From NCBI GenBank assembly GCA_030425385.1, contig JAUIAH010000034.1, positions 1-64,000 on the forward strand: DNA of 64,000 nucleotides, read 5' to 3'. This DNA comes from Verrucomicrobiia bacterium. GTDB lineage: Bacteria > Verrucomicrobiota > Verrucomicrobiia > Verrucomicrobiales > DEV007. The notes beneath the pieces were generated by a model. That model searched no databases and was not told the origin of the DNA. It worked only from the letters and a program-made list of their open reading frames with translations. How positions within the stretch are numbered: position 1 is the stretch's first letter; each line of letters opens with the position of its first letter. The translations under genes and the position numbers were made by a program. Positions 1 to 64,000 of the stretch are shown here, piece after piece.

Positions 1-482
1 TCTCGCTGATCACCCCGGACATTGCTGCCCGAGGCGCTCCCTGCTGAAGCAGGACGCCATGCCAACGAGATCTCCCCAGGTAAGGGCACGAACCTCCACC
101 ACACGACCGCCTCATTTACCTCCGGAGTAGAACCGAACGGTTTCGCTGTGTTGTGCCAGCTCACCTGGCTCCGTCGGCCTCGTATGAGGTTCTTGTTCAT
201 CGGCCCATGGCTGTCGCCTAGTCTGCCTTCCCACGGTCGGTCGCCCTTCCGCAGGTTGACTTCGGCTAGTGCTTCTGATCACTACTTCGTTGAACGGATA
301 TTTCATGATGCATTCGGTTTCACACAGGGGACTTGAACCCCTTCTGGTTCGTGCCCATGCTGGGCACACACAAGGCGGCGCTGACCAACCCGCTACCGCT
401 CTGGAGTCGAAGTCGGGAGGTAAAGAGAAACCTAAACCTGAATCGGAGGTCCGCCCCCAGTAGCGGGTGGCAGGCCTCGGAC
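1..482. other. Non-coding or decayed stretch, no gene recognised
   Basis: No convincing coding sequence is visible. Open frames exist on both strands and overlap each other, as expected of decayed or structured non-coding DNA. A look-alike of a tRNA T-arm lies at 327-341 on the minus strand (four-pair GGGG/CCCC stem with a TTCAAGT loop), but there is no matching acceptor stem or anticodon arm. The stretch may be the remnant of a mobile element or of an earlier cassette, given the integron-like core site that follows; this is inference only. Confidence 0.3.
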
Positions 483-489
483 GTTATGC
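483..489 (+). other. Integron-like core site, left (GTTATGC)
   Basis: GTTATGC lies 7 nt before the ATG of the next gene and is the exact reverse complement of the GCATAAC that overlaps that gene's stop codon. This is the layout of an integron cassette, where the gene starts just after the 3' core of the preceding attC or attI site. The heptamer departs from the GTTRRRY consensus at one position, and no full attC partner is visible upstream, so the assignment is tentative. Confidence 0.3.
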
Positions 490-496
490 ATACGAC

Positions 497-1024
497 ATGA
501 ATATTTGGCGGGTGATTTTTATGTGTGCCGTATTAATCGGTTTACTCGCGTGCTCAAAACGCACGTATCACGTGGTAAATGCCATCATGGAGCCTACTAT
601 CCCAGCTGCCAGCAACGTGGTGGTTGACACGACGGCCTACGATACGCAGGGACCGATGCGGTGGGACGTAGTTGCATTCGAGCCCCCGGGATCAATTTTT
701 CCTGAAGCGGGGGCTCCCGATAAAGTGGAGGCAACGTGGATAATGAGGGTAGTCGCACTTCCGGGTGAAACGATTGACTTTGGGGGTGAGGAAATCCTCG
801 TGAATGACAATCGTCTTGAGGCACCTGAGCCTTTGGCAATGTTGAATTACAAGGGACTTGGTTCTCAGAAAGATCGCAGAATCGAAAAGACACGATACAC
901 GCTCGAAAGAGATGAATATTTTCTGTTAGGAGATGATTCCGTGAACTCCTACGACAGTCGCTTTTGGGGCCCAGTCAAAAGCAAGGCGATTGTCGGGCGG
1001 CTCCACGAGATTATAGGAAAATAG
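497..1024 (+). CDS. Signal peptidase I-like lipoprotein lacking the catalytic Ser and Lys
   Basis: About 175 residues. The start chosen is the ATG at 497; an in-frame GTG at 467 would place the GTTATGC core site inside the gene. The N-terminus is a short lipoprotein signal with lipobox LLAC (residues 13-16). The body follows the S26 signal peptidase order: box B reads NAIMEPTIPA (normally S-M-x-P-T), then VVAFEPPG, then box D MRVVALPGETI (normally K-R-V-V-G-L-P-G), then box E GDDSVNSYDSRFWGPV. The catalytic Ser before MEPT is Ile, and the catalytic Lys before RVV is Met, so it should not cleave peptides. It is probably a membrane-tethered pseudoenzyme, perhaps a binding protein. It stands alone between integron-like core sites and ahead of a transposase, which suggests horizontal gain. 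Confidence 0.75.
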   Translation: MNIWRVIFMCAVLIGLLACSKRTYHVVNAIMEPTIPAASNVVVDTTAYDTQGPMRWDVVAFEPPGSIFPEAGAPDKVEATWIMRVVALPGETIDFGGEEILVNDNRLEAPEPLAMLNYKGLGSQKDRRIEKTRYTLERDEYFLLGDDSVNSYDSRFWGPVKSKAIVGRLHEIIGK

Positions 1025-1087
1025 CATAACAACTAGGCTCGCATCGCAGCGACTAAAAGGAGCCTGCGTATGCAGCCCTTGTTGAAC
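1024..1087 (+). other. attC-like recombination site candidate
   Basis: The segment opens with GCATAAC, overlapping the upstream stop codon, and closes with GTTGAAC, which fits the GTTRRRY 3' core consensus. Between them is a partly self-complementary arm (AGGCTC at 1035-1040 with GAGCCT at 1060-1065). Size (64 bp) and position after a single gene match an attC site. The two outer cores are not good complements of each other, so this may be a decayed or chimeric site. Confidence 0.3.
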
Positions 1088-1269
1088 AACCCGCGATCGA
1101 ACTCCGTAAAGCGCTCCTAGCACGCTTGGAAAGACGTCCAGATTTCCCTATGGGATTTCTATTCGCCGGTACCCTGGCACTGTCCTATGTCGAAGCAGTG
1201 TTAAGGGACAGGAGTGTCGAAGCAGTGTTAAGGCGAAGAAAAGGAGTTATAAAGGGACAGGAGAAATAA
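1057..1269 (+). pseudogene. Headless open frame, possible gene remnant
   Basis: This frame is open for about 70 codons without a plausible start codon. Its first part (GCC at 1075 onward) translates to protein-like sequence containing AIELRKALLARLERRPDFP. It then runs into the direct repeats and GGGACAGGAG boxes before the transposase, so the 3' end of an unknown gene may have been cut by the element. The family was not recognised. Confidence 0.2.
1186..1262 (+). repeat. Short direct repeats ending in GGGACAGGAG at the left edge of RAYT copy 1
   Basis: GTCGAAGCAGTGTTAAGG occurs twice (about 1189-1206 and 1217-1234), and GGGACAGGAG occurs after the first copy and again at about 1254. The second transposase copy has the same layout: a locus-specific word repeated, each time ending in AAAGGGACAGG. 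The box therefore probably marks the left boundary of the element. Confidence 0.6.
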
Positions 1270-2612
1270 TGAGAAAGCAGTTGTCAAGATCAAGAGGTGG
1301 GTGTAGGTGCTGATTATGAGGAAGCCGCGTAGCATGTTGTTAGTCGAAGGGTCGCAGTGTTTTCACGTCGTGGTACGTGTCAATGGGCGGCATTTCCTGT
1401 TGGATGAGGAGGCGAAGGAGCGGTTTGCGACGCTGCTGCGGAAGGTGGAGCGCTTTGCGAACGTGACCGTGGTGACGTGGACGATGCTGGACAATCACCT
1501 GCATTTGGTGCTGCAGGTGCCGGAGACGATTGGGGTGGATGAGCTGCCGGAGGATGAGTTCTGGGCGCGGTTGAGTGCGTTGTATTCTCGGGAGGAGATG
1601 GATGCGATTCGGGCACGGATCGCGTCGTTTTATAAGCTGAATGGGGGAGCGACGGCGGTGGTGCAGGAGAAGGCGTATCGGCAGGACTTTGTGAATCGGA
1701 TGCATGATCTTTCGGAGTTTATGAAGACGCTTATGCAGCGGTTCACGGTGTGGTTCAACAGGCGTCATGAGCGGGTGGGGCGGCTTTGGGAACAGCGGTT
1801 TAAGAGTGTCGTGATTGAGGGTGGTTGGGACGCGTTGATGACGGTGGCGGGGTATGTGGATCTGAATGCGGTGCGTGCGGGGATGGTGGAGGATCCGAAG
1901 GATTATCGGTGGTGCGGCTATGCGGAGGCGGTGGCGGGGAAACAAGCGGCGCGGCGTGGGTTGGGCTTTCTGATGCAGGAGGAGGCGTTGCGCGAGGGGC
2001 GGGCGATTCCGAATTGGCGTGTGGTGGGGCGGGAGTATCGGCGAGTGCTATTTGGGATGGGGGAGGCGCAGGTGACGGCTACTGGAGAGGTGGTGCGGAA
2101 GGGGGCGTCTGCGGAAGCGGTGGCGGCGGTGCGTGAGAGTGGAGGGGAGCTGTCGTTGGCGGCGCTGTTGCGTTGTCGGGTGCGCTATTTCACGGATGGG
2201 GTGGTGATAGGGTCGAAAGGGTTTGTGGATGGGTTCTTTGAGGCGAAGCGGGAATACTTTGGACCGAAGCGGGCGGATGGAGGGCGGAAGATGCGTGGTG
2301 GGGATTGGGGAGAGTTGCGGTCGTTGCGTGACCTAAGGGAACGGTTGGAGTGATAGGGTCGGCTTTGCCGGAGAAATCAGAACGAGATTTGCGTTTGGAC
2401 CACAGATGACACAGATGGTCACAGATTGATGCGATCGGCATCGCCCTGGAATCTGCGGCAGGCCTGGTTGGGTTAAAGTGAGTGTTAGTAATCGCGGGAT
2501 GGATGCGGGTGGGAGGCAGAAAGATGAGGATGGATTGAACAGAAGAGAACGAAGCGGTGACTGCTAATGTCATTGGGGATCGATCGCGGCGTGGCAAGTG
2601 AGGTCGTCAGGG
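1250..2612 (+). mobile_element. RAYT element, copy 1 with conserved flanks
   Basis: The similarity to the second copy extends beyond the gene. On the left it begins at the AAAGGGACAGGAG box (about 1251). On the right it includes the CGGC-TTT-GCCG hairpin (2360-2370), a GGACCACAGATGACACAGA stretch, one unit of TGGTCACAGA (2414-2423), and a GATGGATTGAACAGAAG stretch, ending near GTCGTCAGGGATCTCACAG. The boundaries are by eye from the two copies. Confidence 0.6.
1316..2353 (+). CDS. REP-associated tyrosine transposase (RAYT, Y1_Tnp family), copy 1
   Basis: 345 residues from the ATG at 1316 (a GTG at 1307 is also possible). The Y1_Tnp/IS200-like fold is shown by the HUH motif in MLDNHLHLVLQV (about residue 60), by WFNRRHERVGRLWEQRFKS near residue 150, and by YVDLNAVRAGMVEDPKDYRWCGY, which carries the candidate catalytic Tyr and the typical RAYT tail motif. 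RAYTs cut and join single-stranded DNA at REP hairpins. A CGGC-TTT-GCCG hairpin lies directly after the stop in both copies. The protein matches the copy at 45361-46398 almost residue for residue. The coding strand is rich in G at third positions, unlike the neighbouring genes. Confidence 0.9.
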   Translation: MRKPRSMLLVEGSQCFHVVVRVNGRHFLLDEEAKERFATLLRKVERFANVTVVTWTMLDNHLHLVLQVPETIGVDELPEDEFWARLSALYSREEMDAIRARIASFYKLNGGATAVVQEKAYRQDFVNRMHDLSEFMKTLMQRFTVWFNRRHERVGRLWEQRFKSVVIEGGWDALMTVAGYVDLNAVRAGMVEDPKDYRWCGYAEAVAGKQAARRGLGFLMQEEALREGRAIPNWRVVGREYRRVLFGMGEAQVTATGEVVRKGASAEAVAAVRESGGELSLAALLRCRVRYFTDGVVIGSKGFVDGFFEAKREYFGPKRADGGRKMRGGDWGELRSLRDLRERLE

Positions 2613-2941
2613 ATCTCACAGCGGACTAGAAGTTCTTCTGAGATTACCTTCGAGCGGCACCTGAGGGAGTCGTTGCGAATCAAGTCTCGTCCCGTGAGTC
2701 TGTCAGTTTGTTCGTAAGCGTTAAGGTGCAGAATATTCACAATCGGCGAGGAGAAGAGGGGCGCCAGCACGGCCCCAGTTGCCGCTTGATGATCACCTTT
2801 GGTTCCCCTACAAATTGGACGCAGTTGACCACTCTCATGGTCTGAGTTTCTGGGGATGATTTCTAACTACCTACAACTCCAACCAGGCCGAAAAGCTTCT
2901 CGTCGAGAGTGGCCACTGGTCCTAGACGTTTGCCACAGAAC
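2613..2941. other. Intergenic stretch without a recognised gene
   Basis: About 330 nt between the right edge of the RAYT element and the next gene. No coding frame with a sensible start, no tRNA and no strong hairpin is seen. Confidence 0.4.
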
Positions 2942-3289
2942 ATGCACTCCGACCAAATCCCGTTTGTGATCTTTTCGGGGCTGGCGCTGGCGGCAGGGCT
3001 TTACCTCTTTCGATCTTCGAAGCTTACCGCATCCCTCTTCATGGGTGCCGGGATTCTCCCTACACTCGGAGCCCTGAGTAACTCGAACCGTTGGCCCATA
3101 CCCTTCCCAGTGGAACTCGCGATGATTCTCGGAGGTGTCGTGTTCTTGATCGGGCTCTCGGTCTTCGTCGGAGCAACCAAGAATTTCAAGCAACGATCAT
3201 TGATTCCGTTTTGGCTGACCGCTGTTCCATCGATGCTCCTGGGTCTATGGATCGCGGCCTCGACGGTCGGGCTCGCCAATCTCCCTTAA
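2942..3289 (+). CDS. Small four-helix membrane protein of unknown function
   Basis: 115 residues from the ATG at 2942; the frame is open 33 nt further upstream but that part looks non-coding. Four hydrophobic stretches suit membrane helices: about residues 7-25, 29-45, 57-78 and 88-110. No polar or metal-binding motif suggests an activity. Its 3' end overlaps by 4 nt the end of the gene on the opposite strand (convergent). Family not recognised. Confidence 0.55.
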   Translation: MHSDQIPFVIFSGLALAAGLYLFRSSKLTASLFMGAGILPTLGALSNSNRWPIPFPVELAMILGGVVFLIGLSVFVGATKNFKQRSLIPFWLTAVPSMLLGLWIAASTVGLANLP

Positions 3290-3672
3290 ACCAATCGGCG
3301 AGGTTCGTCATCGGCTTTGGAGAGGTAGTAATAGCGCGTCATTTCCTTTTTTCCATTTGGATGTTGGGCTGCTACTATCCATTTCGAATCTTCACCAACG
3401 GCAATCACCTCGTGCATCGCTCGACCGTGACCGCCGCCATCCTCTAAAGTGATTGATAGCCATCGTTCATTATCGATCCATCCTATGGCATACTCGCCGC
3501 TCTTCCAATGGGTGCCTGAGTCACCGCTTGTCAGAAACAAGCTCACACCTGCGACGGCTACGATCAGAAGAAGTGACTGTTTCAGTCGGCACTTGGTTTT
3601 TCGGCGAGCTGATGCCTGGGTGCGATCTTTGAATCTGACAACTGCTATACTGCTCGCGATGGATGATTTCAC
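3286..3672 (-). CDS. Hypothetical membrane-anchored or exported protein
   Basis: 128 residues, GTG start at 3672, overlapping the stop of the upstream FG-GAP gene as GTGA, so it is probably translationally coupled to it. A basic N-terminus (residues 1-30) is followed by one hydrophobic helix (about 31-48, QSLLLIVAVAGVSLFL) and a soluble domain containing GEYAIGWIDNERWLSITLEDGGG. Family not recognised. The coupling implies a role linked to the large lipoprotein upstream. Confidence 0.55.
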   Translation of the reverse strand: MKSSIASSIAVVRFKDRTQASARRKTKCRLKQSLLLIVAVAGVSLFLTSGDSGTHWKSGEYAIGWIDNERWLSITLEDGGGHGRAMHEVIAVGEDSKWIVAAQHPNGKKEMTRYYYLSKADDEPRRLV

Positions 3673-6257
3673 TTGAGAGAGGCGTCCCGAAAGACGTTCT
3701 TCTCTACAAAGAGATCGCGGCAGGATTGGAGTTGATCTAACAGCTGGCCTTTAGGAGCGAGTGCCAAAGCTTGGTCGACCGTCTCGGTGGCTTTCTCAAA
3801 GGCGCCGGTAGCTGCTTGAGTGATTGATAGAGTGAGTAGGTATTCGGGATTCTGGTGTTCTGTCTTGCGGCAGGCCACAGTGGCGAGACGATTGGCCAGG
3901 TCTTCATCGCGCATCGATTTCTGGGGATGAGCCGAGCGTATCCAGGCGAAGCCATTGCTCGCCCCGGGATGATTGGCGGCGTATTTGAGGGCGCGGGCGT
4001 AGGTGCGCACGGCTTCCGAGGCGCGGCCGAGACGTTGCAGGGCACGGCCGCGATCACAATGATAGTCGGCATTCTCGGGCTCTAAGGCTAGGAGCTGATC
4101 GAGTAATGATAGGGCGGCTTCTGCGTTTCCTTGAGACCAATGGTGCTGCCGCAGTTTCTGTAAGGTGGGTAGATGCTTGGGTGCTTGCGCGAGGATGGTT
4201 TCCCACTGAGATACCGCGGCCTCCGTGCGTCCTAAGGTTTCCAAATAGTCAGTGAAGGCTAGGCGAAGAGTGAGATCGCTGGGGCGTTGGTCGAGGGCTT
4301 GGCGATAGATTTCAATGGCTGCGTCGGCCTGGCCGCGTTCGCGGAGAAGGGTGGCCATGGCAATGTCGCGCTGAGCGGCCATTTCCTCCGACAAGAGATG
4401 GGGGCGCCATTGGCGATCCATGGTGTTGACCTGTTGGAGATAGGCCGCGGCCTGATCGACAGCTCCGCGGTCCATGAGGAGGGCGCAGAGGCGCTGAGGG
4501 TCGGGCACGGGGACGGGGGACCACCAGCGGCCGGGAAAGGGGACGCCAGCTTGTCGGCGGGTGGCCCCGTCGGCAATGAGCAGGGGCAAATCACCCCTTA
4601 CCAAGTCTGGATCTACTGGGCCTTTGTAGAGGGCTTTGACGTACCCTTGGGCATCGAGGAGGAACGCGCTCGGGACGGGGAGCGTTTCTTTGTAGTCGAG
4701 GGAGGCTTGTTGAAAGAGATCGATGAGGTGAAGGGATTCCAAACTGAGAGTGAGCGTGCGGAATGGGCCTGACAGATTGGCGAGCATGGTGTCTGCCTCT
4801 GCGTTGCTGGGCGTCACTTCAGCTAGGATGATTTCCAGGTCATTCTCCGGAAACGTCTCCGCCAACCAGGTGCGCAAATCGTCTACGGAAGGCCCCCAAT
4901 CAGCCGCCCAGAGTTTGAGTAGGGTCGGCTTGCCGGTCAACGCGAGCGTTTCGTGCACGGGGTGGGGGAATGGCAATCCTTGGGGAAGAATGATGCGCAC
5001 GGTGGATGCGTGAGGGGCGTCTTCCACCTTGGGATCTCTCAAGTCGGCGGGTGGGCTGGGTTTCCAAGGCACCGCGTCTGCTCGTCCTTGGCGTAATTGA
5101 TAGAAGCTGTTGAGAGCGAGGTCTGCGAACGTTTGTTCCTCGCCTCCTGGCCAGACGACTGTTGCGGTTGCGGCTTCGTCCGGTGGCAAGCCTTGGAAGG
5201 TGAGCCAGGAAGAACTCTGTGAGCGGACGACGTGCCCTGCGTGGCGCCTTTGCGTGTGCCCATGGATGGTGACGGTGGCCCCAATGGCTTCACGCGATGT
5301 GGTGCGGCCGTTGCCTAACAAGTGCACGCTAACAAAGTTGGTGGTGGGGGCGTTATTGAGCAGTAGTTGCACCCGAGGTGCGCCTCGTCTGGCGATCCAG
5401 GTATCAGCGTCACCATCGAAATCCCAGTCCATGGTGGCGAGGGCGCGCGCATCGTCGGGGAGCGGGAACTCGGCGGCTGTCTCCAAGGGCTGTGGCTCTA
5501 ACAGCGTTGCCGAATCGGAAGCGGACACTGGGCCTTCATCGACAAAGGACCATTCGCGGTCTTGGCGGATCCATCGACGATTCTCACCGATGGCCCAGAG
5601 ATCTAGATCACCGTCTCCATCGTGATCGCTGGCCTGGAGTGTGGTGGTTGGCTCGGTGAGGGATAATGCTTGTCTCACGGTGAAATGGCCGCGGCCCTCG
5701 TTCTCCATGAGGAGAAGCTGATCTGCGGCGACCACGGCGAGATCGGTCACCCCATTATCATCAAAGTCTAGGAAGAGCGCGCAGGGTGAGGCGTCGAGCC
5801 AGTCTGCGCCTGAGGCTTCGGACATGTCGGCGAAGCTGCCGTTGGGTTCACGGAGAAAGAGCCGGTTCGGAAGACCGCCTGGCATGCAGAGATAGAGATC
5901 ATCTAGCAGATCTCCATCCACATCGCCCAGGGCCAGTCCATGGGCTGCCTCCGAATCAATCCCGTGAGCCTTTGCTAACCGCTCTCGCCAGAAATCGTGG
6001 CCGCGGAGCAGGTGGGCCGTGAAGGCGTGATTCTTGCCAAGCACTGCACCTGTCCGGTCCGCATGGCCAGGGGTGATGGTAAGTGCTTTGTCCTCAATGC
6101 GTTTTGCAGGCTTCTCTGCGCTTGCGTCCATCAACGCGGTGATGGGACGCATCACGCTCATCGGAGCCGTGGGAGGGGATTCCGTCGTCGGCACAGTGTC
6201 GTCCCCTCGGTGACAAGCCGAGATAGCAATCGCGACGATCAGCCAAAGGCGCTGCAT
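3669..6257 (-). CDS. FG-GAP/ASPIC lipoprotein with thioredoxin-like and TPR domains
   Basis: 862 residues. The signal has lipobox AISAC near residue 15. An FG-GAP/VCBS beta-propeller region follows, with Ca-binding motifs such as GDVDGDLLDDLYL, FDDNGVTDLAV and DHDGDGDLDLWA (about 115-230) and DWDFDGDADTW. An ASPIC/UnbV domain (about 295-385) ends in ATVVWPGGEEQTF. A segment resembling a thioredoxin/redoxin fold (about 410-560, PTLLKLWAADWGPSVDDLRTWL) lacks the usual C-x-x-C. The C-terminal third carries TPR repeats. Proteins of this CRTAC1-like type are abundant in Planctomycetes and Verrucomicrobia; their exact function is unknown, probably extracytoplasmic binding. The domain order is seen; the role is inference. 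A relative lies at 58303-60882. Confidence 0.85.
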   Translation of the reverse strand: MQRLWLIVAIAISACHRGDDTVPTTESPPTAPMSVMRPITALMDASAEKPAKRIEDKALTITPGHADRTGAVLGKNHAFTAHLLRGHDFWRERLAKAHGIDSEAAHGLALGDVDGDLLDDLYLCMPGGLPNRLFLREPNGSFADMSEASGADWLDASPCALFLDFDDNGVTDLAVVAADQLLLMENEGRGHFTVRQALSLTEPTTTLQASDHDGDGDLDLWAIGENRRWIRQDREWSFVDEGPVSASDSATLLEPQPLETAAEFPLPDDARALATMDWDFDGDADTWIARRGAPRVQLLLNNAPTTNFVSVHLLGNGRTTSREAIGATVTIHGHTQRRHAGHVVRSQSSSWLTFQGLPPDEAATATVVWPGGEEQTFADLALNSFYQLRQGRADAVPWKPSPPADLRDPKVEDAPHASTVRIILPQGLPFPHPVHETLALTGKPTLLKLWAADWGPSVDDLRTWLAETFPENDLEIILAEVTPSNAEADTMLANLSGPFRTLTLSLESLHLIDLFQQASLDYKETLPVPSAFLLDAQGYVKALYKGPVDPDLVRGDLPLLIADGATRRQAGVPFPGRWWSPVPVPDPQRLCALLMDRGAVDQAAAYLQQVNTMDRQWRPHLLSEEMAAQRDIAMATLLRERGQADAAIEIYRQALDQRPSDLTLRLAFTDYLETLGRTEAAVSQWETILAQAPKHLPTLQKLRQHHWSQGNAEAALSLLDQLLALEPENADYHCDRGRALQRLGRASEAVRTYARALKYAANHPGASNGFAWIRSAHPQKSMRDEDLANRLATVACRKTEHQNPEYLLTLSITQAATGAFEKATETVDQALALAPKGQLLDQLQSCRDLFVEKNVFRDASLK

Positions 6258-6569
6258 TGCCAGAGTCTGGCGCTTTCCTCGCGCCCAGCAACAGGAAGTT
6301 CGTCAGGATCAAGGAGTTTGCTTATTTCTGAGGAGGCTTAAATTTGGACTTGCCCGATCGGTGGGTGAACTCGAACCGATAGAGGACGGATCACCTGCCA
6401 ACTCACTGGAATTGCGATTGCCGCGATGGTGAGACCGATCGCCTGCCACTCGGTCAATCCGATAGAGATGGCGAATGCCAAGACAACGGTTGCCCGACTA
6501 CCGTGGAGACTTGCCTTAGCACGAGTGATCGTGACAACCGGTGCGCTTCATTCTGTCGTTGTGTTTGGT
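6258..6569. other. Intergenic stretch, one weak open frame
   Basis: About 310 nt between two minus-strand genes. On the minus strand, 6338 to about 6546 is open and encodes a hydrophobic stretch (VVLAFAISIGLTEWQAIGLTIAAIAI in part), but no ATG or GTG start precedes it. It may be a small membrane protein starting at TTG or a decayed gene. No terminator was recognised after pyrG. Confidence 0.3.
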
Positions 6570-8216
6570 TTACCCTAACGGAAGTTCACTGCTCTTAAGG
6601 AGCGCTTCGACGAATCCTCGGAAGAGGGGGTGGGGATGGTTGGGTTTGGATAGGAATTCTGGGTGGAACTGGACGGCGATGAAGAATGGGTGCTCTTCGA
6701 TTTCGACGATTTCGGCGAGGGTGCCATCGGGAGAAGTACCTGAAATGGTCAGTCCATGGTCATCGAGGACGTGCTTGTAGTCAGGATTCACTTCGTAGCG
6801 ATGCCGATGACGTTCCGTGATCGTCGCGCTTTGATAGAGTTCGTAGGCGCGCGTGTTTGGTTTGAGATCCGTGATCCAGGTGCCCAGGCGCATGGAACCG
6901 CCTTTCTGGTCGACGTCTTTCTGATCCTCTAGCAAACAGACGACCAAATGAGGCGACTGCGGGTCAAATTCCTGGCTGTTGGCACCTTCTAGTCCGCACA
7001 CATGGCGGGCGTATTCAATGGTGGCGATTTGCATGCCAAGGCAGATGCCGAGATAGGGCAACTTGGTTTCACGCGCGAAGCGCGCGGCGGCGATCTTGCC
7101 TTCGATGCCGCGGTCGCCGAAGCCGCCTGGGATGAGGACGCCGCCCACACTGCTCAAGTAGGCTTCGGCTCCGTGCTTCTCGATGTCTTCGGCATCGATC
7201 CTGACAATTTCTAAACCACAATCGAGGTAGGCGCCTGCGTGGGTGAGGGCCTCGTAGATGCTTTTGTAGGCGTCTTGGAGCTCGATGTATTTCCCGACGA
7301 CTGCCAGCTTGACGTGATGCGAGGGGCTGATGATCCGATCCACAAACTGTTCCCAATCGGTGAGATCGGGGCGCTCCGTTTCGAGGCGAAGGAGATCACA
7401 GGTGATCCGATCGAGCCGTTCTTTGCGCAATTCTAACGGAAGCTCATAGATACTGTGCTTCATGTCGATGGCCTGGATAACGGCCCGTTGATCGACGTTG
7501 CAGAACATGGAGATCTTGCGGCGCATGTCCTCATCGAGTTCATGCTCGGTGCGGCAGATGATGATGTCAGGCTGGATTCCGAGGGATTGCATGCGGGCCA
7601 CGCTTTGTTGCGTGGGCTTTGTCTTCAGTTCGCCTGCGGCGGCGATGAAGGGGACGAGGGTGCAGTGAATGAAGATGACGTTCTCCTTGCCATTCTCCAG
7701 GGCAAATTGACGCATGGCTTCGAGAAATGGCAGCCCTTCGATATCGCCAATGGTCCCACCGATCTCCGTGATGATCACATCGGGGTTCTGAGCTTTGGCC
7801 ACATCATGGATGCGCTGCTTCACTTCATCGGTCACGTGCGGGATCACTTGCACGGTGGCGCCCAGGTAGTCGCCACGGCGTTCTTTCTCTAGCACCAATT
7901 CATAGATCTGACCGCTGGTGAGATTGTTGTTCTTGGTGAGATTGCCGCTGGTGAAGCGTTCGTAGTGCCCAAGGTCCAGGTCAGTCTCGGCTCCGTCGTC
8001 TAACACATACACTTCGCCGTGTTGGAAGGGGCTCATGGTGCCTGGATCCACGTTGAGATAGGGATCGAACTTCTGCAGGACCACGCGCAGACCGCGATAC
8101 TCGAGGAGTGTGCCCAACGATGCTGCGGCGAGGCCTTTCCCCAGGGAACTGACGACGCCTCCGGTCACGAAGATGTACTTCGTGGGACGCTCGCGTTTCG
8201 ATTCGTCCGTGCTCAT
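6570..8216 (-). CDS. pyrG: CTP synthase
   Basis: 548 residues, ATG at 8216 overlapping the kdsB stop as ATGA; the frame is open further upstream inside kdsB but that is not part of the protein. The enzyme makes CTP from UTP, ATP and glutamine. The N-terminal synthetase domain starts with FVTGGVVSSLGKGLAAASLG and has PYLNVDPGTMSPFQHGEVYV and ITEIGGTIGDIEG. The C-terminal class I amidotransferase has PGGFGDRG, the nucleophile in LGICLGMQ and the His-Glu pair in VQFHPEF. Length matches the family. It follows kdsB, whose product uses CTP, so the cluster couples CTP supply to CMP-Kdo formation. Confidence 0.97.
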   Translation of the reverse strand: MSTDESKRERPTKYIFVTGGVVSSLGKGLAAASLGTLLEYRGLRVVLQKFDPYLNVDPGTMSPFQHGEVYVLDDGAETDLDLGHYERFTSGNLTKNNNLTSGQIYELVLEKERRGDYLGATVQVIPHVTDEVKQRIHDVAKAQNPDVIITEIGGTIGDIEGLPFLEAMRQFALENGKENVIFIHCTLVPFIAAAGELKTKPTQQSVARMQSLGIQPDIIICRTEHELDEDMRRKISMFCNVDQRAVIQAIDMKHSIYELPLELRKERLDRITCDLLRLETERPDLTDWEQFVDRIISPSHHVKLAVVGKYIELQDAYKSIYEALTHAGAYLDCGLEIVRIDAEDIEKHGAEAYLSSVGGVLIPGGFGDRGIEGKIAAARFARETKLPYLGICLGMQIATIEYARHVCGLEGANSQEFDPQSPHLVVCLLEDQKDVDQKGGSMRLGTWITDLKPNTRAYELYQSATITERHRHRYEVNPDYKHVLDDHGLTISGTSPDGTLAEIVEIEEHPFFIAVQFHPEFLSKPNHPHPLFRGFVEALLKSSELPLG

Positions 8217-8965
8217 GAGGTCGCGTGCTGATGGGCTAAGATTGCTTTCTCTACTTGCGCTGCTTGCTCCGGTGTGTCGACGCCGACGGCTTCGTCTTCG
8301 GTCACGACCACCGCGATGGTGGTGCCATTCTCCATGGCGCGCAATTGCTCCAACTGTTCTGTTTGTTCCAAGGGGGTAGGTTCCCAGCGGACATACTCTA
8401 ACAGGAAAGCCTTGGAGTATCCGTATATCCCTTGATGCCGGTACCAGGTGGCCCCTGGGTGGCATTCTCGCCGATGAGGAATCACACTACGGGAAAAGTA
8501 GAGGGCTTCTTGCCGTTTGTTAAGCACGACTTTGACAATATTCGGATTGGCGATGGCGTCCTCATCCGTGAGCGGGCTGGCCGCGGTGATCATGGCGAGC
8601 GTGGATTCCTCGCGGAGGCGCCTGGCTAACGTATCGACCAAGGCGGGAGATATGAGCGGTTCATCGCCCTGAATGTTCACCACATGCGTGCAGTGATCGT
8701 AGTTGCTCGCGGCCTCGGCGATCCGGTCAGATCCACTTGGGTGGTCATCTCGCGTGAGACACACCTCAGCGCCGAAGGCAATCGCTGCGCTAGCGATGCG
8801 GTGATCATCCGTGGCCACGACCACATGGCTGAGTTCCTCACACTGCTGGCACCGTTCCCAGACGTGCTGGATGAGCGGCTTGCCTGCCAGCATGTGTAGG
8901 GGCTTGCCTGGGAAGCGCGTGGAGGCCCAGCGCGCGGGAATGAATCCGTATACTTTTGTTTCCAT
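8213..8965 (-). CDS. kdsB: 3-deoxy-manno-octulosonate cytidylyltransferase
   Basis: 250 residues. It activates Kdo with CTP to give CMP-Kdo for lipid A-core synthesis in the cytoplasm. Family motifs are present: IPARWASTRFPGKPL at the N-terminus (nucleotide binding), VVVATDD near residue 50, HPSGSDRIAEA, NIQGDEPLI (metal/substrate), and YRHQGIYGYSKAFL with PLEQTEQLEQLR toward the C-terminus. It is preceded by the heptose kinase gene with a 6-nt gap and overlaps pyrG by 4 nt, so the three are one operon. Confidence 0.96.
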   Translation of the reverse strand: METKVYGFIPARWASTRFPGKPLHMLAGKPLIQHVWERCQQCEELSHVVVATDDHRIASAAIAFGAEVCLTRDDHPSGSDRIAEAASNYDHCTHVVNIQGDEPLISPALVDTLARRLREESTLAMITAASPLTDEDAIANPNIVKVVLNKRQEALYFSRSVIPHRRECHPGATWYRHQGIYGYSKAFLLEYVRWEPTPLEQTEQLEQLRAMENGTTIAVVVTEDEAVGVDTPEQAAQVEKAILAHQHATS

Positions 8966-8971
8966 GTTAGT

Positions 8972-10021
8972 CTAGCCCCCCTCCTGGCGCTGCAGATAGT
9001 CTCGCCTCACGGCCTTTGTCAACTCCTCCGGGGTGATGGTTGCCGTCCCTACTTTGCCGACGACGATACTGCCTGCGTGATTGGCCAAATGGGCGGCTTC
9101 TTGTGGTGTCGCTCCCGAGCACAATGCTAGGGTGAACAAGGCGATGGCGGTGTCTCCTGCACCGGAAACGTCGTAGACTTCTTGGGCGCGTGGGGGGCTG
9201 TGCCAGACGGGCTTTCCACGGCTGAGCAAGACCAGGCCGTGCTCGCTGAGCGTGATTAGCAGGTGATCACACTCCCACAGGTCGTGGAGGCGCTTGCCGA
9301 GCTCTTGGATCAGGGGATCGTTGGCGAGATCCTCACCAAATCCCACATCTTGAAGGCCGGCTGCCTGAAAGGCTTCCAGGCGATTGGGTTTCACTGCGGC
9401 CACGCGGCGCCAGGCGATGGGATTCTTGGGATTGGGATCGACGGTGACGGGCACGCCTGCAGCATTGGCCTGAGCGATGACGGCATCGACGAGGGGTTGG
9501 CCCAGTAGTCCCTTGGCGTAGTCCTCAATAATCACGGCGTCCATGGAAGGGAGACAGGAGGCGATGCGCGTCTCGATCTCTGCGGCGACCGCGGCGGAGA
9601 CGGCGTGAGGTCTCTCGCGATCAATCCGCACCACTTGCTGGCTGCGGGCCACGACACGCGTCTTCACGATGGTCTCGTAGGATTCATCGACTACCAAGTG
9701 CCCGGTGGAGAGGCCTTCTTTCTCGAAATTCTCGCGCAGCAGGTCACCCATGATTCCGGGGCCGAGGACACCTACCACCGTGACGTTGCTGGCAAAGGGC
9801 AACAGATTACGGGCGACATTCGCCGCGCCGCCGGGATAGGCGGATTCGCGCTGGACCTGCACCACGGGGACGGGCGCTTCCGGCGAGATACGGGTGACGT
9901 TGCCCCAAATGAATCGGTCGAGCATGACATCTCCCAGCACCAGGATGGACCGGCCTTGGAACTGCCCCAGCAGTTCCTTCAATCGATGCTCGTCCATGGG
10001 CAATGCGTCCATGGGCGACAC
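8972..10021 (-). CDS. hldA: D-glycero-beta-D-manno-heptose-7-phosphate kinase (HldE kinase domain, RfaE1)
   Basis: 349 residues, a PfkB/ribokinase-family sugar kinase. It phosphorylates heptose 7-phosphate at C1 for ADP-heptose synthesis. Motifs seen: LVLGDVMLDRFIWGNVTRISPEAPVPV (typical RfaE1 N-terminus), GGAANVARNL, KTRVVARSQQVVRIDRE, VTVDPNPKN and the catalytic DVSGAGDT near residue 285. The nucleotidyltransferase domain of bifunctional HldE is absent, so the adenylyltransferase must be encoded elsewhere. First gene of the hldA-kdsB-pyrG operon. A second ATG lies 3 codons in (MDALPMDEHR); the true start is uncertain by a few codons. Confidence 0.93.
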   Translation of the reverse strand: MSPMDALPMDEHRLKELLGQFQGRSILVLGDVMLDRFIWGNVTRISPEAPVPVVQVQRESAYPGGAANVARNLLPFASNVTVVGVLGPGIMGDLLRENFEKEGLSTGHLVVDESYETIVKTRVVARSQQVVRIDRERPHAVSAAVAAEIETRIASCLPSMDAVIIEDYAKGLLGQPLVDAVIAQANAAGVPVTVDPNPKNPIAWRRVAAVKPNRLEAFQAAGLQDVGFGEDLANDPLIQELGKRLHDLWECDHLLITLSEHGLVLLSRGKPVWHSPPRAQEVYDVSGAGDTAIALFTLALCSGATPQEAAHLANHAGSIVVGKVGTATITPEELTKAVRRDYLQRQEGG

Positions 10022-10199
10022 CTCTGGGTGTCATGGGTGGATCCCGCAAGTCATTCTGCACGGAGAAACCACATTCGTCCCGATTCGGGAAGCCTTCGCC
10101 TGGGACGAATGCCATGGAGGTGCTCTAGCGGAATGTCAAGGTATTCAGGATGCGTGCGCACGATTGTGGCATCGAAGTTGCTGTCTCAACTGAGTATCT

Positions 10200-10994
10200 A
10201 TGAACTATGGTTACTTGTTGGACATGGACGGCGTCATCTATCGGGGGAGTGAACTCATTCCGGGGGCTGATGCCTTTGTGAAGACGTTGCGCCAACACCA
10301 GCGTCGCTTTCTCTTCCTCACGAATAACAGTCAGAGGACGCGGCGCGATGTGGCCATGCGTCTGCTGCGAATGGGCATCGAAGTGACCGAGCGCGACATC
10401 TTCACCTGTGCCATGGCGACGGCCCGGTTTCTGGCCTCACAGAAACCCAGCGGGACGGCCTATGTCATCGGTGAAGGGGGCTTGCTCAATGCGCTCCATC
10501 TGAATGGATTCTCCGTGGTGGAAGATGCTCCCGATTTCGTGGTGGTGGGTGAGGGGCGGACCCTGTCGTTCGAGATGATTGAGAAAGCCGTGCGCCTCGT
10601 GGAGAAGGGCGCTCGCTTGATCGCTACTAACATGGATCCCAATTGTCCCACGGAAGCGGGTGTCCGTCCTGGGTGCGGAGCCATCGTCGCGATGATCGAA
10701 CAGGCCACGGGGAAAGAAGCCTTCTCTGTGGGCAAGCCGAGTCCGATCATGATGCGGGTGGCGCGCAAGCAATTGGAACTCTCAACTGCCCAAACGGTCA
10801 TGGTCGGAGACACCATGGAAACCGACATTCTGGGCGGGGTTCAGTTAGGCTATCGCACGACTCTCGTCCTTTCTGGTGGCACGGCGAAAGAAGACTTAAA
10901 CAACTTCGCCTATCAACCGGAAGTGATCGTCAACTCCGTCGCCGACATGGTCGACCTGGAAGCCTTTGAGGCAAAGCTGCCCAAGCTCGAGTGA
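10200..10994 (+). CDS. HAD superfamily IIA phosphatase, NagD-like
   Basis: 264 residues. HAD motif I is LDMDGVIYRG (nucleophile Asp at about residue 8), motif II LTNNS, motif III Lys in GKPSPIMM, and motif IV GDTMETDILGG. The cap type and length match the NagD/phosphoglycolate phosphatase-like IIA group, which hydrolyse small phosphate esters such as UMP or phosphoglycolate; the substrate cannot be told here. Divergently transcribed from the heptose kinase gene with about 180 nt between, and its stop is only 6 nt from the end of the convergent von Willebrand gene. Confidence 0.9.
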   Translation: MNYGYLLDMDGVIYRGSELIPGADAFVKTLRQHQRRFLFLTNNSQRTRRDVAMRLLRMGIEVTERDIFTCAMATARFLASQKPSGTAYVIGEGGLLNALHLNGFSVVEDAPDFVVVGEGRTLSFEMIEKAVRLVEKGARLIATNMDPNCPTEAGVRPGCGAIVAMIEQATGKEAFSVGKPSPIMMRVARKQLELSTAQTVMVGDTMETDILGGVQLGYRTTLVLSGGTAKEDLNNFAYQPEVIVNSVADMVDLEAFEAKLPKLE

Positions 10995-11000
10995 ATCCAA

Positions 11001-12902
11001 CTAGGGGAGACGCATCTCGGTCACGTTCTCTTGCTCGATGCGGACGTCTTGTTGCAGATCTTGGTTATCACGGCGGTAGCGGATTTGATAGGTGCCTGCT
11101 GCGAGCTTGAGTTGCGGTGCTCCCGTGATGCTGGTCGCGACGAGTTGGTCGTTGGCATAGACTTCAAAGGGAATGGCGAGCGCCTGACGCATCGCTTTGC
11201 TGAGCTGTTCGGCGTTGGGCGCATGGAGATATTGTCCACCTCCGAGGGCCGCCCAACTGGCGAAGGTCTCTTGCAACGCGGCTTCATCGATGGCGTATCC
11301 GACAATGTTGACACGAACGTCAGAGCCCGCGGAACGCAACTCGCGGATGGCGAGAGCAGGGTCGCCTTCGCAAGTCTCCTCGCCATCGGTCACGAGAATG
11401 ACGATGCGTTCTCCCGTGACGCCCTGCAGATCAGAGGCGACGTGGGCGAGCGAATCCGCGATGGGTGTCTTGGCGAGATTCATGGCTTGAATGCTAGCCA
11501 CTTTCAACTTGGCGGCGGCAGGATCGAGCGGCCCAAGGGACATTTCCAAGTCGGTGCGGCAGCTATCGGCCTCTTTGTGGCCGAAGACGCGGAGCGCGAA
11601 ACCGGTGCCAGCTGGAATCACGTCTTCGAGCAGGCTGAGGATGCTCTCCTTCGCGATCTCAATGCGGCGTCGATCACCCTGACGTTTTAACATGCTGCCG
11701 GAAGCGTCGAGGATGATTTCCAGGGCACTGTTCTCCCCGAAACTTCCTGTCTGGTTGGCGATCACCTTGAGGAATCCTGGTTCCGTTGGTGCGGGAGTGA
11801 CATTGATAGGGCGCTCAGCGAGGACACGCGTCTCACGTGTGAGATAGTGCAAGGTGTAGGCCCCTTCGATCGCCGGCGCGGTGTAGATGAGGGTGGGCTC
11901 TTCCTTGATGACGTAGTGGTGGGCCGCGTAGGGACGTTGTGGCTTCTCCCCTTGAGGCATCATGGCAATCAAATCCTTGCGATTGCCTGGCCCTGTCCAG
12001 GCCACTTCGAAGGCTTGTCCAGCGATGACTTCGGCGGGTGCCTCTAGGGTGGCGGAAACGTCGACGATCGCGATGGGGGCGCGTGCAAGAGGCTTGCCAC
12101 CTGTGAAGTAGACCACTTCGTACTTACCGAGTTCCTCCGGCACGGTGAGGAGGAGGCGATTGCTCGTGCTCATCGCCGTGTAGCGGTAGACCGCTGAACG
12201 CGCTTCGGCCCCGACCGCGACCAAGCTGATGAGGTCTCCATGATTGTCCGGCCCTGACCAGGCCACTTCCAAATCGCCTCCAGCCTGTACGGTAGTAGGC
12301 ACCTTCACGCTGGCTTCGGTGCCGCCCACGCGAATGCTTGTTCGCGCCAACACCTCCGTCTTCATGCGGTAGATGATGTCGTATTCACCAGGTTCAAGCG
12401 GTGCCTTCAACGAGACGGTGGCCTTGCCCTTCTTCCGTGCGATGTTAGGGTGAGTGTAAGAAGCCGTCCGTTCATTGGAACCTTTCTTGGCGATCGCGAT
12501 GATGTCGCTGCTATACGATGGGCCCGTCCAGTCGACCTGGAAGGCGGCATTCATCTCGACGGATTCTGGCGCTTTGAGGGTTGCCTCGACCGGCGTGACG
12601 GTAAACGTTTTGAGATGATGATAGGCACCTTGGGCCGCAAGCACCACGCCGTAGGTGCCTGGCTTCAGCGGGGCCGCTAATTTAACAGGCTGATCGGGTT
12701 GGTGCAGATAACCATAGGCACCGCCCTTGAGCGCTTCACCCTCGGCGGTGACCACTTGAAAGCGTCCGCCAGGTTGCACCTCGCCCCCGGTCCATTGAAT
12801 CTCCAGAGTGCCCCCGGCGGGGACGGATTTCGGAGCCGTGATCTCAGCTGAGACGATGCTGATGTGGCAGAGTGTCAGGAGAATGGGAAGAATGGGGTGC
12901 AT
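11001..12902 (-). CDS. Secreted protein with four beta-sandwich repeats and a von Willebrand A domain
   Basis: 633 residues with a Sec signal (residues 1-19, cleavage near VSA-E). Four repeats of about 85-90 residues each begin with a variant of AP-x-x-V-x-AGG-x-LEVAWTGP and end in a Y-E/D-V/I-x-Y strand; they look like immunoglobulin-like modules. A vWA domain follows (about residues 390-575) with the MIDAS motif DASGSM, the Thr in AKTPIADSL and LVTDGEET. The last 70 residues form a small beta domain resembling PEGA-like modules (LKLAAGTYQIRYRR). Probably a periplasmic or cell-surface binding protein. It follows the lipoprotein gene 12906-13364 by 3 nt and is likely cotranscribed with it. 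Confidence 0.85.
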   Translation of the reverse strand: MHPILPILLTLCHISIVSAEITAPKSVPAGGTLEIQWTGGEVQPGGRFQVVTAEGEALKGGAYGYLHQPDQPVKLAAPLKPGTYGVVLAAQGAYHHLKTFTVTPVEATLKAPESVEMNAAFQVDWTGPSYSSDIIAIAKKGSNERTASYTHPNIARKKGKATVSLKAPLEPGEYDIIYRMKTEVLARTSIRVGGTEASVKVPTTVQAGGDLEVAWSGPDNHGDLISLVAVGAEARSAVYRYTAMSTSNRLLLTVPEELGKYEVVYFTGGKPLARAPIAIVDVSATLEAPAEVIAGQAFEVAWTGPGNRKDLIAMMPQGEKPQRPYAAHHYVIKEEPTLIYTAPAIEGAYTLHYLTRETRVLAERPINVTPAPTEPGFLKVIANQTGSFGENSALEIILDASGSMLKRQGDRRRIEIAKESILSLLEDVIPAGTGFALRVFGHKEADSCRTDLEMSLGPLDPAAAKLKVASIQAMNLAKTPIADSLAHVASDLQGVTGERIVILVTDGEETCEGDPALAIRELRSAGSDVRVNIVGYAIDEAALQETFASWAALGGGQYLHAPNAEQLSKAMRQALAIPFEVYANDQLVATSITGAPQLKLAAGTYQIRYRRDNQDLQQDVRIEQENVTEMRLP

Positions 12903-12905
12903 GAC

Positions 12906-13364
12906 CTAGCGTTTGGAAATGGTGAGATTGACGACTGTCTTGCCCTTACTTTCCCCCACGGCCGCTTGGACGTGGCGACTGTTCTCGTCTTTGGTGAATG
13001 CTAGCACGCCACCATTGCCACTTTGCATGGCCATGGTTTCTTCCCATCCTTGAGCTTTGAAGCTCGTCTGCAGTTTCTCAAATTCCTCCGCTTGAGTGCC
13101 GGAGCAGACGAACCCGACCATGAATCCTTGCGGCATCTTCATCGCCGCCTCAAGAGTCTTGCTGGGTTGGGGCACATCATCGGGGAATCCATCGGGGAGT
13201 TTCACCTGGCCGCCAGCCACGTAGGTATGGCCATCGGCTGTTTCGATGCGCACTTGATCGCCATTCTGCTCCAGCGAGCCACCCGGTACAGTGACTTTCC
13301 GTCCGCAGGAAGGCAGGCATGATAAGGTGGCGACGAGAAGGGGTAGAATCAGGATTGGTTTCAT
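12906..13364 (-). CDS. Hypothetical lipoprotein, partner of the vWA protein
   Basis: 152 residues. A lipoprotein signal with lipobox LPSC at about residues 17-20. The mature part has a central LPDGFPDDVPQPSKTLEAAM segment and a C-terminal alpha/beta part (FEKLQTSFKAQGWEETMAM, GKTVVNLTISK). This pattern is seen in small lipoproteins of unknown function. It is the first gene of a two-gene unit with the vWA protein (3-nt gap), so the two probably act together at the envelope. Confidence 0.75.
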   Translation of the reverse strand: MKPILILPLLVATLSCLPSCGRKVTVPGGSLEQNGDQVRIETADGHTYVAGGQVKLPDGFPDDVPQPSKTLEAAMKMPQGFMVGFVCSGTQAEEFEKLQTSFKAQGWEETMAMQSGNGGVLAFTKDENSRHVQAAVGESKGKTVVNLTISKR

Positions 13365-13599
13365 GGTGTTTCAATGATCGTGTGAGACACACAGACACCG
13401 CCGCTCGAAGACGGGCGAGAGGGGGGAAGGGTCCAGGGCGACAGATGGACGTGCGACGAGTGAGTTTGGGAAAGGGTGGAGGAAGAATCAAATGGAAAGG
13501 GATCGCTGTCCCCTAGGATTCTCTATTCTGCTAGGAAGAGAAGATCACGGCATGCAATGGCGCTTGCCTGGAGACTCCGCTGTGCCGTACGTTCGCGCC

Positions 13600-16566
13600 A
13601 TGATGAAGCGATTGCGATTGCAACTGGGGACCTTGGCGATGGCCTTGGTGAGTTCATGGCTGACTGTCAGCATGGCTTTTGAGGATGCCTTTGAAGATGG
13701 CAATGGTGATGGATGGACTTTGTTTGACCCGATAGCTTTGTTAGGGCTCGCGGAGCCATCCACATTTGACTTTGGGAACGGCGTCTTTCGCTTGGATGGC
13801 AATCCCCCCGCGGCAGACCCGGCGGGGCCTGCACGCCTCTTTGCCTACATCGATGAAGAGATCTACTCGGATTTCTACTGCGCCGTGGATGTGGTGGATT
13901 GGAATGACGATATCAACCAAGCGTTCGGTATCCTGGGACGTGTGGATAATGTGGGGCCGGGATCCACCACAGGTTATGTGTGCAATTACGATCCCAACCA
14001 AACAGGTGGTCAACCAGGGGGACAATTTCAGATCAATCGGGTCATTGATGAAGCGTCGAATCCCACCATTGCGACTGGCAATGTGAAACTGCTAGCCGAT
14101 CACTCCTATCGGATGGTCTTCCGGGGCGAAGGTGACCGCCTCATTGGTGCTCTGTATGATTTGCAAGATCTCACCACGCCCGTGGTGCAGATCGAAACGA
14201 GTGGTGCGGAGAATCCCGATGCGGTGACCTACACGGAGGGGCGGGTCGGACTCTTCTGTTTCTATCGCGGCGACGACCTTACCGAAGCGCATGCGCGTCC
14301 GGACGTGACCTTCGACAACTTCATCGTGCAGGAGAGTAATCCAGCGCCCGAATGGCTGCCGGGCATCGCGCGCGGTGTCGCTAGTGAACCGCAGGTCATC
14401 GCTCATGAGCCGGCGACGGGTGCCACCTTCCACCCGGCGGCAGCGGGCTTGCGCTTCACGGTGATTCCTGGCGAGGGAGGCGAGGAGGTGTCACCAGAAC
14501 TCTATCTGAATGGCGAACAGATCCCTCGTGAGCAGATCGAGATCACGAGGGAAGAGGACGCCGTCAAGGGCTTCTATGGCGGGTTGGACCCGAATGCACT
14601 CTATGAGGCGCGGGTGTCCCTGGGAGACGTTCATTCCGTCTGGCATTTCGACACCATTGAGGTTGGTGTGTTAGACTCTGGGGAGGCGATCGTGATTGAG
14701 GCCGAGGACTATAACTTTGGCGCGGGGCAGTTTCTGGATCAACCTGCGGCGGGAGGGCCGACGGAATCAGGAGGCATCTTGCCGAACGCGGATGAAAGCT
14801 ACTACGATCGCGTTGGCACTCTCGGCGTGGACTATCACGATCTCGAAGGGGGACCCGTTGCAGAGAACGATTATCGGTTGGAAGATCTGGTAGGATTGCG
14901 GTCCGGTGCGCAAGAGATCGAACCCGGTCCTTTGCAGCGCGATGTTCCGCGGGCGCGGCATCTCCTCACAGGTGCCCAGGATTACGAGATCTTTCAGACG
15001 GAGGCGGGAGAATGGCTCAACTACACGCGCACCATTCCTCCTGGTGACTATCGCGTCTATGTGCGTGCCGCCAGCCAGGCGTCGCAAGATATTCTGTTAG
15101 ACGAGGTGACGAGCGATCGGACCCAGCCGAATCAAAGCACCGCAGCGTTAGGGCGTTTTGCCTTGGCGAATCAAGTCTCGCGCTTTGATTGGCGATTCAC
15201 TCCCTTGACGGATGCAGAAGGCCATCCAACCACCCTTTCGCTTGCGGGTGAGACCACCCTGCGTCTCACCATGGGCGGAGACGAAGCCGACTTTGCCTTT
15301 CGGCGAGTGTTAGGACTCAATTATCTGCTGCTGCTTCCGGAATCGATGGATGATCCCAATCTGGTGGTGCCGCGTGGTGGACTCTTTGGCAATCTCACCG
15401 GTGCGGAGACCGCTTCTCTGACATTGCGAAATGGGGGAGTGGCAGAACCGCTCTCGATTGCGTCGGCGACGGTGGAAGGGGAAGACGCTGCCCACTTCAC
15501 GGTGACGGATCCTCCGGCGGTCTTGTTGCCAGATGAAACGGCGACCATTGATGTCGGCTTCGACCCCAATGGCCGGGAAGGTGTGTTTGTGGCGGAGCTT
15601 GTCTTGACGACAAACGATGAGAGCCAGCCTGAAATTCGGGTGGCTTTGGAAGCGACCATTCCCGTTTCCAGTGGCTTGCTGGTGCACTATCCCTTTGACG
15701 ATCCGGCGGGGAGCACGTCGGCAACGGATGCCTCTGGGAATAGGCGGCATGGAAACTATGTCAGTGAGGCTGGGGGCGTGCTCACGCTAGGTGTCGAGGG
15801 CTTGGCAGGAGGTTCAGCGTTACGGGTGAACAATGGCTCTGATGGAGGCGGCGGCGCGCATGTGGAAGTTCCGATAGCAGCGCGCTTGCCTGAGTTGGCC
15901 TCGATGACGGCGCTCCTGTGGTTCCGCCAGGATGCAGGCAGTGGCAACGTCACCATCCTTTCGAAAGGATTGGAAGCCGCTGACCCGTTCGCCATCGCCG
16001 TGGCCCAAGAGACCCTCGCATGGGGGGCGGCGGGCGAGCCTAGCTTTCAATATGAGAACGCATATACGGTCGACACGACGCATCACCTGACAGTGCGCTA
16101 CGACGCGGGCGCGATCCGATTCACCATCGATGGCGAACCGCTTGGCGACGCGATGGATGGACCGGTTTACGATGATGGTTCTCCGAGTCCCCTGCTTGTT
16201 GGAGCCCTTACCGGCGGCGTGTTAGGATTCAATGGAACGCTCGATGATTTCCAGTTGTACGAACGCGTGCTCACTGATGATGAGATCGGCTTTCTCTACA
16301 ACAACCCAGGACAAGCGTTAGCGCCCATGGCATCGGAGCCCGGAGGTGACGCAGCGACGACGATCTTTGTCTCACGCGTGGCGGATGGGAGCTGCCAATT
16401 GACGGTCGACGGTCCTGCTGGGCGTCAATACACAGTTGAAAGCAGCCCGTCATTGCAGGCAGATTCCTGGACGGAAGAGGGGACCTTTGAGGCAGGTGAT
16501 GGCCCTCTGGAAATCACGTTAGAGAATCAATCGGCTGCCGTCCGTTTCTACCGATTGCGTTACTAG
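13600..16566 (+). CDS. Large secreted protein: CBM6-like, choice-of-anchor D and LamG domains
   Basis: About 988 residues from the ATG at 13600, which gives a clean signal peptide (MKRLRLQLG then a hydrophobic run ending VSMA); the frame is open 108 nt upstream but that reads as non-coding. Domain order by eye: an N-terminal jelly-roll (about 30-240), a carbohydrate-binding CBM6-like region beginning IVIEAEDYNFGAG with GEWLNYTRTIPPGDYRVYVRAAS, an Ig-like choice-of-anchor D/Hydin-type domain (LTLRNGGVAEPLSI to EIRVALEATI), a LamG domain (LLVHYPFDD to LYERVLTDDEIGFLY), and a C-terminal module with YTVESSPSLQADSW and terminal FYRLRY. Probably glycan-binding at the surface. The same C-terminal module occurs in three other large proteins here. 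Confidence 0.85.
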   Translation: MMKRLRLQLGTLAMALVSSWLTVSMAFEDAFEDGNGDGWTLFDPIALLGLAEPSTFDFGNGVFRLDGNPPAADPAGPARLFAYIDEEIYSDFYCAVDVVDWNDDINQAFGILGRVDNVGPGSTTGYVCNYDPNQTGGQPGGQFQINRVIDEASNPTIATGNVKLLADHSYRMVFRGEGDRLIGALYDLQDLTTPVVQIETSGAENPDAVTYTEGRVGLFCFYRGDDLTEAHARPDVTFDNFIVQESNPAPEWLPGIARGVASEPQVIAHEPATGATFHPAAAGLRFTVIPGEGGEEVSPELYLNGEQIPREQIEITREEDAVKGFYGGLDPNALYEARVSLGDVHSVWHFDTIEVGVLDSGEAIVIEAEDYNFGAGQFLDQPAAGGPTESGGILPNADESYYDRVGTLGVDYHDLEGGPVAENDYRLEDLVGLRSGAQEIEPGPLQRDVPRARHLLTGAQDYEIFQTEAGEWLNYTRTIPPGDYRVYVRAASQASQDILLDEVTSDRTQPNQSTAALGRFALANQVSRFDWRFTPLTDAEGHPTTLSLAGETTLRLTMGGDEADFAFRRVLGLNYLLLLPESMDDPNLVVPRGGLFGNLTGAETASLTLRNGGVAEPLSIASATVEGEDAAHFTVTDPPAVLLPDETATIDVGFDPNGREGVFVAELVLTTNDESQPEIRVALEATIPVSSGLLVHYPFDDPAGSTSATDASGNRRHGNYVSEAGGVLTLGVEGLAGGSALRVNNGSDGGGGAHVEVPIAARLPELASMTALLWFRQDAGSGNVTILSKGLEAADPFAIAVAQETLAWGAAGEPSFQYENAYTVDTTHHLTVRYDAGAIRFTIDGEPLGDAMDGPVYDDGSPSPLLVGALTGGVLGFNGTLDDFQLYERVLTDDEIGFLYNNPGQALAPMASEPGGDAATTIFVSRVADGSCQLTVDGPAGRQYTVESSPSLQADSWTEEGTFEAGDGPLEITLENQSAAVRFYRLRY

Positions 16567-16590
16567 AATGCTCTTGGGAAAGCATTCTTG
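16565..16590 (+). terminator. Hairpin between convergent genes, likely weak terminator
   Basis: A perfect 8-bp stem (AGAATGCT at 16565-16572, AGCATTCT at 16581-16588) with an 8-nt loop starts at the stop codon of the plus-strand gene. It is followed by TTG rather than a T run. It sits between convergent genes and could act on both. Confidence 0.45.
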
Positions 16591-16622
16591 CGCAACGATG
16601 CTAGAAGTGAAAGAAATCTTGG

Positions 16623-17444
16623 TCAGTGGGCCCGCTCCTGTCGCGTACGATTCGAGGAAGGGGAGGAATTTCGCGAGTGTGTCGCCGGATGCAGAGGATG
16701 CTTCTGAACCCAGGCGAGAAAGGCGGTAGGATCCTCTTTCTTCCAAGCTTGGAGGATATCCGTCACGAACACTTGTAAGCGTGCAGGCTGGAACTCCATG
16801 CGTTCTAAGAAAGCCTCGGGGTCTGCAGCGAAGCAGGCTTCGAAGACTTTGCTGATGCCATACTGCTTGCCGTCCATGGCGTATGACCATTGAAACCGAT
16901 CTAGCAGAGACTCTAAGGCAACGAATGGTGCGTGCTCGGCCCACCCCGCGTAGATCCCGTTGAAGGGGAACCAGTATTGGCAGGGCAGATTCAGGATCTC
17001 TGCTTCTAAAGCCTTCGCGGCTTCGGGATCGGTTTGACCCCACTTGTAGAAGGTGTATTCGATGAGGTCTTGGGCAGGTTCTGCGAGTGTTTCGTGGGCG
17101 ACCATCCGTTTGAAGGCGCTGACGGCGAACGGGATCTTTGCTTGATCGGAGATGGAATCTAACGCATGCGCCTGAAGGGCGATCCATTCTGAGGGGCTCA
17201 GGACGGTGGTATTCTCATACGTGTGTTCTAACGGAGTAGCTAAGAGTTCCGCCATGGCCAGCACCGCCTGCTGATCGAGGTCTATCGGTGCTGGCTCGGT
17301 CGTTTCTACTGCCGGCACGATAATCTTCGTGGCGCCAGATGTCGGAACGGGTGGCCCAGCCGCGAGCCAGAGCCCTCCGACTAAGGTGCCCCCTAAAATG
17401 AGTCCCAATCCAGAGCTGATGAACAAGCGTTGGTGAACAGTCAT
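16623..17444 (-). CDS. Membrane-anchored protein with W-x-x-x-D-P repeats, partner of the sigma factor
   Basis: 273 residues. An N-terminal membrane helix (about 8-28, SSGLGLILGGTLVGGLWLAAG) places the rest outside the membrane. The C-terminal part has helical repeats marked by W-x-x-x-D-P: KWGQTDPEAAKALEAEIL, AGWAEHAPFVAL, AWKKEDPTAFLAWVQ. The same repeat type fills the extension of the upstream sigma factor, whose stop overlaps this start as ATGA. Tight coupling and shared repeats suggest the two proteins bind each other or the same ligand. No enzyme motif is visible. Confidence 0.7.
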   Translation of the reverse strand: MTVHQRLFISSGLGLILGGTLVGGLWLAAGPPVPTSGATKIIVPAVETTEPAPIDLDQQAVLAMAELLATPLEHTYENTTVLSPSEWIALQAHALDSISDQAKIPFAVSAFKRMVAHETLAEPAQDLIEYTFYKWGQTDPEAAKALEAEILNLPCQYWFPFNGIYAGWAEHAPFVALESLLDRFQWSYAMDGKQYGISKVFEACFAADPEAFLERMEFQPARLQVFVTDILQAWKKEDPTAFLAWVQKHPLHPATHSRNSSPSSNRTRQERAH

Positions 17445-19231
17445 CGGCTTGGTCGCTCGGGCTTGTGTTTCTCTAAAAAGGTTTCGAGCGCTTCATCTAA
17501 GTGGTCCTTGGCCCAGGATTCGGCTTCCAGGGGATCGGCATCCCGATAGCAGCCTAGGATTGCGGCTAGCATTGATTCATCTGCCATGGAACTAGGAAGG
17601 GCCTCATATTCTTGGAGCGCTAGCAACGGATGGAGAAAGCCTAAGTGGCGCAGCGCTTGCTCTAGAAACTGGCGGCGTTCGCCAGGATCAGGAAGTTCCT
17701 TGGCGAAGGCGAGGGACTCAAGAGCATCTGCGGCTCCAGAGGTGGAGTGAGTGTTAGGTCCTCGCCAGCGTAGGAGTTCCGTTTGCAGTGAAGCTTCCGG
17801 CACCCCTTGCTCGCGTAGGTATTGCTGAAAGGCTTCGGGATCCAGGCGTGCCCAAGTGAACTGAGCCCGCTTGTGTAGAGGCTTCAGATAGGGGTCTTGG
17901 GAAGCCTCTTCGTCCAGCACGAGTGTGAGGGCGTAAGCTGGATGGCAGGATGCTAGGGCATCTCCTGCGAAACAGAGGTCCGCCGTCCTGCCTTGCTGCT
18001 CGGCCCACGTGGCGAGTCCGGCAGGGTCGCTGAGCGCCCATCCCTGGAAGAGATTGCGCAGGGGTACGACGAAGCGCTGGAAATTCACCTGGCCCATGTT
18101 GATGGCCTGGAGGCTGTGTTTCTCTGTAAGGGCACGGTAGTCGAGGTAGTTGAGCCCGGCCAGGGGATCGCGTTCGCCCCATAGGCGAAACACGAAATCG
18201 GCAGCGCCTGCTAGACTGTGCTCCTCAAGGGTGATCTGCGCAAGCCGAGCAATCTGGGCATTGTTCAGCGAACGGGCGAGCGCTTGGGGAGGCAGTGTTT
18301 GCGGATACTCCGAGGCATGACGTGGCCCGAGTCGCCGCGCTAATGCTAGTAGATCCACGTGGCGTTCACTGCCTTGGGTGCGGTTCCGCTCTCCGGTAAG
18401 CAAGGAGGGGGGTGGAGTGATTAAGAGACTGTCTGCAGCGGGCCCGGCAGCCAAAGTCCGTCGCTCGGCCAAGCGGGGCCAAGCGACGAGCAAGGGCGCG
18501 ATCACGCCTAACATCATAGCAATGCCTGGCAAGCCCCAAAGCATCCACCAGCCGCCAAGCGTGCCGGCGTTGGCCGCTGCCAGCGCGCGCTCGCAGATTC
18601 GCGGTGCTAGCTGCGCGGGCGCCTGTTGGCTGGTTAGACCGGCCATGGCCACGGCGACGCTCGTGTGGGCGGGGGCTTGCCCATGGGCTTTTAGCCATTC
18701 GCCCAATCGCTTCACCGCCCGACTGCACATCTTGCGGCAAGCTTCCGAAGTCTTCCCGAGATCGTTGCCAATCTCCCGGTAAGTCTTGCCTTCGTAGTAA
18801 TGTGCGAGGACGATGCTGCGCTCGTCGCGATGCAGGGTCTGAAGCGCCTCATCCAATTGACCGGTATCGAGGTCGCCCACATCTTGCTCTAGGCGTAGTT
18901 GCTCTTCGCGGTAATAGCGAGCATTTCGGTCCCAGTAACGTTGCTCACTGCGGAAGCGGTGGGCCGTTTGATAGAGAGCTGTCTGATAGAGCCAATTGTT
19001 AAGCGTTGAGCGGAGCTTGAGGCCAGGCCGGGCTTTGCGCGCTAGCGTGATGAACACTTCCTGGGTGATGTCGTGGGCCCAATCGCTGCGCCTCGTCTTG
19101 CGTAAGGCGATGCCGTAGACAAGGTTCAGATGCCGCCGCACCAATTCCGCGAAAGCCTGCTCGCAGCCCGTGCGCTCGTAGGCTTCAAGCAGCTCCGGAT
19201 CGCTGCTGGTGGCATGGTTGGGTTGGTTCAT
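17441..19231 (-). CDS. ECF-type RNA polymerase sigma factor with membrane-spanning C-terminal extension
   Basis: 596 residues; ordinary ECF sigma factors have about 170-200. Sigma region 2 covers about residues 22-100 (AFAELVRRHLNLVYGIALRKTRRSDWAHDITQEVFITLARKA); region 4 about 125-180 (LHRDERSIVLAHYYEGKTYREIGNDLGKTSEACRKMCSRAVKRL). A hydrophobic segment follows at about 220-250 (WWMLWGLPGIAMMLGVIAPLLVAW). The remaining 340 residues contain W-x-x-x-D-P helical repeats (LWGERDPLAGLNYL, GWALSDPAGLATWAE). The layout predicts a sigma factor held at the membrane with a sensor or binding domain outside, in place of a separate anti-sigma factor; this mechanism is inference. It is followed, with ATGA overlap, by a small protein with the same repeats. 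Confidence 0.85.
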   Translation of the reverse strand: MNQPNHATSSDPELLEAYERTGCEQAFAELVRRHLNLVYGIALRKTRRSDWAHDITQEVFITLARKARPGLKLRSTLNNWLYQTALYQTAHRFRSEQRYWDRNARYYREEQLRLEQDVGDLDTGQLDEALQTLHRDERSIVLAHYYEGKTYREIGNDLGKTSEACRKMCSRAVKRLGEWLKAHGQAPAHTSVAVAMAGLTSQQAPAQLAPRICERALAAANAGTLGGWWMLWGLPGIAMMLGVIAPLLVAWPRLAERRTLAAGPAADSLLITPPPSLLTGERNRTQGSERHVDLLALARRLGPRHASEYPQTLPPQALARSLNNAQIARLAQITLEEHSLAGAADFVFRLWGERDPLAGLNYLDYRALTEKHSLQAINMGQVNFQRFVVPLRNLFQGWALSDPAGLATWAEQQGRTADLCFAGDALASCHPAYALTLVLDEEASQDPYLKPLHKRAQFTWARLDPEAFQQYLREQGVPEASLQTELLRWRGPNTHSTSGAADALESLAFAKELPDPGERRQFLEQALRHLGFLHPLLALQEYEALPSSMADESMLAAILGCYRDADPLEAESWAKDHLDEALETFLEKHKPERPSR

Positions 19232-19395
19232 TTCCCTCTTATTTCCCGCCGCGCCACGAAAGCGGACAGGAGGACGGAAACTAGCCCAGCAGGAGGGAAG
19301 GCAGAAGAAATATTTGCCAACGAGTGTCCGTTCCGCCCAGGGCGTCGGGAACTACTCCAATGACAAAGCCACTCAATCCCTAACACCAACCGACT

Positions 19396-21621
19396 ATGAA
19401 CCATCGCCGCTCCTTCGTTACGCTAACCTTGTTCTTGTTCGCAGGAATTCTCCCATGTTCCGGGGAAATCACTGGCATCGGCCGTGGCCTGCACGCGTAT
19501 TGGCCATTGGATACCCACACCCGAGATGTGATGTCCAACTATCATCTTCGCCAGCGCGACTCTGGAAACCCTGCGGCCTTGCTACCGATTCCGGCGGCGG
19601 AAGAACATCTCCCTGGCCAGTCCGTGCATTTCGACGGTGCAAGTCAATGGCTCGCGACGGAGCCAGGGCTGGATGTCAATCTGTTAGCCTTTGAAGATGG
19701 CTTCACCATCGCTGGCTGGTTCAGGGTCCACATGCACCAGTTCTGGGATTGCTTGATTGGAGGCGGTGGGGACAACCATTGGCAACTCCGGTTGCAGCGA
19801 GGGCGGGGATTGATCTTCACCATCGTCGCTCCCACCGGAGTTCCCGAGGCGGTTGTGACCAGCGTGGAGCAGCATGTCGGAGGCAACGTCACTTTGGAGG
19901 AGGATCGCTGGTATCACATCGTCGTCCGCGGTTCTGCCGGGGCGGTGACCAATCTGTTTCCACCCTTACAGAAACGCCTAGACATGTTTCTGGATGGCCG
20001 GCGAATGGGAAGCCGGCGTTTCTTCACGATCGAGGCCGATTCACCCACCTTACAGGATCACCATTCCCGGCCCAGCGCATTTGCCCCACCCAAACAACTG
20101 AAGCTTGGGGTCACGCCCTATGGCAATCGTGGGCTCCTGGATGGGCAATTGGATGACTTTGCCATCTGGGAGCGAGCATTGGAAGAGGAGGAGATCTCTC
20201 GGCTCGCCGATGCCGTCCCATTAATGTCTTTGCTAGATGATGAAGATCAAGATGGTATGCTTGACGTGTGGGAATGCCAGTGGGGGCTGGACCCAGCCTT
20301 AGATGACCGATTGATGGATCCTGATCAGGATGGACTCAGTAATGGGGAGGAGAGCGCCCTTGGCACCGTGCCTACCGAGGCTGATAGCGATGGCGACGGC
20401 CTATTGGATGGCACTGAGACCCTCACAGGGAGCTACCAGTCTGTTCAGGGAACGGGGACTGATCCTCGCCAGGCGGACAGTGACCGCGATGGCTTGCTGG
20501 ATGGCGCGGAGCTTGGCCTTGCCGATCCTAACATCGCGGATACCGATGGTGACGGCTTCTTGGATGGCCTGGAGATTGCCGACGGCACGGATCTTAACGC
20601 CGTCGATGTGATCTCACCTTTGCGCCGCGGTCTCTATGCATATTGGACCTTTGACGGTCATGTGCAGGATTCGTTTGGCGGCTTTCATGGTCAGGCTCGA
20701 GGTTCTCAGCCGGTGCAGTATAGCGCACCCGGTCAAGCGATCTCGGCACCCTTCGGCCAAGCTCTCTGGTTGGATGGCGACGATCAATATGTGGAAATGA
20801 CAGACGATCTCGCAGCCTTCGACTTTCCGGAGCAAAGTTTCACGGTTTCTGCTTGGATGGCATCAGAATCTCGCGGCAACGAGGTCTACCCAGTCGCTGT
20901 TGGCAGTGGAGGCCAACAGCCTTGGCTGCTCGGCGGCCTCCCCAATCAAGGCATGAACGTGGTGTTCAATCCGGGCACGGATCAGGTGCAGCCCTTTCCG
21001 AAACAGAATCCGTTTGTTCATGGAAGTGCGGTTTCAGGTCCTCAGGTTTGGTCTTACATTTCCACTCGGACGCTTTCGTTCCGGAAATTCACGCACGCCG
21101 TGGGCGTATACGATCATGATGCCAGACACTATCATGTTTACGTCAATGGCAAGCGCACGATCCTCCGTTCAACAAATACTGTCGGGGTGGCGGGTCAGAC
21201 CATGCATGGCCTAAGGATTGGGAGCTCCCCGAACGATTGGGAGCGGGCTGATAGCTTGTGGCGTGGTGGCGTGGACGACGTCGCCGTTTGGAAACGGGCG
21301 CTCTCGGAGGAGGATGTCGCCTTGCTCTATCAAAGTGGTGAAAGCCTCGGCAGTCTGCTCGGTTTGCCACCGATCGCATTCACCCCGGCACCCACGCGAT
21401 TCCGTGATCCGCGAATTCGGCGCGATGCGAATGGCGTGACCATCGAGTGGCTTGCGATTCCCGGACAGGAGTATGAGGTGAGGTACGCTGAAAGCCCGCA
21501 GGGTCCTTGGGTGACGGCCAAGCGTACTTTCCCTTCAAACCGCGCCCTGATGTCCTTTCGCGACACTGATCCAGCGCGCATTCACGAGAAGGAAGGCTAC
21601 TACCGCGTCGAAGAGCGTTAG
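19396..21621 (+). CDS. Secreted LamG protein with thrombospondin type 3 repeats
   Basis: 741 residues with a Sec signal (residues 1-23, ending PCSG). A first LamG/concanavalin-like domain spans about 30-270 (LHAYWPLD, MFLDGRRMGSRRF, LDDFAIWERALEEEEISRL). A block of Ca-binding thrombospondin type 3/Dockerin-like repeats follows (about 275-400; [60 protein letters not shown]). A second LamG domain covers about 410-650. The C-terminus carries a module with QEYEVRYAESPQGPW and terminal GYYRVEER, as in three other proteins here. Divergent from the sigma-factor gene; the 164-nt gap probably holds both promoters. Confidence 0.85.
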   Translation: MNHRRSFVTLTLFLFAGILPCSGEITGIGRGLHAYWPLDTHTRDVMSNYHLRQRDSGNPAALLPIPAAEEHLPGQSVHFDGASQWLATEPGLDVNLLAFEDGFTIAGWFRVHMHQFWDCLIGGGGDNHWQLRLQRGRGLIFTIVAPTGVPEAVVTSVEQHVGGNVTLEEDRWYHIVVRGSAGAVTNLFPPLQKRLDMFLDGRRMGSRRFFTIEADSPTLQDHHSRPSAFAPPKQLKLGVTPYGNRGLLDGQLDDFAIWERALEEEEISRLADAVPLMSLLDDEDQDGMLDVWECQWGLDPALDDRLMDPDQDGLSNGEESALGTVPTEADSDGDGLLDGTETLTGSYQSVQGTGTDPRQADSDRDGLLDGAELGLADPNIADTDGDGFLDGLEIADGTDLNAVDVISPLRRGLYAYWTFDGHVQDSFGGFHGQARGSQPVQYSAPGQAISAPFGQALWLDGDDQYVEMTDDLAAFDFPEQSFTVSAWMASESRGNEVYPVAVGSGGQQPWLLGGLPNQGMNVVFNPGTDQVQPFPKQNPFVHGSAVSGPQVWSYISTRTLSFRKFTHAVGVYDHDARHYHVYVNGKRTILRSTNTVGVAGQTMHGLRIGSSPNDWERADSLWRGGVDDVAVWKRALSEEDVALLYQSGESLGSLLGLPPIAFTPAPTRFRDPRIRRDANGVTIEWLAIPGQEYEVRYAESPQGPWVTAKRTFPSNRALMSFRDTDPARIHEKEGYYRVEER

Positions 21622-21756
21622 GCGAAGTCGGCAGAGGCCGGGGTAAGCTGAGCGAGGCCCATGTTTATGGGTGGCGGCGAAATCTTTTTTTCCGATCAAG
21701 GCGCAAGATTCTGGGCTCTCCTTCCGTGTCATGATTAAAGACGTTCTCGCCTTTCC

Positions 21757-22356
21757 ATGCCACCCGACTCTCCAGAAACCCGTCTCAGCCTGATCGGCCG
21801 CTTGCACGACAAGAGCGATGAGGATGCATGGACGGAGTTTGCCCAGACCTACGAGCCGCTGATCCTGGCGGTGGCTCGGAAACGTGGCCTGCAGCACGCG
21901 GACGCGGTCGAAGTCGCCCAGGATGTGCTCAATCGTGTGGCGCGTTCTATTGACAAATGGGAACCAGACACTAGCAAAGGCACCTTTCGCGCATGGCTCT
22001 ACCGGGTCACACGTAATCTCACGATTGATCATTTGCGGCGCAATCGGCGCTGGCACACTGCCAAAGAACTCGACGCCATCGACGAGATTCCCAACCCCAC
22101 AGACGAAGAATCGCGGGAGTTTCGCCTGGAATATGAACGGCAGCTCTTCAAATCGACGGCTGCAGAAGTCCGGTCCTCTTTCCAAGAGGGGAATTGGCAG
22201 GCATTCTGGCTAACAAGTGTCGAGGGCCACTCCATCGACCAGGTCGCCGAGCAACTTGGAATCACGAAGGGGAAGGTCTATGTCGCCCGCTCCCGCGTGA
22301 TGAATCGTATCGCCAAGGTTATCCAGCAGAAGCTGCAAGAGACCTCAGAAACTTAA
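21757..22356 (+). CDS. ECF sigma factor, Planctomycetes/Verrucomicrobia type
   Basis: 199 residues. Region 2 is seen in AWTEFAQTYEPLILAVARKRGLQHADAVEVAQDVLNRVARSIDKW, including the D-A-x-E-V-A-Q-D-V promoter-melting segment, then FRAWLYRVTRNLTIDHLRRNRR. Region 4 is near the C-terminus (FWLTSVEGHSIDQVAEQLGITKGKVYVARSRVMNRI). Length fits a compact ECF factor. The next gene, 28 nt downstream, encodes a zinc-finger/Ser-Thr kinase fusion that is probably its regulator; ECF-kinase pairs of this kind are known in Planctomycetes. Confidence 0.9.
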   Translation: MPPDSPETRLSLIGRLHDKSDEDAWTEFAQTYEPLILAVARKRGLQHADAVEVAQDVLNRVARSIDKWEPDTSKGTFRAWLYRVTRNLTIDHLRRNRRWHTAKELDAIDEIPNPTDEESREFRLEYERQLFKSTAAEVRSSFQEGNWQAFWLTSVEGHSIDQVAEQLGITKGKVYVARSRVMNRIAKVIQQKLQETSET

Positions 22357-22384
22357 CACTAGCCTACGCCTAACGTATCGAGCC

Positions 22385-24721
22385 ATGCTAACCAATGTAC
22401 ACACCCACCTGACGGAAGCACAACTAAAGAAGCTGCTACAAGGGGATACCGAATTCCGCGATAGTGGCACGGTCGCCGAGCATTTGGAGAGCTGCGCGGA
22501 ATGTCGGCGGGCGATGGAATCGATGGCCGCGACTCCAGATCTGTGGCAACAAGCTGCGGATCTGAGCACCTTGCCCCATTTCAAGGACGTAGGTCAGGGT
22601 GAGCGCTCAGCGAATGCGTTGGAAATGACGCAAGATACCGTCCTTGCCATTCTCGATGAGCCGTCGCACCCAGATTGGTTAGGCAGCCTAGGTGGCTATG
22701 ATGTGGAGCGGGAAATCGGCCGCGGCGGCATGGGTATTGTTCTCAAAGCCTATGATCGGGAACTCAACCGAATCTTAGCGATCAAGGTCATGGCGCCATG
22801 GTTAGCGCAGAATGGCACGGCGCGACAGCGCTTTGCACGCGAAGCCAGAGCGGCCGCTGCTGTGATTCACCCTAACGTCGTGCCTATCTACGGGATCAAT
22901 TCCAACAAAGGTACGCCGTATCTGGTCATGCCGTTCATAGCGGGTCCATCCCTTCAACGTCTCATCGATGAGCATGGACCCCTGGACGAGAAAGAGATCA
23001 TCCGCATGGCGTTGCAAGTGTCAGGAGCACTTGCTGCCGCCCACGCACAGGGCCTGGTTCACCGCGATATCAAACCGGCGAACATTCTCGTCGAATCCGC
23101 TGCCAACCGCGTCTTGGTCACCGACTTCGGCCTTGCCCGAGCGGTTGACGACGCTTCCGCAACGCAAAGCGGCTACTTCGTGGGCACGCCGAATTACATG
23201 TCTCCCGAGCAGGCGCTCGGACGTCGCGTCGACCAGCGGAGCGATCTGTTCAGTCTTGGCAGCGTGATCTACTTCATGGCGACGGGGCGCGTGCCTTTCC
23301 GCGCCGACACCCCTATCAGTGTGCTCAACCGCATCGCCCATGATGAGCCCATGGATGTGCGTGGTATCAATTGCGACATCTCGCGTGACCTCTCCCGCAT
23401 CATTCTCGCCCTGCACGAGAAAGATGTGGAACAACGCATGCAGTCTGCGGAAGAACTTCATCATTTGTTAGAGCAATATCTGGCCTACCTGCATCAGCCG
23501 GACATCTTGCAGCCGCCGGTCATCCCCGGTGGCGATGCAGAACGCCAGCCCGAGGGGGAGAACCCGCAACCAGCGCGAAAGCGCTCGCGAACGGTGGTTC
23601 TGGGCATGGCTGCGGCGACGATCATGGCGACCGTGGGGATCGCCATGGCCGCGGGGTGGCTGCCTATACAGGTGGACTGGTTTCCCTGGGCCGCCACCAG
23701 CGCCCAAGCACAGGCCCCAGACCAAACTGGCGATCATGGAGCGGACACCAGTCCAGGAGAAGCAACCCCGCACGATCCTCGGAATCCGGCCGATGGCAGC
23801 GATGCTGGATCGAGTTCAGGAGGGTCGAGTTCAGGAGGGTCGAGTTCAGGAGGATCGAGTTCAGGAGGATCGAGTTCTAGTGGCTCCAGCTCCGGCGGAG
23901 CGGCGTCGGACGAGCCGGATCCTTGGCCCGAGCTGATCGCCGAGGACGGTCTGCCAGGCGCCTTTGTGTCAGTGGAAAGGGAGTACGCCGGGCAGCAGAT
24001 CGATGGATTCACGCTTTACTTGCCTTTGTCATTCTCGGAAGAGGCCGGGCCTTATCCAGTCCTGATGTTTCTCCATGGAGGCCTGCTAGTAGGGGGCGAT
24101 ATCAGTCGAGTGAATCACTGGGACATTCCGTTGGAGGTGAAGAAGCATCGCGAGGCGTCTTCGCAACTCGCAAGCTACTTGTGCGATACCTTCATCATCG
24201 TCTGTCCCCATCTCGTCCAAGGCCAGTTTTATCTGAATGAGGCGGCGACGCAGGAGATCATTGATGAGATCCAAGCGAAGTATCACGCCGACGGTTCGCG
24301 CATCTACCTGACCGGTCTCAGCCGTGGCGGAGCTGGCACTTGGGGGCTGGTTTCAAGAATGCCCGGCGTCTTCGCGGCGGCGGCACCCATTGGTGGACGC
24401 CTTGATGGCATTGAGGAGATGGCTCCCCTGCGCGAAACGCCGCTTTGGATTGCCCACAACACTCGTGACCAAGTGACGCCGTATGAGCCCGTAGCCACCC
24501 TCGCTCGAAAGTTGGAACACATGGACGACGGCTTGTTTCGCCGCGTTGATTGGGCGGATCCCGTGAGCCTTGGTGAACTTGAGCAGCCCCGGGTATTCTC
24601 CTTCCGGGATTCCACCGATCACAATGCGTGGACCGAAGTCTACACGAGCTCGCACTTCTATCGGTGGCTCCTGCAGCAATCGCTGCAGGGTGAAGAGGGG
24701 AAGACGGCGATTGACGATTGA
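22385..24721 (+). CDS. Fusion protein: anti-sigma-like zinc finger, Ser/Thr kinase, membrane helix, extracytoplasmic esterase
   Basis: 778 residues. N-terminus: HLESCAEC, an H-x3-C-x2-C zinc finger as in ZAS anti-sigma factors (about 35-42). Protein kinase, about 100-370: glycine loop IGRGGMGIV, ATP lysine in LAIKVM, catalytic HRDIKPAN (about 225), DFG (about 245), and GTPNYMSPEQA in the activation segment. One membrane helix at about 403-425 (VVLGMAAATIMATVGIAMAAGWL). A Ser-Gly linker from a 15-bp tandem repeat. Alpha/beta hydrolase of the PHB-depolymerase/feruloyl-esterase type, about 520-770: FLHGG, nucleophile elbow GLSRGG (Ser at about 645), and C-terminal DSTDHNAW with the candidate His. 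All kinase catalytic motifs are intact. It follows an ECF sigma gene, so the fused finger plus kinase may bind and control that factor; the esterase role is unknown. Confidence 0.9.
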   Translation: MLTNVHTHLTEAQLKKLLQGDTEFRDSGTVAEHLESCAECRRAMESMAATPDLWQQAADLSTLPHFKDVGQGERSANALEMTQDTVLAILDEPSHPDWLGSLGGYDVEREIGRGGMGIVLKAYDRELNRILAIKVMAPWLAQNGTARQRFAREARAAAAVIHPNVVPIYGINSNKGTPYLVMPFIAGPSLQRLIDEHGPLDEKEIIRMALQVSGALAAAHAQGLVHRDIKPANILVESAANRVLVTDFGLARAVDDASATQSGYFVGTPNYMSPEQALGRRVDQRSDLFSLGSVIYFMATGRVPFRADTPISVLNRIAHDEPMDVRGINCDISRDLSRIILALHEKDVEQRMQSAEELHHLLEQYLAYLHQPDILQPPVIPGGDAERQPEGENPQPARKRSRTVVLGMAAATIMATVGIAMAAGWLPIQVDWFPWAATSAQAQAPDQTGDHGADTSPGEATPHDPRNPADGSDAGSSSGGSSSGGSSSGGSSSGGSSSSGSSSGGAASDEPDPWPELIAEDGLPGAFVSVEREYAGQQIDGFTLYLPLSFSEEAGPYPVLMFLHGGLLVGGDISRVNHWDIPLEVKKHREASSQLASYLCDTFIIVCPHLVQGQFYLNEAATQEIIDEIQAKYHADGSRIYLTGLSRGGAGTWGLVSRMPGVFAAAAPIGGRLDGIEEMAPLRETPLWIAHNTRDQVTPYEPVATLARKLEHMDDGLFRRVDWADPVSLGELEQPRVFSFRDSTDHNAWTEVYTSSHFYRWLLQQSLQGEEGKTAIDD
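23806..23880 (+). repeat. 15-bp tandem repeat coding for a Ser-Gly linker
   Basis: About five units of TCGAGTTCAGGAGGG/A in tandem encode repeated S-S-S-G-G. The units are nearly identical at DNA level while the flanking codons (AGTGGCTCCAGCTCC) have diverged, so the array is probably young and prone to copy-number change. It links the kinase membrane helix to the esterase domain and stays in frame with any unit number. Confidence 0.85.
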
Positions 24722-24746
24722 GGCGTGTTGAATTCTGATTGCCGAA

Positions 24747-25103
24747 GTGAAGGCCGGTTGGAAGAAACAGCTTCTTGAGGAATGGCGTGGGGTGCCCGAT
24801 CCCAAGCTTCCCGGGAAACCCGCTCAGGTCGTGGGAGACGTCATCCCCGGGCTCATGGATTCGTTGGGTCTATCGGACCGCTACGGGGAAGAAGAGATCG
24901 GTCGCGCGTGGACACAGATCGTGGGCGAGCCGCTGTGTTTGCAGACGGCACCGATCAAGTTGAAGCACCGCGTCCTTCATGTGCGGGTCATCCAACCGAC
25001 GGTGCACTACGTGCTCGATGGGATGCGTGAGGGTCTGTTGCGCGGCCTCCAAGAGCGCTTTGGGAAGGACCGGATCTGCGAGCTGAAGTTCGTGCTCCGT
25101 TGA
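24747..25103 (+). CDS. DUF721 (DciA-like) protein
   Basis: 118 residues from the GTG at 24747 (the in-frame stop just upstream limits alternatives). The DUF721 core is visible: AWTQIVGEPLCLQTAPIKLKHRVLHVRVIQPTVHYVLDGMREGLLRGLQERFG, the KH-like fold shared with DciA, the ancestral loader of the replicative helicase DnaB. The N-terminal VVGDVIPGLMDSLGL segment also fits. Expected in the cytoplasm on DNA. The gene begins 26 nt after the kinase fusion and ends one base before the convergent response regulator. Confidence 0.8.
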   Translation: MKAGWKKQLLEEWRGVPDPKLPGKPAQVVGDVIPGLMDSLGLSDRYGEEEIGRAWTQIVGEPLCLQTAPIKLKHRVLHVRVIQPTVHYVLDGMREGLLRGLQERFGKDRICELKFVLR

Positions 25104-25820
25104 TCACGACCCCGCCGTGCGCATGGCGATGCCGGCTGCCCAGTCGTGGAAGGAGCCAACGATGTCGTCGAGGTTCATTTCGAGGAAATCGAGCCCAGCG
25201 AAGGTCTTGATCAGATACAAACCTAGAAGAACACAGAAGCAGCAGAGGAAGAAGCCGATCGATCCAATCAGGTAGATGCCCATGGCTTTGACCATGAAGC
25301 GGCCCCCTTCCATGCTGAGCTCTCGCAGTCGACGCAAGCGTTGGGGGAACGACTGGATCTTGACCCGCATCTCCTCATTCTCTTGAGCGATCTGGGTGTC
25401 ACTGAGCATCTTCTTGCGCTTTTCGAGGCCGGTGCTGATAGCCTCACACACGGTGGAGAAGTCGGCGGGCTTGGGCAGGTACCGGTGGACATCACCTTCA
25501 TTGATCGCACGGATGGCGAGGTCCAGATCGCGATGGCCCGTGAGGAGGATCCGCTGGATGTAGGGAAACTCGTGCCGGATCCGAGTGAGGAAATCGAGCC
25601 CGGACTCGCCCGGCAGGCCGTGATCGCAGATGATCACCTCGATCGCATTCTGCTGTTCATCCAGAATCCGCTGAGCCTCCTCACAGTCTCCGGCGGTGTG
25701 GACCTCGTAGTCATTGCTTAGGATGCGAACAAGAAGGTCCATGACTGGCTTCTCATCCTCAATGAGCAACAGGGAAGCGGGACCGTCGTCCTCTTGGAAT
25801 TGATCAGCGAAGGCAACCAT
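25104..25820 (-). CDS. Response regulator receiver protein with C-terminal membrane helix
   Basis: 238 residues. Receiver domain at about 15-135: LLLIEDEKPVMDLLVRIL (acidic pair), phosphoacceptor Asp in VIICDHGLPGESGLDFL (about residue 66), LLTGHRD (switch Thr) and YLPKPADF (conserved Lys). A coiled-coil-like helix follows (about 136-180, EKRKKMLSDTQIAQENEEMRVKIQ), then a membrane segment (about 186-208, IYLIGSIGFFLCCFCVLLGLYLI) and a short tail. No DNA-binding or enzymatic output domain is present, so it would act as a membrane-bound receiver, perhaps through oligomerisation. No partner kinase is adjacent. Confidence 0.85.
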   Translation of the reverse strand: MVAFADQFQEDDGPASLLLIEDEKPVMDLLVRILSNDYEVHTAGDCEEAQRILDEQQNAIEVIICDHGLPGESGLDFLTRIRHEFPYIQRILLTGHRDLDLAIRAINEGDVHRYLPKPADFSTVCEAISTGLEKRKKMLSDTQIAQENEEMRVKIQSFPQRLRRLRELSMEGGRFMVKAMGIYLIGSIGFFLCCFCVLLGLYLIKTFAGLDFLEMNLDDIVGSFHDWAAGIAMRTAGS

Positions 25821-25999
25821 TTAACTATAGTAATTATGGATTTTTGAAACAAATCAAGTCGAATCTGATATTCTTCAAGATTTCAATCATTCAAGTTCAG
25901 TTTCGCAGCTGTGAGAAACTGGTCTATATAATTGTAATATTTATCAGGTTTTCTAGAAGAAATGCTCACGCCAGGCCGTGATTCTGGATAATCTGGGCG
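25821..25999. promoter_or_regulatory. AT-rich divergent intergenic region
   Basis: About 180 nt, markedly richer in A+T than its surroundings, between the response regulator (minus) and the NlpC/P60 gene (plus). It contains stretches such as TATATAATTGTAATATTTA near 25925-25945. It probably holds both promoters and perhaps a binding site for a nucleoid or regulatory protein. Exact elements cannot be assigned. Confidence 0.4.
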
Positions 26000-26545
26000 A
26001 TGCGTTTCCCTTCCCTCCCGCGCACTGTCCTTGGCCTTCTCCTCGTGTTTCCGCCGACGGCTTTGGCAGATGCGCCTCCTCCTCACGGGAGCATCCTCGT
26101 GATGCGTTGTGATGCCCTAGCTGACCGCGGCATCCCTTATGTCTATGGTGGCACGACCATGCATGGCATGGATTGCTCGGCTTCCGTGCAGCGTTTGTTT
26201 CGCGATCTGGGACACGCCTTACCTCGAACTTCTGAGGCTCAGGCCAATCACCTGGCGCGTCAGGGACGCCTTTGGCGATCGGCCCCAGGGGAAGATGAGC
26301 GACTCATCTTCTCCCGTCTCAAGCCTGGCGACCTCCTCTTCTGGGCGGGCAATGATAGCCCCAACCGGATCTCCCATGTCATGGTATTCGTGCGCATGCA
26401 GGAGCCCGGTAGAGCGATCCTTTGGGGAGCGCGCGGGAGGCGCAAGACGGGGCGAACGGGCAGTGGAGTGGATTATTTCGACTATCGATTGGGAAGGCAG
26501 AAAGGCCGACGACTGGCCGCCTATGGCCGTCCTGTGGGCCGGTGA
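26000..26545 (+). CDS. NlpC/P60 family cell-wall hydrolase
   Basis: 181 residues with a Sec signal (residues 1-23, ending ALA). The NlpC/P60 cysteine peptidase core is complete: YVYGGTTMHGMDCSASVQRLF with the catalytic Cys, LPRTSEAQ, LKPGDLLFWAG, and ISHVMVFV with the catalytic His. Such enzymes cut bonds to D-glutamate or diaminopimelate in peptidoglycan stem peptides, outside the cytoplasmic membrane. No extra targeting domain (SH3, LysM) is present. Single gene, 59 nt ahead of the large cytochrome-type protein. Confidence 0.88.
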   Translation: MRFPSLPRTVLGLLLVFPPTALADAPPPHGSILVMRCDALADRGIPYVYGGTTMHGMDCSASVQRLFRDLGHALPRTSEAQANHLARQGRLWRSAPGEDERLIFSRLKPGDLLFWAGNDSPNRISHVMVFVRMQEPGRAILWGARGRRKTGRTGSGVDYFDYRLGRQKGRRLAAYGRPVGR

Positions 26546-26604
26546 CGCGCGCGAGGGAATCGGAATGGCTTCCCAAGTGAGGGAGATTGAGCTAGCCTCT
26601 GGCC

Positions 26605-29223
26605 ATGCGCATGCCCCTGGTGATCTTCCTCGCTGCCGCGTTTCCAATCCTAACGGTTGCTCAAGAAGAGGGGCCCTCCCGCACGCGTGTCGGCCTCTTG
26701 GCTCTCTATGACTTTTCCGAGCCAGAGGGCGCGTTGATCCGTGATCGGGCTCAGGTTGGAGCGCCCATTGATCTTGAGATCGATGACATCAATGATGTGC
26801 GGCGCTCTGAGGGGACCTTGCAGATTATTCGCAAGGTGGGGATCCGTTCGCAGCGTCCGCCGAGTCGCTTGAATGCCGCGATCAAACGCTCGGGTGAGAT
26901 CACGATCGAGGCGTGGTTGCAGTCCTCGACGCTTGAGCAATCGGGGCCGGCGCGCATTGTGAGCCTTTCCAAAGGATCCTCGGATCGCAATGCCACTTTG
27001 GGCCAAGATGGCGAGGCTTTTGACGTTCGGTTCCGCACGAGCAAGACGAATCGCAATGGCCTGCCAAGTCTGGCCACGCCCAAGGGGAAGGTGACGACAG
27101 CGCTTACTCATGTGGTCTATGTGAGGGATCGCTCGGGGCGCACGCGCTTGTATGTGGATGGTGAGAAGGTGAGTGAGAAGCTGATCGAGGGGGCCTTGAG
27201 GAATTGGGCGGGAAACTATCACTTATCCCTTGCGAATGAAATATCCAAGGATCGGCCATGGTTGGGAACGTTTCATCTCGTGGCGTTGTATGGGCGGGAC
27301 TTGCGCCCTGAAGAGGTGCGCCGTCATTTCCAGTTAGGCCCGGCGGCGCCCACAGAGGCTCCCGAAGGCCACCTGGCGGATGCGAATACGACGTTGTTTG
27401 ATGAAGCGATCGCGCCGCTCTTTGCCAAACATTGCCTTGAGTGTCACGATGCCTCAAATCGGGAAGGAGAATTTGATTTGTCGAACAAAGCGGCAGCTCT
27501 GGCGGGCGGGAGTGAGGGTCCTGCCATTGTCCCAGGAAACGCGGATAAGAGTTATCTCTGGGAACTCGTGCTTCACGACGATATGCCTGAAGATCGGGAA
27601 CCCTTGTCGCCATCAGAGAAGAAGCTGCTGAAGGAATGGATCGATGGTGGTGCCAAGTGGTCGTCGGAGATGATTGATCCCTTGGCGCACAAGCGAGATC
27701 GCCGGGCGACGGAGCAGTTTGTCAGACGCCTGACCGTGCCCGAATACACGGCGACGGTGCAGGCAGCGGTGGGGGTGGATATCCGCAAAGAAGCCCGCGA
27801 GATCCTTCCTCCTGACTTGAGAGCTGATGGCTTCAGCAACACGGCCTACAATCTCGGGGTCGACTTTGCGAATGTGGAAGGGTACGCCAAGCTCGCGAGT
27901 CTCATTGTGAGTCGAATGGATGTTCCGGCGTTTACGAAGCGCTTTGGAAAGAACGTGAAGTTTACTGATAAGACGATGGGAGCCATGATCCAGAACATGG
28001 GGAAGTGGCTCTTGCGTGGGCCTTTGGATGATGACGAGGTCATTGCTTACCGCGGGATTTCCACGACGGTGGCGAGCGCCGGAGGCACCTATGAGGAGGC
28101 GCTTTCCTATATCATTGAGGCGATGCTTCAGTCGCCCCGTTTCATTTATCAGATTGAGAATCAGCGAGGAGATGGACAGGTCTGGCCAGTGAGCGAGTTC
28201 GAGTTGGCCTCGCGGATGAGTTATATCATGTGGGGCGCTTCTCCTGACAGAGCCCTCATGGATGCGGCGGATCGCGGAAATCTCTACGATCCCGAGGACA
28301 TTGAGAAACAAGTGGATCGGATGATGCAGGACCCGCGGACGAGGGAGCGTTCCCTGCAGTTCATGAGTGAATGGTTGCATCTGGGACGCCTCCAGAATTT
28401 GCGGCCTAACAAGGATCTCTTTCCGCATTGGAGGGCCGAGCTCGCGGAGGACATGAAGGCGGAGACCTTGGCCTTCTTCAACGACCTGGTGTGGGAACAG
28501 AATCGGCCCCTAGCGGATTTGTTGAATGCGCAATTCACTTACGTGACCCCAAGGCTAGCAGATCACTATCGGCTGGCAGTGCGTCCTGAAGGCGGGCCCC
28601 AGCAGTTGCAGCGCGTTAGTTTGAAGGATGATGCCGCTCGCGGCGGGTTGTTGACTCAAGGCAGCATCCTCACCATCGGCGGCGATGAGGCGTCCACGGT
28701 GACTCGGGGACTCTTTGTTCTTCATGACCTCCTGCGCAGCGGGGTGAATGATCCGCCTCCTGGGGTCGATACGAGTCCAGTGCCTGCGGAACCTGGACGC
28801 ACACAGCGTTCCATTGCCGAAGAGCGAATTGAGAGCCGCTCATGCGGGGGATGCCATAGCAAATTTGAGCCCTTGGCCTTCGGCATGGGCAAGTTCGATG
28901 GGCTGGGCACCTACATGGAGCGCGATCACCATGGCAATGCCCTTCGCGACGACGGTGAGATCCTCTTTCCTAACCACGCGGAGCCCATTCCTTTCGCGAA
29001 TGCTGGAGAGTTGATGGATCTTCTCGCGCAGAGCCCGCGGGTGCAGGAGAATTTCGCCTGGAAATTGACCCAATACGCTCTCGGTCGTCCTCTTGTGAGT
29101 GCGGATACCGCCGCCGTCTACAAGATCCACCGGCTTGCGCAGGCTGGCGGTGGCACCTATAAAAGTCTCCTCAAGGCCATCGTTCTCAGCGATCTCGTTC
29201 AAACCATGCGCACTGAATCCTAA
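26605..29223 (+). CDS. LamG/cytochrome c-like/DUF1592-DUF1588-DUF1585 protein
   Basis: 872 residues with a Sec signal (residues 1-19). A LamG domain (about 25-245) leads to a Planctomycete-type cytochrome c module with a single haem site in KHCLECHD (about 275-282). DUF1587 (about 375-445), DUF1595/DUF1592 (about 500-640, ESRF-like SPRFIYQIENQ, LQFMSEWLHLGRL), DUF1588 (about 660-765, GGLLTQGSILTIGGDEASTVTRGLFVLHDLL, CGGCHSKFEPLAFGM) and DUF1585 (ALGRPLVSADTAAVYKI) follow. The architecture is characteristic of Planctomycetes and Verrucomicrobia; its role is unknown but probably extracytoplasmic and redox-linked. It pairs, as usual, with a DUF1552 protein 15 nt downstream. Confidence 0.92.
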   Translation: MRMPLVIFLAAAFPILTVAQEEGPSRTRVGLLALYDFSEPEGALIRDRAQVGAPIDLEIDDINDVRRSEGTLQIIRKVGIRSQRPPSRLNAAIKRSGEITIEAWLQSSTLEQSGPARIVSLSKGSSDRNATLGQDGEAFDVRFRTSKTNRNGLPSLATPKGKVTTALTHVVYVRDRSGRTRLYVDGEKVSEKLIEGALRNWAGNYHLSLANEISKDRPWLGTFHLVALYGRDLRPEEVRRHFQLGPAAPTEAPEGHLADANTTLFDEAIAPLFAKHCLECHDASNREGEFDLSNKAAALAGGSEGPAIVPGNADKSYLWELVLHDDMPEDREPLSPSEKKLLKEWIDGGAKWSSEMIDPLAHKRDRRATEQFVRRLTVPEYTATVQAAVGVDIRKEAREILPPDLRADGFSNTAYNLGVDFANVEGYAKLASLIVSRMDVPAFTKRFGKNVKFTDKTMGAMIQNMGKWLLRGPLDDDEVIAYRGISTTVASAGGTYEEALSYIIEAMLQSPRFIYQIENQRGDGQVWPVSEFELASRMSYIMWGASPDRALMDAADRGNLYDPEDIEKQVDRMMQDPRTRERSLQFMSEWLHLGRLQNLRPNKDLFPHWRAELAEDMKAETLAFFNDLVWEQNRPLADLLNAQFTYVTPRLADHYRLAVRPEGGPQQLQRVSLKDDAARGGLLTQGSILTIGGDEASTVTRGLFVLHDLLRSGVNDPPPGVDTSPVPAEPGRTQRSIAEERIESRSCGGCHSKFEPLAFGMGKFDGLGTYMERDHHGNALRDDGEILFPNHAEPIPFANAGELMDLLAQSPRVQENFAWKLTQYALGRPLVSADTAAVYKIHRLAQAGGGTYKSLLKAIVLSDLVQTMRTES

Positions 29224-29238
29224 CGACCTTCTATTCTC

Positions 29239-30663
29239 ATGAGCCAACCCACGCTAAACCGTCGCACTCTCCTCAAAGGCCTTGGATCGGTCGCCATCGG
29301 CTTGCCGTTTCTAGAGGAAATGTTAGCCACTTCCGCTGCTGCTGCCACGACCTCTGCCAACCAGATTCCCGTGAGGGCTTTCAATGTCTTCTTTGGCTTG
29401 GGCATCCCCGCGCCCCTGCAAGAGGAGGGTTTTGAGGGTGTGTTAGAGCCGCTTGAGAAGCTTAGCGATAAGCTGCTCATCATGCGCCAGGTAGATCATG
29501 TTCGCGCTGATGAGTCGGGCATCAATGCGCACTTTGACGGAGCCTCGGCTGCATTCACCGCGGAGCCGCCTAACGGTGAGGCGAAATCGGGAGGGCCCTC
29601 CATTGATCAAGTCATCCGGCACGCCCACTACGCTGATGGCATGCCAGCGGGCATGGTACCCACGCTTGTAGCGGGTACCTTCTTTCGGCGGAGCCGCGTC
29701 AGCCGTTATGTCCACAGCTACAATCTCGATGGGACCGTGGCGGCGACCATGCAGGAACGTCCCCGTGATGTCTTTGAGAGGGTCTTTGGCAGCCTTTCTC
29801 AGGGCGATGAAGATGCGCGCACCCGGCAATTAAAGCGCAGCGTCTTGGATTCCGTCATGGATCAATACCATTTCTACACCGGCGCACACTCGCCGCTGGG
29901 CTCGGCGTCGAAAGGACGCATCAAAGACCACCTCGATCGCATCCGCGAGTTTGAACTGCGCGCCTATGAGATGGAACGTCCGGAAGGTGCTCCTGACATT
30001 CCTCCTAAGTCAGCGATCGCCCATGGCGGTGCTGCGGATCCTGGGGGAGAAGGCATCGACATCACCCTGGAGGCCCTAACAAAGGAATGGCGTCTCATGG
30101 CCGATCTTTATGCGCTTGCCATCCAAACGGACCGGGTTCGCTTTGGATCGTTGACCTTCCTTGCTGCCGGGGAACGCATCCGCCTGACGGGAGACTACCT
30201 GTATGAGGGTGAGAAGCGCTTCACGTTTGACGATGCTCGTCAACACAACGCCTCAGGTTCAGCGGGATGCAGCCACGAATGGTGGCATCGCTTCAATCCC
30301 AAGAAGGACAACGCGCAGCTGCGGGCTCACGCGCACATGAAGATGCGTGAAATTGCCTACTTCCTCGAGAGATTGTCTGACAAAGACACCGTGGAAGCCA
30401 ATGGAAAGACGATCCTCGAGAACGCCCTCATCACGATTTCGACGGAGTCTGGCGACGGGCGTCACAACGACGTGAAACGCGAACTCTCGGGTGTCTTTCA
30501 CGCGATCAGTGGCGCCAACGGGCGCTTCAAGACGGGTCAGATCATGAACGTCGGCGCGGAAGGCATTGACGTGTATAACACGATGCTCACGAGCATGGGC
30601 GCCAAGCAAGTCCTCGGTCCCGGCAACCGCGACAGCGTCGCCGTCGACGGCATCCGCGCCTAA
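29239..30663 (+). CDS. DUF1552 protein with Tat signal
   Basis: 474 residues. The N-terminus NRRTLLKGLGSVAIGLPFLEEML is a twin-arginine signal, so the protein is exported folded. The body matches DUF1552, the constant partner of DUF1592/DUF1588 proteins: VRAFNVFFGLGIPAPLQE, KLLIMRQVDHV, FHAHFDG-like FNAHFDGASAAF, and a distal SHEWWHR and TESGDGRHND region that resembles sulfatase-like metal sites. Function unknown. Spacing to both neighbours is 15 nt, with almost the same junction sequence (TAACGAC). Confidence 0.9.
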   Translation: MSQPTLNRRTLLKGLGSVAIGLPFLEEMLATSAAAATTSANQIPVRAFNVFFGLGIPAPLQEEGFEGVLEPLEKLSDKLLIMRQVDHVRADESGINAHFDGASAAFTAEPPNGEAKSGGPSIDQVIRHAHYADGMPAGMVPTLVAGTFFRRSRVSRYVHSYNLDGTVAATMQERPRDVFERVFGSLSQGDEDARTRQLKRSVLDSVMDQYHFYTGAHSPLGSASKGRIKDHLDRIREFELRAYEMERPEGAPDIPPKSAIAHGGAADPGGEGIDITLEALTKEWRLMADLYALAIQTDRVRFGSLTFLAAGERIRLTGDYLYEGEKRFTFDDARQHNASGSAGCSHEWWHRFNPKKDNAQLRAHAHMKMREIAYFLERLSDKDTVEANGKTILENALITISTESGDGRHNDVKRELSGVFHAISGANGRFKTGQIMNVGAEGIDVYNTMLTSMGAKQVLGPGNRDSVAVDGIRA

Positions 30664-30678
30664 CGACATTGCTCACAC

Positions 30679-32952
30679 ATGGCTTCTGGTAACGCAGGCA
30701 AGAAACGGGTCACTTTTCGATTTCGCACCACGCCCGGTCGGCGGGTGGCCGTGGTCGGTAGCTTCAACGACTGGGACCCTCAAGCACTGCTTCTGAACGA
30801 CCAGAAGGGAACAGGACTTTATACACGCACGTGTTATGTGGCTGCGGGTGATCACGAGTACAAGTATGTGGTCGATGGGCAATGGCGTCTGAGTTTAGAG
30901 GAACCCTATCATACTAATCAGGAAGGGCATGCGAATCACTTTCTCCCGAGGCCTCCTCAGGGGGAAACAGGATTGCCGGGCCGCGTCCCGCTCTCGTTGC
31001 AAGACGATCCCTATTTGGAGCCGTTCGCGTCCGCCTTGCGTCGTCGCTGCGCGTTGCGCCAGGCCATACACCAGCGGCTGACTGGGGGAAATATCTCCCT
31101 AGCGGAATTCTCAAGTGCGCATGAATACTACGGTTTGCATCGACAGGGGAACGCGTGGGCTTTTCGAGAATGGGCTCCGAATGCGACCTCGATCACGCTC
31201 TTTGGGAGCTTTTGTGACTGGGATCCGCATCGGGGAATCGCGTTGGCGCGGGTGAATGCAAAGGGCGATTGGGAAGCGATCTTTCCCGCCGAGACCGTAC
31301 ATCATCAGGATCTCTACAAGCTACGAGTGACCTGGGACGGAGGGGAAGGGGAGCGGTTACCTGCCTACACACGGCGCGTGGTTCAAGATGAATCGACCAA
31401 GGCCTTTGACGCTCAGGTGTGGGATCCGCCGGAACCCTATCATTGGCAGCACGCTCGTCCCGGTGGCATGGATGATGCGCTGTTGATCTACGAGGCGCAC
31501 GTGGGCATCGCCCAGGAAGAGCCAAAGGTGGGAAGTTATCTTGAGTTTCGCGACAAGATCCTGCCGCGAATCGATGATGCGGGCTACAATGCCATCCAGC
31601 TGATGGCTCTGACAGAACATCCTTATTATGGGTCGTTTGGCTATCATGTGGCGAATTTCTATGCCTGCTCTTCCCGCTTTGGCACGCCAGAGGAACTCAA
31701 GAGCCTCATTGATGAAGCGCATCGGCGAGGGTTACGAGTGATCATGGACCTCGTCCACTCGCATGCGGTGAAGAATGAAGCCGAAGGCCTCTCGCGCTTT
31801 GATGGCACATCCTATCAGTATTTCCACGATGGTGCTCGTGGCGATCATGTGGCGTGGGACTCACGTTGTTTCGACTATCAGAAGCCTGAGGTGCTACATT
31901 TCTTGCTTTCCAATTGCCGGTACTGGCTGGATGAGTTTCAGGTGGATGGGTTTCGGTTCGATGGCGTCACGAGCATGCTCTACGAGCATCATGGTCTCGG
32001 AGGAGCGTTCGATTCCTACCAGCGTTATTTCGATGAAAGTGTGGATGAGGATGCCTATAGCTATCTGGGCCTGGCCAATGCGCTCATTCATGAAGTGCAC
32101 CCAGGGGCCATCACCATTGCGGAAGATGTGAGTGGCATGCCCGGATTAGGCGCTGGGTTGGAAGAAGGTGGGTGCGGGTTCGATGCGCGCATGGCGATGG
32201 GTGTGCCGGATCATTGGTTTCGCCTGACGGATATGCCTGACGAGCATTGGAATGTGGAACAGCTCTGGTATGAACTGACGAATCGTCGCCAAGATGAACG
32301 CACCATCAGCTATGTGGAGAGCCATGATCAAGCATTGGTGGGTGGTAAGAGTTTCATCTTCGAACTCATTGATGCGGCCATGTATGACAGCATGGCACGC
32401 CATGTGGATAGTCTAGCCGTGGATCGCGGTGTCGCCTTGCACAAGCTCGCTCGCCTTCTCACCGTGATCACGAGTGATGCAGGCTATCTCAATTTCATGG
32501 GCAATGAATTTGGACATCCAGAATGGATCGATTTCCCACGGGAAGGGAATGGATGGTCCTATCATTATGCAAGGCGACAGTGGTCGCTCCGGGATGATCC
32601 TCACCTTCGCTATCACGGCTTGGCGGAGTTTGATCGTGACATGTTAGGCGTCCTGCACGGTGCGCACTGCCTCACACACGCACCAGAGCAGTTGTGCGTG
32701 CATGTGGAAGATCAGGTCCTCGCCTGTGCGCGGGGAGAACTTGTCTTCCTCTTCAATTTCCACCCCACGCGTTCTCACGAGGCGTATGCTATTCCGGTCC
32801 CGGACACCCGTTACACCTTGGTTCTGGATTCTGACCAGGATCGGTATGCTGGGCACGGGCGTCTAGCAGAAAGCCAGATATTCGACGTCACTGAGGGACA
32901 CTTACAAGCTTATCTCCCCACGCGAACGGCCCTCATTCTGAGGACGGCATAG
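30679..32952 (+). CDS. glgB: 1,4-alpha-glucan branching enzyme, eukaryote-type (GH13_8), with extra N-terminal carbohydrate-binding domain
   Basis: 757 residues. An AMPK-type glycogen-binding module is at about 8-92 (VAVVGSFNDWDPQALLL, HEYKYVVDGQW). A second E-set/CBM48 domain follows at about 140-225 (TSITLFGSFCDWDP). The GH13 barrel carries LLIYEAHVGIAQEEPKVGSY, GYNAIQLMALTEHPYYGSFGYHVANFYACSSRFG, VIMDLVHSHAV, the nucleophile Asp in GFRFDGVTSMLYEHHG, the acid/base Glu in TIAEDVSGMPG and YVESHDQALVG. These match subfamily GH13_8 (eukaryotic and some bacterial enzymes) rather than the usual bacterial GlgB. It makes alpha-1,6 branches in glycogen. It starts 15 nt after the DUF1552 gene; why it sits in that run is unclear. 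Confidence 0.95.
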   Translation: MASGNAGKKRVTFRFRTTPGRRVAVVGSFNDWDPQALLLNDQKGTGLYTRTCYVAAGDHEYKYVVDGQWRLSLEEPYHTNQEGHANHFLPRPPQGETGLPGRVPLSLQDDPYLEPFASALRRRCALRQAIHQRLTGGNISLAEFSSAHEYYGLHRQGNAWAFREWAPNATSITLFGSFCDWDPHRGIALARVNAKGDWEAIFPAETVHHQDLYKLRVTWDGGEGERLPAYTRRVVQDESTKAFDAQVWDPPEPYHWQHARPGGMDDALLIYEAHVGIAQEEPKVGSYLEFRDKILPRIDDAGYNAIQLMALTEHPYYGSFGYHVANFYACSSRFGTPEELKSLIDEAHRRGLRVIMDLVHSHAVKNEAEGLSRFDGTSYQYFHDGARGDHVAWDSRCFDYQKPEVLHFLLSNCRYWLDEFQVDGFRFDGVTSMLYEHHGLGGAFDSYQRYFDESVDEDAYSYLGLANALIHEVHPGAITIAEDVSGMPGLGAGLEEGGCGFDARMAMGVPDHWFRLTDMPDEHWNVEQLWYELTNRRQDERTISYVESHDQALVGGKSFIFELIDAAMYDSMARHVDSLAVDRGVALHKLARLLTVITSDAGYLNFMGNEFGHPEWIDFPREGNGWSYHYARRQWSLRDDPHLRYHGLAEFDRDMLGVLHGAHCLTHAPEQLCVHVEDQVLACARGELVFLFNFHPTRSHEAYAIPVPDTRYTLVLDSDQDRYAGHGRLAESQIFDVTEGHLQAYLPTRTALILRTA

Positions 32953-32971
32953 TTTCCCTGTTGGCTCACAG

Positions 32972-33640
32972 TCACGAGATCACGAGATCCTCGTGGAAAT
33001 ACTTGGGATCCCAGCAGAGATCCGTTTCCGCGTGGTCGACGAGCGCGCCCCACCAGTAGTCTTTGGGTTTGGAGAAACAGAACCGAGACCAATGGATGAT
33101 AAACGCGATGAGCGTCTCGCCAGCCACACGGCCATTGATCAATGGCCGGTCGCGTGTGTCAAAGAAATCGTGGTCGTCATAGACGATCTCACCAGTAGCA
33201 AGATCCCAACAGATCGAATCGCCATCTCCTTCATCCGTGAGCGGCGCCCAATGGAGTGCCTTCTCAAACTGTGATCGGATTTCTGGATCGAGGTTGGCCT
33301 CTTTGGGGCTATTCAGCCAGTGGTGGGCCACCCTCTCAATGCGGCGCTTGTCCTTGATGAGATCCTTGAGGCTAGGGATGAACAATGAGCGATAGCCGTG
33401 TGATTCGGATTCCCAACTGTAGAGGAAGCCATTGCCGATGGTTTGGTAGAACCAACGAACGGTCGGGTGCAGGTCGAATCCTAACTTCTTCGCTGCGCGC
33501 GTGAGCTTGCGATCGGACAACAGCTCGCCGGACCGGCAGTCGACGTCGATCCCGCGGCTTGAGAGGAACTGGTCAACGGGCTGAAAGAGTTTGAGGAAAG
33601 CATCGCGGTCCATGTGCTTCCAAACGCTAACGTTTGCCAT
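32972..33640 (-). CDS. SMI1/KNR4 (SUKH) family protein
   Basis: 222 residues, no signal peptide. The SUKH pattern is visible: an N-terminal helix, DLHPTVRWFYQTIGNGFLYSW (cleft helix), LFIPSLKDLIKD, then HWAPLTDEGDGDSICWDLATGEIVYDDHD, and a C-terminal FIIHWSRFCF helix. SUKH proteins often act as immunity proteins against toxins, but many are orphan housekeeping binders. No toxin gene is adjacent; the Rhs-like gene is 4 kb away. Convergent with glgB (19-nt gap). Confidence 0.75.
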   Translation of the reverse strand: MANVSVWKHMDRDAFLKLFQPVDQFLSSRGIDVDCRSGELLSDRKLTRAAKKLGFDLHPTVRWFYQTIGNGFLYSWESESHGYRSLFIPSLKDLIKDKRRIERVAHHWLNSPKEANLDPEIRSQFEKALHWAPLTDEGDGDSICWDLATGEIVYDDHDFFDTRDRPLINGRVAGETLIAFIIHWSRFCFSKPKDYWWGALVDHAETDLCWDPKYFHEDLVIS

Positions 33641-33738
33641 CAGCCCTAGTCAACACGGCACACACGGCACGGCTTCGGCCAACTTTAGCATTGCTCTGGC
33701 ATCGAACGTTTGGACACTAGCTAGGTCCAAATGAATTG

Positions 33739-35598
33739 ATGGTGCTGGAACGCTGCCCACTTATCTCGATCGCTTTCGGACTCGGTGTGGTTCTTGTGGG
33801 GGGCCTGCTGAGATCCGATGCGTTGACCCTGGATGCCTGTGACGTCGTCCCGAGCGTGCCGAGGGCGCATGCGGCTTGGGCGCTCCGGGTGACGCTTACC
33901 AATGCTCTGAGCGAACCGGCGACGGGGAGGCTGGTGGTGGAGGTCGATGATCCCGCCCAGGGGGCGTTGTTGGATTTCGAAACGGATCTCCTGACGGTAG
34001 GGGGAGACCCTTGGAGGCGCGTCGTGTGGCTGCCGCCTTGGGAGCGGGAGGCGCCATCGTCTTCCGGGGTGTTGGTGGCCGCCCGGCAGTTGCGAGTTCG
34101 CTGGCGGGGTGCTGATGGAGAGGATAAGCTTTTGTTAGAACAGGCGCTGCAGGCACCAGGAGAAGGAACCTATCATCATTACTTCTTGGCAGGCCCGGCG
34201 AAGCGAGGCGTGACGACACCGCTCGATGGCTTTCTTCCTTATCTGACACTGACCTGCTTTCTGCGCACGCCACCCTACCTGACGCTGGACACGTCGGAGC
34301 ACATGATCCGCTTGCGACCGAGCGCTTTTCCGAAGTCGCCCATTGCCTACACAGCGTTTGATATGGTCGTCTTGGATGGGCCTACTTTCGCTGCGCTCGA
34401 TGCGGCGCAGTTGGATGCGTTGCTTGCTTGGTTGAGGGCGGGTGGGCGCGTGTTAGTGCGCCCATTTGCGCAACCACTAACGGATGCGCATATGGATTTC
34501 TTAAGAGCGCTCGAAGCAAGAAGCGAAGGGCCGTCGTTGCTAGATCGCGATCCCGTCTCGCGGCAGTTGCGGCGCTATGACCGTCCTTATTCTCGGCATG
34601 TGGTGGGTTTGGGGCGTGCTCTGATTCTTTCAGAAATTCCGGATCTCGGCGAGGCAGAGAGCGCGGTGAGTTGGCAACGTGCTGGGCTCTTTCTTTACCG
34701 TTTGCCGTTGGGTGGTGATCGCCTGGGCTATCGGCATCTAGAGGTGGAACCCGCGGTGGACGATCGGCAATGGCGGCAATGGTTGGAACAGCACGTGGCC
34801 TATGGTGTCATGGAGCCTCTTCCGTTCTGGTGGCTCTTGGGAGGGGTTCTTCTCTATGTGGCGTTGATCGTACCCATTGATCGACGCGTGTTCCGGCGTT
34901 TGGGAAAACGGAACCTCACATGGATCGCATTTCCTCTGACGACGCTATTCTTTAGTTGGGGATTGATGATGCTCACTGATTGGCATCATGGCAGGTATGC
35001 GGTGCACCAGCGCGTGCACATCGTTGATCTGGGCAATGATGGGCGCGTCTTGCGTCAGTCCACCTTTCACTTTACGCAAAGAGGTCGGGATACCGAAACA
35101 GCCCTGCCATTGCGCCACACGATGTCCACCTTGCTGCCTGGCCTCACCGCAGAGCGGTTGGAGGGACGTCTGGAACATCGCTATGAAGGTAACTTTCCCC
35201 AAGTCTATCAACATCATCTTCGGGAAGCGCAGTGGCGCCCTTTGCGGCGGAGGCACTTTCACATTCCCATGCCTGGGAAAGACACGCTTCCGCACCCAGA
35301 AGTGCTCAAGGTTCTTGCAGAAGGGTCTTCAGCTGGCGGGCGATACGAGAAGGGAATGAGCATGCGCAGGCTTCGGGAGCGGGAAGTGGCGGCGCTCTGC
35401 GTTCCCCCTCAGAAATCGCCATCGAATCGCGTCTTCCGGCCGCAAGAGATTGCTCCCAAAGGCGGGCAGCACTTGCACGATCTCTATCTGGTGGACCCGC
35501 GATCGGATCCGCGACCGTTGCCCGCGATGGTGGAAGTGGTGGTGGGGGATGATCTCTATTACTATCGTCAATTTGGAGGCATGAACCCGGCGGAATGA
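33739..35598 (+). CDS. Membrane protein of an ABC-2 type transporter system
   Basis: About 619 residues from the ATG at 33739. An N-terminal hydrophobic segment (about 8-25) and three helices near residues 355-405 (WWLLGGVLLYVALIVPI, LTWIAFPLTTLFFSWGLMML) bracket a large extracytoplasmic domain. That domain contains FDMVVLDGPTFAALDAAQLDALLAWLRAGGRVLV, the flavodoxin-like core typical of the accessory proteins of gliding-type ABC-2 exporters. The stop overlaps the ATG of the next gene, an ABC-2 permease. The ATPase is not in the window. Substrate unknown. Confidence 0.75.
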   Translation: MVLERCPLISIAFGLGVVLVGGLLRSDALTLDACDVVPSVPRAHAAWALRVTLTNALSEPATGRLVVEVDDPAQGALLDFETDLLTVGGDPWRRVVWLPPWEREAPSSSGVLVAARQLRVRWRGADGEDKLLLEQALQAPGEGTYHHYFLAGPAKRGVTTPLDGFLPYLTLTCFLRTPPYLTLDTSEHMIRLRPSAFPKSPIAYTAFDMVVLDGPTFAALDAAQLDALLAWLRAGGRVLVRPFAQPLTDAHMDFLRALEARSEGPSLLDRDPVSRQLRRYDRPYSRHVVGLGRALILSEIPDLGEAESAVSWQRAGLFLYRLPLGGDRLGYRHLEVEPAVDDRQWRQWLEQHVAYGVMEPLPFWWLLGGVLLYVALIVPIDRRVFRRLGKRNLTWIAFPLTTLFFSWGLMMLTDWHHGRYAVHQRVHIVDLGNDGRVLRQSTFHFTQRGRDTETALPLRHTMSTLLPGLTAERLEGRLEHRYEGNFPQVYQHHLREAQWRPLRRRHFHIPMPGKDTLPHPEVLKVLAEGSSAGGRYEKGMSMRRLREREVAALCVPPQKSPSNRVFRPQEIAPKGGQHLHDLYLVDPRSDPRPLPAMVEVVVGDDLYYYRQFGGMNPAE

Positions 35599-37166
35599 TG
35601 ATGCCTAGCATGTTACACAAGGAATTGTCTGAGCGCTCTGCTAGTCGCGGAACCTATTGGCTGCGATTGGGCAATGCGGTGATCCTGCTGGGGCTGATTC
35701 TCCATCTGCGATCGGTGGGGTTCAGTGATCAAGGCTCGGGGGAAGCACTGTTCGCTCTGGCAAGTTGGATCCAATGGATCTTCACGCTCGTCCTCGTCCC
35801 CCTGACGATGGGAGGCATTGCCGTGGAGAAGGAGCGCGGTTCCTGGCCGCTACTACGTCTCACCGATTTGCGTCCAGCGGAGATAGTCTGGCAGAAATAC
35901 GCGGCAGGGCTCGTGCCTGCGTGCGCGAGTGTCTTGCTCATCTTGCCGGCCGGGGCCTTGTGTTATGGCCTTGGAGGTTTGGAAAGCCGGGATGTCTTTC
36001 TCACGATTCTCGTCTTGGGATTGACCGCGTGCCAGGTCGGCGCATTGGCATTGCTCGCTTCAGTTCTTTGTGAGAGCACACGTGGTGCCTTTCTTCTCAC
36101 CTTAGTATTGGTGGCTGCTTGCACGCTGGCACCGACGCCTCATTGGTCGACCTATCATTTGCTGCAACAAGTGGGGGAGTTGCGAGGAATGGGAGTGTGG
36201 CCCTTGACGAGCATTTGTCTGACCTCGTTACTTATCGTCTTCTTGGCCCAATGGCGTGTGCATCGAGAGTCTCTCTCACAACTCTTCCGTCGACTTGTCC
36301 GACCTCATCGGGCTGCGCGGAAACAGCTCACCGAGGAGGATGTGGTTGGCCTGGTGCAGTATCCTGTGGCCTGGCGCGAGTTGACGCGGCGCTCGATCTG
36401 TCGTCGTGAGTCTGTGAGACGACTCGCGCTCCTCGGAGCAGCGGTCGTCATCGTCTACGCGATCTGGGCCGCTTCGAATCGGGTCATCTCAACACGGCAG
36501 TCGATGGCGCTCTTAATGGGCATCCTTTGGGCAACGACCGCACTTCTCGTCACGGTCCAGGCAGCGGGACTGATCGTCACCGAGCGCTCCGATCAAACTC
36601 TGGAAATCCTTCTCACCACGCCTTTGGATGCGGTGAGTATCGTGAAGCAGAAGGCGCAAGCGGTCTGGCAGTTGGGACTGGCTTGCAGTGTCTGGATCAT
36701 TGTCGGGGCGCTCGCATCGGTGTGCGTCCGCTCGGATCTTCTCTGGTGGGTCTACCTTCCTTGTACGTATGTGGGGATCCTCCTTTATCTCCCGCTGACC
36801 CATTGGATCGGATTCATCATCGGTTCCCGGGCTCGGAACCACACCCGTGCGCTGTTTCTCTCGATGGCCGCTGTGGGAGTGATTCACGGCGTGCCATTCG
36901 TCTTTAATACCCTTGTGGGTTCGCAAGGCTGGCACCTATTCCTCTCTCCAGCGCTCGTCATCGCCTCCAATGAAGCCGTCTTCAGCCAGGCGGATCTGCG
37001 CTTGGTAGCGGTGATCGTGTTTATTCACTTTCCCCTCGTGGGCGGACTAGCGATGTTGTTGCGCCATCTCGCCTTGCACCATGCGAATCAATGGCTGGGA
37101 CGCCCGACGGCGTCCGTGTGGACAGACCCCGAAGGCGCGCCTCGGGTAAGAGAGGATCCGTTCTAA
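35595..37166 (+). CDS. ABC-2 type transporter permease
   Basis: 523 residues, ATGA overlap with the upstream gene. About 12 hydrophobic helices. The pattern ALASWIQWIFTLVLVPLTMGGIAVEKERGSWPLLRLTDLRPAEIVWQKY and its second-half echo VQAAGLIVTERSDQTLEILLTTPLDAVSIVKQKA show two ABC-2 membrane modules in tandem, the first cytosolic loop of each carrying E-R-x-x-x-x-L. The ATP-binding subunit is absent here. Bases 36669-37063 (coding for the last membrane helices) recur, decayed, at 46980-47375. Confidence 0.85.
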   Translation: MMMPSMLHKELSERSASRGTYWLRLGNAVILLGLILHLRSVGFSDQGSGEALFALASWIQWIFTLVLVPLTMGGIAVEKERGSWPLLRLTDLRPAEIVWQKYAAGLVPACASVLLILPAGALCYGLGGLESRDVFLTILVLGLTACQVGALALLASVLCESTRGAFLLTLVLVAACTLAPTPHWSTYHLLQQVGELRGMGVWPLTSICLTSLLIVFLAQWRVHRESLSQLFRRLVRPHRAARKQLTEEDVVGLVQYPVAWRELTRRSICRRESVRRLALLGAAVVIVYAIWAASNRVISTRQSMALLMGILWATTALLVTVQAAGLIVTERSDQTLEILLTTPLDAVSIVKQKAQAVWQLGLACSVWIIVGALASVCVRSDLLWWVYLPCTYVGILLYLPLTHWIGFIIGSRARNHTRALFLSMAAVGVIHGVPFVFNTLVGSQGWHLFLSPALVIASNEAVFSQADLRLVAVIVFIHFPLVGGLAMLLRHLALHHANQWLGRPTASVWTDPEGAPRVREDPF

Positions 37167-37361
37167 TGGATGGTGAGAACGGGGCGGTAGCCGTCCCCAA
37201 AGCAGCCCATATCAGTCCTCCTCGTCCCTCTTCCTCATTCTCGTTCTCGTCATCGAACCAACAGCCGTGGAATCCCGCCCGTCAGATAAAATCCAAAAAA
37301 GTCCTTGCCCGACATCCACGTCCCATCGCAACATCCACGCGTGCTTGCAAAAACCGTGCCG
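37167..37361. other. Leader region before the YD-repeat gene
   Basis: About 195 nt. An imperfect hairpin (GGGGCGG-TAG-CCGTCCCC, about 37183-37200) follows the permease stop without a T run. No gene is recognised; open frames here are low-complexity. Confidence 0.35.
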
Positions 37362-40300
37362 ATGAAATCCCACTTCCCTCCCAAAGCGTTCCTCCATTGC
37401 CTACTCGCAACAACAGTGTTAGGGGGCGATTCTCCTCCCAACTGAGCGCCTCCTAGCGCAAGAACCCCTCCCCTACGAAGCCACTTTCGAAACCGATAAC
37501 GGCTTCCAACCCGGCGACATCCACGGCCAACGCGGCTTCACCGTCGTCCGTGGCCAAGCGGAAATCACCCCGAACGCAGGTGTCAACGGCACCGCTGGCC
37601 TCAAGCTCCAGCCTTCCCGCCCCTTCGGCATCGTCCAACTCAGCATCGACGCCGGATTAGACGCCGCCGACTCCCCTGACAAAGTCATCCACACGGACTT
37701 CATGATCCGTCCCGGCGCCGGTGACCCCACCGAAACCGACCAATTCGCCGACGTCGAAGGCAGCCTCACAGGCTTCTTCAAAATCGACGACCACGGCGAA
37801 CTCCATCTCTACGACGGCCCCGAAACCAACGACTGGCTCCCCACCGGCGCCAAATTCGAACTCGACGACGCCGGCAACGCCAAAAACTGGATCCGTCTCT
37901 CCTTCCGCCAAGACTTCGAAAACGGCCTCTGGGACGTTGCCATCAACGGCGACATCTTCCGCGCCAACCTCGCCATGGCCCAGCCAGCCGACACCCTCGA
38001 AAAAATCGAATTCATCGGCCAAAGCAAGCTCCCCTTAGTCATCGACAACATCCAAGTCAGCCGCCACGCCACCGCCTTCGAAGACCAAGACCGCGACGGC
38101 CTCCCCGATGATTGGGAAGAAGCACACGGCCTTGTGACTCTCGATCACCAGCGCGATGCAGACCCAGATGAAGATGGATTGACCAATATTGAAGAACTCG
38201 TACTCGGAACCAGGGCCACCGGAAAGGATACCGATGGGGACGGGATGAATGATGGGGATGAATACGCATCAAACAAGAATCCCTTGCTGGCCGAAGATTC
38301 AGATTCAGAGCAGGCCGCCTCAAGCTATGTCACGAGTGGCTACCTCACTTTGGAAGGCGTCTCGTGTACTGATTACTCGCTGGGAATGAAACTCTCACTA
38401 TTATCGGGGTATCACGGAGACATAGTAACGATGTCCGTCAATGCGTCGATGCTATATCCAATAGATACATCGCTCTACACCTACAATTGGGTTTCCAATG
38501 GAAGGGGTGAAATCTGGTGTTCCACCCCCACCTATGTGGATGGTGGCGAACTCAATGTTGCCGTGACGGACCAAAATGGTGATTACTACTTTGGGACCTT
38601 CGGCTTTTCGTGTGGGTGTGCGTGTGGATGTGTAGATGTATGGGTGATCAGCAGCATCGATTTCAAGATTGGTGTGGGCAGCAATGATTTCGGACGGTTT
38701 GGTCAAGACTTGGTTGTCAAAGAGCGAACGTGGTCGGATGCGCTCTATTCTCGGCATTCTGTTCAATACGCAGGTGCTCGCCGGGAAGGCCGTGCCCATC
38801 AATCCAAAGTGACGATTGAAGGCCATGAATACCTGGCCTTGGATTGGGTCTTGTCAGACACCCAATTCACGCAATTGGTCGATCTTCCCCATGGATATGC
38901 CATTGAAGCCTATCATCTTGATCAAGTTGATCCAGATCACAACGTCACAGGCGCGCCCTTCAAGCGTTACCGCATCGAGAATCCCGATCCCGATGGATTG
39001 AGCCCTTACAAACGTCTGCGAATCACTCAGGAAGGCTCCCGACCAGCAGTTCGCGAATATCGCTTCCGTGAAGTCAACGGCATTGAAGAATGGGAACTCT
39101 TTGAGGGAGGTCCCGATTACCTCGAGCGGCCCATGCGGTATCACAAAGCAACCAAATATGCCGAACGTTCTTCGACGACAAAAAAAGCCAACGGCTACGA
39201 GGTCGAATGGCGACAAAAGGGACACTGGGACCCACGTACGCAGTCGCTCGTTATCGACGAAGAGAAAGAACTGACCTACCAGAATCTCCGCTTTGGCCGC
39301 AAGCTAGTGAAAGAAATCGCCGATCCCTATGGTCAAGCGCTTACCACCAAACACGGCTATCTCCAAGAATTTAAGGACTTCGATCCTGTGAAGAATCACG
39401 GGGGATTTGCCCAGCTCAAACCCCAATGGGTCGAATACCCTGATGGCCGATGGGAATGGTACGGCTACGACCAGTCTGCCCACCGGAACCGTGTCGTACG
39501 CCCGATCGGAAACACGCCACGGCCGGCAGCATTGCCCGAGCCGGGTCCTGGATTTCATGTCACCATGACTGCATTCGATCCCAATGCCTCAACCGAAATC
39601 ATCACCGAGGTCGAAGATGGCATCACAACCAAAATCACGCACAAAAGTTGGCAACAGGTCAGCGAGCGAATACTCCGCGAAGAAACGCGAGTATCCTACG
39701 GTGATAGTAGCTCCGAGCAAGAAGTCACCATCACGCTACGTGATCCGCAAACGCGCCAACTCCTCCGCCAAGAAAACCCTGACGGAACCCTCATCACCAT
39801 CGAGCGCCAAACCGACGGTGACCTCCGAACGGAAACCCGCTTCAGCGGGGCCGCCGACCGCTCCTACGGCACGGAAACCGTCACCGTCACCCACCGCTCC
39901 GGCCTCGTCATGGAAGAGAAGGTCACTGACCTCCCATCGGGCATCCTCACCAAACACGAAAAAACTCTTGAGCACGACCAGCGCTACCGCCCACTCTTCG
40001 TCTCCAACGAACTAGAAGCCAAAGTCAGCAGCAAAGGCTACGACTGCTGCGACCTCGAATGGGAAACCAACGAAGACGGCAGCGCCCGCACCTACCAGCG
40101 CGACGTCCTCGGCCGCCTCACCGGCCAACAAACTGGCTACAAGAACCCACTCGATCGCGGCAACACCCTCGCCACGCTGCTAGGCACCCAAGACTACCAA
40201 CTCGACGGCCTCGACCGCCGCCGCCAGACCAGCGACGGCCACCACACCGCCTCGACTGAATACAACCTCGCCGGCCAACGCACCGCAACCACAAACAGAA

Positions 40301-43300
40301 CCGGCCTCGAGACAAGATACAAAACCATCATGTTAGAAAACGGAGGCCGACTCGAACTCACCAGCCTCCCTCGCAGCGGCCAAGACCAAAAACACCGCAT
40401 CACCTCCCAACAATACACCGCCGAAGGCAAGCTGACAGAAAGCAAAACCTACGCCTCCGACGACCCCTTCGCCACCACCCCCGACCCGGGAACCACCCTC
40501 AACCACCAACAATTCGCTGAGGGCCAAGACGAAAAAGGCCGTTACGACCAAGTCACCCAAATCGCCAGCCTCTTCGACCGAAGAGTCACCCGCACCTTCA
40601 AAGACACCAAAGGCCGCACCACCCAAGTCATCCAAGCCTACGGCACCAGAAACGCCGGCACCACCCAATACGACTACAACGAAAAAGACCACCTCATCCG
40701 AATCACCGACCCCGACGAAGCCGTCACGAGGTATGCCTACAACGAAAAAGGCGAACGCACCACCATCGCCATCGACCTCCACATCGAGCCCAACGAATCC
40801 GCCAACCACATCGACTGGCAAACCGACCGCATCACCCAAACCAAAACCCAACTCGCCCCCCGTGAAACTGGCGTCCCGCCTGTCCGCCGCACCACAACAA
40901 CGCTATACACCGAAAAGGGCCCCCACATCACGACCATCAGCGAACAGTCATTGGACGGCCAATACAGCGCCACCACCCAAAACGGCCAAACCGCCACCCG
41001 CATCCGCCGAGAGGGCACCCTCCCCGGCACCTGGACCATCACCGACACCCAACCCGCTGGCCACTACACCGTCCAACACTACGAAAACGGACGCCTCGTC
41101 AAAACCGTCCGACACGGCAACAACGACGCCGAAATCTCCTGGACCCAAAACCAATACGACGAACAAAACCGCCTCTGGAAAGTCACGGACAGCCGAACCG
41201 GCACGACCACCTATCACTACAACGAAAAAGGCCAACGCTGGAAAACCAGCGCCCCTGGGAGCGCCGACGTCCCCGTCGGCTCCACCCTCGACACCCTCTA
41301 CGAATACGACGCCCTAGGCCAACTCACCAAAACCACCAAGCCTAGCGGAGGCGAAGTCTATCAGGTCTACAACACCAACGGCACCCTAGCCAAAACCCAC
41401 GGCCACCACACCACCGACGTCGCCTACGGCTACAACACCGCGGGCGAATGCACTAGCATGACCACCTGGTACGGCCCCGAAAGCAAACCCGCCACCACCA
41501 AATGGCGCTTCAACGCCAGAGGCCAACTCGCCTACAAACAAGACGCTGCAGGAAAGCGTGTCCACTACACCTACACCCCCGGCGGCAAACTCAAAACCCG
41601 CACCTGGGCCAGAGGCATCGTCACACGCTATCATTATGACCAAGTCGGCCAACTCCGCCACGTCGACTACAGCGACAACACGCCCGACGTCTACTACACA
41701 TATACAAGACTCGGCCAGAAACACACGGTCAAGGGCGCCGGAGGTCTCACGGAATACACATACCGCCAAGACAACCCGCTAGCCTTGCAGTCCGAGATTC
41801 GTCGAGGAATCCGTCAGGATTCAACCCATCTCCCATCTTCAAACTCCCATCTCCAAGACCGTTCCGAGCTCTACGGCGAGGAAAAGGTCTTAACCTACCT
41901 CCAAGACGACCATCACCGTCCCGCCGGCTTCCAAATCGGCACCCTCGAAGACCCCAACCAAGACTACGAAGTCCGCTACGGCTACGACCACGTCAACCGC
42001 CTCAGCAACGTCGCCGCCCAAGGCTACTGGTTCGAATACGACTACCTCGAAAACTCCACTACGGACCGCCTCCACAAAACCCGCGCCCCCTTCATCAAGG
42101 AAACGGAATGGACCTACGAACCCGGCCGTGATACCATCACCAGCGTGACCAACCGCGTCGGCTTCCATCTCGATCAGCAACTCTCGCAGTACACCTACGA
42201 GAACAACGCTGACGCCCAACGCACCGCCCGAACGAGCACGCAAGCAGGCAACGAATGGACGGACCACTTCACCTACGACCCCGACACCGGAGGCGTCACC
42301 GCCAGCAACCCAAACACCGAAGAACGAGACCCCGAGGCGTATGCTTACGACAGAATCGGCAACCGTCTAAAAGCAACAATAGGCAGCAAAACCACAAAGT
42401 ACGAAGCCAACGCCCTCAACCAATACAGCTCCATCCAGTCGCCTAGCCCCTCGTCCCTAGCCACTCGCCCCACCTTCGACCTCGATGGAAACCAAACCCA
42501 CGAGGACAACCGAACCTACACCTGGGACGCCGAAAACCGCCTAGTAGCCATCCATGAAGGCAGTGCCGTCATCGCCAAATACACCTACGACCACCAAAGC
42601 CGAAGAATCGCCCGCTGGGTCCACGACGGCACCGACGAACGCTATCTCTACGAAGGCTGGAACCTCATCGCCGTCTATCAAAAAGGCCAAACCAACCCAG
42701 TGGAAACCTACACCTGGGGCAAAGACCTTAGCGGCACCCTTCAAGGAGCCGGAGGAGTCGGCGGCCTCCTCTTTGCCCAAATCCAACGAGCCAAGCCAAA
42801 CACGTGGATCTATAGCTACGACGCCAACGGCAACGTCACCCAAGTCACCGACCCAAGGGGCACGATCCTAGAACAAAACACCTACGATGCCTTCGGCAAC
42901 CCCACCACAACATCACAAATCCCCAACCGCTACCGCTTCAGCACGAAACCGCAGGATAGCGAATCGGGATTCAACTACTACGGCTACCGATACTACGACC
43001 CAGAAAAAGGCAGGTGGCTATCTAGGGATCTGATCGAAGAGAAGGGAGGTTTGCATCTGTACGCTGGCTGTTATAATGATTTTGTGAGTGGTTTCGATCT
43101 TCTTGGAATGCTAAGGGGAGCCATAGCGTTTGATGTTTCAGTTGATTTTAGCGGAAACCAAACCTCGACGGTTAGCTATACGGAACGCGTCTGTAGGCCA
43201 ACTGGTGTTTATCCGAATTATGGCGCAGTCGTGTGTGAAGATGTTAACAGGACACATACTAAGTCGTTGCAATTAGATTTGCGGGTTAATGTTCCTGTTG

Positions 43301-43758
43301 AGGTGGATTTTACCGAGAAACGGCTAATACACCCCATCGGGTTGACTCCGACGGCATCTGGCGAACATTGGGGAAAGGATTGGGATTTAACCGCTGGGCC
43401 GGTGAAATTAAGTGGGAAGATTGCTGTCAACTCAATAAGTGGTAGGTACGCATTGAATTCCGATTTATGGTCGGATCAAGCAGTGCCATTTATGCCAGGG
43501 TTTGTTGTGAGGTGTGTGACCTTTGATGCCAATGCTAATTTGCAAACAAATGTAACAAAATCATTGTCGGCGAACTATGCTACATCAATCACCGGACCGG
43601 CAGGAGGATGGGAATTTTCTGTTGGAGGGGGCCGTAGTAGAACTGATCCGGTGTCGTTCGTGAAGCGGGGATCGGCCACATTTTGTGCGATTGGGTGTCC
43701 TTTGGCGAACCAGTGGGAAATTTCTTCATATACCGGAGGCCGACCCTATGCTCCTTAG
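37362..43758 (+). CDS. Giant YD-repeat (Rhs-like) exported protein, signal peptide in a shifted frame
   Basis: About 2,110 residues. The main frame is open from 37423 but has no ATG before 37702, and the sequence before that point is clearly protein (YEATFETDNGF). The ATG at 37362 begins MKSHFPPKAFLHCLLATTVLG, a good signal peptide that reaches the main frame only if one G is removed from the run of five at 37422-37426. Domains: N-terminal jelly-roll, Ca-binding type 3 repeats (DQDRDGLPDDWEE, DPDEDGLTNIEE, DTDGDGMNDGDE, about 38085-38280), a long array of YD repeats (about 40600-42950), and the Rhs core end RYRFSTKPQDSESGFNYYGYRYYDPEKGRWLSRDLI (split here over residues at 42930-43030) with GFDLLGM. 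The last 215 residues differ in composition and look like a variable tip. The core codons end overwhelmingly in C. Confidence 0.85.
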
Positions 43759-44341
43759 CGCATTTATATTAATGTGTGTTTTGTACTCGGTTTCTACGGC
43801 TGTGGAGCAAGCACCCGAAATTCGTTTCGAAACTAAAGATGTTGTCGAATTTGTTGATCAGCATTGGCAGACCACCCGAACGATTCGAGGTGAGAGCGGC
43901 CGGGAAGAATGCTACAAGAGTTTGGAAATATGGTCGCAAGCTATGAGACGAGAAGGCTTCTCTATCATAGATAGTTTTGATATTCATGGAAATTGGTTTG
44001 TTGTGATGAGAAAAAAAGCTGGGTTTCTATTGTGCTTTTATAGACCTCAGGAGGCTAAAATGGAATTTGAGTCGTGGTCAATTTCCGGATTGAATCAGAA
44101 CGTGGTGACACAGCCACAGAAGTTTGGGAGAGATTTACCCCAGTTCTATTATTCGAATTTCTGTGAGACGAATGTGGGATCGGTTGGCCCAACGTTAATG
44201 GACGGAGAGGCCAAGATTGTCGAGGACGGCTTTATTGGGAAGCTTGTTATTTCTTTGAATTTTCGCATGAAAGGTAGAATTGAAGATTCGTTTGTTCATG
44301 AGACGAGGTCGATTACTTGGGACCTCGGTGCGGGAGATTAG
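43748..44341 (+). CDS. Small exported protein, possible partner of the YD-repeat tip
   Basis: 197 residues from the ATG at 43748, overlapping the end of the YD-repeat gene by 11 nt. An N-terminal signal (MLLSAFILMCVLYSVSTAVEQ) predicts export. The mature part is mixed alpha/beta (SLEIWSQAMRREGFSIIDSFDIHGNWFVVMRKKAGFLLCFYRP) and resembles no family I recognise. It is AT-rich, like the YD-repeat tip and unlike the rest of the window. Overlap and shared composition suggest the two were acquired together, as with toxin-tip/immunity pairs; an exported immunity protein would fit an exported Rhs protein. This role is inference. Confidence 0.6.
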   Translation: MLLSAFILMCVLYSVSTAVEQAPEIRFETKDVVEFVDQHWQTTRTIRGESGREECYKSLEIWSQAMRREGFSIIDSFDIHGNWFVVMRKKAGFLLCFYRPQEAKMEFESWSISGLNQNVVTQPQKFGRDLPQFYYSNFCETNVGSVGPTLMDGEAKIVEDGFIGKLVISLNFRMKGRIEDSFVHETRSITWDLGAGD

Positions 44342-44582
44342 AGAGGTATTCCGCGGGGATTGAGACCTCCAAAGTAAGAAGGGCAGAATGCAGGGCCAGG
44401 ACCTCAGTAGAGCAAGAGAGAATGCAGAAGAGAGAATGCAGGGCCAGGGGATGCAGAGGGACAGGACCTTAGCCGCAATGGCCTTGATTCGTAAAGACTG
44501 TAGATTTAACTATTTGTGCCTACTGTGAAGAAAATGGTTTCACGCAACCTTACGCAGAATCTGCGCTAACTACGGTATATCA
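44342..44582. repeat. Degenerate short repeats (GAGAATGCAGGGCCAGG)
   Basis: Within about 44380-44470 the words GAATGCAGGGCCAGG and GAGAGAATGCAG recur three to four times, ending in AGGGACAGGACC, which recalls the GGGACAGG boxes by the RAYT genes. No coding frame is seen. Confidence 0.45.
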
Positions 44583-45152
44583 ATGATCACATTACAGGTT
44601 GTCCGTCTCATTCTCGTGTTAGCAGTCTTCGCTCTGGTCGTCTTGCCCCCGACCATTGAAGCATGTGAAGTCAACGGCTCGAAGGACTTGAATTCGACGA
44701 ATGCTAAAAAAATTGAACTGGAATGGATAAAGCACTGTGACCGCAAGGTTCTAGATAGTTGTATTTTTGATCTGTATAGTGATGCAGATGGTCACCTATG
44801 GATAGTCATTCATTTTCGGTCTAAAAAAGCGCCAAGCCGTGGTTGGAGCTATTCAATCATTGATAGCAGTGGTGAATCGATACGGCTAGATAGTAGACCT
44901 CAGTTTTCGAAGGAGGAGGTTCGGCGTAAGACAAAAGCTCTACTTGACCAACTCTATAAGAAGGCGAAATTCTGGGAGCAAGGAGGCGGGTCAGTTGCAG
45001 CAGTTTTCCAAGATATGCCCGATGGAATCGTGGGTGAGGCTGCGCTATCAATAGGTTGGAAGGACGTCCAAGGGTTCAGAATAAATGAGAAAGTGGCTCT
45101 TGATCAGTGGCAACTGAGAAGGTCGTCGACTGAAGACAACAAGCATGATTGA
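44583..45152 (+). CDS. Small exported protein of unknown function
   Basis: 189 residues. Signal peptide at 1-28 (LVLAVFALVVLPPTIEAC; the Cys may be a lipobox residue, LPPTIEAC being a poor match). The mature part contains DLYSDADGHLWIVIHFRSKKAPSRGWSYSIIDSSGE and a helical KEEVRRKTKALLDQLYKKAKFWEQGGGSV. No family recognised. AT-rich like the preceding gene, and it lies between the YD-repeat gene and the second RAYT, so it is part of the same accessory island. Confidence 0.55.
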   Translation: MITLQVVRLILVLAVFALVVLPPTIEACEVNGSKDLNSTNAKKIELEWIKHCDRKVLDSCIFDLYSDADGHLWIVIHFRSKKAPSRGWSYSIIDSSGESIRLDSRPQFSKEEVRRKTKALLDQLYKKAKFWEQGGGSVAAVFQDMPDGIVGEAALSIGWKDVQGFRINEKVALDQWQLRRSSTEDNKHD

Positions 45153-45204
45153 TTCACAGGAATCCCGTAGCATAGCATGAGAAAGTTCCAGGCCCACAAT
45201 CAAG

Positions 45205-45320
45205 AAAGGGAGTTTAAAGGGACAGGAGTTTAAAGGGACAGGAGAAATCATGAGAAAGCAGTTGTGAAAGCCAAATAAAGGGACGAAAGCCAAATAAAGG
45301 GACAGGAGAAATAACGAGAA
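45205..45320 (+). repeat. Paired short repeats with AAAGGGACAGG boxes at the left edge of RAYT copy 2
   Basis: AGTTTAAAGGGACAGG occurs twice in tandem (about 45211-45246) and GAAAGCCAAATAAAGGGAC twice (about 45267-45304), each ending in the GGGAC(AGG) box. The sequence between also repeats GAGAAATcATGAGAAAGCaGTTGT. These resemble successive insertion footprints of the same left end. Confidence 0.6.
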
Positions 45321-45360
45321 AGCGGTTGTCAAGATCAAGAGGTGGGTGTAGGTGCGGATT

Positions 45361-46398
45361 ATGAGGAAGCCGCGTCGCATGTTGTTAGTCGAAGGGTCGC
45401 AGTGTTTTCACGTCGTATTGCGTGTCAATGGGCGGCATTTCCTGTTGGATGAGGAAGCGAAGGAGCGGTTTGCGACGCTGCTGCGGAAGGTGGAGCGCTT
45501 TGCGAACGTGACGGTGGTGACGTGGACGATGCTGGACAACCACCTGCATTTGGTGCTGCAGGTGCCGGAGACGATTGGGGTGGATGAGCTGCCGGAGGAG
45601 GAGTTCTGGGCGCGGTTGAGTGCGCTGTATTCGCGGGAGGAGATGGATGCGATTCGGGCGCGGATCGCGTCGTTTTATAAGCTGAATGGGGGCGCGACGG
45701 CGGTGGTGCAGGAGAAGGCGTATCGGCAGGATTTCGTGAATCGAATGCACGATCTTTCGGGGTTTATGAAGACCCTGTTGCAGCGCTTTACGGTGTGGTT
45801 CAACAAGCGTCATGAACGGGTGGGGCGGCTTTGGGAACAGCGTTTTAAGAGTGTGGTCATTGAGGGCGGTTGGGACGCGTTGATGACGGTGGCGGGGTAT
45901 GTGGATCTGAATGCGGTGCGTGCGGGGATGGTGGAGGATCCAAAGGATTATCGGTGGTGTGGGTATGCGGAGGCGGTGGCGGGGAAACCGGCGGCGCGTC
46001 GTGGATTGGGCTTTCTGATGCAGGAGGAGGCGTTGCGCGAGGGGCGAGCGATTCCGAATTGGCGTGTGGTGGGTCGGGAGTATCGGCGGGTGTTGTTTGG
46101 GATGGGGGAGGCGCAGGTGACGGCTACTGGGGAGGTGGTGCGGAAGGGGGCGTCTGCGGAAGCGGTGGCGGCGGTGCGTGAGGCAGGTGGGGCGTTGTCG
46201 TTGGCGGCACTGTTGCGGTGTCGGGTGCGTTATTTCACGGATGGGGTGGTGATAGGATCGAAAGGGTTTGTGGATGCGTTCTTTGAGGCGAAGCGGGAAT
46301 ACTTTGGACCGAAACGGAAAGATGGAGGACGGAAGATGCGTGGCGAGGATTGGGGAGAGTTGCGGTCGTTGCGCGATCTGCGGGAACGGTTGGAGTGA
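45361..46398 (+). CDS. REP-associated tyrosine transposase (RAYT, Y1_Tnp family), copy 2
   Basis: 345 residues from the ATG at 45361 (a GTG lies 9 nt upstream). It carries the same motifs as copy 1: HUH in MLDNHLHLVLQV, WFNKRHERVGRLWEQRFKS, and YVDLNAVRAGMVEDPKDYRWCGY. Only about a dozen residues differ (for example FMKTLLQ against FMKTLMQ, and FVDAFF against FVDGFF), and both genes are intact, so both may be active or recently so. Followed by the same CGGC-TTT-GCCG hairpin (46405-46415). Confidence 0.9.
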   Translation: MRKPRRMLLVEGSQCFHVVLRVNGRHFLLDEEAKERFATLLRKVERFANVTVVTWTMLDNHLHLVLQVPETIGVDELPEEEFWARLSALYSREEMDAIRARIASFYKLNGGATAVVQEKAYRQDFVNRMHDLSGFMKTLLQRFTVWFNKRHERVGRLWEQRFKSVVIEGGWDALMTVAGYVDLNAVRAGMVEDPKDYRWCGYAEAVAGKPAARRGLGFLMQEEALREGRAIPNWRVVGREYRRVLFGMGEAQVTATGEVVRKGASAEAVAAVREAGGALSLAALLRCRVRYFTDGVVIGSKGFVDAFFEAKREYFGPKRKDGGRKMRGEDWGELRSLRDLRERLE

Positions 46399-46460
46399 TA
46401 GGGTCGGCTTTGCCGGAGAGGTCAGAAAGAGATAGGCGTTTGGACCACAGATGACACAGA

Positions 46461-46530
46461 TGGTCACAGATGGTCACAGATGGTCACAGATGGTCACAGA
46501 TGGTCACAGATGGTCACAGATGGTCACAGA
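46461..46530 (+). repeat. Seven tandem copies of the 10-mer TGGTCACAGA
   Basis: Seven perfect 10-bp units in a row. The equivalent position after RAYT copy 1 holds a single unit (2414-2423). It probably expanded by slippage after the copies separated. The unit is one helical turn long, so bound proteins would line up on one face. Confidence 0.9.
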
Positions 46531-46620
46531 TCGACGCGATCGGCATCGCCCTGCGATTTGCGGTAGGCCTGGTTAAAGGGAATGTTAGTAAGTGCGGGAT
46601 GAATACGGGTGGGGGTGGCA

Positions 46621-46920
46621 GAAAGATAGAGGATGGATTGAACAGAAGTTCGCGAAGGAAACGAAGTAGTGGCTGCTGATGGGAAAAAGGAATGGCAGAC
46701 AGGGCAGAGTGAGCGAGAAGAGGTCAGAGGTTAGAAATTAGGAGAAAGATAGAAGATGGATTGAACAGAAGTTCGCGAAGGAAATGAAGTAGTGGCTGCT
46801 GATGGGAAAAAGGAATAGGCAGACAGGGCAGAGTGAGCGAGAAGAGGTCAGAGGTTAGAAAGATAGAAGGAGGCAGAAAGATGAGGATGGATTGAACAGA
46901 AGAAGGCTGAAGCGGTGACT
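46621..46920 (+). repeat. 123-bp direct repeat, two full copies and a partial third
   Basis: The block starting GAAAGATAGAGGATGGATTG at 46621 recurs at 46744 and, in shortened form, at about 46874. The first two copies differ at only a few bases over about 115 bp. The third version matches the single copy beside RAYT copy 1 (about 2518). No coding content. Confidence 0.8.
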
Positions 46921-46979
46921 GCTGATGTGGTTGGGGATCGATGATCGCGGCGTGGCACGTGAGGTCGTCAATGCCATCA

Positions 46980-47375
46980 CAGTTGGGACTGGCTTGCAGT
47001 GTCTGGATCACATTGTCGGGGCACTCGCATTGGTGTGCGTCCGGTCGGATCTTCTCTGGTGGGTCTACCTTCCTTGTAATTATGTGGGGATCCTCCTTTA
47101 TCTCCCGCTGACCATTGGATCGGATTCATCATTGGTTCCCGGGCCCGGAACCACACCCGTGCGCTGTTTCTCTCGATGGCCGCGGTGGGAGTGATTCACG
47201 GCGTGCCATTCGTCTTTAATACCTTTGTGGGTTCGCAAGGCTGGCACCTATTCCTCTCTCCAGCGCTCGTTATCGCCTCCAATGAGACCGTCTTCGGCCA
47301 GGCGGATCTGCGCTTGGTAGCGGCGATCGTGTTTATCCACTTTCTCGTCGTGGGCGGACGAGCGATGTTATTGCG
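46980..47375 (+). pseudogene. Decayed duplicate of the 3' part of the ABC-2 permease gene
   Basis: About 396 bp match 36669-37063 at roughly nineteen positions in twenty. It carries a 2-nt insertion near 47011 (GGATCACATTG against GGATCATTG) and a 1-nt deletion near 47112 (CTGACCATTGG against CTGACCCATTGG), so it cannot encode the permease helices. It has no start or 5' part; its left end abuts the RAYT element. Its right end contributes the stop codon of the convergent gene 47368-49950. Confidence 0.85.
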
Positions 47376-49950
47376 ATGGCTGCGCGCGCACGCGGAAGAA
47401 AGCTTTGGGGGGATTGTTAGAAACGGACTGTTGGATGAGGCCGCCATTCCCTGGGATGGTCATGAAATCAACCCAACTCTCAGATTGGAGAGTGAGCGAG
47501 CGCTGGATGAGGTAATTCTGACCAACTTCACTTTCAAATTCCAATGAGGCTTGCGTGGGACCGAGGCGTCGAATGGCGAGACCACTTTCGCTATCGCTCC
47601 CGCCGCCGGGACCGCCTCCCATGCCGCCGCCGTCACAGAGGCTGACTTCATAGAGATCCACGTGGCGCAGTGTGAGGGTGGTGTCCGTGAATGCGGGATT
47701 CACAGAGGCAGCGTCTACGGAGGCAGACGAGGTATTGAGACTAGCATTCGTGCTCGCCAGGGTCGCATTCTGAACGCTCACCTCCGCATCGGTGAATGCG
47801 AAACAGCCTCCCTCGACCTCAAGCGTATCCGTGACCTTGATCAAGTCTAGTTGATGGGTGTCTGCTTGGAAGGCGGAAAGAAGCGCGCCGTCGCCCTCGG
47901 GCTGTCCGATGAGGGTCACGGTTTCAGCAGGGCTTTCGTAGGCTTTCCATTGGAAGCTGGTTAGGTCGTGGTTGGCAGCACCAAAGGTGTGCGCGGCAAG
48001 CCCTGCATCGATGTCTGTATTGATGAGAGAGATGAAGAGTTTGTTCTCCCCAGCGAAGATGGTCGGAACCGCGTTCTGGATGGGATCTGGCAGGGTGAAT
48101 TCGACCGCGCGTTGGATAGCGCCGTTGTTGTCAAGCACGGCGGCGACCGTCGAGAGTTCAAAGTTGTTTCCAGTGATGCTCGTATTGGTGGAGGTGACGA
48201 GGAGACGACCACCTGACAAGGTGCCATTGAATCGCGCCAAGGCATTGGGAAACGTTTTCCCCCAGCGCACGGTGCCCTCTGAGTTGAGGCTATAGAGCGT
48301 GGAGGACGTCCTGGGATTGGTGGGACTTGAGGTGTCTGTCTCGAACGCAGAAATGAAGATGCCGTTCGGAGTGCCAATGGCGGTCGGCGGGGTCACGCCT
48401 GCAAATCCTTCGTAACTTCTCGCCCATTGAATGGTCCCATTGCTCGAGAGTTGTACCAATGTGAGGAGGTGGTCGGCATCAAATCCCGTCGCGTCCACGG
48501 TGGTTTCCGTTTGCGTCACGGAGACGAGAAAGCCCTCAGTGAGATTCCCGCTAAGGCCTCCACCACCGGCGAGAACCGCTAAGCGGCTTTTGCCGCTGCC
48601 GGCGATTCCAGATGCCAAACTGCCTTCGAAGCGCTCTGAGGTGAGGCGTTTGCTCCAGGCAAGGTTGCCGTTCGCTTCAAGCACGAAGAGTTCCACAAAG
48701 CCGTCGCCTGCTTGCATCGCTACCGAGCGGCCATCGCCCAGTGCATAGGAGAAGTGTTGATCACCCACCAGTGGTGTTTGTTTCTGATAGACCGGAGTGA
48801 GATCGCTGGTTTGAACCACACCCAAGACGAGTTGATCCCCGCGCTCCACGTGAACGCTGATGGCATCAGCACCTGCCTCGCCGAAGGATGCATTGGCTTC
48901 CTCAATGTAGATCTGCCATTGTGTCAGACCTGTTGTGTCCATGGCCACGAGGGAAGAATGCGTTCCCATTGGACTGTCAGAATAACCGAATATCCCATAA
49001 CGATCCTGGGTAAGGTCAGAGGCGCCGAGGGCGGAGTCCCATGCGTAGATATCGGGGCCACACAATTGCACCCGTTTCGGAAAGGGGAGTGGCGTATGCT
49101 CTTCCATGCACTCGCCCGCGAGCACCCCGCCACCGCCAGGATTGCCACCGCCGCCATCGGTCACGATCAGGGTCCCTGTGGTCAGCGCCAAGCGGGCGCC
49201 GTCTTGAGATTCAAATCCTGCGACCTCCGCTCGGCTGTTCAGCGTGTAGCGGTAAGTTCCAGCTGCGACGGCGCCGATTGGCTGGCACTGCAGGGTCGTT
49301 CGCGGAACCTGGAAGCCAGGCACTTCCACCCACTGGCAGTTCCATTCGCCACGATCCCAGACGATATCGATCTGGTCCTTCATGGGGCGGTCGAATGAGA
49401 AATTCACTGGACCCAGAATGGAGAGCCACTCTTCACCATCGGCAGGAGATACAAATAACTCCGGGAGAGTTGGATCAGGGTCGGGATCTGGATCAGGGTC
49501 GGGATCTGGATCGGGGTCAGGGTCAGGATCTGGACTGCCTGGCGTGGTGAAACTACCAGAGATCTCGGCAACGGCCTCGCCATCCGTGTTCTGCATGACG
49601 CCATTATTGCCTGGATTCACCGTCCATTGCACCTCGATGCCGGTAGGCCACTCGCCTTGATACTGACATTGCAAGACGAAGCGCGGGAAGGGAATATTAG
49701 GGATAGGAGATGCCAGCCAAGCACAAGAGACACTGTTCGCATCGAGACCGGGTCCCGACCAACCCACACTGATCGGCTCTGCCATCTCCTCGGAAAAGGT
49801 GAAGGTGACCATGCCGTCGGCATCGACATCCAAGGGGCCAGACACGATGGGCGCGGCGAGGACGGGACTGGCGAGGAGGGAGAGAAACGCGAGAAATGGA
49901 AGAGGGCGCACCGGCAGCTCCCTCCGTGGCAGGGTTTGGCGACAGTTCAT
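47368..49950 (-). CDS. Large secreted protein with Asp-Pro repeat linker
   Basis: About 860 residues from the ATG at 49950, which gives a Sec signal (LPFLAFLSLLASPVLA). Two Ig-like domains of the SbsA/BIG-5 kind (VTFTFSEEMAEPISVGW; VNFSFDRPMKDQIDIVW) are separated by a run of about nine D-P units. The central 450 residues form a repeat-rich beta structure with strands such as GNLAWSKRLTSERFEG, GTIQWARSYEGFAG and GTVRWGKTFPNALARF, typical of PQQ/WD-like propellers that are secreted. The C-terminus has the module QNYLIQRSLTLQSESW and terminal AFFRVRAQPSQ, shared with three other proteins here. The last codon and the stop lie in the duplicated permease fragment. Confidence 0.8.
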   Translation of the reverse strand: MNCRQTLPRRELPVRPLPFLAFLSLLASPVLAAPIVSGPLDVDADGMVTFTFSEEMAEPISVGWSGPGLDANSVSCAWLASPIPNIPFPRFVLQCQYQGEWPTGIEVQWTVNPGNNGVMQNTDGEAVAEISGSFTTPGSPDPDPDPDPDPDPDPDPDPDPTLPELFVSPADGEEWLSILGPVNFSFDRPMKDQIDIVWDRGEWNCQWVEVPGFQVPRTTLQCQPIGAVAAGTYRYTLNSRAEVAGFESQDGARLALTTGTLIVTDGGGGNPGGGGVLAGECMEEHTPLPFPKRVQLCGPDIYAWDSALGASDLTQDRYGIFGYSDSPMGTHSSLVAMDTTGLTQWQIYIEEANASFGEAGADAISVHVERGDQLVLGVVQTSDLTPVYQKQTPLVGDQHFSYALGDGRSVAMQAGDGFVELFVLEANGNLAWSKRLTSERFEGSLASGIAGSGKSRLAVLAGGGGLSGNLTEGFLVSVTQTETTVDATGFDADHLLTLVQLSSNGTIQWARSYEGFAGVTPPTAIGTPNGIFISAFETDTSSPTNPRTSSTLYSLNSEGTVRWGKTFPNALARFNGTLSGGRLLVTSTNTSITGNNFELSTVAAVLDNNGAIQRAVEFTLPDPIQNAVPTIFAGENKLFISLINTDIDAGLAAHTFGAANHDLTSFQWKAYESPAETVTLIGQPEGDGALLSAFQADTHQLDLIKVTDTLEVEGGCFAFTDAEVSVQNATLASTNASLNTSSASVDAASVNPAFTDTTLTLRHVDLYEVSLCDGGGMGGGPGGGSDSESGLAIRRLGPTQASLEFESEVGQNYLIQRSLTLQSESWVDFMTIPGNGGLIQQSVSNNPPKAFFRVRAQPSQ
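49466..49540 (-). repeat. Tandem repeat coding for an Asp-Pro linker
   Basis: Six-base GA(C/T)CC(A/C/G/T) units, organised in 12- and 18-bp higher-order copies (GGATCAGGGTCGGGATCT on the plus strand), encode consecutive D-P dipeptides between two Ig-like domains. It is prone to length change without frame loss. Confidence 0.8.
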
Positions 49951-50034
49951 GGTGATTTCAAGAGGCAATCGGCCAGGCGTGGAGTCAAACCCGATTTGCT
50001 GGGCCGGTGGTGACTTCGCTTCTCGAAATCTGAC

Positions 50035-50054
50035 TTTGTGAAATATTTCACAAA
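50035..50054. promoter_or_regulatory. Perfect 20-bp palindrome with CRP/FNR-type half sites
   Basis: The sequence is a perfect inverted repeat centred at 50044/50045 and contains TGTGA-N6-TCACA, the consensus spacing of CRP-family operators. It lies 90 nt before the atpB start, in the only sizeable gap upstream of the ATP synthase operon. It is also 84 nt upstream of the divergent gene 47368-49950, so it could serve both. Confidence 0.7.
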
Positions 50055-50144
50055 TTGATCTTGCGAAGAATTCCGCCGTGTCCTAAACGGAAATCTGGTC
50101 GCTCGTTTGTCGCGTGACCTGCCGCACTTGACCGTCCCAACCCG

Positions 50145-51029
50145 ATGCTCTCTTCCATAGGAGACCTCTCCAACGTCACCTTTCACCTCGCTGCCGTGCC
50201 GATTTCGGCCCAGCCGTTCGTGCAGACGGGCTTTCTATCCTTTCTGACGAACTCGATCTTCGTGGCGTTGATCGTGATGACGGTGATCTTTCTCCTCGTG
50301 CGTGCAGGGACGAAGCGTCCGACACTGATTCCTAGCCCGATGCAGAATGGCGTCGAGTTCCTCTTCGATTTTGTCTACAATCAGGTCGAGCAAGTGGTGG
50401 GACCAAAGGTGGCACCGCGTGCCTTCCCGCTTCTGTGCACGATCTTCGTCTACGTTCTCTTCGCGAACTGGTTCGGTCTGCTTCCGGGTGTGGGCACCAT
50501 TGGCTTTGGCGCTGAAGGGACACAGATGGGATTCTTTGGCCTCTCTCAGGAGCCCGAAACACCGCTGCTGCGTCCGGCCACGGCGGATATGAATCTGACG
50601 CTGGGCATCGCGGTCTGCTCCTTGGTGGTGTGGTTCTACATCACCATGCGGGAGGCTGGGCCGATCGAGTTTCTCAAGCACATGTTCGCCCCCAAAGGTG
50701 GTCTCACCGGCTTCTTGAAATGGGCCTTGGTTCCGATCTTCCTCTTCGTGGGGCTGATCGAGGTGGTATCGATCATCTTTCGTCCAGCGACGCTTTCGCT
50801 GCGTTTGTTTGGCAACGTCTTCGCTGGTGAAAGTTTGCTGCATGCGATGCAGACGTTGGGTGACCAGTTTGGTTTGGGGACGGTTGCTTCGTTCATTTCG
50901 AAGATTGTCTTCACTCTGCCTTTCTTCTTTCTTGAGATCCTTGTCGGCGTCTTGCAGGCCACTGTGTTTGCCCTGCTATGCGCTGTGTACATCCAACTAT
51001 CGACGGCTCACGACGAGGAAGACCATTAA
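50145..51029 (+). CDS. atpB: ATP synthase Fo subunit a
   Basis: 294 residues, integral membrane subunit forming the proton half-channels against the c-ring. Family motifs: PSPMQNGVEFLFDFVYNQVEQVVG, FVLFANWFGLLPG-like LFANWFGLLPGVG, the essential Arg in TLSLRLFGNVFAGE (about residue 225) and a C-terminal LVGVLQATVFALLCAVYI. It is longer than the E. coli subunit at the N-terminus, which carries an extra hydrophobic segment. First gene of the atpBEFHAGDC operon; no atpI is visible before it. No Shine-Dalgarno sequence precedes the ATG. Confidence 0.96.
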   Translation: MLSSIGDLSNVTFHLAAVPISAQPFVQTGFLSFLTNSIFVALIVMTVIFLLVRAGTKRPTLIPSPMQNGVEFLFDFVYNQVEQVVGPKVAPRAFPLLCTIFVYVLFANWFGLLPGVGTIGFGAEGTQMGFFGLSQEPETPLLRPATADMNLTLGIAVCSLVVWFYITMREAGPIEFLKHMFAPKGGLTGFLKWALVPIFLFVGLIEVVSIIFRPATLSLRLFGNVFAGESLLHAMQTLGDQFGLGTVASFISKIVFTLPFFFLEILVGVLQATVFALLCAVYIQLSTAHDEEDH

Positions 51030-51121
51030 GAACGATCGCGACTTTTCCGGTGTGACCATAGCGAGAAAGTGGGCGCCGGGATCAATAGAACAAGAACACC
51101 ACATCCTAACTTCACAATCCT

Positions 51122-51382
51122 ATGACTAGCTTACTCTCTAGCATCACTCCCATCGTGGCTGCGGCTGCGGAAGCCTCCGGCGGTATCGGTGGTTCTCTTT
51201 CACTCGCTCTCGCCGGTTTGGGCGCAGGGATCGGTGTTGGTCTCGTCGGCATGGCCTCTGCTCAAGCGGTGGGTCGCAACCCAGGCGCTTTCGGTAAGAT
51301 CCTCACGATCGGGATCATCGGCATGGCGTTGGCAGAGGCTATCGCCATTTACGGTTTCTTGATGGCTCTCCAAGGCAACTAA
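51122..51382 (+). CDS. atpE: ATP synthase Fo subunit c
   Basis: 86 residues, two helices joined by the polar loop AVGRNPGA. The ion-binding Glu is in IGMALAEAIAIYGFL (second helix). The residue after that Glu is Ala rather than Ser, and helix 1 lacks the Gln of Na+-type rings, which fits a proton-binding ring. CCTAAC lies 11 nt before the ATG and no Shine-Dalgarno is present. A strong hairpin follows the gene. Confidence 0.96.
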   Translation: MTSLLSSITPIVAAAAEASGGIGGSLSLALAGLGAGIGVGLVGMASAQAVGRNPGAFGKILTIGIIGMALAEAIAIYGFLMALQGN

Positions 51383-51404
51383 AGACGGAAACCACATTCC
51401 TTTC

Positions 51405-51438
51405 GCCACCGGCGGCAAGTGTCGCCGGTGGCCTTTCT
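51405..51438 (+). terminator. Terminator-like hairpin between atpE and atpF
   Basis: A perfect 10-bp GC-rich stem (51405-51414 with 51423-51432; GCCACCGGCG and its complement) with an 8-nt loop is followed by CTTTCTT. It may partly terminate or protect transcripts, giving more atpB-atpE message than downstream genes, as the ring needs many c subunits. Confidence 0.65.
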
Positions 51439-51468
51439 TAACCAACCTCGCATTAGCGCTCCGGAATC

Positions 51469-51978
51469 ATGGGTGAAATTGGCAAAGTTCTATCAGGACT
51501 AGGCGTCTACTGGACGAATTTCATCGCTCAGGTGATCATCTTTCTGATCGTTTACATGATCTTAAAGAAGTTCGCCTTTGGGCCCATCATGGCCATTCTG
51601 GAGGAACGCCGTAAGCGTATCGAGGAAACTGAGGCTGATCGCGAGAAGATCAAAGCGCAGTTGGCGGACTCTGAGACCGTGGCACAAGCCAAGATCGACG
51701 AAGCCAATGAGACTGCCGCACGGCTGATCGCTGAAGCGAAAGAAAGCGCAGCGGCTTTGGCTGAGCGTGAGAAATCCCGCGCCACTCAGGAAGCCCAAGA
51801 TATCATTGCCAAGGCCAACGAAGCGACCCGTTTGGAGCGCGAGCAGCAGTTGGCTGGCTTGAAGAAAGACTTCGGACGCCTCGTTATCAATGCCACAGGC
51901 AAAGTGACTGGTAAGGTCCTCACGAGCGAGGATCAAGATAAGATCAACCAGGAGACAGCGGCCGAGTTGGCTAACTAA
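51469..51978 (+). CDS. atpF: ATP synthase Fo subunit b
   Basis: 169 residues. One N-terminal membrane helix (about 17-34, FIAQVIIFLIVYMILKKFAFGP) followed by a long charged helix with heptad character (IMAILEERRKRIEETEADREKIKAQLADSETVAQAKIDEANETAARLIAEAKE). It forms the peripheral stalk between Fo and the F1 head. Only one b-type gene is present, so a homodimer is expected. Confidence 0.95.
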   Translation: MGEIGKVLSGLGVYWTNFIAQVIIFLIVYMILKKFAFGPIMAILEERRKRIEETEADREKIKAQLADSETVAQAKIDEANETAARLIAEAKESAAALAEREKSRATQEAQDIIAKANEATRLEREQQLAGLKKDFGRLVINATGKVTGKVLTSEDQDKINQETAAELAN

Positions 51979-52015
51979 ACGCCTCGACCTTAAACGTAGG
52001 AGTTACCGCGATCTC

Positions 52016-52411
52016 ATGAAAGTTTCCAAAGATGCTCTCCGCCACGCACGGGCTCTGTTTCAGACTTGCTTGAAGGACGAGAAACTGGACACCGATCGCG
52101 TGAAGATGATCGTGAAGCGGGTGGGTGAGGAGAAGCCGCGTGGCTATCTCGGAATCCTCACAGCCTTCCAGCGCTTGGTGCGTTTGGAACTCGAGAAGCG
52201 GCATGCGGTGGTCGAGAGCGCGGAACCGCTTTCGGATGCGCTGCGGGATGAAGTGCTGAGAGATTTGAAGGCTCGTTACGGTGATGACGTGACGAGCGCA
52301 TTTAAAGTTGTTCCAGAACTGCTCGGCGGTATGCGCGTGCGGGTCGGGAGCGATATCTGGGACGGGAGTGTGAAGACCCGCCTGGAACGTTTGAGCCAAG
52401 CCCTTTCATAA
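52016..52411 (+). CDS. atpH: ATP synthase F1 subunit delta, short form
   Basis: 131 residues, against about 175-180 in most bacteria. The C-terminal part is typical (EVLRDLKARYGDDVTSAFKVVPELLGGMRVRVGSDIWDGSVKTRLERLSQAL, the delta/OSCP signature GG-x-R-V-x-V-G). The N-terminal helical bundle that grips the alpha-subunit N-termini is reduced to about 70 residues. It lies in the normal place between atpF and atpA. It is one of the few genes here with an AGGAG motif upstream, though 13 nt away. Confidence 0.88.
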   Translation: MKVSKDALRHARALFQTCLKDEKLDTDRVKMIVKRVGEEKPRGYLGILTAFQRLVRLELEKRHAVVESAEPLSDALRDEVLRDLKARYGDDVTSAFKVVPELLGGMRVRVGSDIWDGSVKTRLERLSQALS

Positions 52412-52451
52412 ACCTTTCTACATTTGCTAGAACCACTGAACACTATCGGAA

Positions 52452-53984
<1,533 letters not shown>

Positions 53985-54020
53985 GATTCTTTCCGCCTAG
54001 CCTAACGACTCTGTTTTCAA

Positions 54021-54911
54021 ATGGCCACTGCCCGCGACATCCGCCGACGCATCAAGTCGGTTAAGAACACCGCTCAGATCACCAAAGCCATGCAATTGGT
54101 GGCGGCGTCTAAGATGAAGAAGGCGCAGGATCAGGCGTTGTCGGGTCGTCATTATGCGGAGTTGATGAACAAGGTTCTCGTGAATCTGCACGAGAGTGCG
54201 ATTGATGATTCGCATGATCTGTTAGAGAACCGCGGAGATGGTGGCAAGACTCTAGTGGTGCTGGTGACCACTGATAAAGGGCTCTGTGGCGGCCTGAATA
54301 CCAATCTGCTGAAGGCTGTCTTTCGCGATCTTCCCGATGCGTCCTTTGTGACAATTGGACGGAAAGGTTGCCAAGCGGTCTCGCGAATGAAGAAAGATCT
54401 TCTCGCAGATTTCCATGTCACCGATCCCGTCGATTTCGCCCAAGTGAAGACGGTCTCGAAGTTTGTCAGGGACAAATTCTTGGAAGGGGAATTCAATCGC
54501 GTGCAGGTGGCGTTCACCAATTTCGTCAATACGCTCAGTCAAGTGCCGCATGTGGATGCGTTGCTACCTGTCGAGCCCTTGGAATTGGGTAAGCCGAAGG
54601 ACTATGAGGGTGTGGGGGCAGAGAGCGATGCTGATGCTGGGGAAGTCCCCGAGGCAGGCTATGCTTTTGAGCCCAGCGCACAGGTCGTCTTCGATCACAT
54701 CGTGCCGCAGTATATCGACTATCAGCTTTACCAAATGGTGTTGGAATCACGCGCCTCTGAACACAGTGCGCGGATGGTGGCCATGAAGAGTGCCACCGAT
54801 AATGCCAACCAGCTTATCAAGGATCTTTCTCTGGAATACAACAAATTGCGTCAAGCCGCCATCACGAGCGAGCTGCTCGAAATCACCACAGCCGGCCTTG
54901 CCCTCGAATAG
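54021..54911 (+). CDS. atpG: ATP synthase F1 subunit gamma
   Basis: 296 residues, the central rotating shaft. The N-terminal coiled-coil helix is ARDIRRRIKSVKNTAQITKAMQLVAASKMKKAQ; the C-terminal helix ASEHSARMVAMKSATDNANQLIKDLSLEYNKLRQAAITSELLEI is the family signature. TDKGLCGGLNTNL is in the middle domain. A short acidic insertion (GVGAESDADAGEVPE, about 200-215) is less common. CCTAACGAC sits 14 nt before the ATG. Confidence 0.97.
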   Translation: MATARDIRRRIKSVKNTAQITKAMQLVAASKMKKAQDQALSGRHYAELMNKVLVNLHESAIDDSHDLLENRGDGGKTLVVLVTTDKGLCGGLNTNLLKAVFRDLPDASFVTIGRKGCQAVSRMKKDLLADFHVTDPVDFAQVKTVSKFVRDKFLEGEFNRVQVAFTNFVNTLSQVPHVDALLPVEPLELGKPKDYEGVGAESDADAGEVPEAGYAFEPSAQVVFDHIVPQYIDYQLYQMVLESRASEHSARMVAMKSATDNANQLIKDLSLEYNKLRQAAITSELLEITTAGLALE

Positions 54912-56375
<1,464 letters not shown>

Positions 56376-56415
56376 CGTCACTCGATTCACCTAACTCTTT
56401 TCCCATTCGACGCAT

Positions 56416-56820
56416 ATGGCCATCCAACTCGATATCGTCACGCCGGAGAGCAAGATCTTCTCGGATGAAGTCGATGGCGTGGTCATTCCTGGCATCGAAG
56501 GGGAAATGGGCGTGTTGCCGCAGCATGCTGCGCTGGTGACGACGCTCCAACCGGGCGAACTTCGCTACACCAAAGGAAACAAAGACGAGGAGCTGGCCAT
56601 CGGGCAGGGATTTGTCGAGATCTTGCCGCATAAGGTTTCTGTCTTGACCGATATGGCAATGAGCGACGACGAAATCGACGAGAAGGCTGTGCAAGAGGCG
56701 TTGGAACGTGCTGAGAAGTCCCTAGACGAGAAGTTGGGCGACGAAGAATACGCCGCGACGCAAGCGGCCATCTACAAGATGATGGCGCAGCTGAACCTGA
56801 AGCGGAAGCGCAAGGGGTAA
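56416..56820 (+). CDS. atpC: ATP synthase F1 subunit epsilon
   Basis: 134 residues. The N-terminal beta-sandwich is seen in IQLDIVTPESKIFSDEVDGVVIPGIEGEMGVLPQHAALVTTL, and a C-terminal two-helix domain follows (about 85-134, DEIDEKAVQEALERAEKSLDEKLGDEEYAATQAAIYKMMAQLNL). It couples gamma to the c-ring and can inhibit ATP hydrolysis. Last gene of the operon; CCTAAC lies 19 nt upstream of its ATG. Confidence 0.95.
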   Translation: MAIQLDIVTPESKIFSDEVDGVVIPGIEGEMGVLPQHAALVTTLQPGELRYTKGNKDEELAIGQGFVEILPHKVSVLTDMAMSDDEIDEKAVQEALERAEKSLDEKLGDEEYAATQAAIYKMMAQLNLKRKRKG

Positions 56821-56893
56821 TCCTCGGGTCGTTCAGGAGAGGGCAGAGGGCGTCGCTCCTTGCGAACTATATCTCGTAAGGTAAGATATCTGC

Positions 56894-57480
56894 ATGGCTG
56901 CCACTGCTGAAGCTCTTGTTCAGGAGGAGGAACTGCTCACTTTTGAGGAGTTCGCGGCGCTCGAACTCGATCATCCCGCGGACCTGGTGGAAGGACGCAT
57001 GGTTCCCATGCCTCGAAACAATCCCACCCATTCCCGTCTAGTCGCTCGGCTTGGAGGCATATTAGATGCCTATTCCATCAGGACGACGTTTGGAGAAGTT
57101 TATGCGGGGGATGTGGCAGTCATCACCAAGCGCGATCCAGACACCGGTCGAGGCGCTGACGTGGCTGTCGCTTCTCACGAAACGCTCAAGGACCAGCCTC
57201 CCAATGCCGCCGCCCTACAGGTGTTGCCCCAGAGCTGATCATCGAAGTCGTCTCTCCGAGCAATCTGTGGGATGAGATCATGACAAAGCTTTCGGAATAC
57301 TTCGGTATCGGTGTGAAACACGTCTGGATCGTGACTCCATCCACGCAGACGCTTCAGGACTACACCTCCATCACGGAAATGAGCGGCTATTCCCTTGCCG
57401 AGAGCAGGCAAGTGAAGTGCCCTGACATTCTTCCAGACTTCGAATTGGATCTCGGGGAGATCTTCGGTGAGAGTTCCTAG
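56894..57480 (+). pseudogene. Uma2-family (DUF820) endonuclease-like gene with a frameshift
   Basis: The first frame (56894 to about 57210) encodes LTFEEFAALELDHPADLVEGRMVPMPRNNPTHSRLVARLGGILDAY and the acidic GEVYAGDVAV core of Uma2 proteins. The second part is one frame away: from about 57211 it reads RPTGVAPELIIEVVSPSNLWDEIMTKLSEYFGIGVKHVWIV to 57480, the conserved C-terminal half with the E-V-x-S-P and K-x-x-x-Y nuclease elements. One base lost or gained near 57190-57210 separates them. The gene is probably broken; a sequencing error is the alternative. Confidence 0.8.
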
Positions 57481-57515
57481 CGACGAATATCGAAGGACTT
57501 GTCTGACGAAGGCGA

Positions 57516-58226
57516 TTAGAGAATCCCCATCAAATGAGCGCCCAGCGCCATGATGCCAAGGTCGACAAGAAGGTGGCTCAACCAGGCGCCTAACAATGTG
57601 CCCTGGCGCTCCCACAACTGGCTCCATAACCAGCCGCCTACGGCCACACAGAATGCCAGAAAGACGGCGAGACCAAACGAGAAGAATTGGGAAAGAACTA
57701 CCAGATGATGGGCGGCGAAAGCCCCCGCCGCCAGGACATGGGCCCAGGAAGGCGTGATCAAGTGGCGTAGATTTCCGAAGACGAACCATCGCCAATAGAC
57801 CTCCTCAATCAGTGAATGGATGATTGATAGGAAGAGCGCAAACAGGAGAAAGTGATTCAGGACACCCATTCCGGCGACGCGCTCGCGAATGCGCGGTGCC
57901 CCTGCTTCTACCGTGGTTCCCAGGGGTGTCTGCATGAGGAGAAGCATCAGCGCCACGATGGTGCCTCCCGATGCGATCCCCAGCCACAGCGCTCGCGCCC
58001 TATCGCTCTTGCGAGGCCACAGGCAGAGGGAGAATGGCTCACGCAGGATCAGGGTTGTCGCCGCGAATGGCCACACCACCAGCATGACCTTCATCAGCGC
58101 ATAGAGGCCGTTTCCCAGTGCTGTCCCCGGAAAGGCGACAAAGTAGAAGAGAGACATCACGAGTGGGAGCGTCATGGCGGGAATGAGAATCCACCAACGC
58201 CGCACACGATTGGACTGGTCAGGCAT
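57516..58226 (-). CDS. CPBP family intramembrane metalloprotease
   Basis: 236 residues, about seven membrane helices. The family motifs lie in the second half: SLIEEVYWRWFVFG (Glu-Glu pair and Arg), AFAAHHLV (His), and WLSHLLVDL (His). Relatives cleave prenylated or membrane-associated substrates, and some give self-immunity to bacteriocins; no bacteriocin gene is seen nearby. It lies 76 nt downstream of the CRTAC1-like gene on the same strand. Confidence 0.85.
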   Translation of the reverse strand: MPDQSNRVRRWWILIPAMTLPLVMSLFYFVAFPGTALGNGLYALMKVMLVVWPFAATTLILREPFSLCLWPRKSDRARALWLGIASGGTIVALMLLLMQTPLGTTVEAGAPRIRERVAGMGVLNHFLLFALFLSIIHSLIEEVYWRWFVFGNLRHLITPSWAHVLAAGAFAAHHLVVLSQFFSFGLAVFLAFCVAVGGWLWSQLWERQGTLLGAWLSHLLVDLGIMALGAHLMGIL

Positions 58227-58302
58227 GCGATATCCTATCGAAACAAAGATGTTGTTCGTATCGATAAATGTATCTCTTCTATTGATGCGATCAATGTTAC
58301 GG

Positions 58303-60882
58303 CTACTCTCCGTATGGAGAAAGCATCAGAGCGCTTGCATCCGACGGACCTTCTTGAATCCGCACCAGTTGCCCGGCGTCGAGGTTCTCAAACGCTTGCG
58401 TGATCCCGCTCGGCCAGCGAATGGATAGGCGATCCACCTTCGTTGCGTCTCCCAATCCTAGCAGAATGGTCTTGCTCTGTTGCGCCGAGAATCCCTCGCC
58501 ACAGCGGGTCTCCTGCACGAGTTGCTGGTCGCCCACTTCGGCCACGATGCGCACGCCGTAGCCATCGCGATTGGATTGTTGTCCAACGAATCGAAGTGCC
58601 AGGAAATGGCGCGTTTCCCCGGCATGTTCCAATAATTGGCCTAACTGATTTCGATACCAGACGAGCTTTGGCGCGTTGGCATTGATGCTCGCGAGATCCG
58701 GCCAGCCATCGTGGTCATAGTCCCAACGGACCACGCTGCGACCGTCACCGATGTGTGCCATGCCAGAGAGACCGGAAAGATCTTCAAACTGATCTCCTTC
58801 GAGATTCAGAAAGAAACGGTTGATCTCGTGTCCACTAAGTGAGTGCTCGCCACTGGAGGAAGTGTCTAACAGGTTGACCGCCTGCTTCGTCGATGCCTCA
58901 AAGGCCGGTGACTTTTCTAGGTCTTCTCCTTTAGCAGGATCCTGGCGCACGACCGCGCGCCAAAGCACACTTCACAAGTCTTGATCAGACGCCGTCACAG
59001 AGGGCGCGCTGTAGAAACCGCTGGCGGAATAAATGTCAGGATAGCGATCATTGTCGGCATCAACGAAGAGCCCACCAAAGGCCCAGCCTACCTTGGCCAC
59101 GTGCTTATCGTGCTCGCCGATGCCCGCAACTTGTACAAGCTGATCGCCCTGATTCTCGAAGAGCAGACTGCCTTGAGCTGAGAAAGGCACGCGCGCATCG
59201 AGGCCATCGATCTGGCGGGTGATGCGCTTCCCAGCCTTGCTGTACATGTTAGACACGTAGAGGTCGAGCCGCCCATCGCGATTGTAGTCGTCCCACGAGG
59301 CTCCCATGCCGAAGCCCATCATATCAGAGCCGGCGATCTCCTTGGAAACATCTCGGAACACGGTCTGCCCGCTCGCGTCTGGTCCCTCGTTGCGGAAGAA
59401 GGCATCAGGCGCAAAGTCGTTGGCGACGTAGAGATCCACATCGCCATCGTTGTCCTGATCTGACCAGACACTTTGATACGTGTTTCGCCATTCGGCGAGG
59501 GTTCCCGCTGCGCGTGGGATGACGAATCGGCCTTGGCGGTTTTCCAGGAGCAAATTGGGCGGTCCAAAGAGATCGAGATAACGGTGCGACTTTGCCGCGC
59601 GTTCCTCAAGCTGTTTGGCCATTGGGGCGGGGAAGAATTCCTTCGCCCACATGGAAACCGGCGTTTCCTGTGTGGTTGGGCCATAGAGCCCGAGATAAAC
59701 ATCGAGGAAACCGTCGTTGTTGTAGTCGGCGGCAGAGATGGTGGAGACGAGATAGGGAAGGGGAACAGTCACTTTGCTAGACCTTTCTTCGAAACGTCCA
59801 TCCACATTCTCCAAATAGAGACTGCGTTTCAGGCTTCGGCCGATGAAGACATCTGGGTCGCCATCGTTGTCGAAATCAGCGAAGAGCGCTGCATTGCAAT
59901 AACCGTCCAAATCCAGACCCACGGCCGGCGCGATGTCCTCGAATTTCCCATCCAAGGCGCGTCGACGAAATAGCTGATTCTTTCCCCACCGGCCCATCAC
60001 ATAGAGCTCATCCCAGCCGTCTTCATCGATGTCCACCACGCTCAGCGCGGGGTGCTGATGGGAAGAATCCAAGTCCTGGTAGCGCGCATAGACCGGATCA
60101 GTCGTGGTGAATTTCCCTTTGGTAAAGAGATCGATGAGATTCAACTCATGATAAGACGTGAGGGCGCGCTCGAGGTCTTGAGGACTGGCAAGAGTTTCGT
60201 CGAGGCATTCGCGAAAGAAGGTGTCTGGAGAGATGAACGTCGTGATCGGCATCTGACGCCACTCACAGATTCGCCAAATCTTGTCATTGCTTTGCTGCCA
60301 ATCGACTTCTTGATTGCCGTGAATCTCCAGCTGCCAGCCGTTGGTGAGCGTGGCGAGCCCCTCGAAGCCGACCGTCGCGGTCATGAGATCCGCACGCGTT
60401 TCGGAAGGGTGGGCCTCGATAAAGTAGAACTTGGATCGCTCGAATGACTCCACCTCTTTGAGCAAGGGCTTCCACAAGAGATCGCTTGCGATCGCTCCCA
60501 CCGTAAACGTGGCCGAGGGGAGATGGACACGCGAACGCACGAAAGGGAGGCTCTTCATGGCCGGCCCAGCTTCTTCACGATCAAGGTCGTGAAAGCGAAA
60601 CTTGGGGGTGAAATGGGAGGCGCTTTGGTCGCTCGGTAAGCTGCGTTCCTTTTGAAGCGCCTTGCTGATGGCTTTGAGTGTTGGCGTGTATGCTAGCAGC
60701 CATTCCTCAGAGGAGACGAGCTGCTGCAGGCGTTCTTCCTCCGTCAACGGGGCAGGTTCTGCCTGAGCGGGCCCGGCCTTCGTTTCTTGGGTAGGCTCTT
60801 TGGAGCACTGACAAAGTCCCGAAATGGACAGCGCCGCGAACAGCGAGAGCCAAGCCCGTTTCTGTTCGCGGCGCGTGATCAT
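58303..60882 (-). CDS. CRTAC1-like FG-GAP/ASPIC lipoprotein with one in-frame TGA (possible selenocysteine)
   Basis: About 860 codons if the TGA at 58972-58974 is read through. The ATG at 60882 gives a lipoprotein-like N-terminus ([15 protein letters not shown]); an upstream in-frame ATG at 60960 overlaps the preceding gene. FG-GAP/VCBS repeats occupy about residues 280-640 ([96 protein letters not shown]). After SDQDL comes TGA, then [10 protein letters not shown] in the same frame, one further FG-GAP repeat ([13 protein letters not shown]) and a complete ASPIC/UnbV domain (about 735-850) ending [26 protein letters not shown] single stop inside otherwise intact coding means a recent nonsense mutation or recoding. 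Confidence 0.75.
58941..58974 (-). promoter_or_regulatory. Bacterial SECIS-like hairpin just after the in-frame TGA
   Basis: On the coding strand, 7 nt after the TGA, UUUGGCGC pairs with GCGCCAGG (58957-58964 with 58941-58948, the outer two pairs being G-U). Two further pairs may close a GGUC apical loop, whose first G is 18 nt after the TGA. Bacterial SECIS elements have a small apical loop with a G in its first two positions, 16-37 nt after the TGA. The fit is real, but GC-rich coding DNA forms such hairpins often. Confidence 0.4.
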
Positions 60883-60898
60883 GATTCCGAAGAGGTCG

Positions 60899-63800
60899 CT
60901 ACTGTTGTATGCGGAGGCGATAGTATCCAGCCGCTGCGGCGGTTCGGTTGGCGTCCGCATCCATGTAGTTACTGGTGGCGCCAGTTGCCGTGATTGTCGT
61001 CACTTCCTGCCAATCATCATTGAGCGTTGGTGAGAACTCTAACACATAAGTAGTGCCATCAACGCTGGACCAGCCGATATCGATTCCGGCATCGCCACGG
61101 GTGGGCGGCTCCAATTGGAAGAATGAGGTGGCATCGTTAGGATCCGTTCCCGCCAATTGCTCAACGGAGTCTGATTGGCCATCGCCATCACTATCCACGT
61201 TTGGATCCACGGGAATCGTGTCGCCGGCCAAGGCTTGGCCAGGATTCCCCTGGAGAAACTGGACGTCTTCTTCCGCGAGCACCTTGTCGTAGATCTGAAG
61301 GTCATCGATCCTACCCTGGAAGCCGAAACCGCCACTCAAGGCACCGATTTGCAACGGAGCGTTGCCGAGATCGTCGAAACCGCTGATGCCTTCGATGCGA
61401 TCCATCTCTTCGCCATTCAGATAGATGATCACCGCGCGGTCGTCCGACGAGTTGTCGAAAGCGACGGCAAGATGGTGTGCTTCTCCTGGGGCTGCTTCAG
61501 CCGAAAGCACCGCCTCACCACCTGCGAAAACGAACACACTGCCATCTGCGTATGCGAGAGCGAAGGGATCGCCTTGGGAATCAGCACTCTGATTCTTAGA
61601 GAGCAATGTAAGGACATTGGGCGACGATTCTGCCTGGAACCAGAGAGAGATGGACGTATCCACAAACGGATCGAAAGTGTCTACCACTTCTCCATAAGCA
61701 GCACCGGTCCCGTCGGATCCAAGGCTGACCGACTGACCAGCAGCGAGGGGTTCTTGGCCCAAGAGAAAGGCTCCATCACCGGTGGTCTGAAACTCGGCGT
61801 GACGACCGCGGCCCGATATGTCCGAGGCGGTGTTGCCTTCGGTTTCGTCGAAGGGATAGTGGGCCACGAGTCCGCTGCCACTATCAATGATCGCGGAAAG
61901 GTCCACGCGAACGACCTCTTCGCCGGAGTCGTTGCTGGCAAGCTCAAGAAAGGCCGAGAATCCACCCGCGCGGCCTTGTGGATCGAAGGTCACCGTGATG
62001 CTCCCTTCCTCGCGTGGAGCCAGGGTCGCTGGTGGCTCGCTCACCGCGTAGTGAGCACTGTCCAGCCCCGTGATGGTGGCGCTTGTGATGTTTAAAGCAT
62101 TCTCGCTGCCTGTATTGGTGATCTCCAGCGTGCGGGTTTGCGGACTCACACTGCTCAATTCGCCAAAGACATTGCGCGTTTGAATGAGCAAATTGGGATC
62201 GTCCGTGAGGATCATGCGCTGGTCCAGGCTGATGACATCAAATTGGATCCAGCTTGAGGCGGTTTGCCCCGTGCGTTCGATCTCAATCACATTGGCTCCC
62301 ACCACCGCGTCGACCTCAGTGGGAAGGAAGCTGGCATCAATGTTCACATCTTCTTCAATGTCCGTTAGGCTGTAGATGTCATGACCATTCACGCGGATCA
62401 CGACGTCATGAATGGATTCGTCGCCTCCGGAGCCGATCTGACCCAGTTCCACGTGCAACCGCATTTGAATGGTCTCTTGCACGAGGTCATCTGTAAGATT
62501 GAAGTGGATCCGGTTGAAAGGGTCGCCGGAAGTGATGGCGCGTTCAAAGTTGGTCCAATCCTCATCGACGGCGACCACTCCAATCGGATCTGGGTAGGTT
62601 CCTGCGAGATAGTAGTCGTCATCGAGGGCTTCCGCACTGCCAGGACCGGGCTGGTTGCCGCCTGCTTCCTGACTGAATTCCGCTTGGCTGTCATCAGCTT
62701 CGCCAATCTGCCAGAGCTGCTCGTAGGGCACAGGAAGCGAGTTAGGATCAATCGGGCTCGTCCCGTAGAGGACTTCGTCATTATCACTTTCGCCATCACC
62801 ATCCGTGTCCACTTGCAAGGGATCACTCCCTGCGGTGATCTCACGTCCATCAATGAGGCCATCGTCATCCGTGTCTTGATCGAGCACCAGAGTGTTGTGC
62901 TTGGTCACCTCGTCGCCGTCTAACAAACCGTCGCCATCAGTATCAGCCACACGTGGCTTTGAGCCATACTCTTTCACCTCGGCTCCATCTGCCAAGCCAT
63001 CGTTGTCAGTATCAGGATTCGCAGGTTCGGTCTTATTCTCGAACTCCTCCAAATTGGTGAGGCCATCGTCGTCTTGGTCCAGCGCGGCATCGGCCGGATC
63101 GGCCGGATCGAGGAAGTCGTAGTTCGCTTCGTAGCTGTTGGGGAGACGATCACGGTCCGTATCATCCGTGCGGTATTCCATCGCCAGATAGTCAAATTGG
63201 ATCCAGCCGGTTCCATCCAGGCGCTCGATGGTGAGGGTGTTAGGCCCTGGTGCCGCTCCAGCATCGGATCCACTCACCGTTGCGCGGACCAAGGTATCCC
63301 CGGTGATGCCGTTCTGTGAGAAGAATTCGAAGTCATTCAGGCGCATGACGATGTCGTGGGTGCTGCCGTCTGCGGGTCCCAGGCAGCACAATTGCACCTC
63401 TACCCGGTACTCGGCGCCTTCACTCGCGGAAATGTCATCCAAGTTGAAGTGGATCCGGTTGGTAGGATCGCCAGCCGTCAAGGCGCGGTCGTAGTTGGCC
63501 AAAGCTTCATCTGCAGCCACCGTTCCGATCTCGCCCGGGTAAGTGCCAGCGAAGTAATAGTCGTCATCCTGCTCCATGGCGCTTCCCGGCGCGGGGCTAG
63601 CGCCGGATTCCTGACTGAATTCAGATTGATTCCCATTCTGCAAGCCAAGCAGCCAGAGAGGTGTGTAGAGCACGGGGATGTCCGTGGGATCGTTAGGATC
63701 GGTTCCCAATTCCACTTCCGTCGCATCATCAACGCCATCCGTATCCGAATCGGCTACGGTGGGATCCGTTTGATGAACGTTCACTTCGTCCCCATCGCGG

Positions 63801-64000
63801 AGGGAATCGCCATCGGTGTCCACCACGTTGGGATCACTCTCGTGGACGTTGATCTCAGCGGCATCATCGAGACTATCACCATCACTATCAGCAAGATCGG
63901 GCCGCGTCTGATGCACGCGCACCTCATCGGCGTCGTTGAGGGTGTCGCCATCGGTATCCGCTTCGCTAGGATTCGACGCCACTTGATATTCCTCAAGATT
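60899..64000 (-). CDS. Giant secreted protein: type 3 repeats, carbohydrate-binding, choice-of-anchor D, LamG (N-terminus outside window)
   Basis: At least 1,033 residues; the frame is open to the window edge (it continues upstream as [19 protein letters not shown]), so the 5' end is missing. Two blocks of thrombospondin type 3 repeats ([24 protein letters not shown]; later [36 protein letters not shown]) alternate with two similar carbohydrate-binding-like modules ([27 protein letters not shown] and [27 protein letters not shown]). A choice-of-anchor D domain ([15 protein letters not shown]), a LamG domain (LVAHYPFDE to [14 protein letters not shown]) and the shared C-terminal module ([13 protein letters not shown], terminal YYRLRIQQ) follow. 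Closely related to 13600-16566. Confidence 0.85.

Follow-up and report, generated by a model that had tools for sequence, protein, structure and literature searches.

The window analysed here, a 64,000-nt stretch of a contig from a Verrucomicrobiia bacterium, carries a minus-strand gene whose frame is broken once between its ATG and its TAG, by a TGA (Table 1). The original prediction had described this TGA as the sole break in the frame but had left the strand unstated; read on the minus strand, the frame is as described. Another ATG of this frame stands upstream at 60960, where it overlaps the preceding gene; translation is unlikely to begin there. Past the TGA the frame continues for 221 codons, in agreement with the more than 220 originally proposed, and these include a complete ASPIC/UnbV domain. 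Coding sequence is conserved on both sides of the UGA, which we interpret below as a selenocysteine (Sec) codon.

Table 1. Features of the UGA-containing gene, its surroundings and related loci of the same genome (window positions unless a contig is given).
Feature	Position	Strand	Details
Candidate selenoprotein gene	58303..60882	-	859 residues including Sec; ATG 60882, stop TAG 58303-58305
In-frame UGA, putatively read as Sec	58972..58974	-	Residue 637 counted from ATG 60882
SECIS-like hairpin	58941..58964	-	10-bp stem, +8 to +31 after UGA
GGUC apical loop	58954-58951	-	+18 to +21 after UGA
Signal peptide region	60805..60882	-	From sequence; possible but atypical lipoprotein signal
NTF2/SnoaL-like N-terminal domain	60217..60759	-	AlphaFold2 and VIA
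FG-GAP beta-propeller, CRTAC1-like	58618..60225	-	Pfam FG-GAP_3, 112 bits
ASPIC/UnbV domain (PF07593)	58363..58560	-	Pfam 55.6 bits, cut-off 23.4
Cys794 in RCGEG	58501..58503	-	Conserved in 25/33 family-A homologues
Upstream gene	60902..64000, on to contig position 64690	-	Directly upstream of the UGA-containing gene; secreted protein
BlaI-like and BlaR1/M56-like genes	C46:64767-66271	-	Past the window
Second ASPIC/UnbV gene	3669-6257	-	Shortened propeller, TPR tail
Group II intron match	85-250	-	Rfam RF02001, 102 bits
selD (L128)	C23:120876-121799	-	UGA-containing selenoprotein gene, canonical motif TCG-U-AAK

The encoded protein combines an N-terminal NTF2/SnoaL-like domain with an FG-GAP propeller and a C-terminal ASPIC/UnbV domain, the latter two both scoring above their Pfam cut-offs. 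Its AlphaFold2 model is confident (pLDDT 89.5), and the propeller and ASPIC part matched murine CRTAC1 (9etn_A) over 458 residues with a VIA Z of 41.3 and an rmsd of 2.3, placing the protein in the CRTAC1 fold. The N-terminal domain, modelled alone, reached a pLDDT of 94.8 and resembled NTF2-like/ketosteroid isomerase folds with VIA Z up to 12.7. The original description of a CRTAC1-like lipoprotein held for its first half, by both Pfam and VIA; the lipoprotein half is uncertain, as the N-terminus resembles a signal peptide but its SGLCQC is atypical compared with the lipobox [LVI][ASTVI][GAS]C, and the Cys is kept in 9 of 33 homologues. In the model, residue 637 opens a helix (637-646), and this short helix is predicted to be an insertion after a propeller strand. 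The Cys of the RCGEG motif is a possible redox partner for a Sec at this position.

In the neighbouring gene directly upstream, an unnamed module (GSQAEFSQE...DDDYYxAGTY...NRIHFNL) is encoded three times, alongside Asp-rich repeats and a LamG-like region. The nearest homologues of the UGA-containing gene likewise have a relative of this neighbour directly upstream; such relatives lie 6-11 nt upstream in L200, L207 and L208, and in several other loci are divergent, about 63-95 nt away. Further upstream, on the same strand, are BlaI-like and BlaR1/M56-like genes, named by sequence appearance, which are possible regulators of the gene group. The window also contains a group II intron match (Table 1).

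We used the read-through protein as a query in 57 related genomes and recovered more than 100 homologues, each with exactly one in-frame TGA. The 83 homologous genes extracted from related genomes place the UGA at the same codon, within DL-U-[SMG]xxWR, and the consensus around it reads D-L-U-S-x-x-W-R-x-V-V. A search of 240 genomes of the order for the UGA motif gave 213 occurrences, spread over 41 of them, compared with one for a reversed-pattern control. In named contigs, about 92-94 sites of the window type have UGA at the same codon; among the matches listed, these belong to Verrucomicrobiota, Planctomycetota, Acidobacteriota or unnamed bacteria. The viral contigs scanned gave no match. 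A profile search of 288 genomes of the phylum, scoring no more than five candidates per genome, returned mostly matches from the source genome itself; this limit, and a draw weighted towards complete genomes of other lineages, account for the outcome. What had been proposed as a single selenoprotein gene is one of nine sites in its own genome and a member of a family of hundreds, with about 8-14 copies in several genomes. The main alternative in the original prediction, a recent nonsense mutation making the UGA a true stop followed by a decaying remnant, would fit a frame with one stop and a truncated product that keeps most of the propeller, but it is excluded to a very small residual probability by the recurrence of UGA at the same codon in more than 100 genes over three phyla, by conservation of the protein downstream, and by the association of the UGA with selA and with a covarying hairpin, both described below.

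Alignment of homologues at the UGA site also identified a sister clade of ASPIC proteins, represented in the same genome by L056, in which a Cys occupies the column aligned with Sec, in the motif DYC[ST]xxWCHD. Direct Cys orthologues of DLUSxxWR were not found by motif search of the 240 genomes of the order, so that the Sec/Cys exchange is read from a distant sister clade with altered flanks. A Cys-codon version of the motif, of slightly different strictness, gave one match in these genomes; it lies in an unrelated sigma-factor-like gene and was rejected as a Cys form of the family. The Sec segment is missing from CRTAC1 proteins of cultured bacteria and of an archaeon, which are more distant. 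In a 49-protein tree a single change accounts for the Sec proteins, but support for this is weak (70/52); they form two well-supported subfamilies, A (the window type) and B.

Immediately downstream of the UGA, the hairpin that had been predicted to begin 7 nt past the TGA, and to place the first G of a GGUC loop at +18, was recovered with a stem of 10 bp. Considered alone, it has a fold z-score of -1.1, and of all TGA triplets in the window 7.5% precede a stem of at least 7 bp with an in-range loop starting with G (0.5% for a GGU loop); by itself it is modest evidence for Sec. Across the family, sequence comparison makes it decisive. In family B, positions +12..+17 form standard pairs with +23..+28 in 96% of cells (55 distinct sequences), with 18 double-change cells against a shuffled mean of 3.2 (0/500 shuffles), and pairing falls to 18-67% when the stem is slid out of register. 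The family A stem pairs +12..+17 with +22..+27, and GGU at +18..+20 is kept in both subfamilies. A GGU-loop hairpin of at least 6 bp follows the UGA in 72% of family members, compared with 0.9% of TGAs in the window and 0/10 Cys paralogues. The loop G lies at the apical start, within the range of the bacterial SECIS model, and a GGU(C) loop at +18 resembles the SECIS of E. coli fdhF; an Rfam search of the UGA region gave no SECIS match. Codon choice is likewise constrained: GTC serves as the Val codon beneath the loop in 144 of 154 sequences (36% background). Outside the hairpin, the Leu codon preceding the UGA is TTG in 137/156 family sequences (17% background) and the Ser codon following it is AGY in 150/150 (34% background), a context constraint in its own right.

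The source genome (8.0 Mb in 74 contigs, 95.5% complete) encodes all four components of the Sec machinery: selC, a tRNA-Sec with anticodon UCA (65 bits), selB (283 bits), selA (491 bits) and selD (361 bits). Its selD contains a canonical UGA of its own; Sec decoding in this organism thus appears not to hinge on the propeller gene. As tRNA-Sec matches, found in 59 of 288 genomes of the phylum, include borderline ones near 50 bits, selA was chosen for the analysis of co-occurrence. It was found in 18 of the 19 relatives that have the UGA family and in 7 of the 38 that do not (Fisher p=2.4e-8, without correction for the kinship of the genomes). Of 18 named MAGs with the family, 15 have selA and three lack it. 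One related genome (G009; 90% complete, 6% contamination) has four UGA family genes and no selA was found in it; it is probably an incomplete or mixed MAG.

Taken together, the comparative evidence, comprising the UGA shared by homologues, the conserved covarying hairpin, the four sel genes and the Cys of the sister subfamily, supports the selenocysteine insertion originally proposed, and we consider it very probable that the UGA of the window gene is read as Sec to give a secreted selenoprotein. The strongly fixed UUG-UGA-A context could instead mark a site of ordinary readthrough, or of UGA decoding as another amino acid such as Trp. This seems highly improbable: TGA is the terminal stop in 9 of 22 complete family genes, and hence a normal stop rather than a reassigned sense codon; the genome has tRNA-Sec, selA, selB and selD; the loop fits the bacterial SECIS model; and the sister-clade residue is Cys, not Trp.

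A thioredoxin-like CxxC domain is present at the C-terminus of 118 of the 121 Sec members with a long C-terminus (59/62 in family B, 8/8 in family A and 51/51 from named contigs), the remaining 3/62 family-B members being without CxxC, and in 0/10 Cys-type members. Several tails score above the Pfam cut-off for AhpC-TSA/Redoxin; others are sub-threshold or have no Pfam match. The window gene, one of the short members, does not encode this domain. Elsewhere in the window, the second ASPIC/UnbV gene has no Sec segment and has a thioredoxin-like region without CxxC (LKLWAADWGPSVDD); it looks like a relative of the Sec family that has diverged, with loss of both redox residues.

In the mechanism we propose, SelB and tRNA-Sec, guided by the hairpin, would decode the UGA as Sec, and the protein would be exported, so that Sec would act outside the cytoplasm. 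The propeller would bind substrate and the selenolate would be the catalytic nucleophile, for example in the reduction of a peroxide, disulfide or oxidised thiol. The CxxC domain on the same chain would recycle Sec in full-length members; in short ones, such as the window gene, the conserved Cys of RCGEG and/or a separate thioredoxin might do so. Given Sec insertion, a role as a redox enzyme is likely. CRTAC1-like FG-GAP propellers are nonetheless often adhesive or ligand-binding, the partner gene upstream encodes a secreted protein rich in repeats, and the window protein lacks a thioredoxin domain of its own. These points would suit a selenoprotein with a regulatory or sensory role, or a surface protein that binds metal or selenium. 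We regard such a non-enzymatic role as possible but rather unlikely, given that the CxxC tail goes with the Sec form and is absent from the Cys forms, and that Sec opens a helix, two features typical of redox chemistry. Returning to the redox-enzyme reading, we lean towards a broader proposal: extracytoplasmic redox enzymes forming a Sec-only class, in which the catalytic Sec sits on a CRTAC1-type propeller and a thioredoxin-like domain of the same polypeptide recycles it. The class would number about 8-14 paralogues in each of several uncultured Verrucomicrobiota genomes, would extend to Planctomycetota and Acidobacteriota, and may dominate the selenoproteome there.

The original prediction knew of no established selenoprotein with this architecture, and none emerged from the literature searched. 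An inventory of May 2026 lists 119 prokaryotic selenoprotein families, none of them FG-GAP, ASPIC/UnbV or CRTAC1 (PMC13188914, Table 1), and the families of Haft and Tolstoy 2025 appear in that table; the deep-Sep paper likewise contains no such family (PMC12013277). In the literature searched, no paper joins selenoprotein with ASPIC and UnbV, and co-mentions of selenoprotein and FG-GAP are unrelated. NCBIfam has no selenoprotein model for the family, giving sub-threshold XAC2610 matches only. This large family of secreted propeller selenoproteins is thus apparently undescribed in the literature searched. Gene finders end these genes at the UGA, and methods that pair Sec with Cys, an approach whose limitation the deep-Sep authors state (PMC12013277), may miss the family because direct Cys counterparts are rare. 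It would bring to the prokaryotic selenoproteome an architecture and a fold for Sec that are not listed there. With nine copies here and up to 14 in relatives, the family by itself could be as large as the entire selenoproteome of many bacteria, or larger. It also suggests that selenium-dependent chemistry outside the cytoplasm is expanded in MAGs of Verrucomicrobiota, Planctomycetota and Acidobacteriota.

Compared with known systems, the window protein shares its propeller and C-terminal ASPIC/UnbV domain with the CRTAC1/ASPIC-UnbV family (PF07593 and FG-GAP_3; murine CRTAC1 9etn), to which it adds the NTF2-like N-terminal domain and Sec; CRTAC1 proteins, including those of cultured bacteria, do not have the DLUSxxWR segment. 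The Cys-type ASPIC paralogues, whose Cys aligns with the Sec column, differ in forming a separate clade, in having neither SECIS hairpin nor thioredoxin tail, and in carrying a second Cys five residues on. With TlpA/AhpC-TSA thioredoxin-like proteins (PF00578, PF08534) the full-length relatives share the C-terminal CxxC domain. Known thioredoxin-like selenoproteins have Sec in place of a Cys of CxxC, whereas here the CxxC of relatives is intact and Sec sits outside any CxxC or UxxC of a thioredoxin fold, in the separate propeller domain. The in-frame UGA, the GGU-loop hairpin just downstream and the accompanying selA, selB, selC and selD are common to this family and to SelB/SECIS-dependent bacterial selenoproteins such as FdhF, SelD and the Sec-peroxiredoxins; relative to the 119 inventoried families, the propeller family is set apart by its FG-GAP/ASPIC architecture, by the nearly exclusive use of Sec at the site and by its expansion, in several genomes, to about 8-14 copies.
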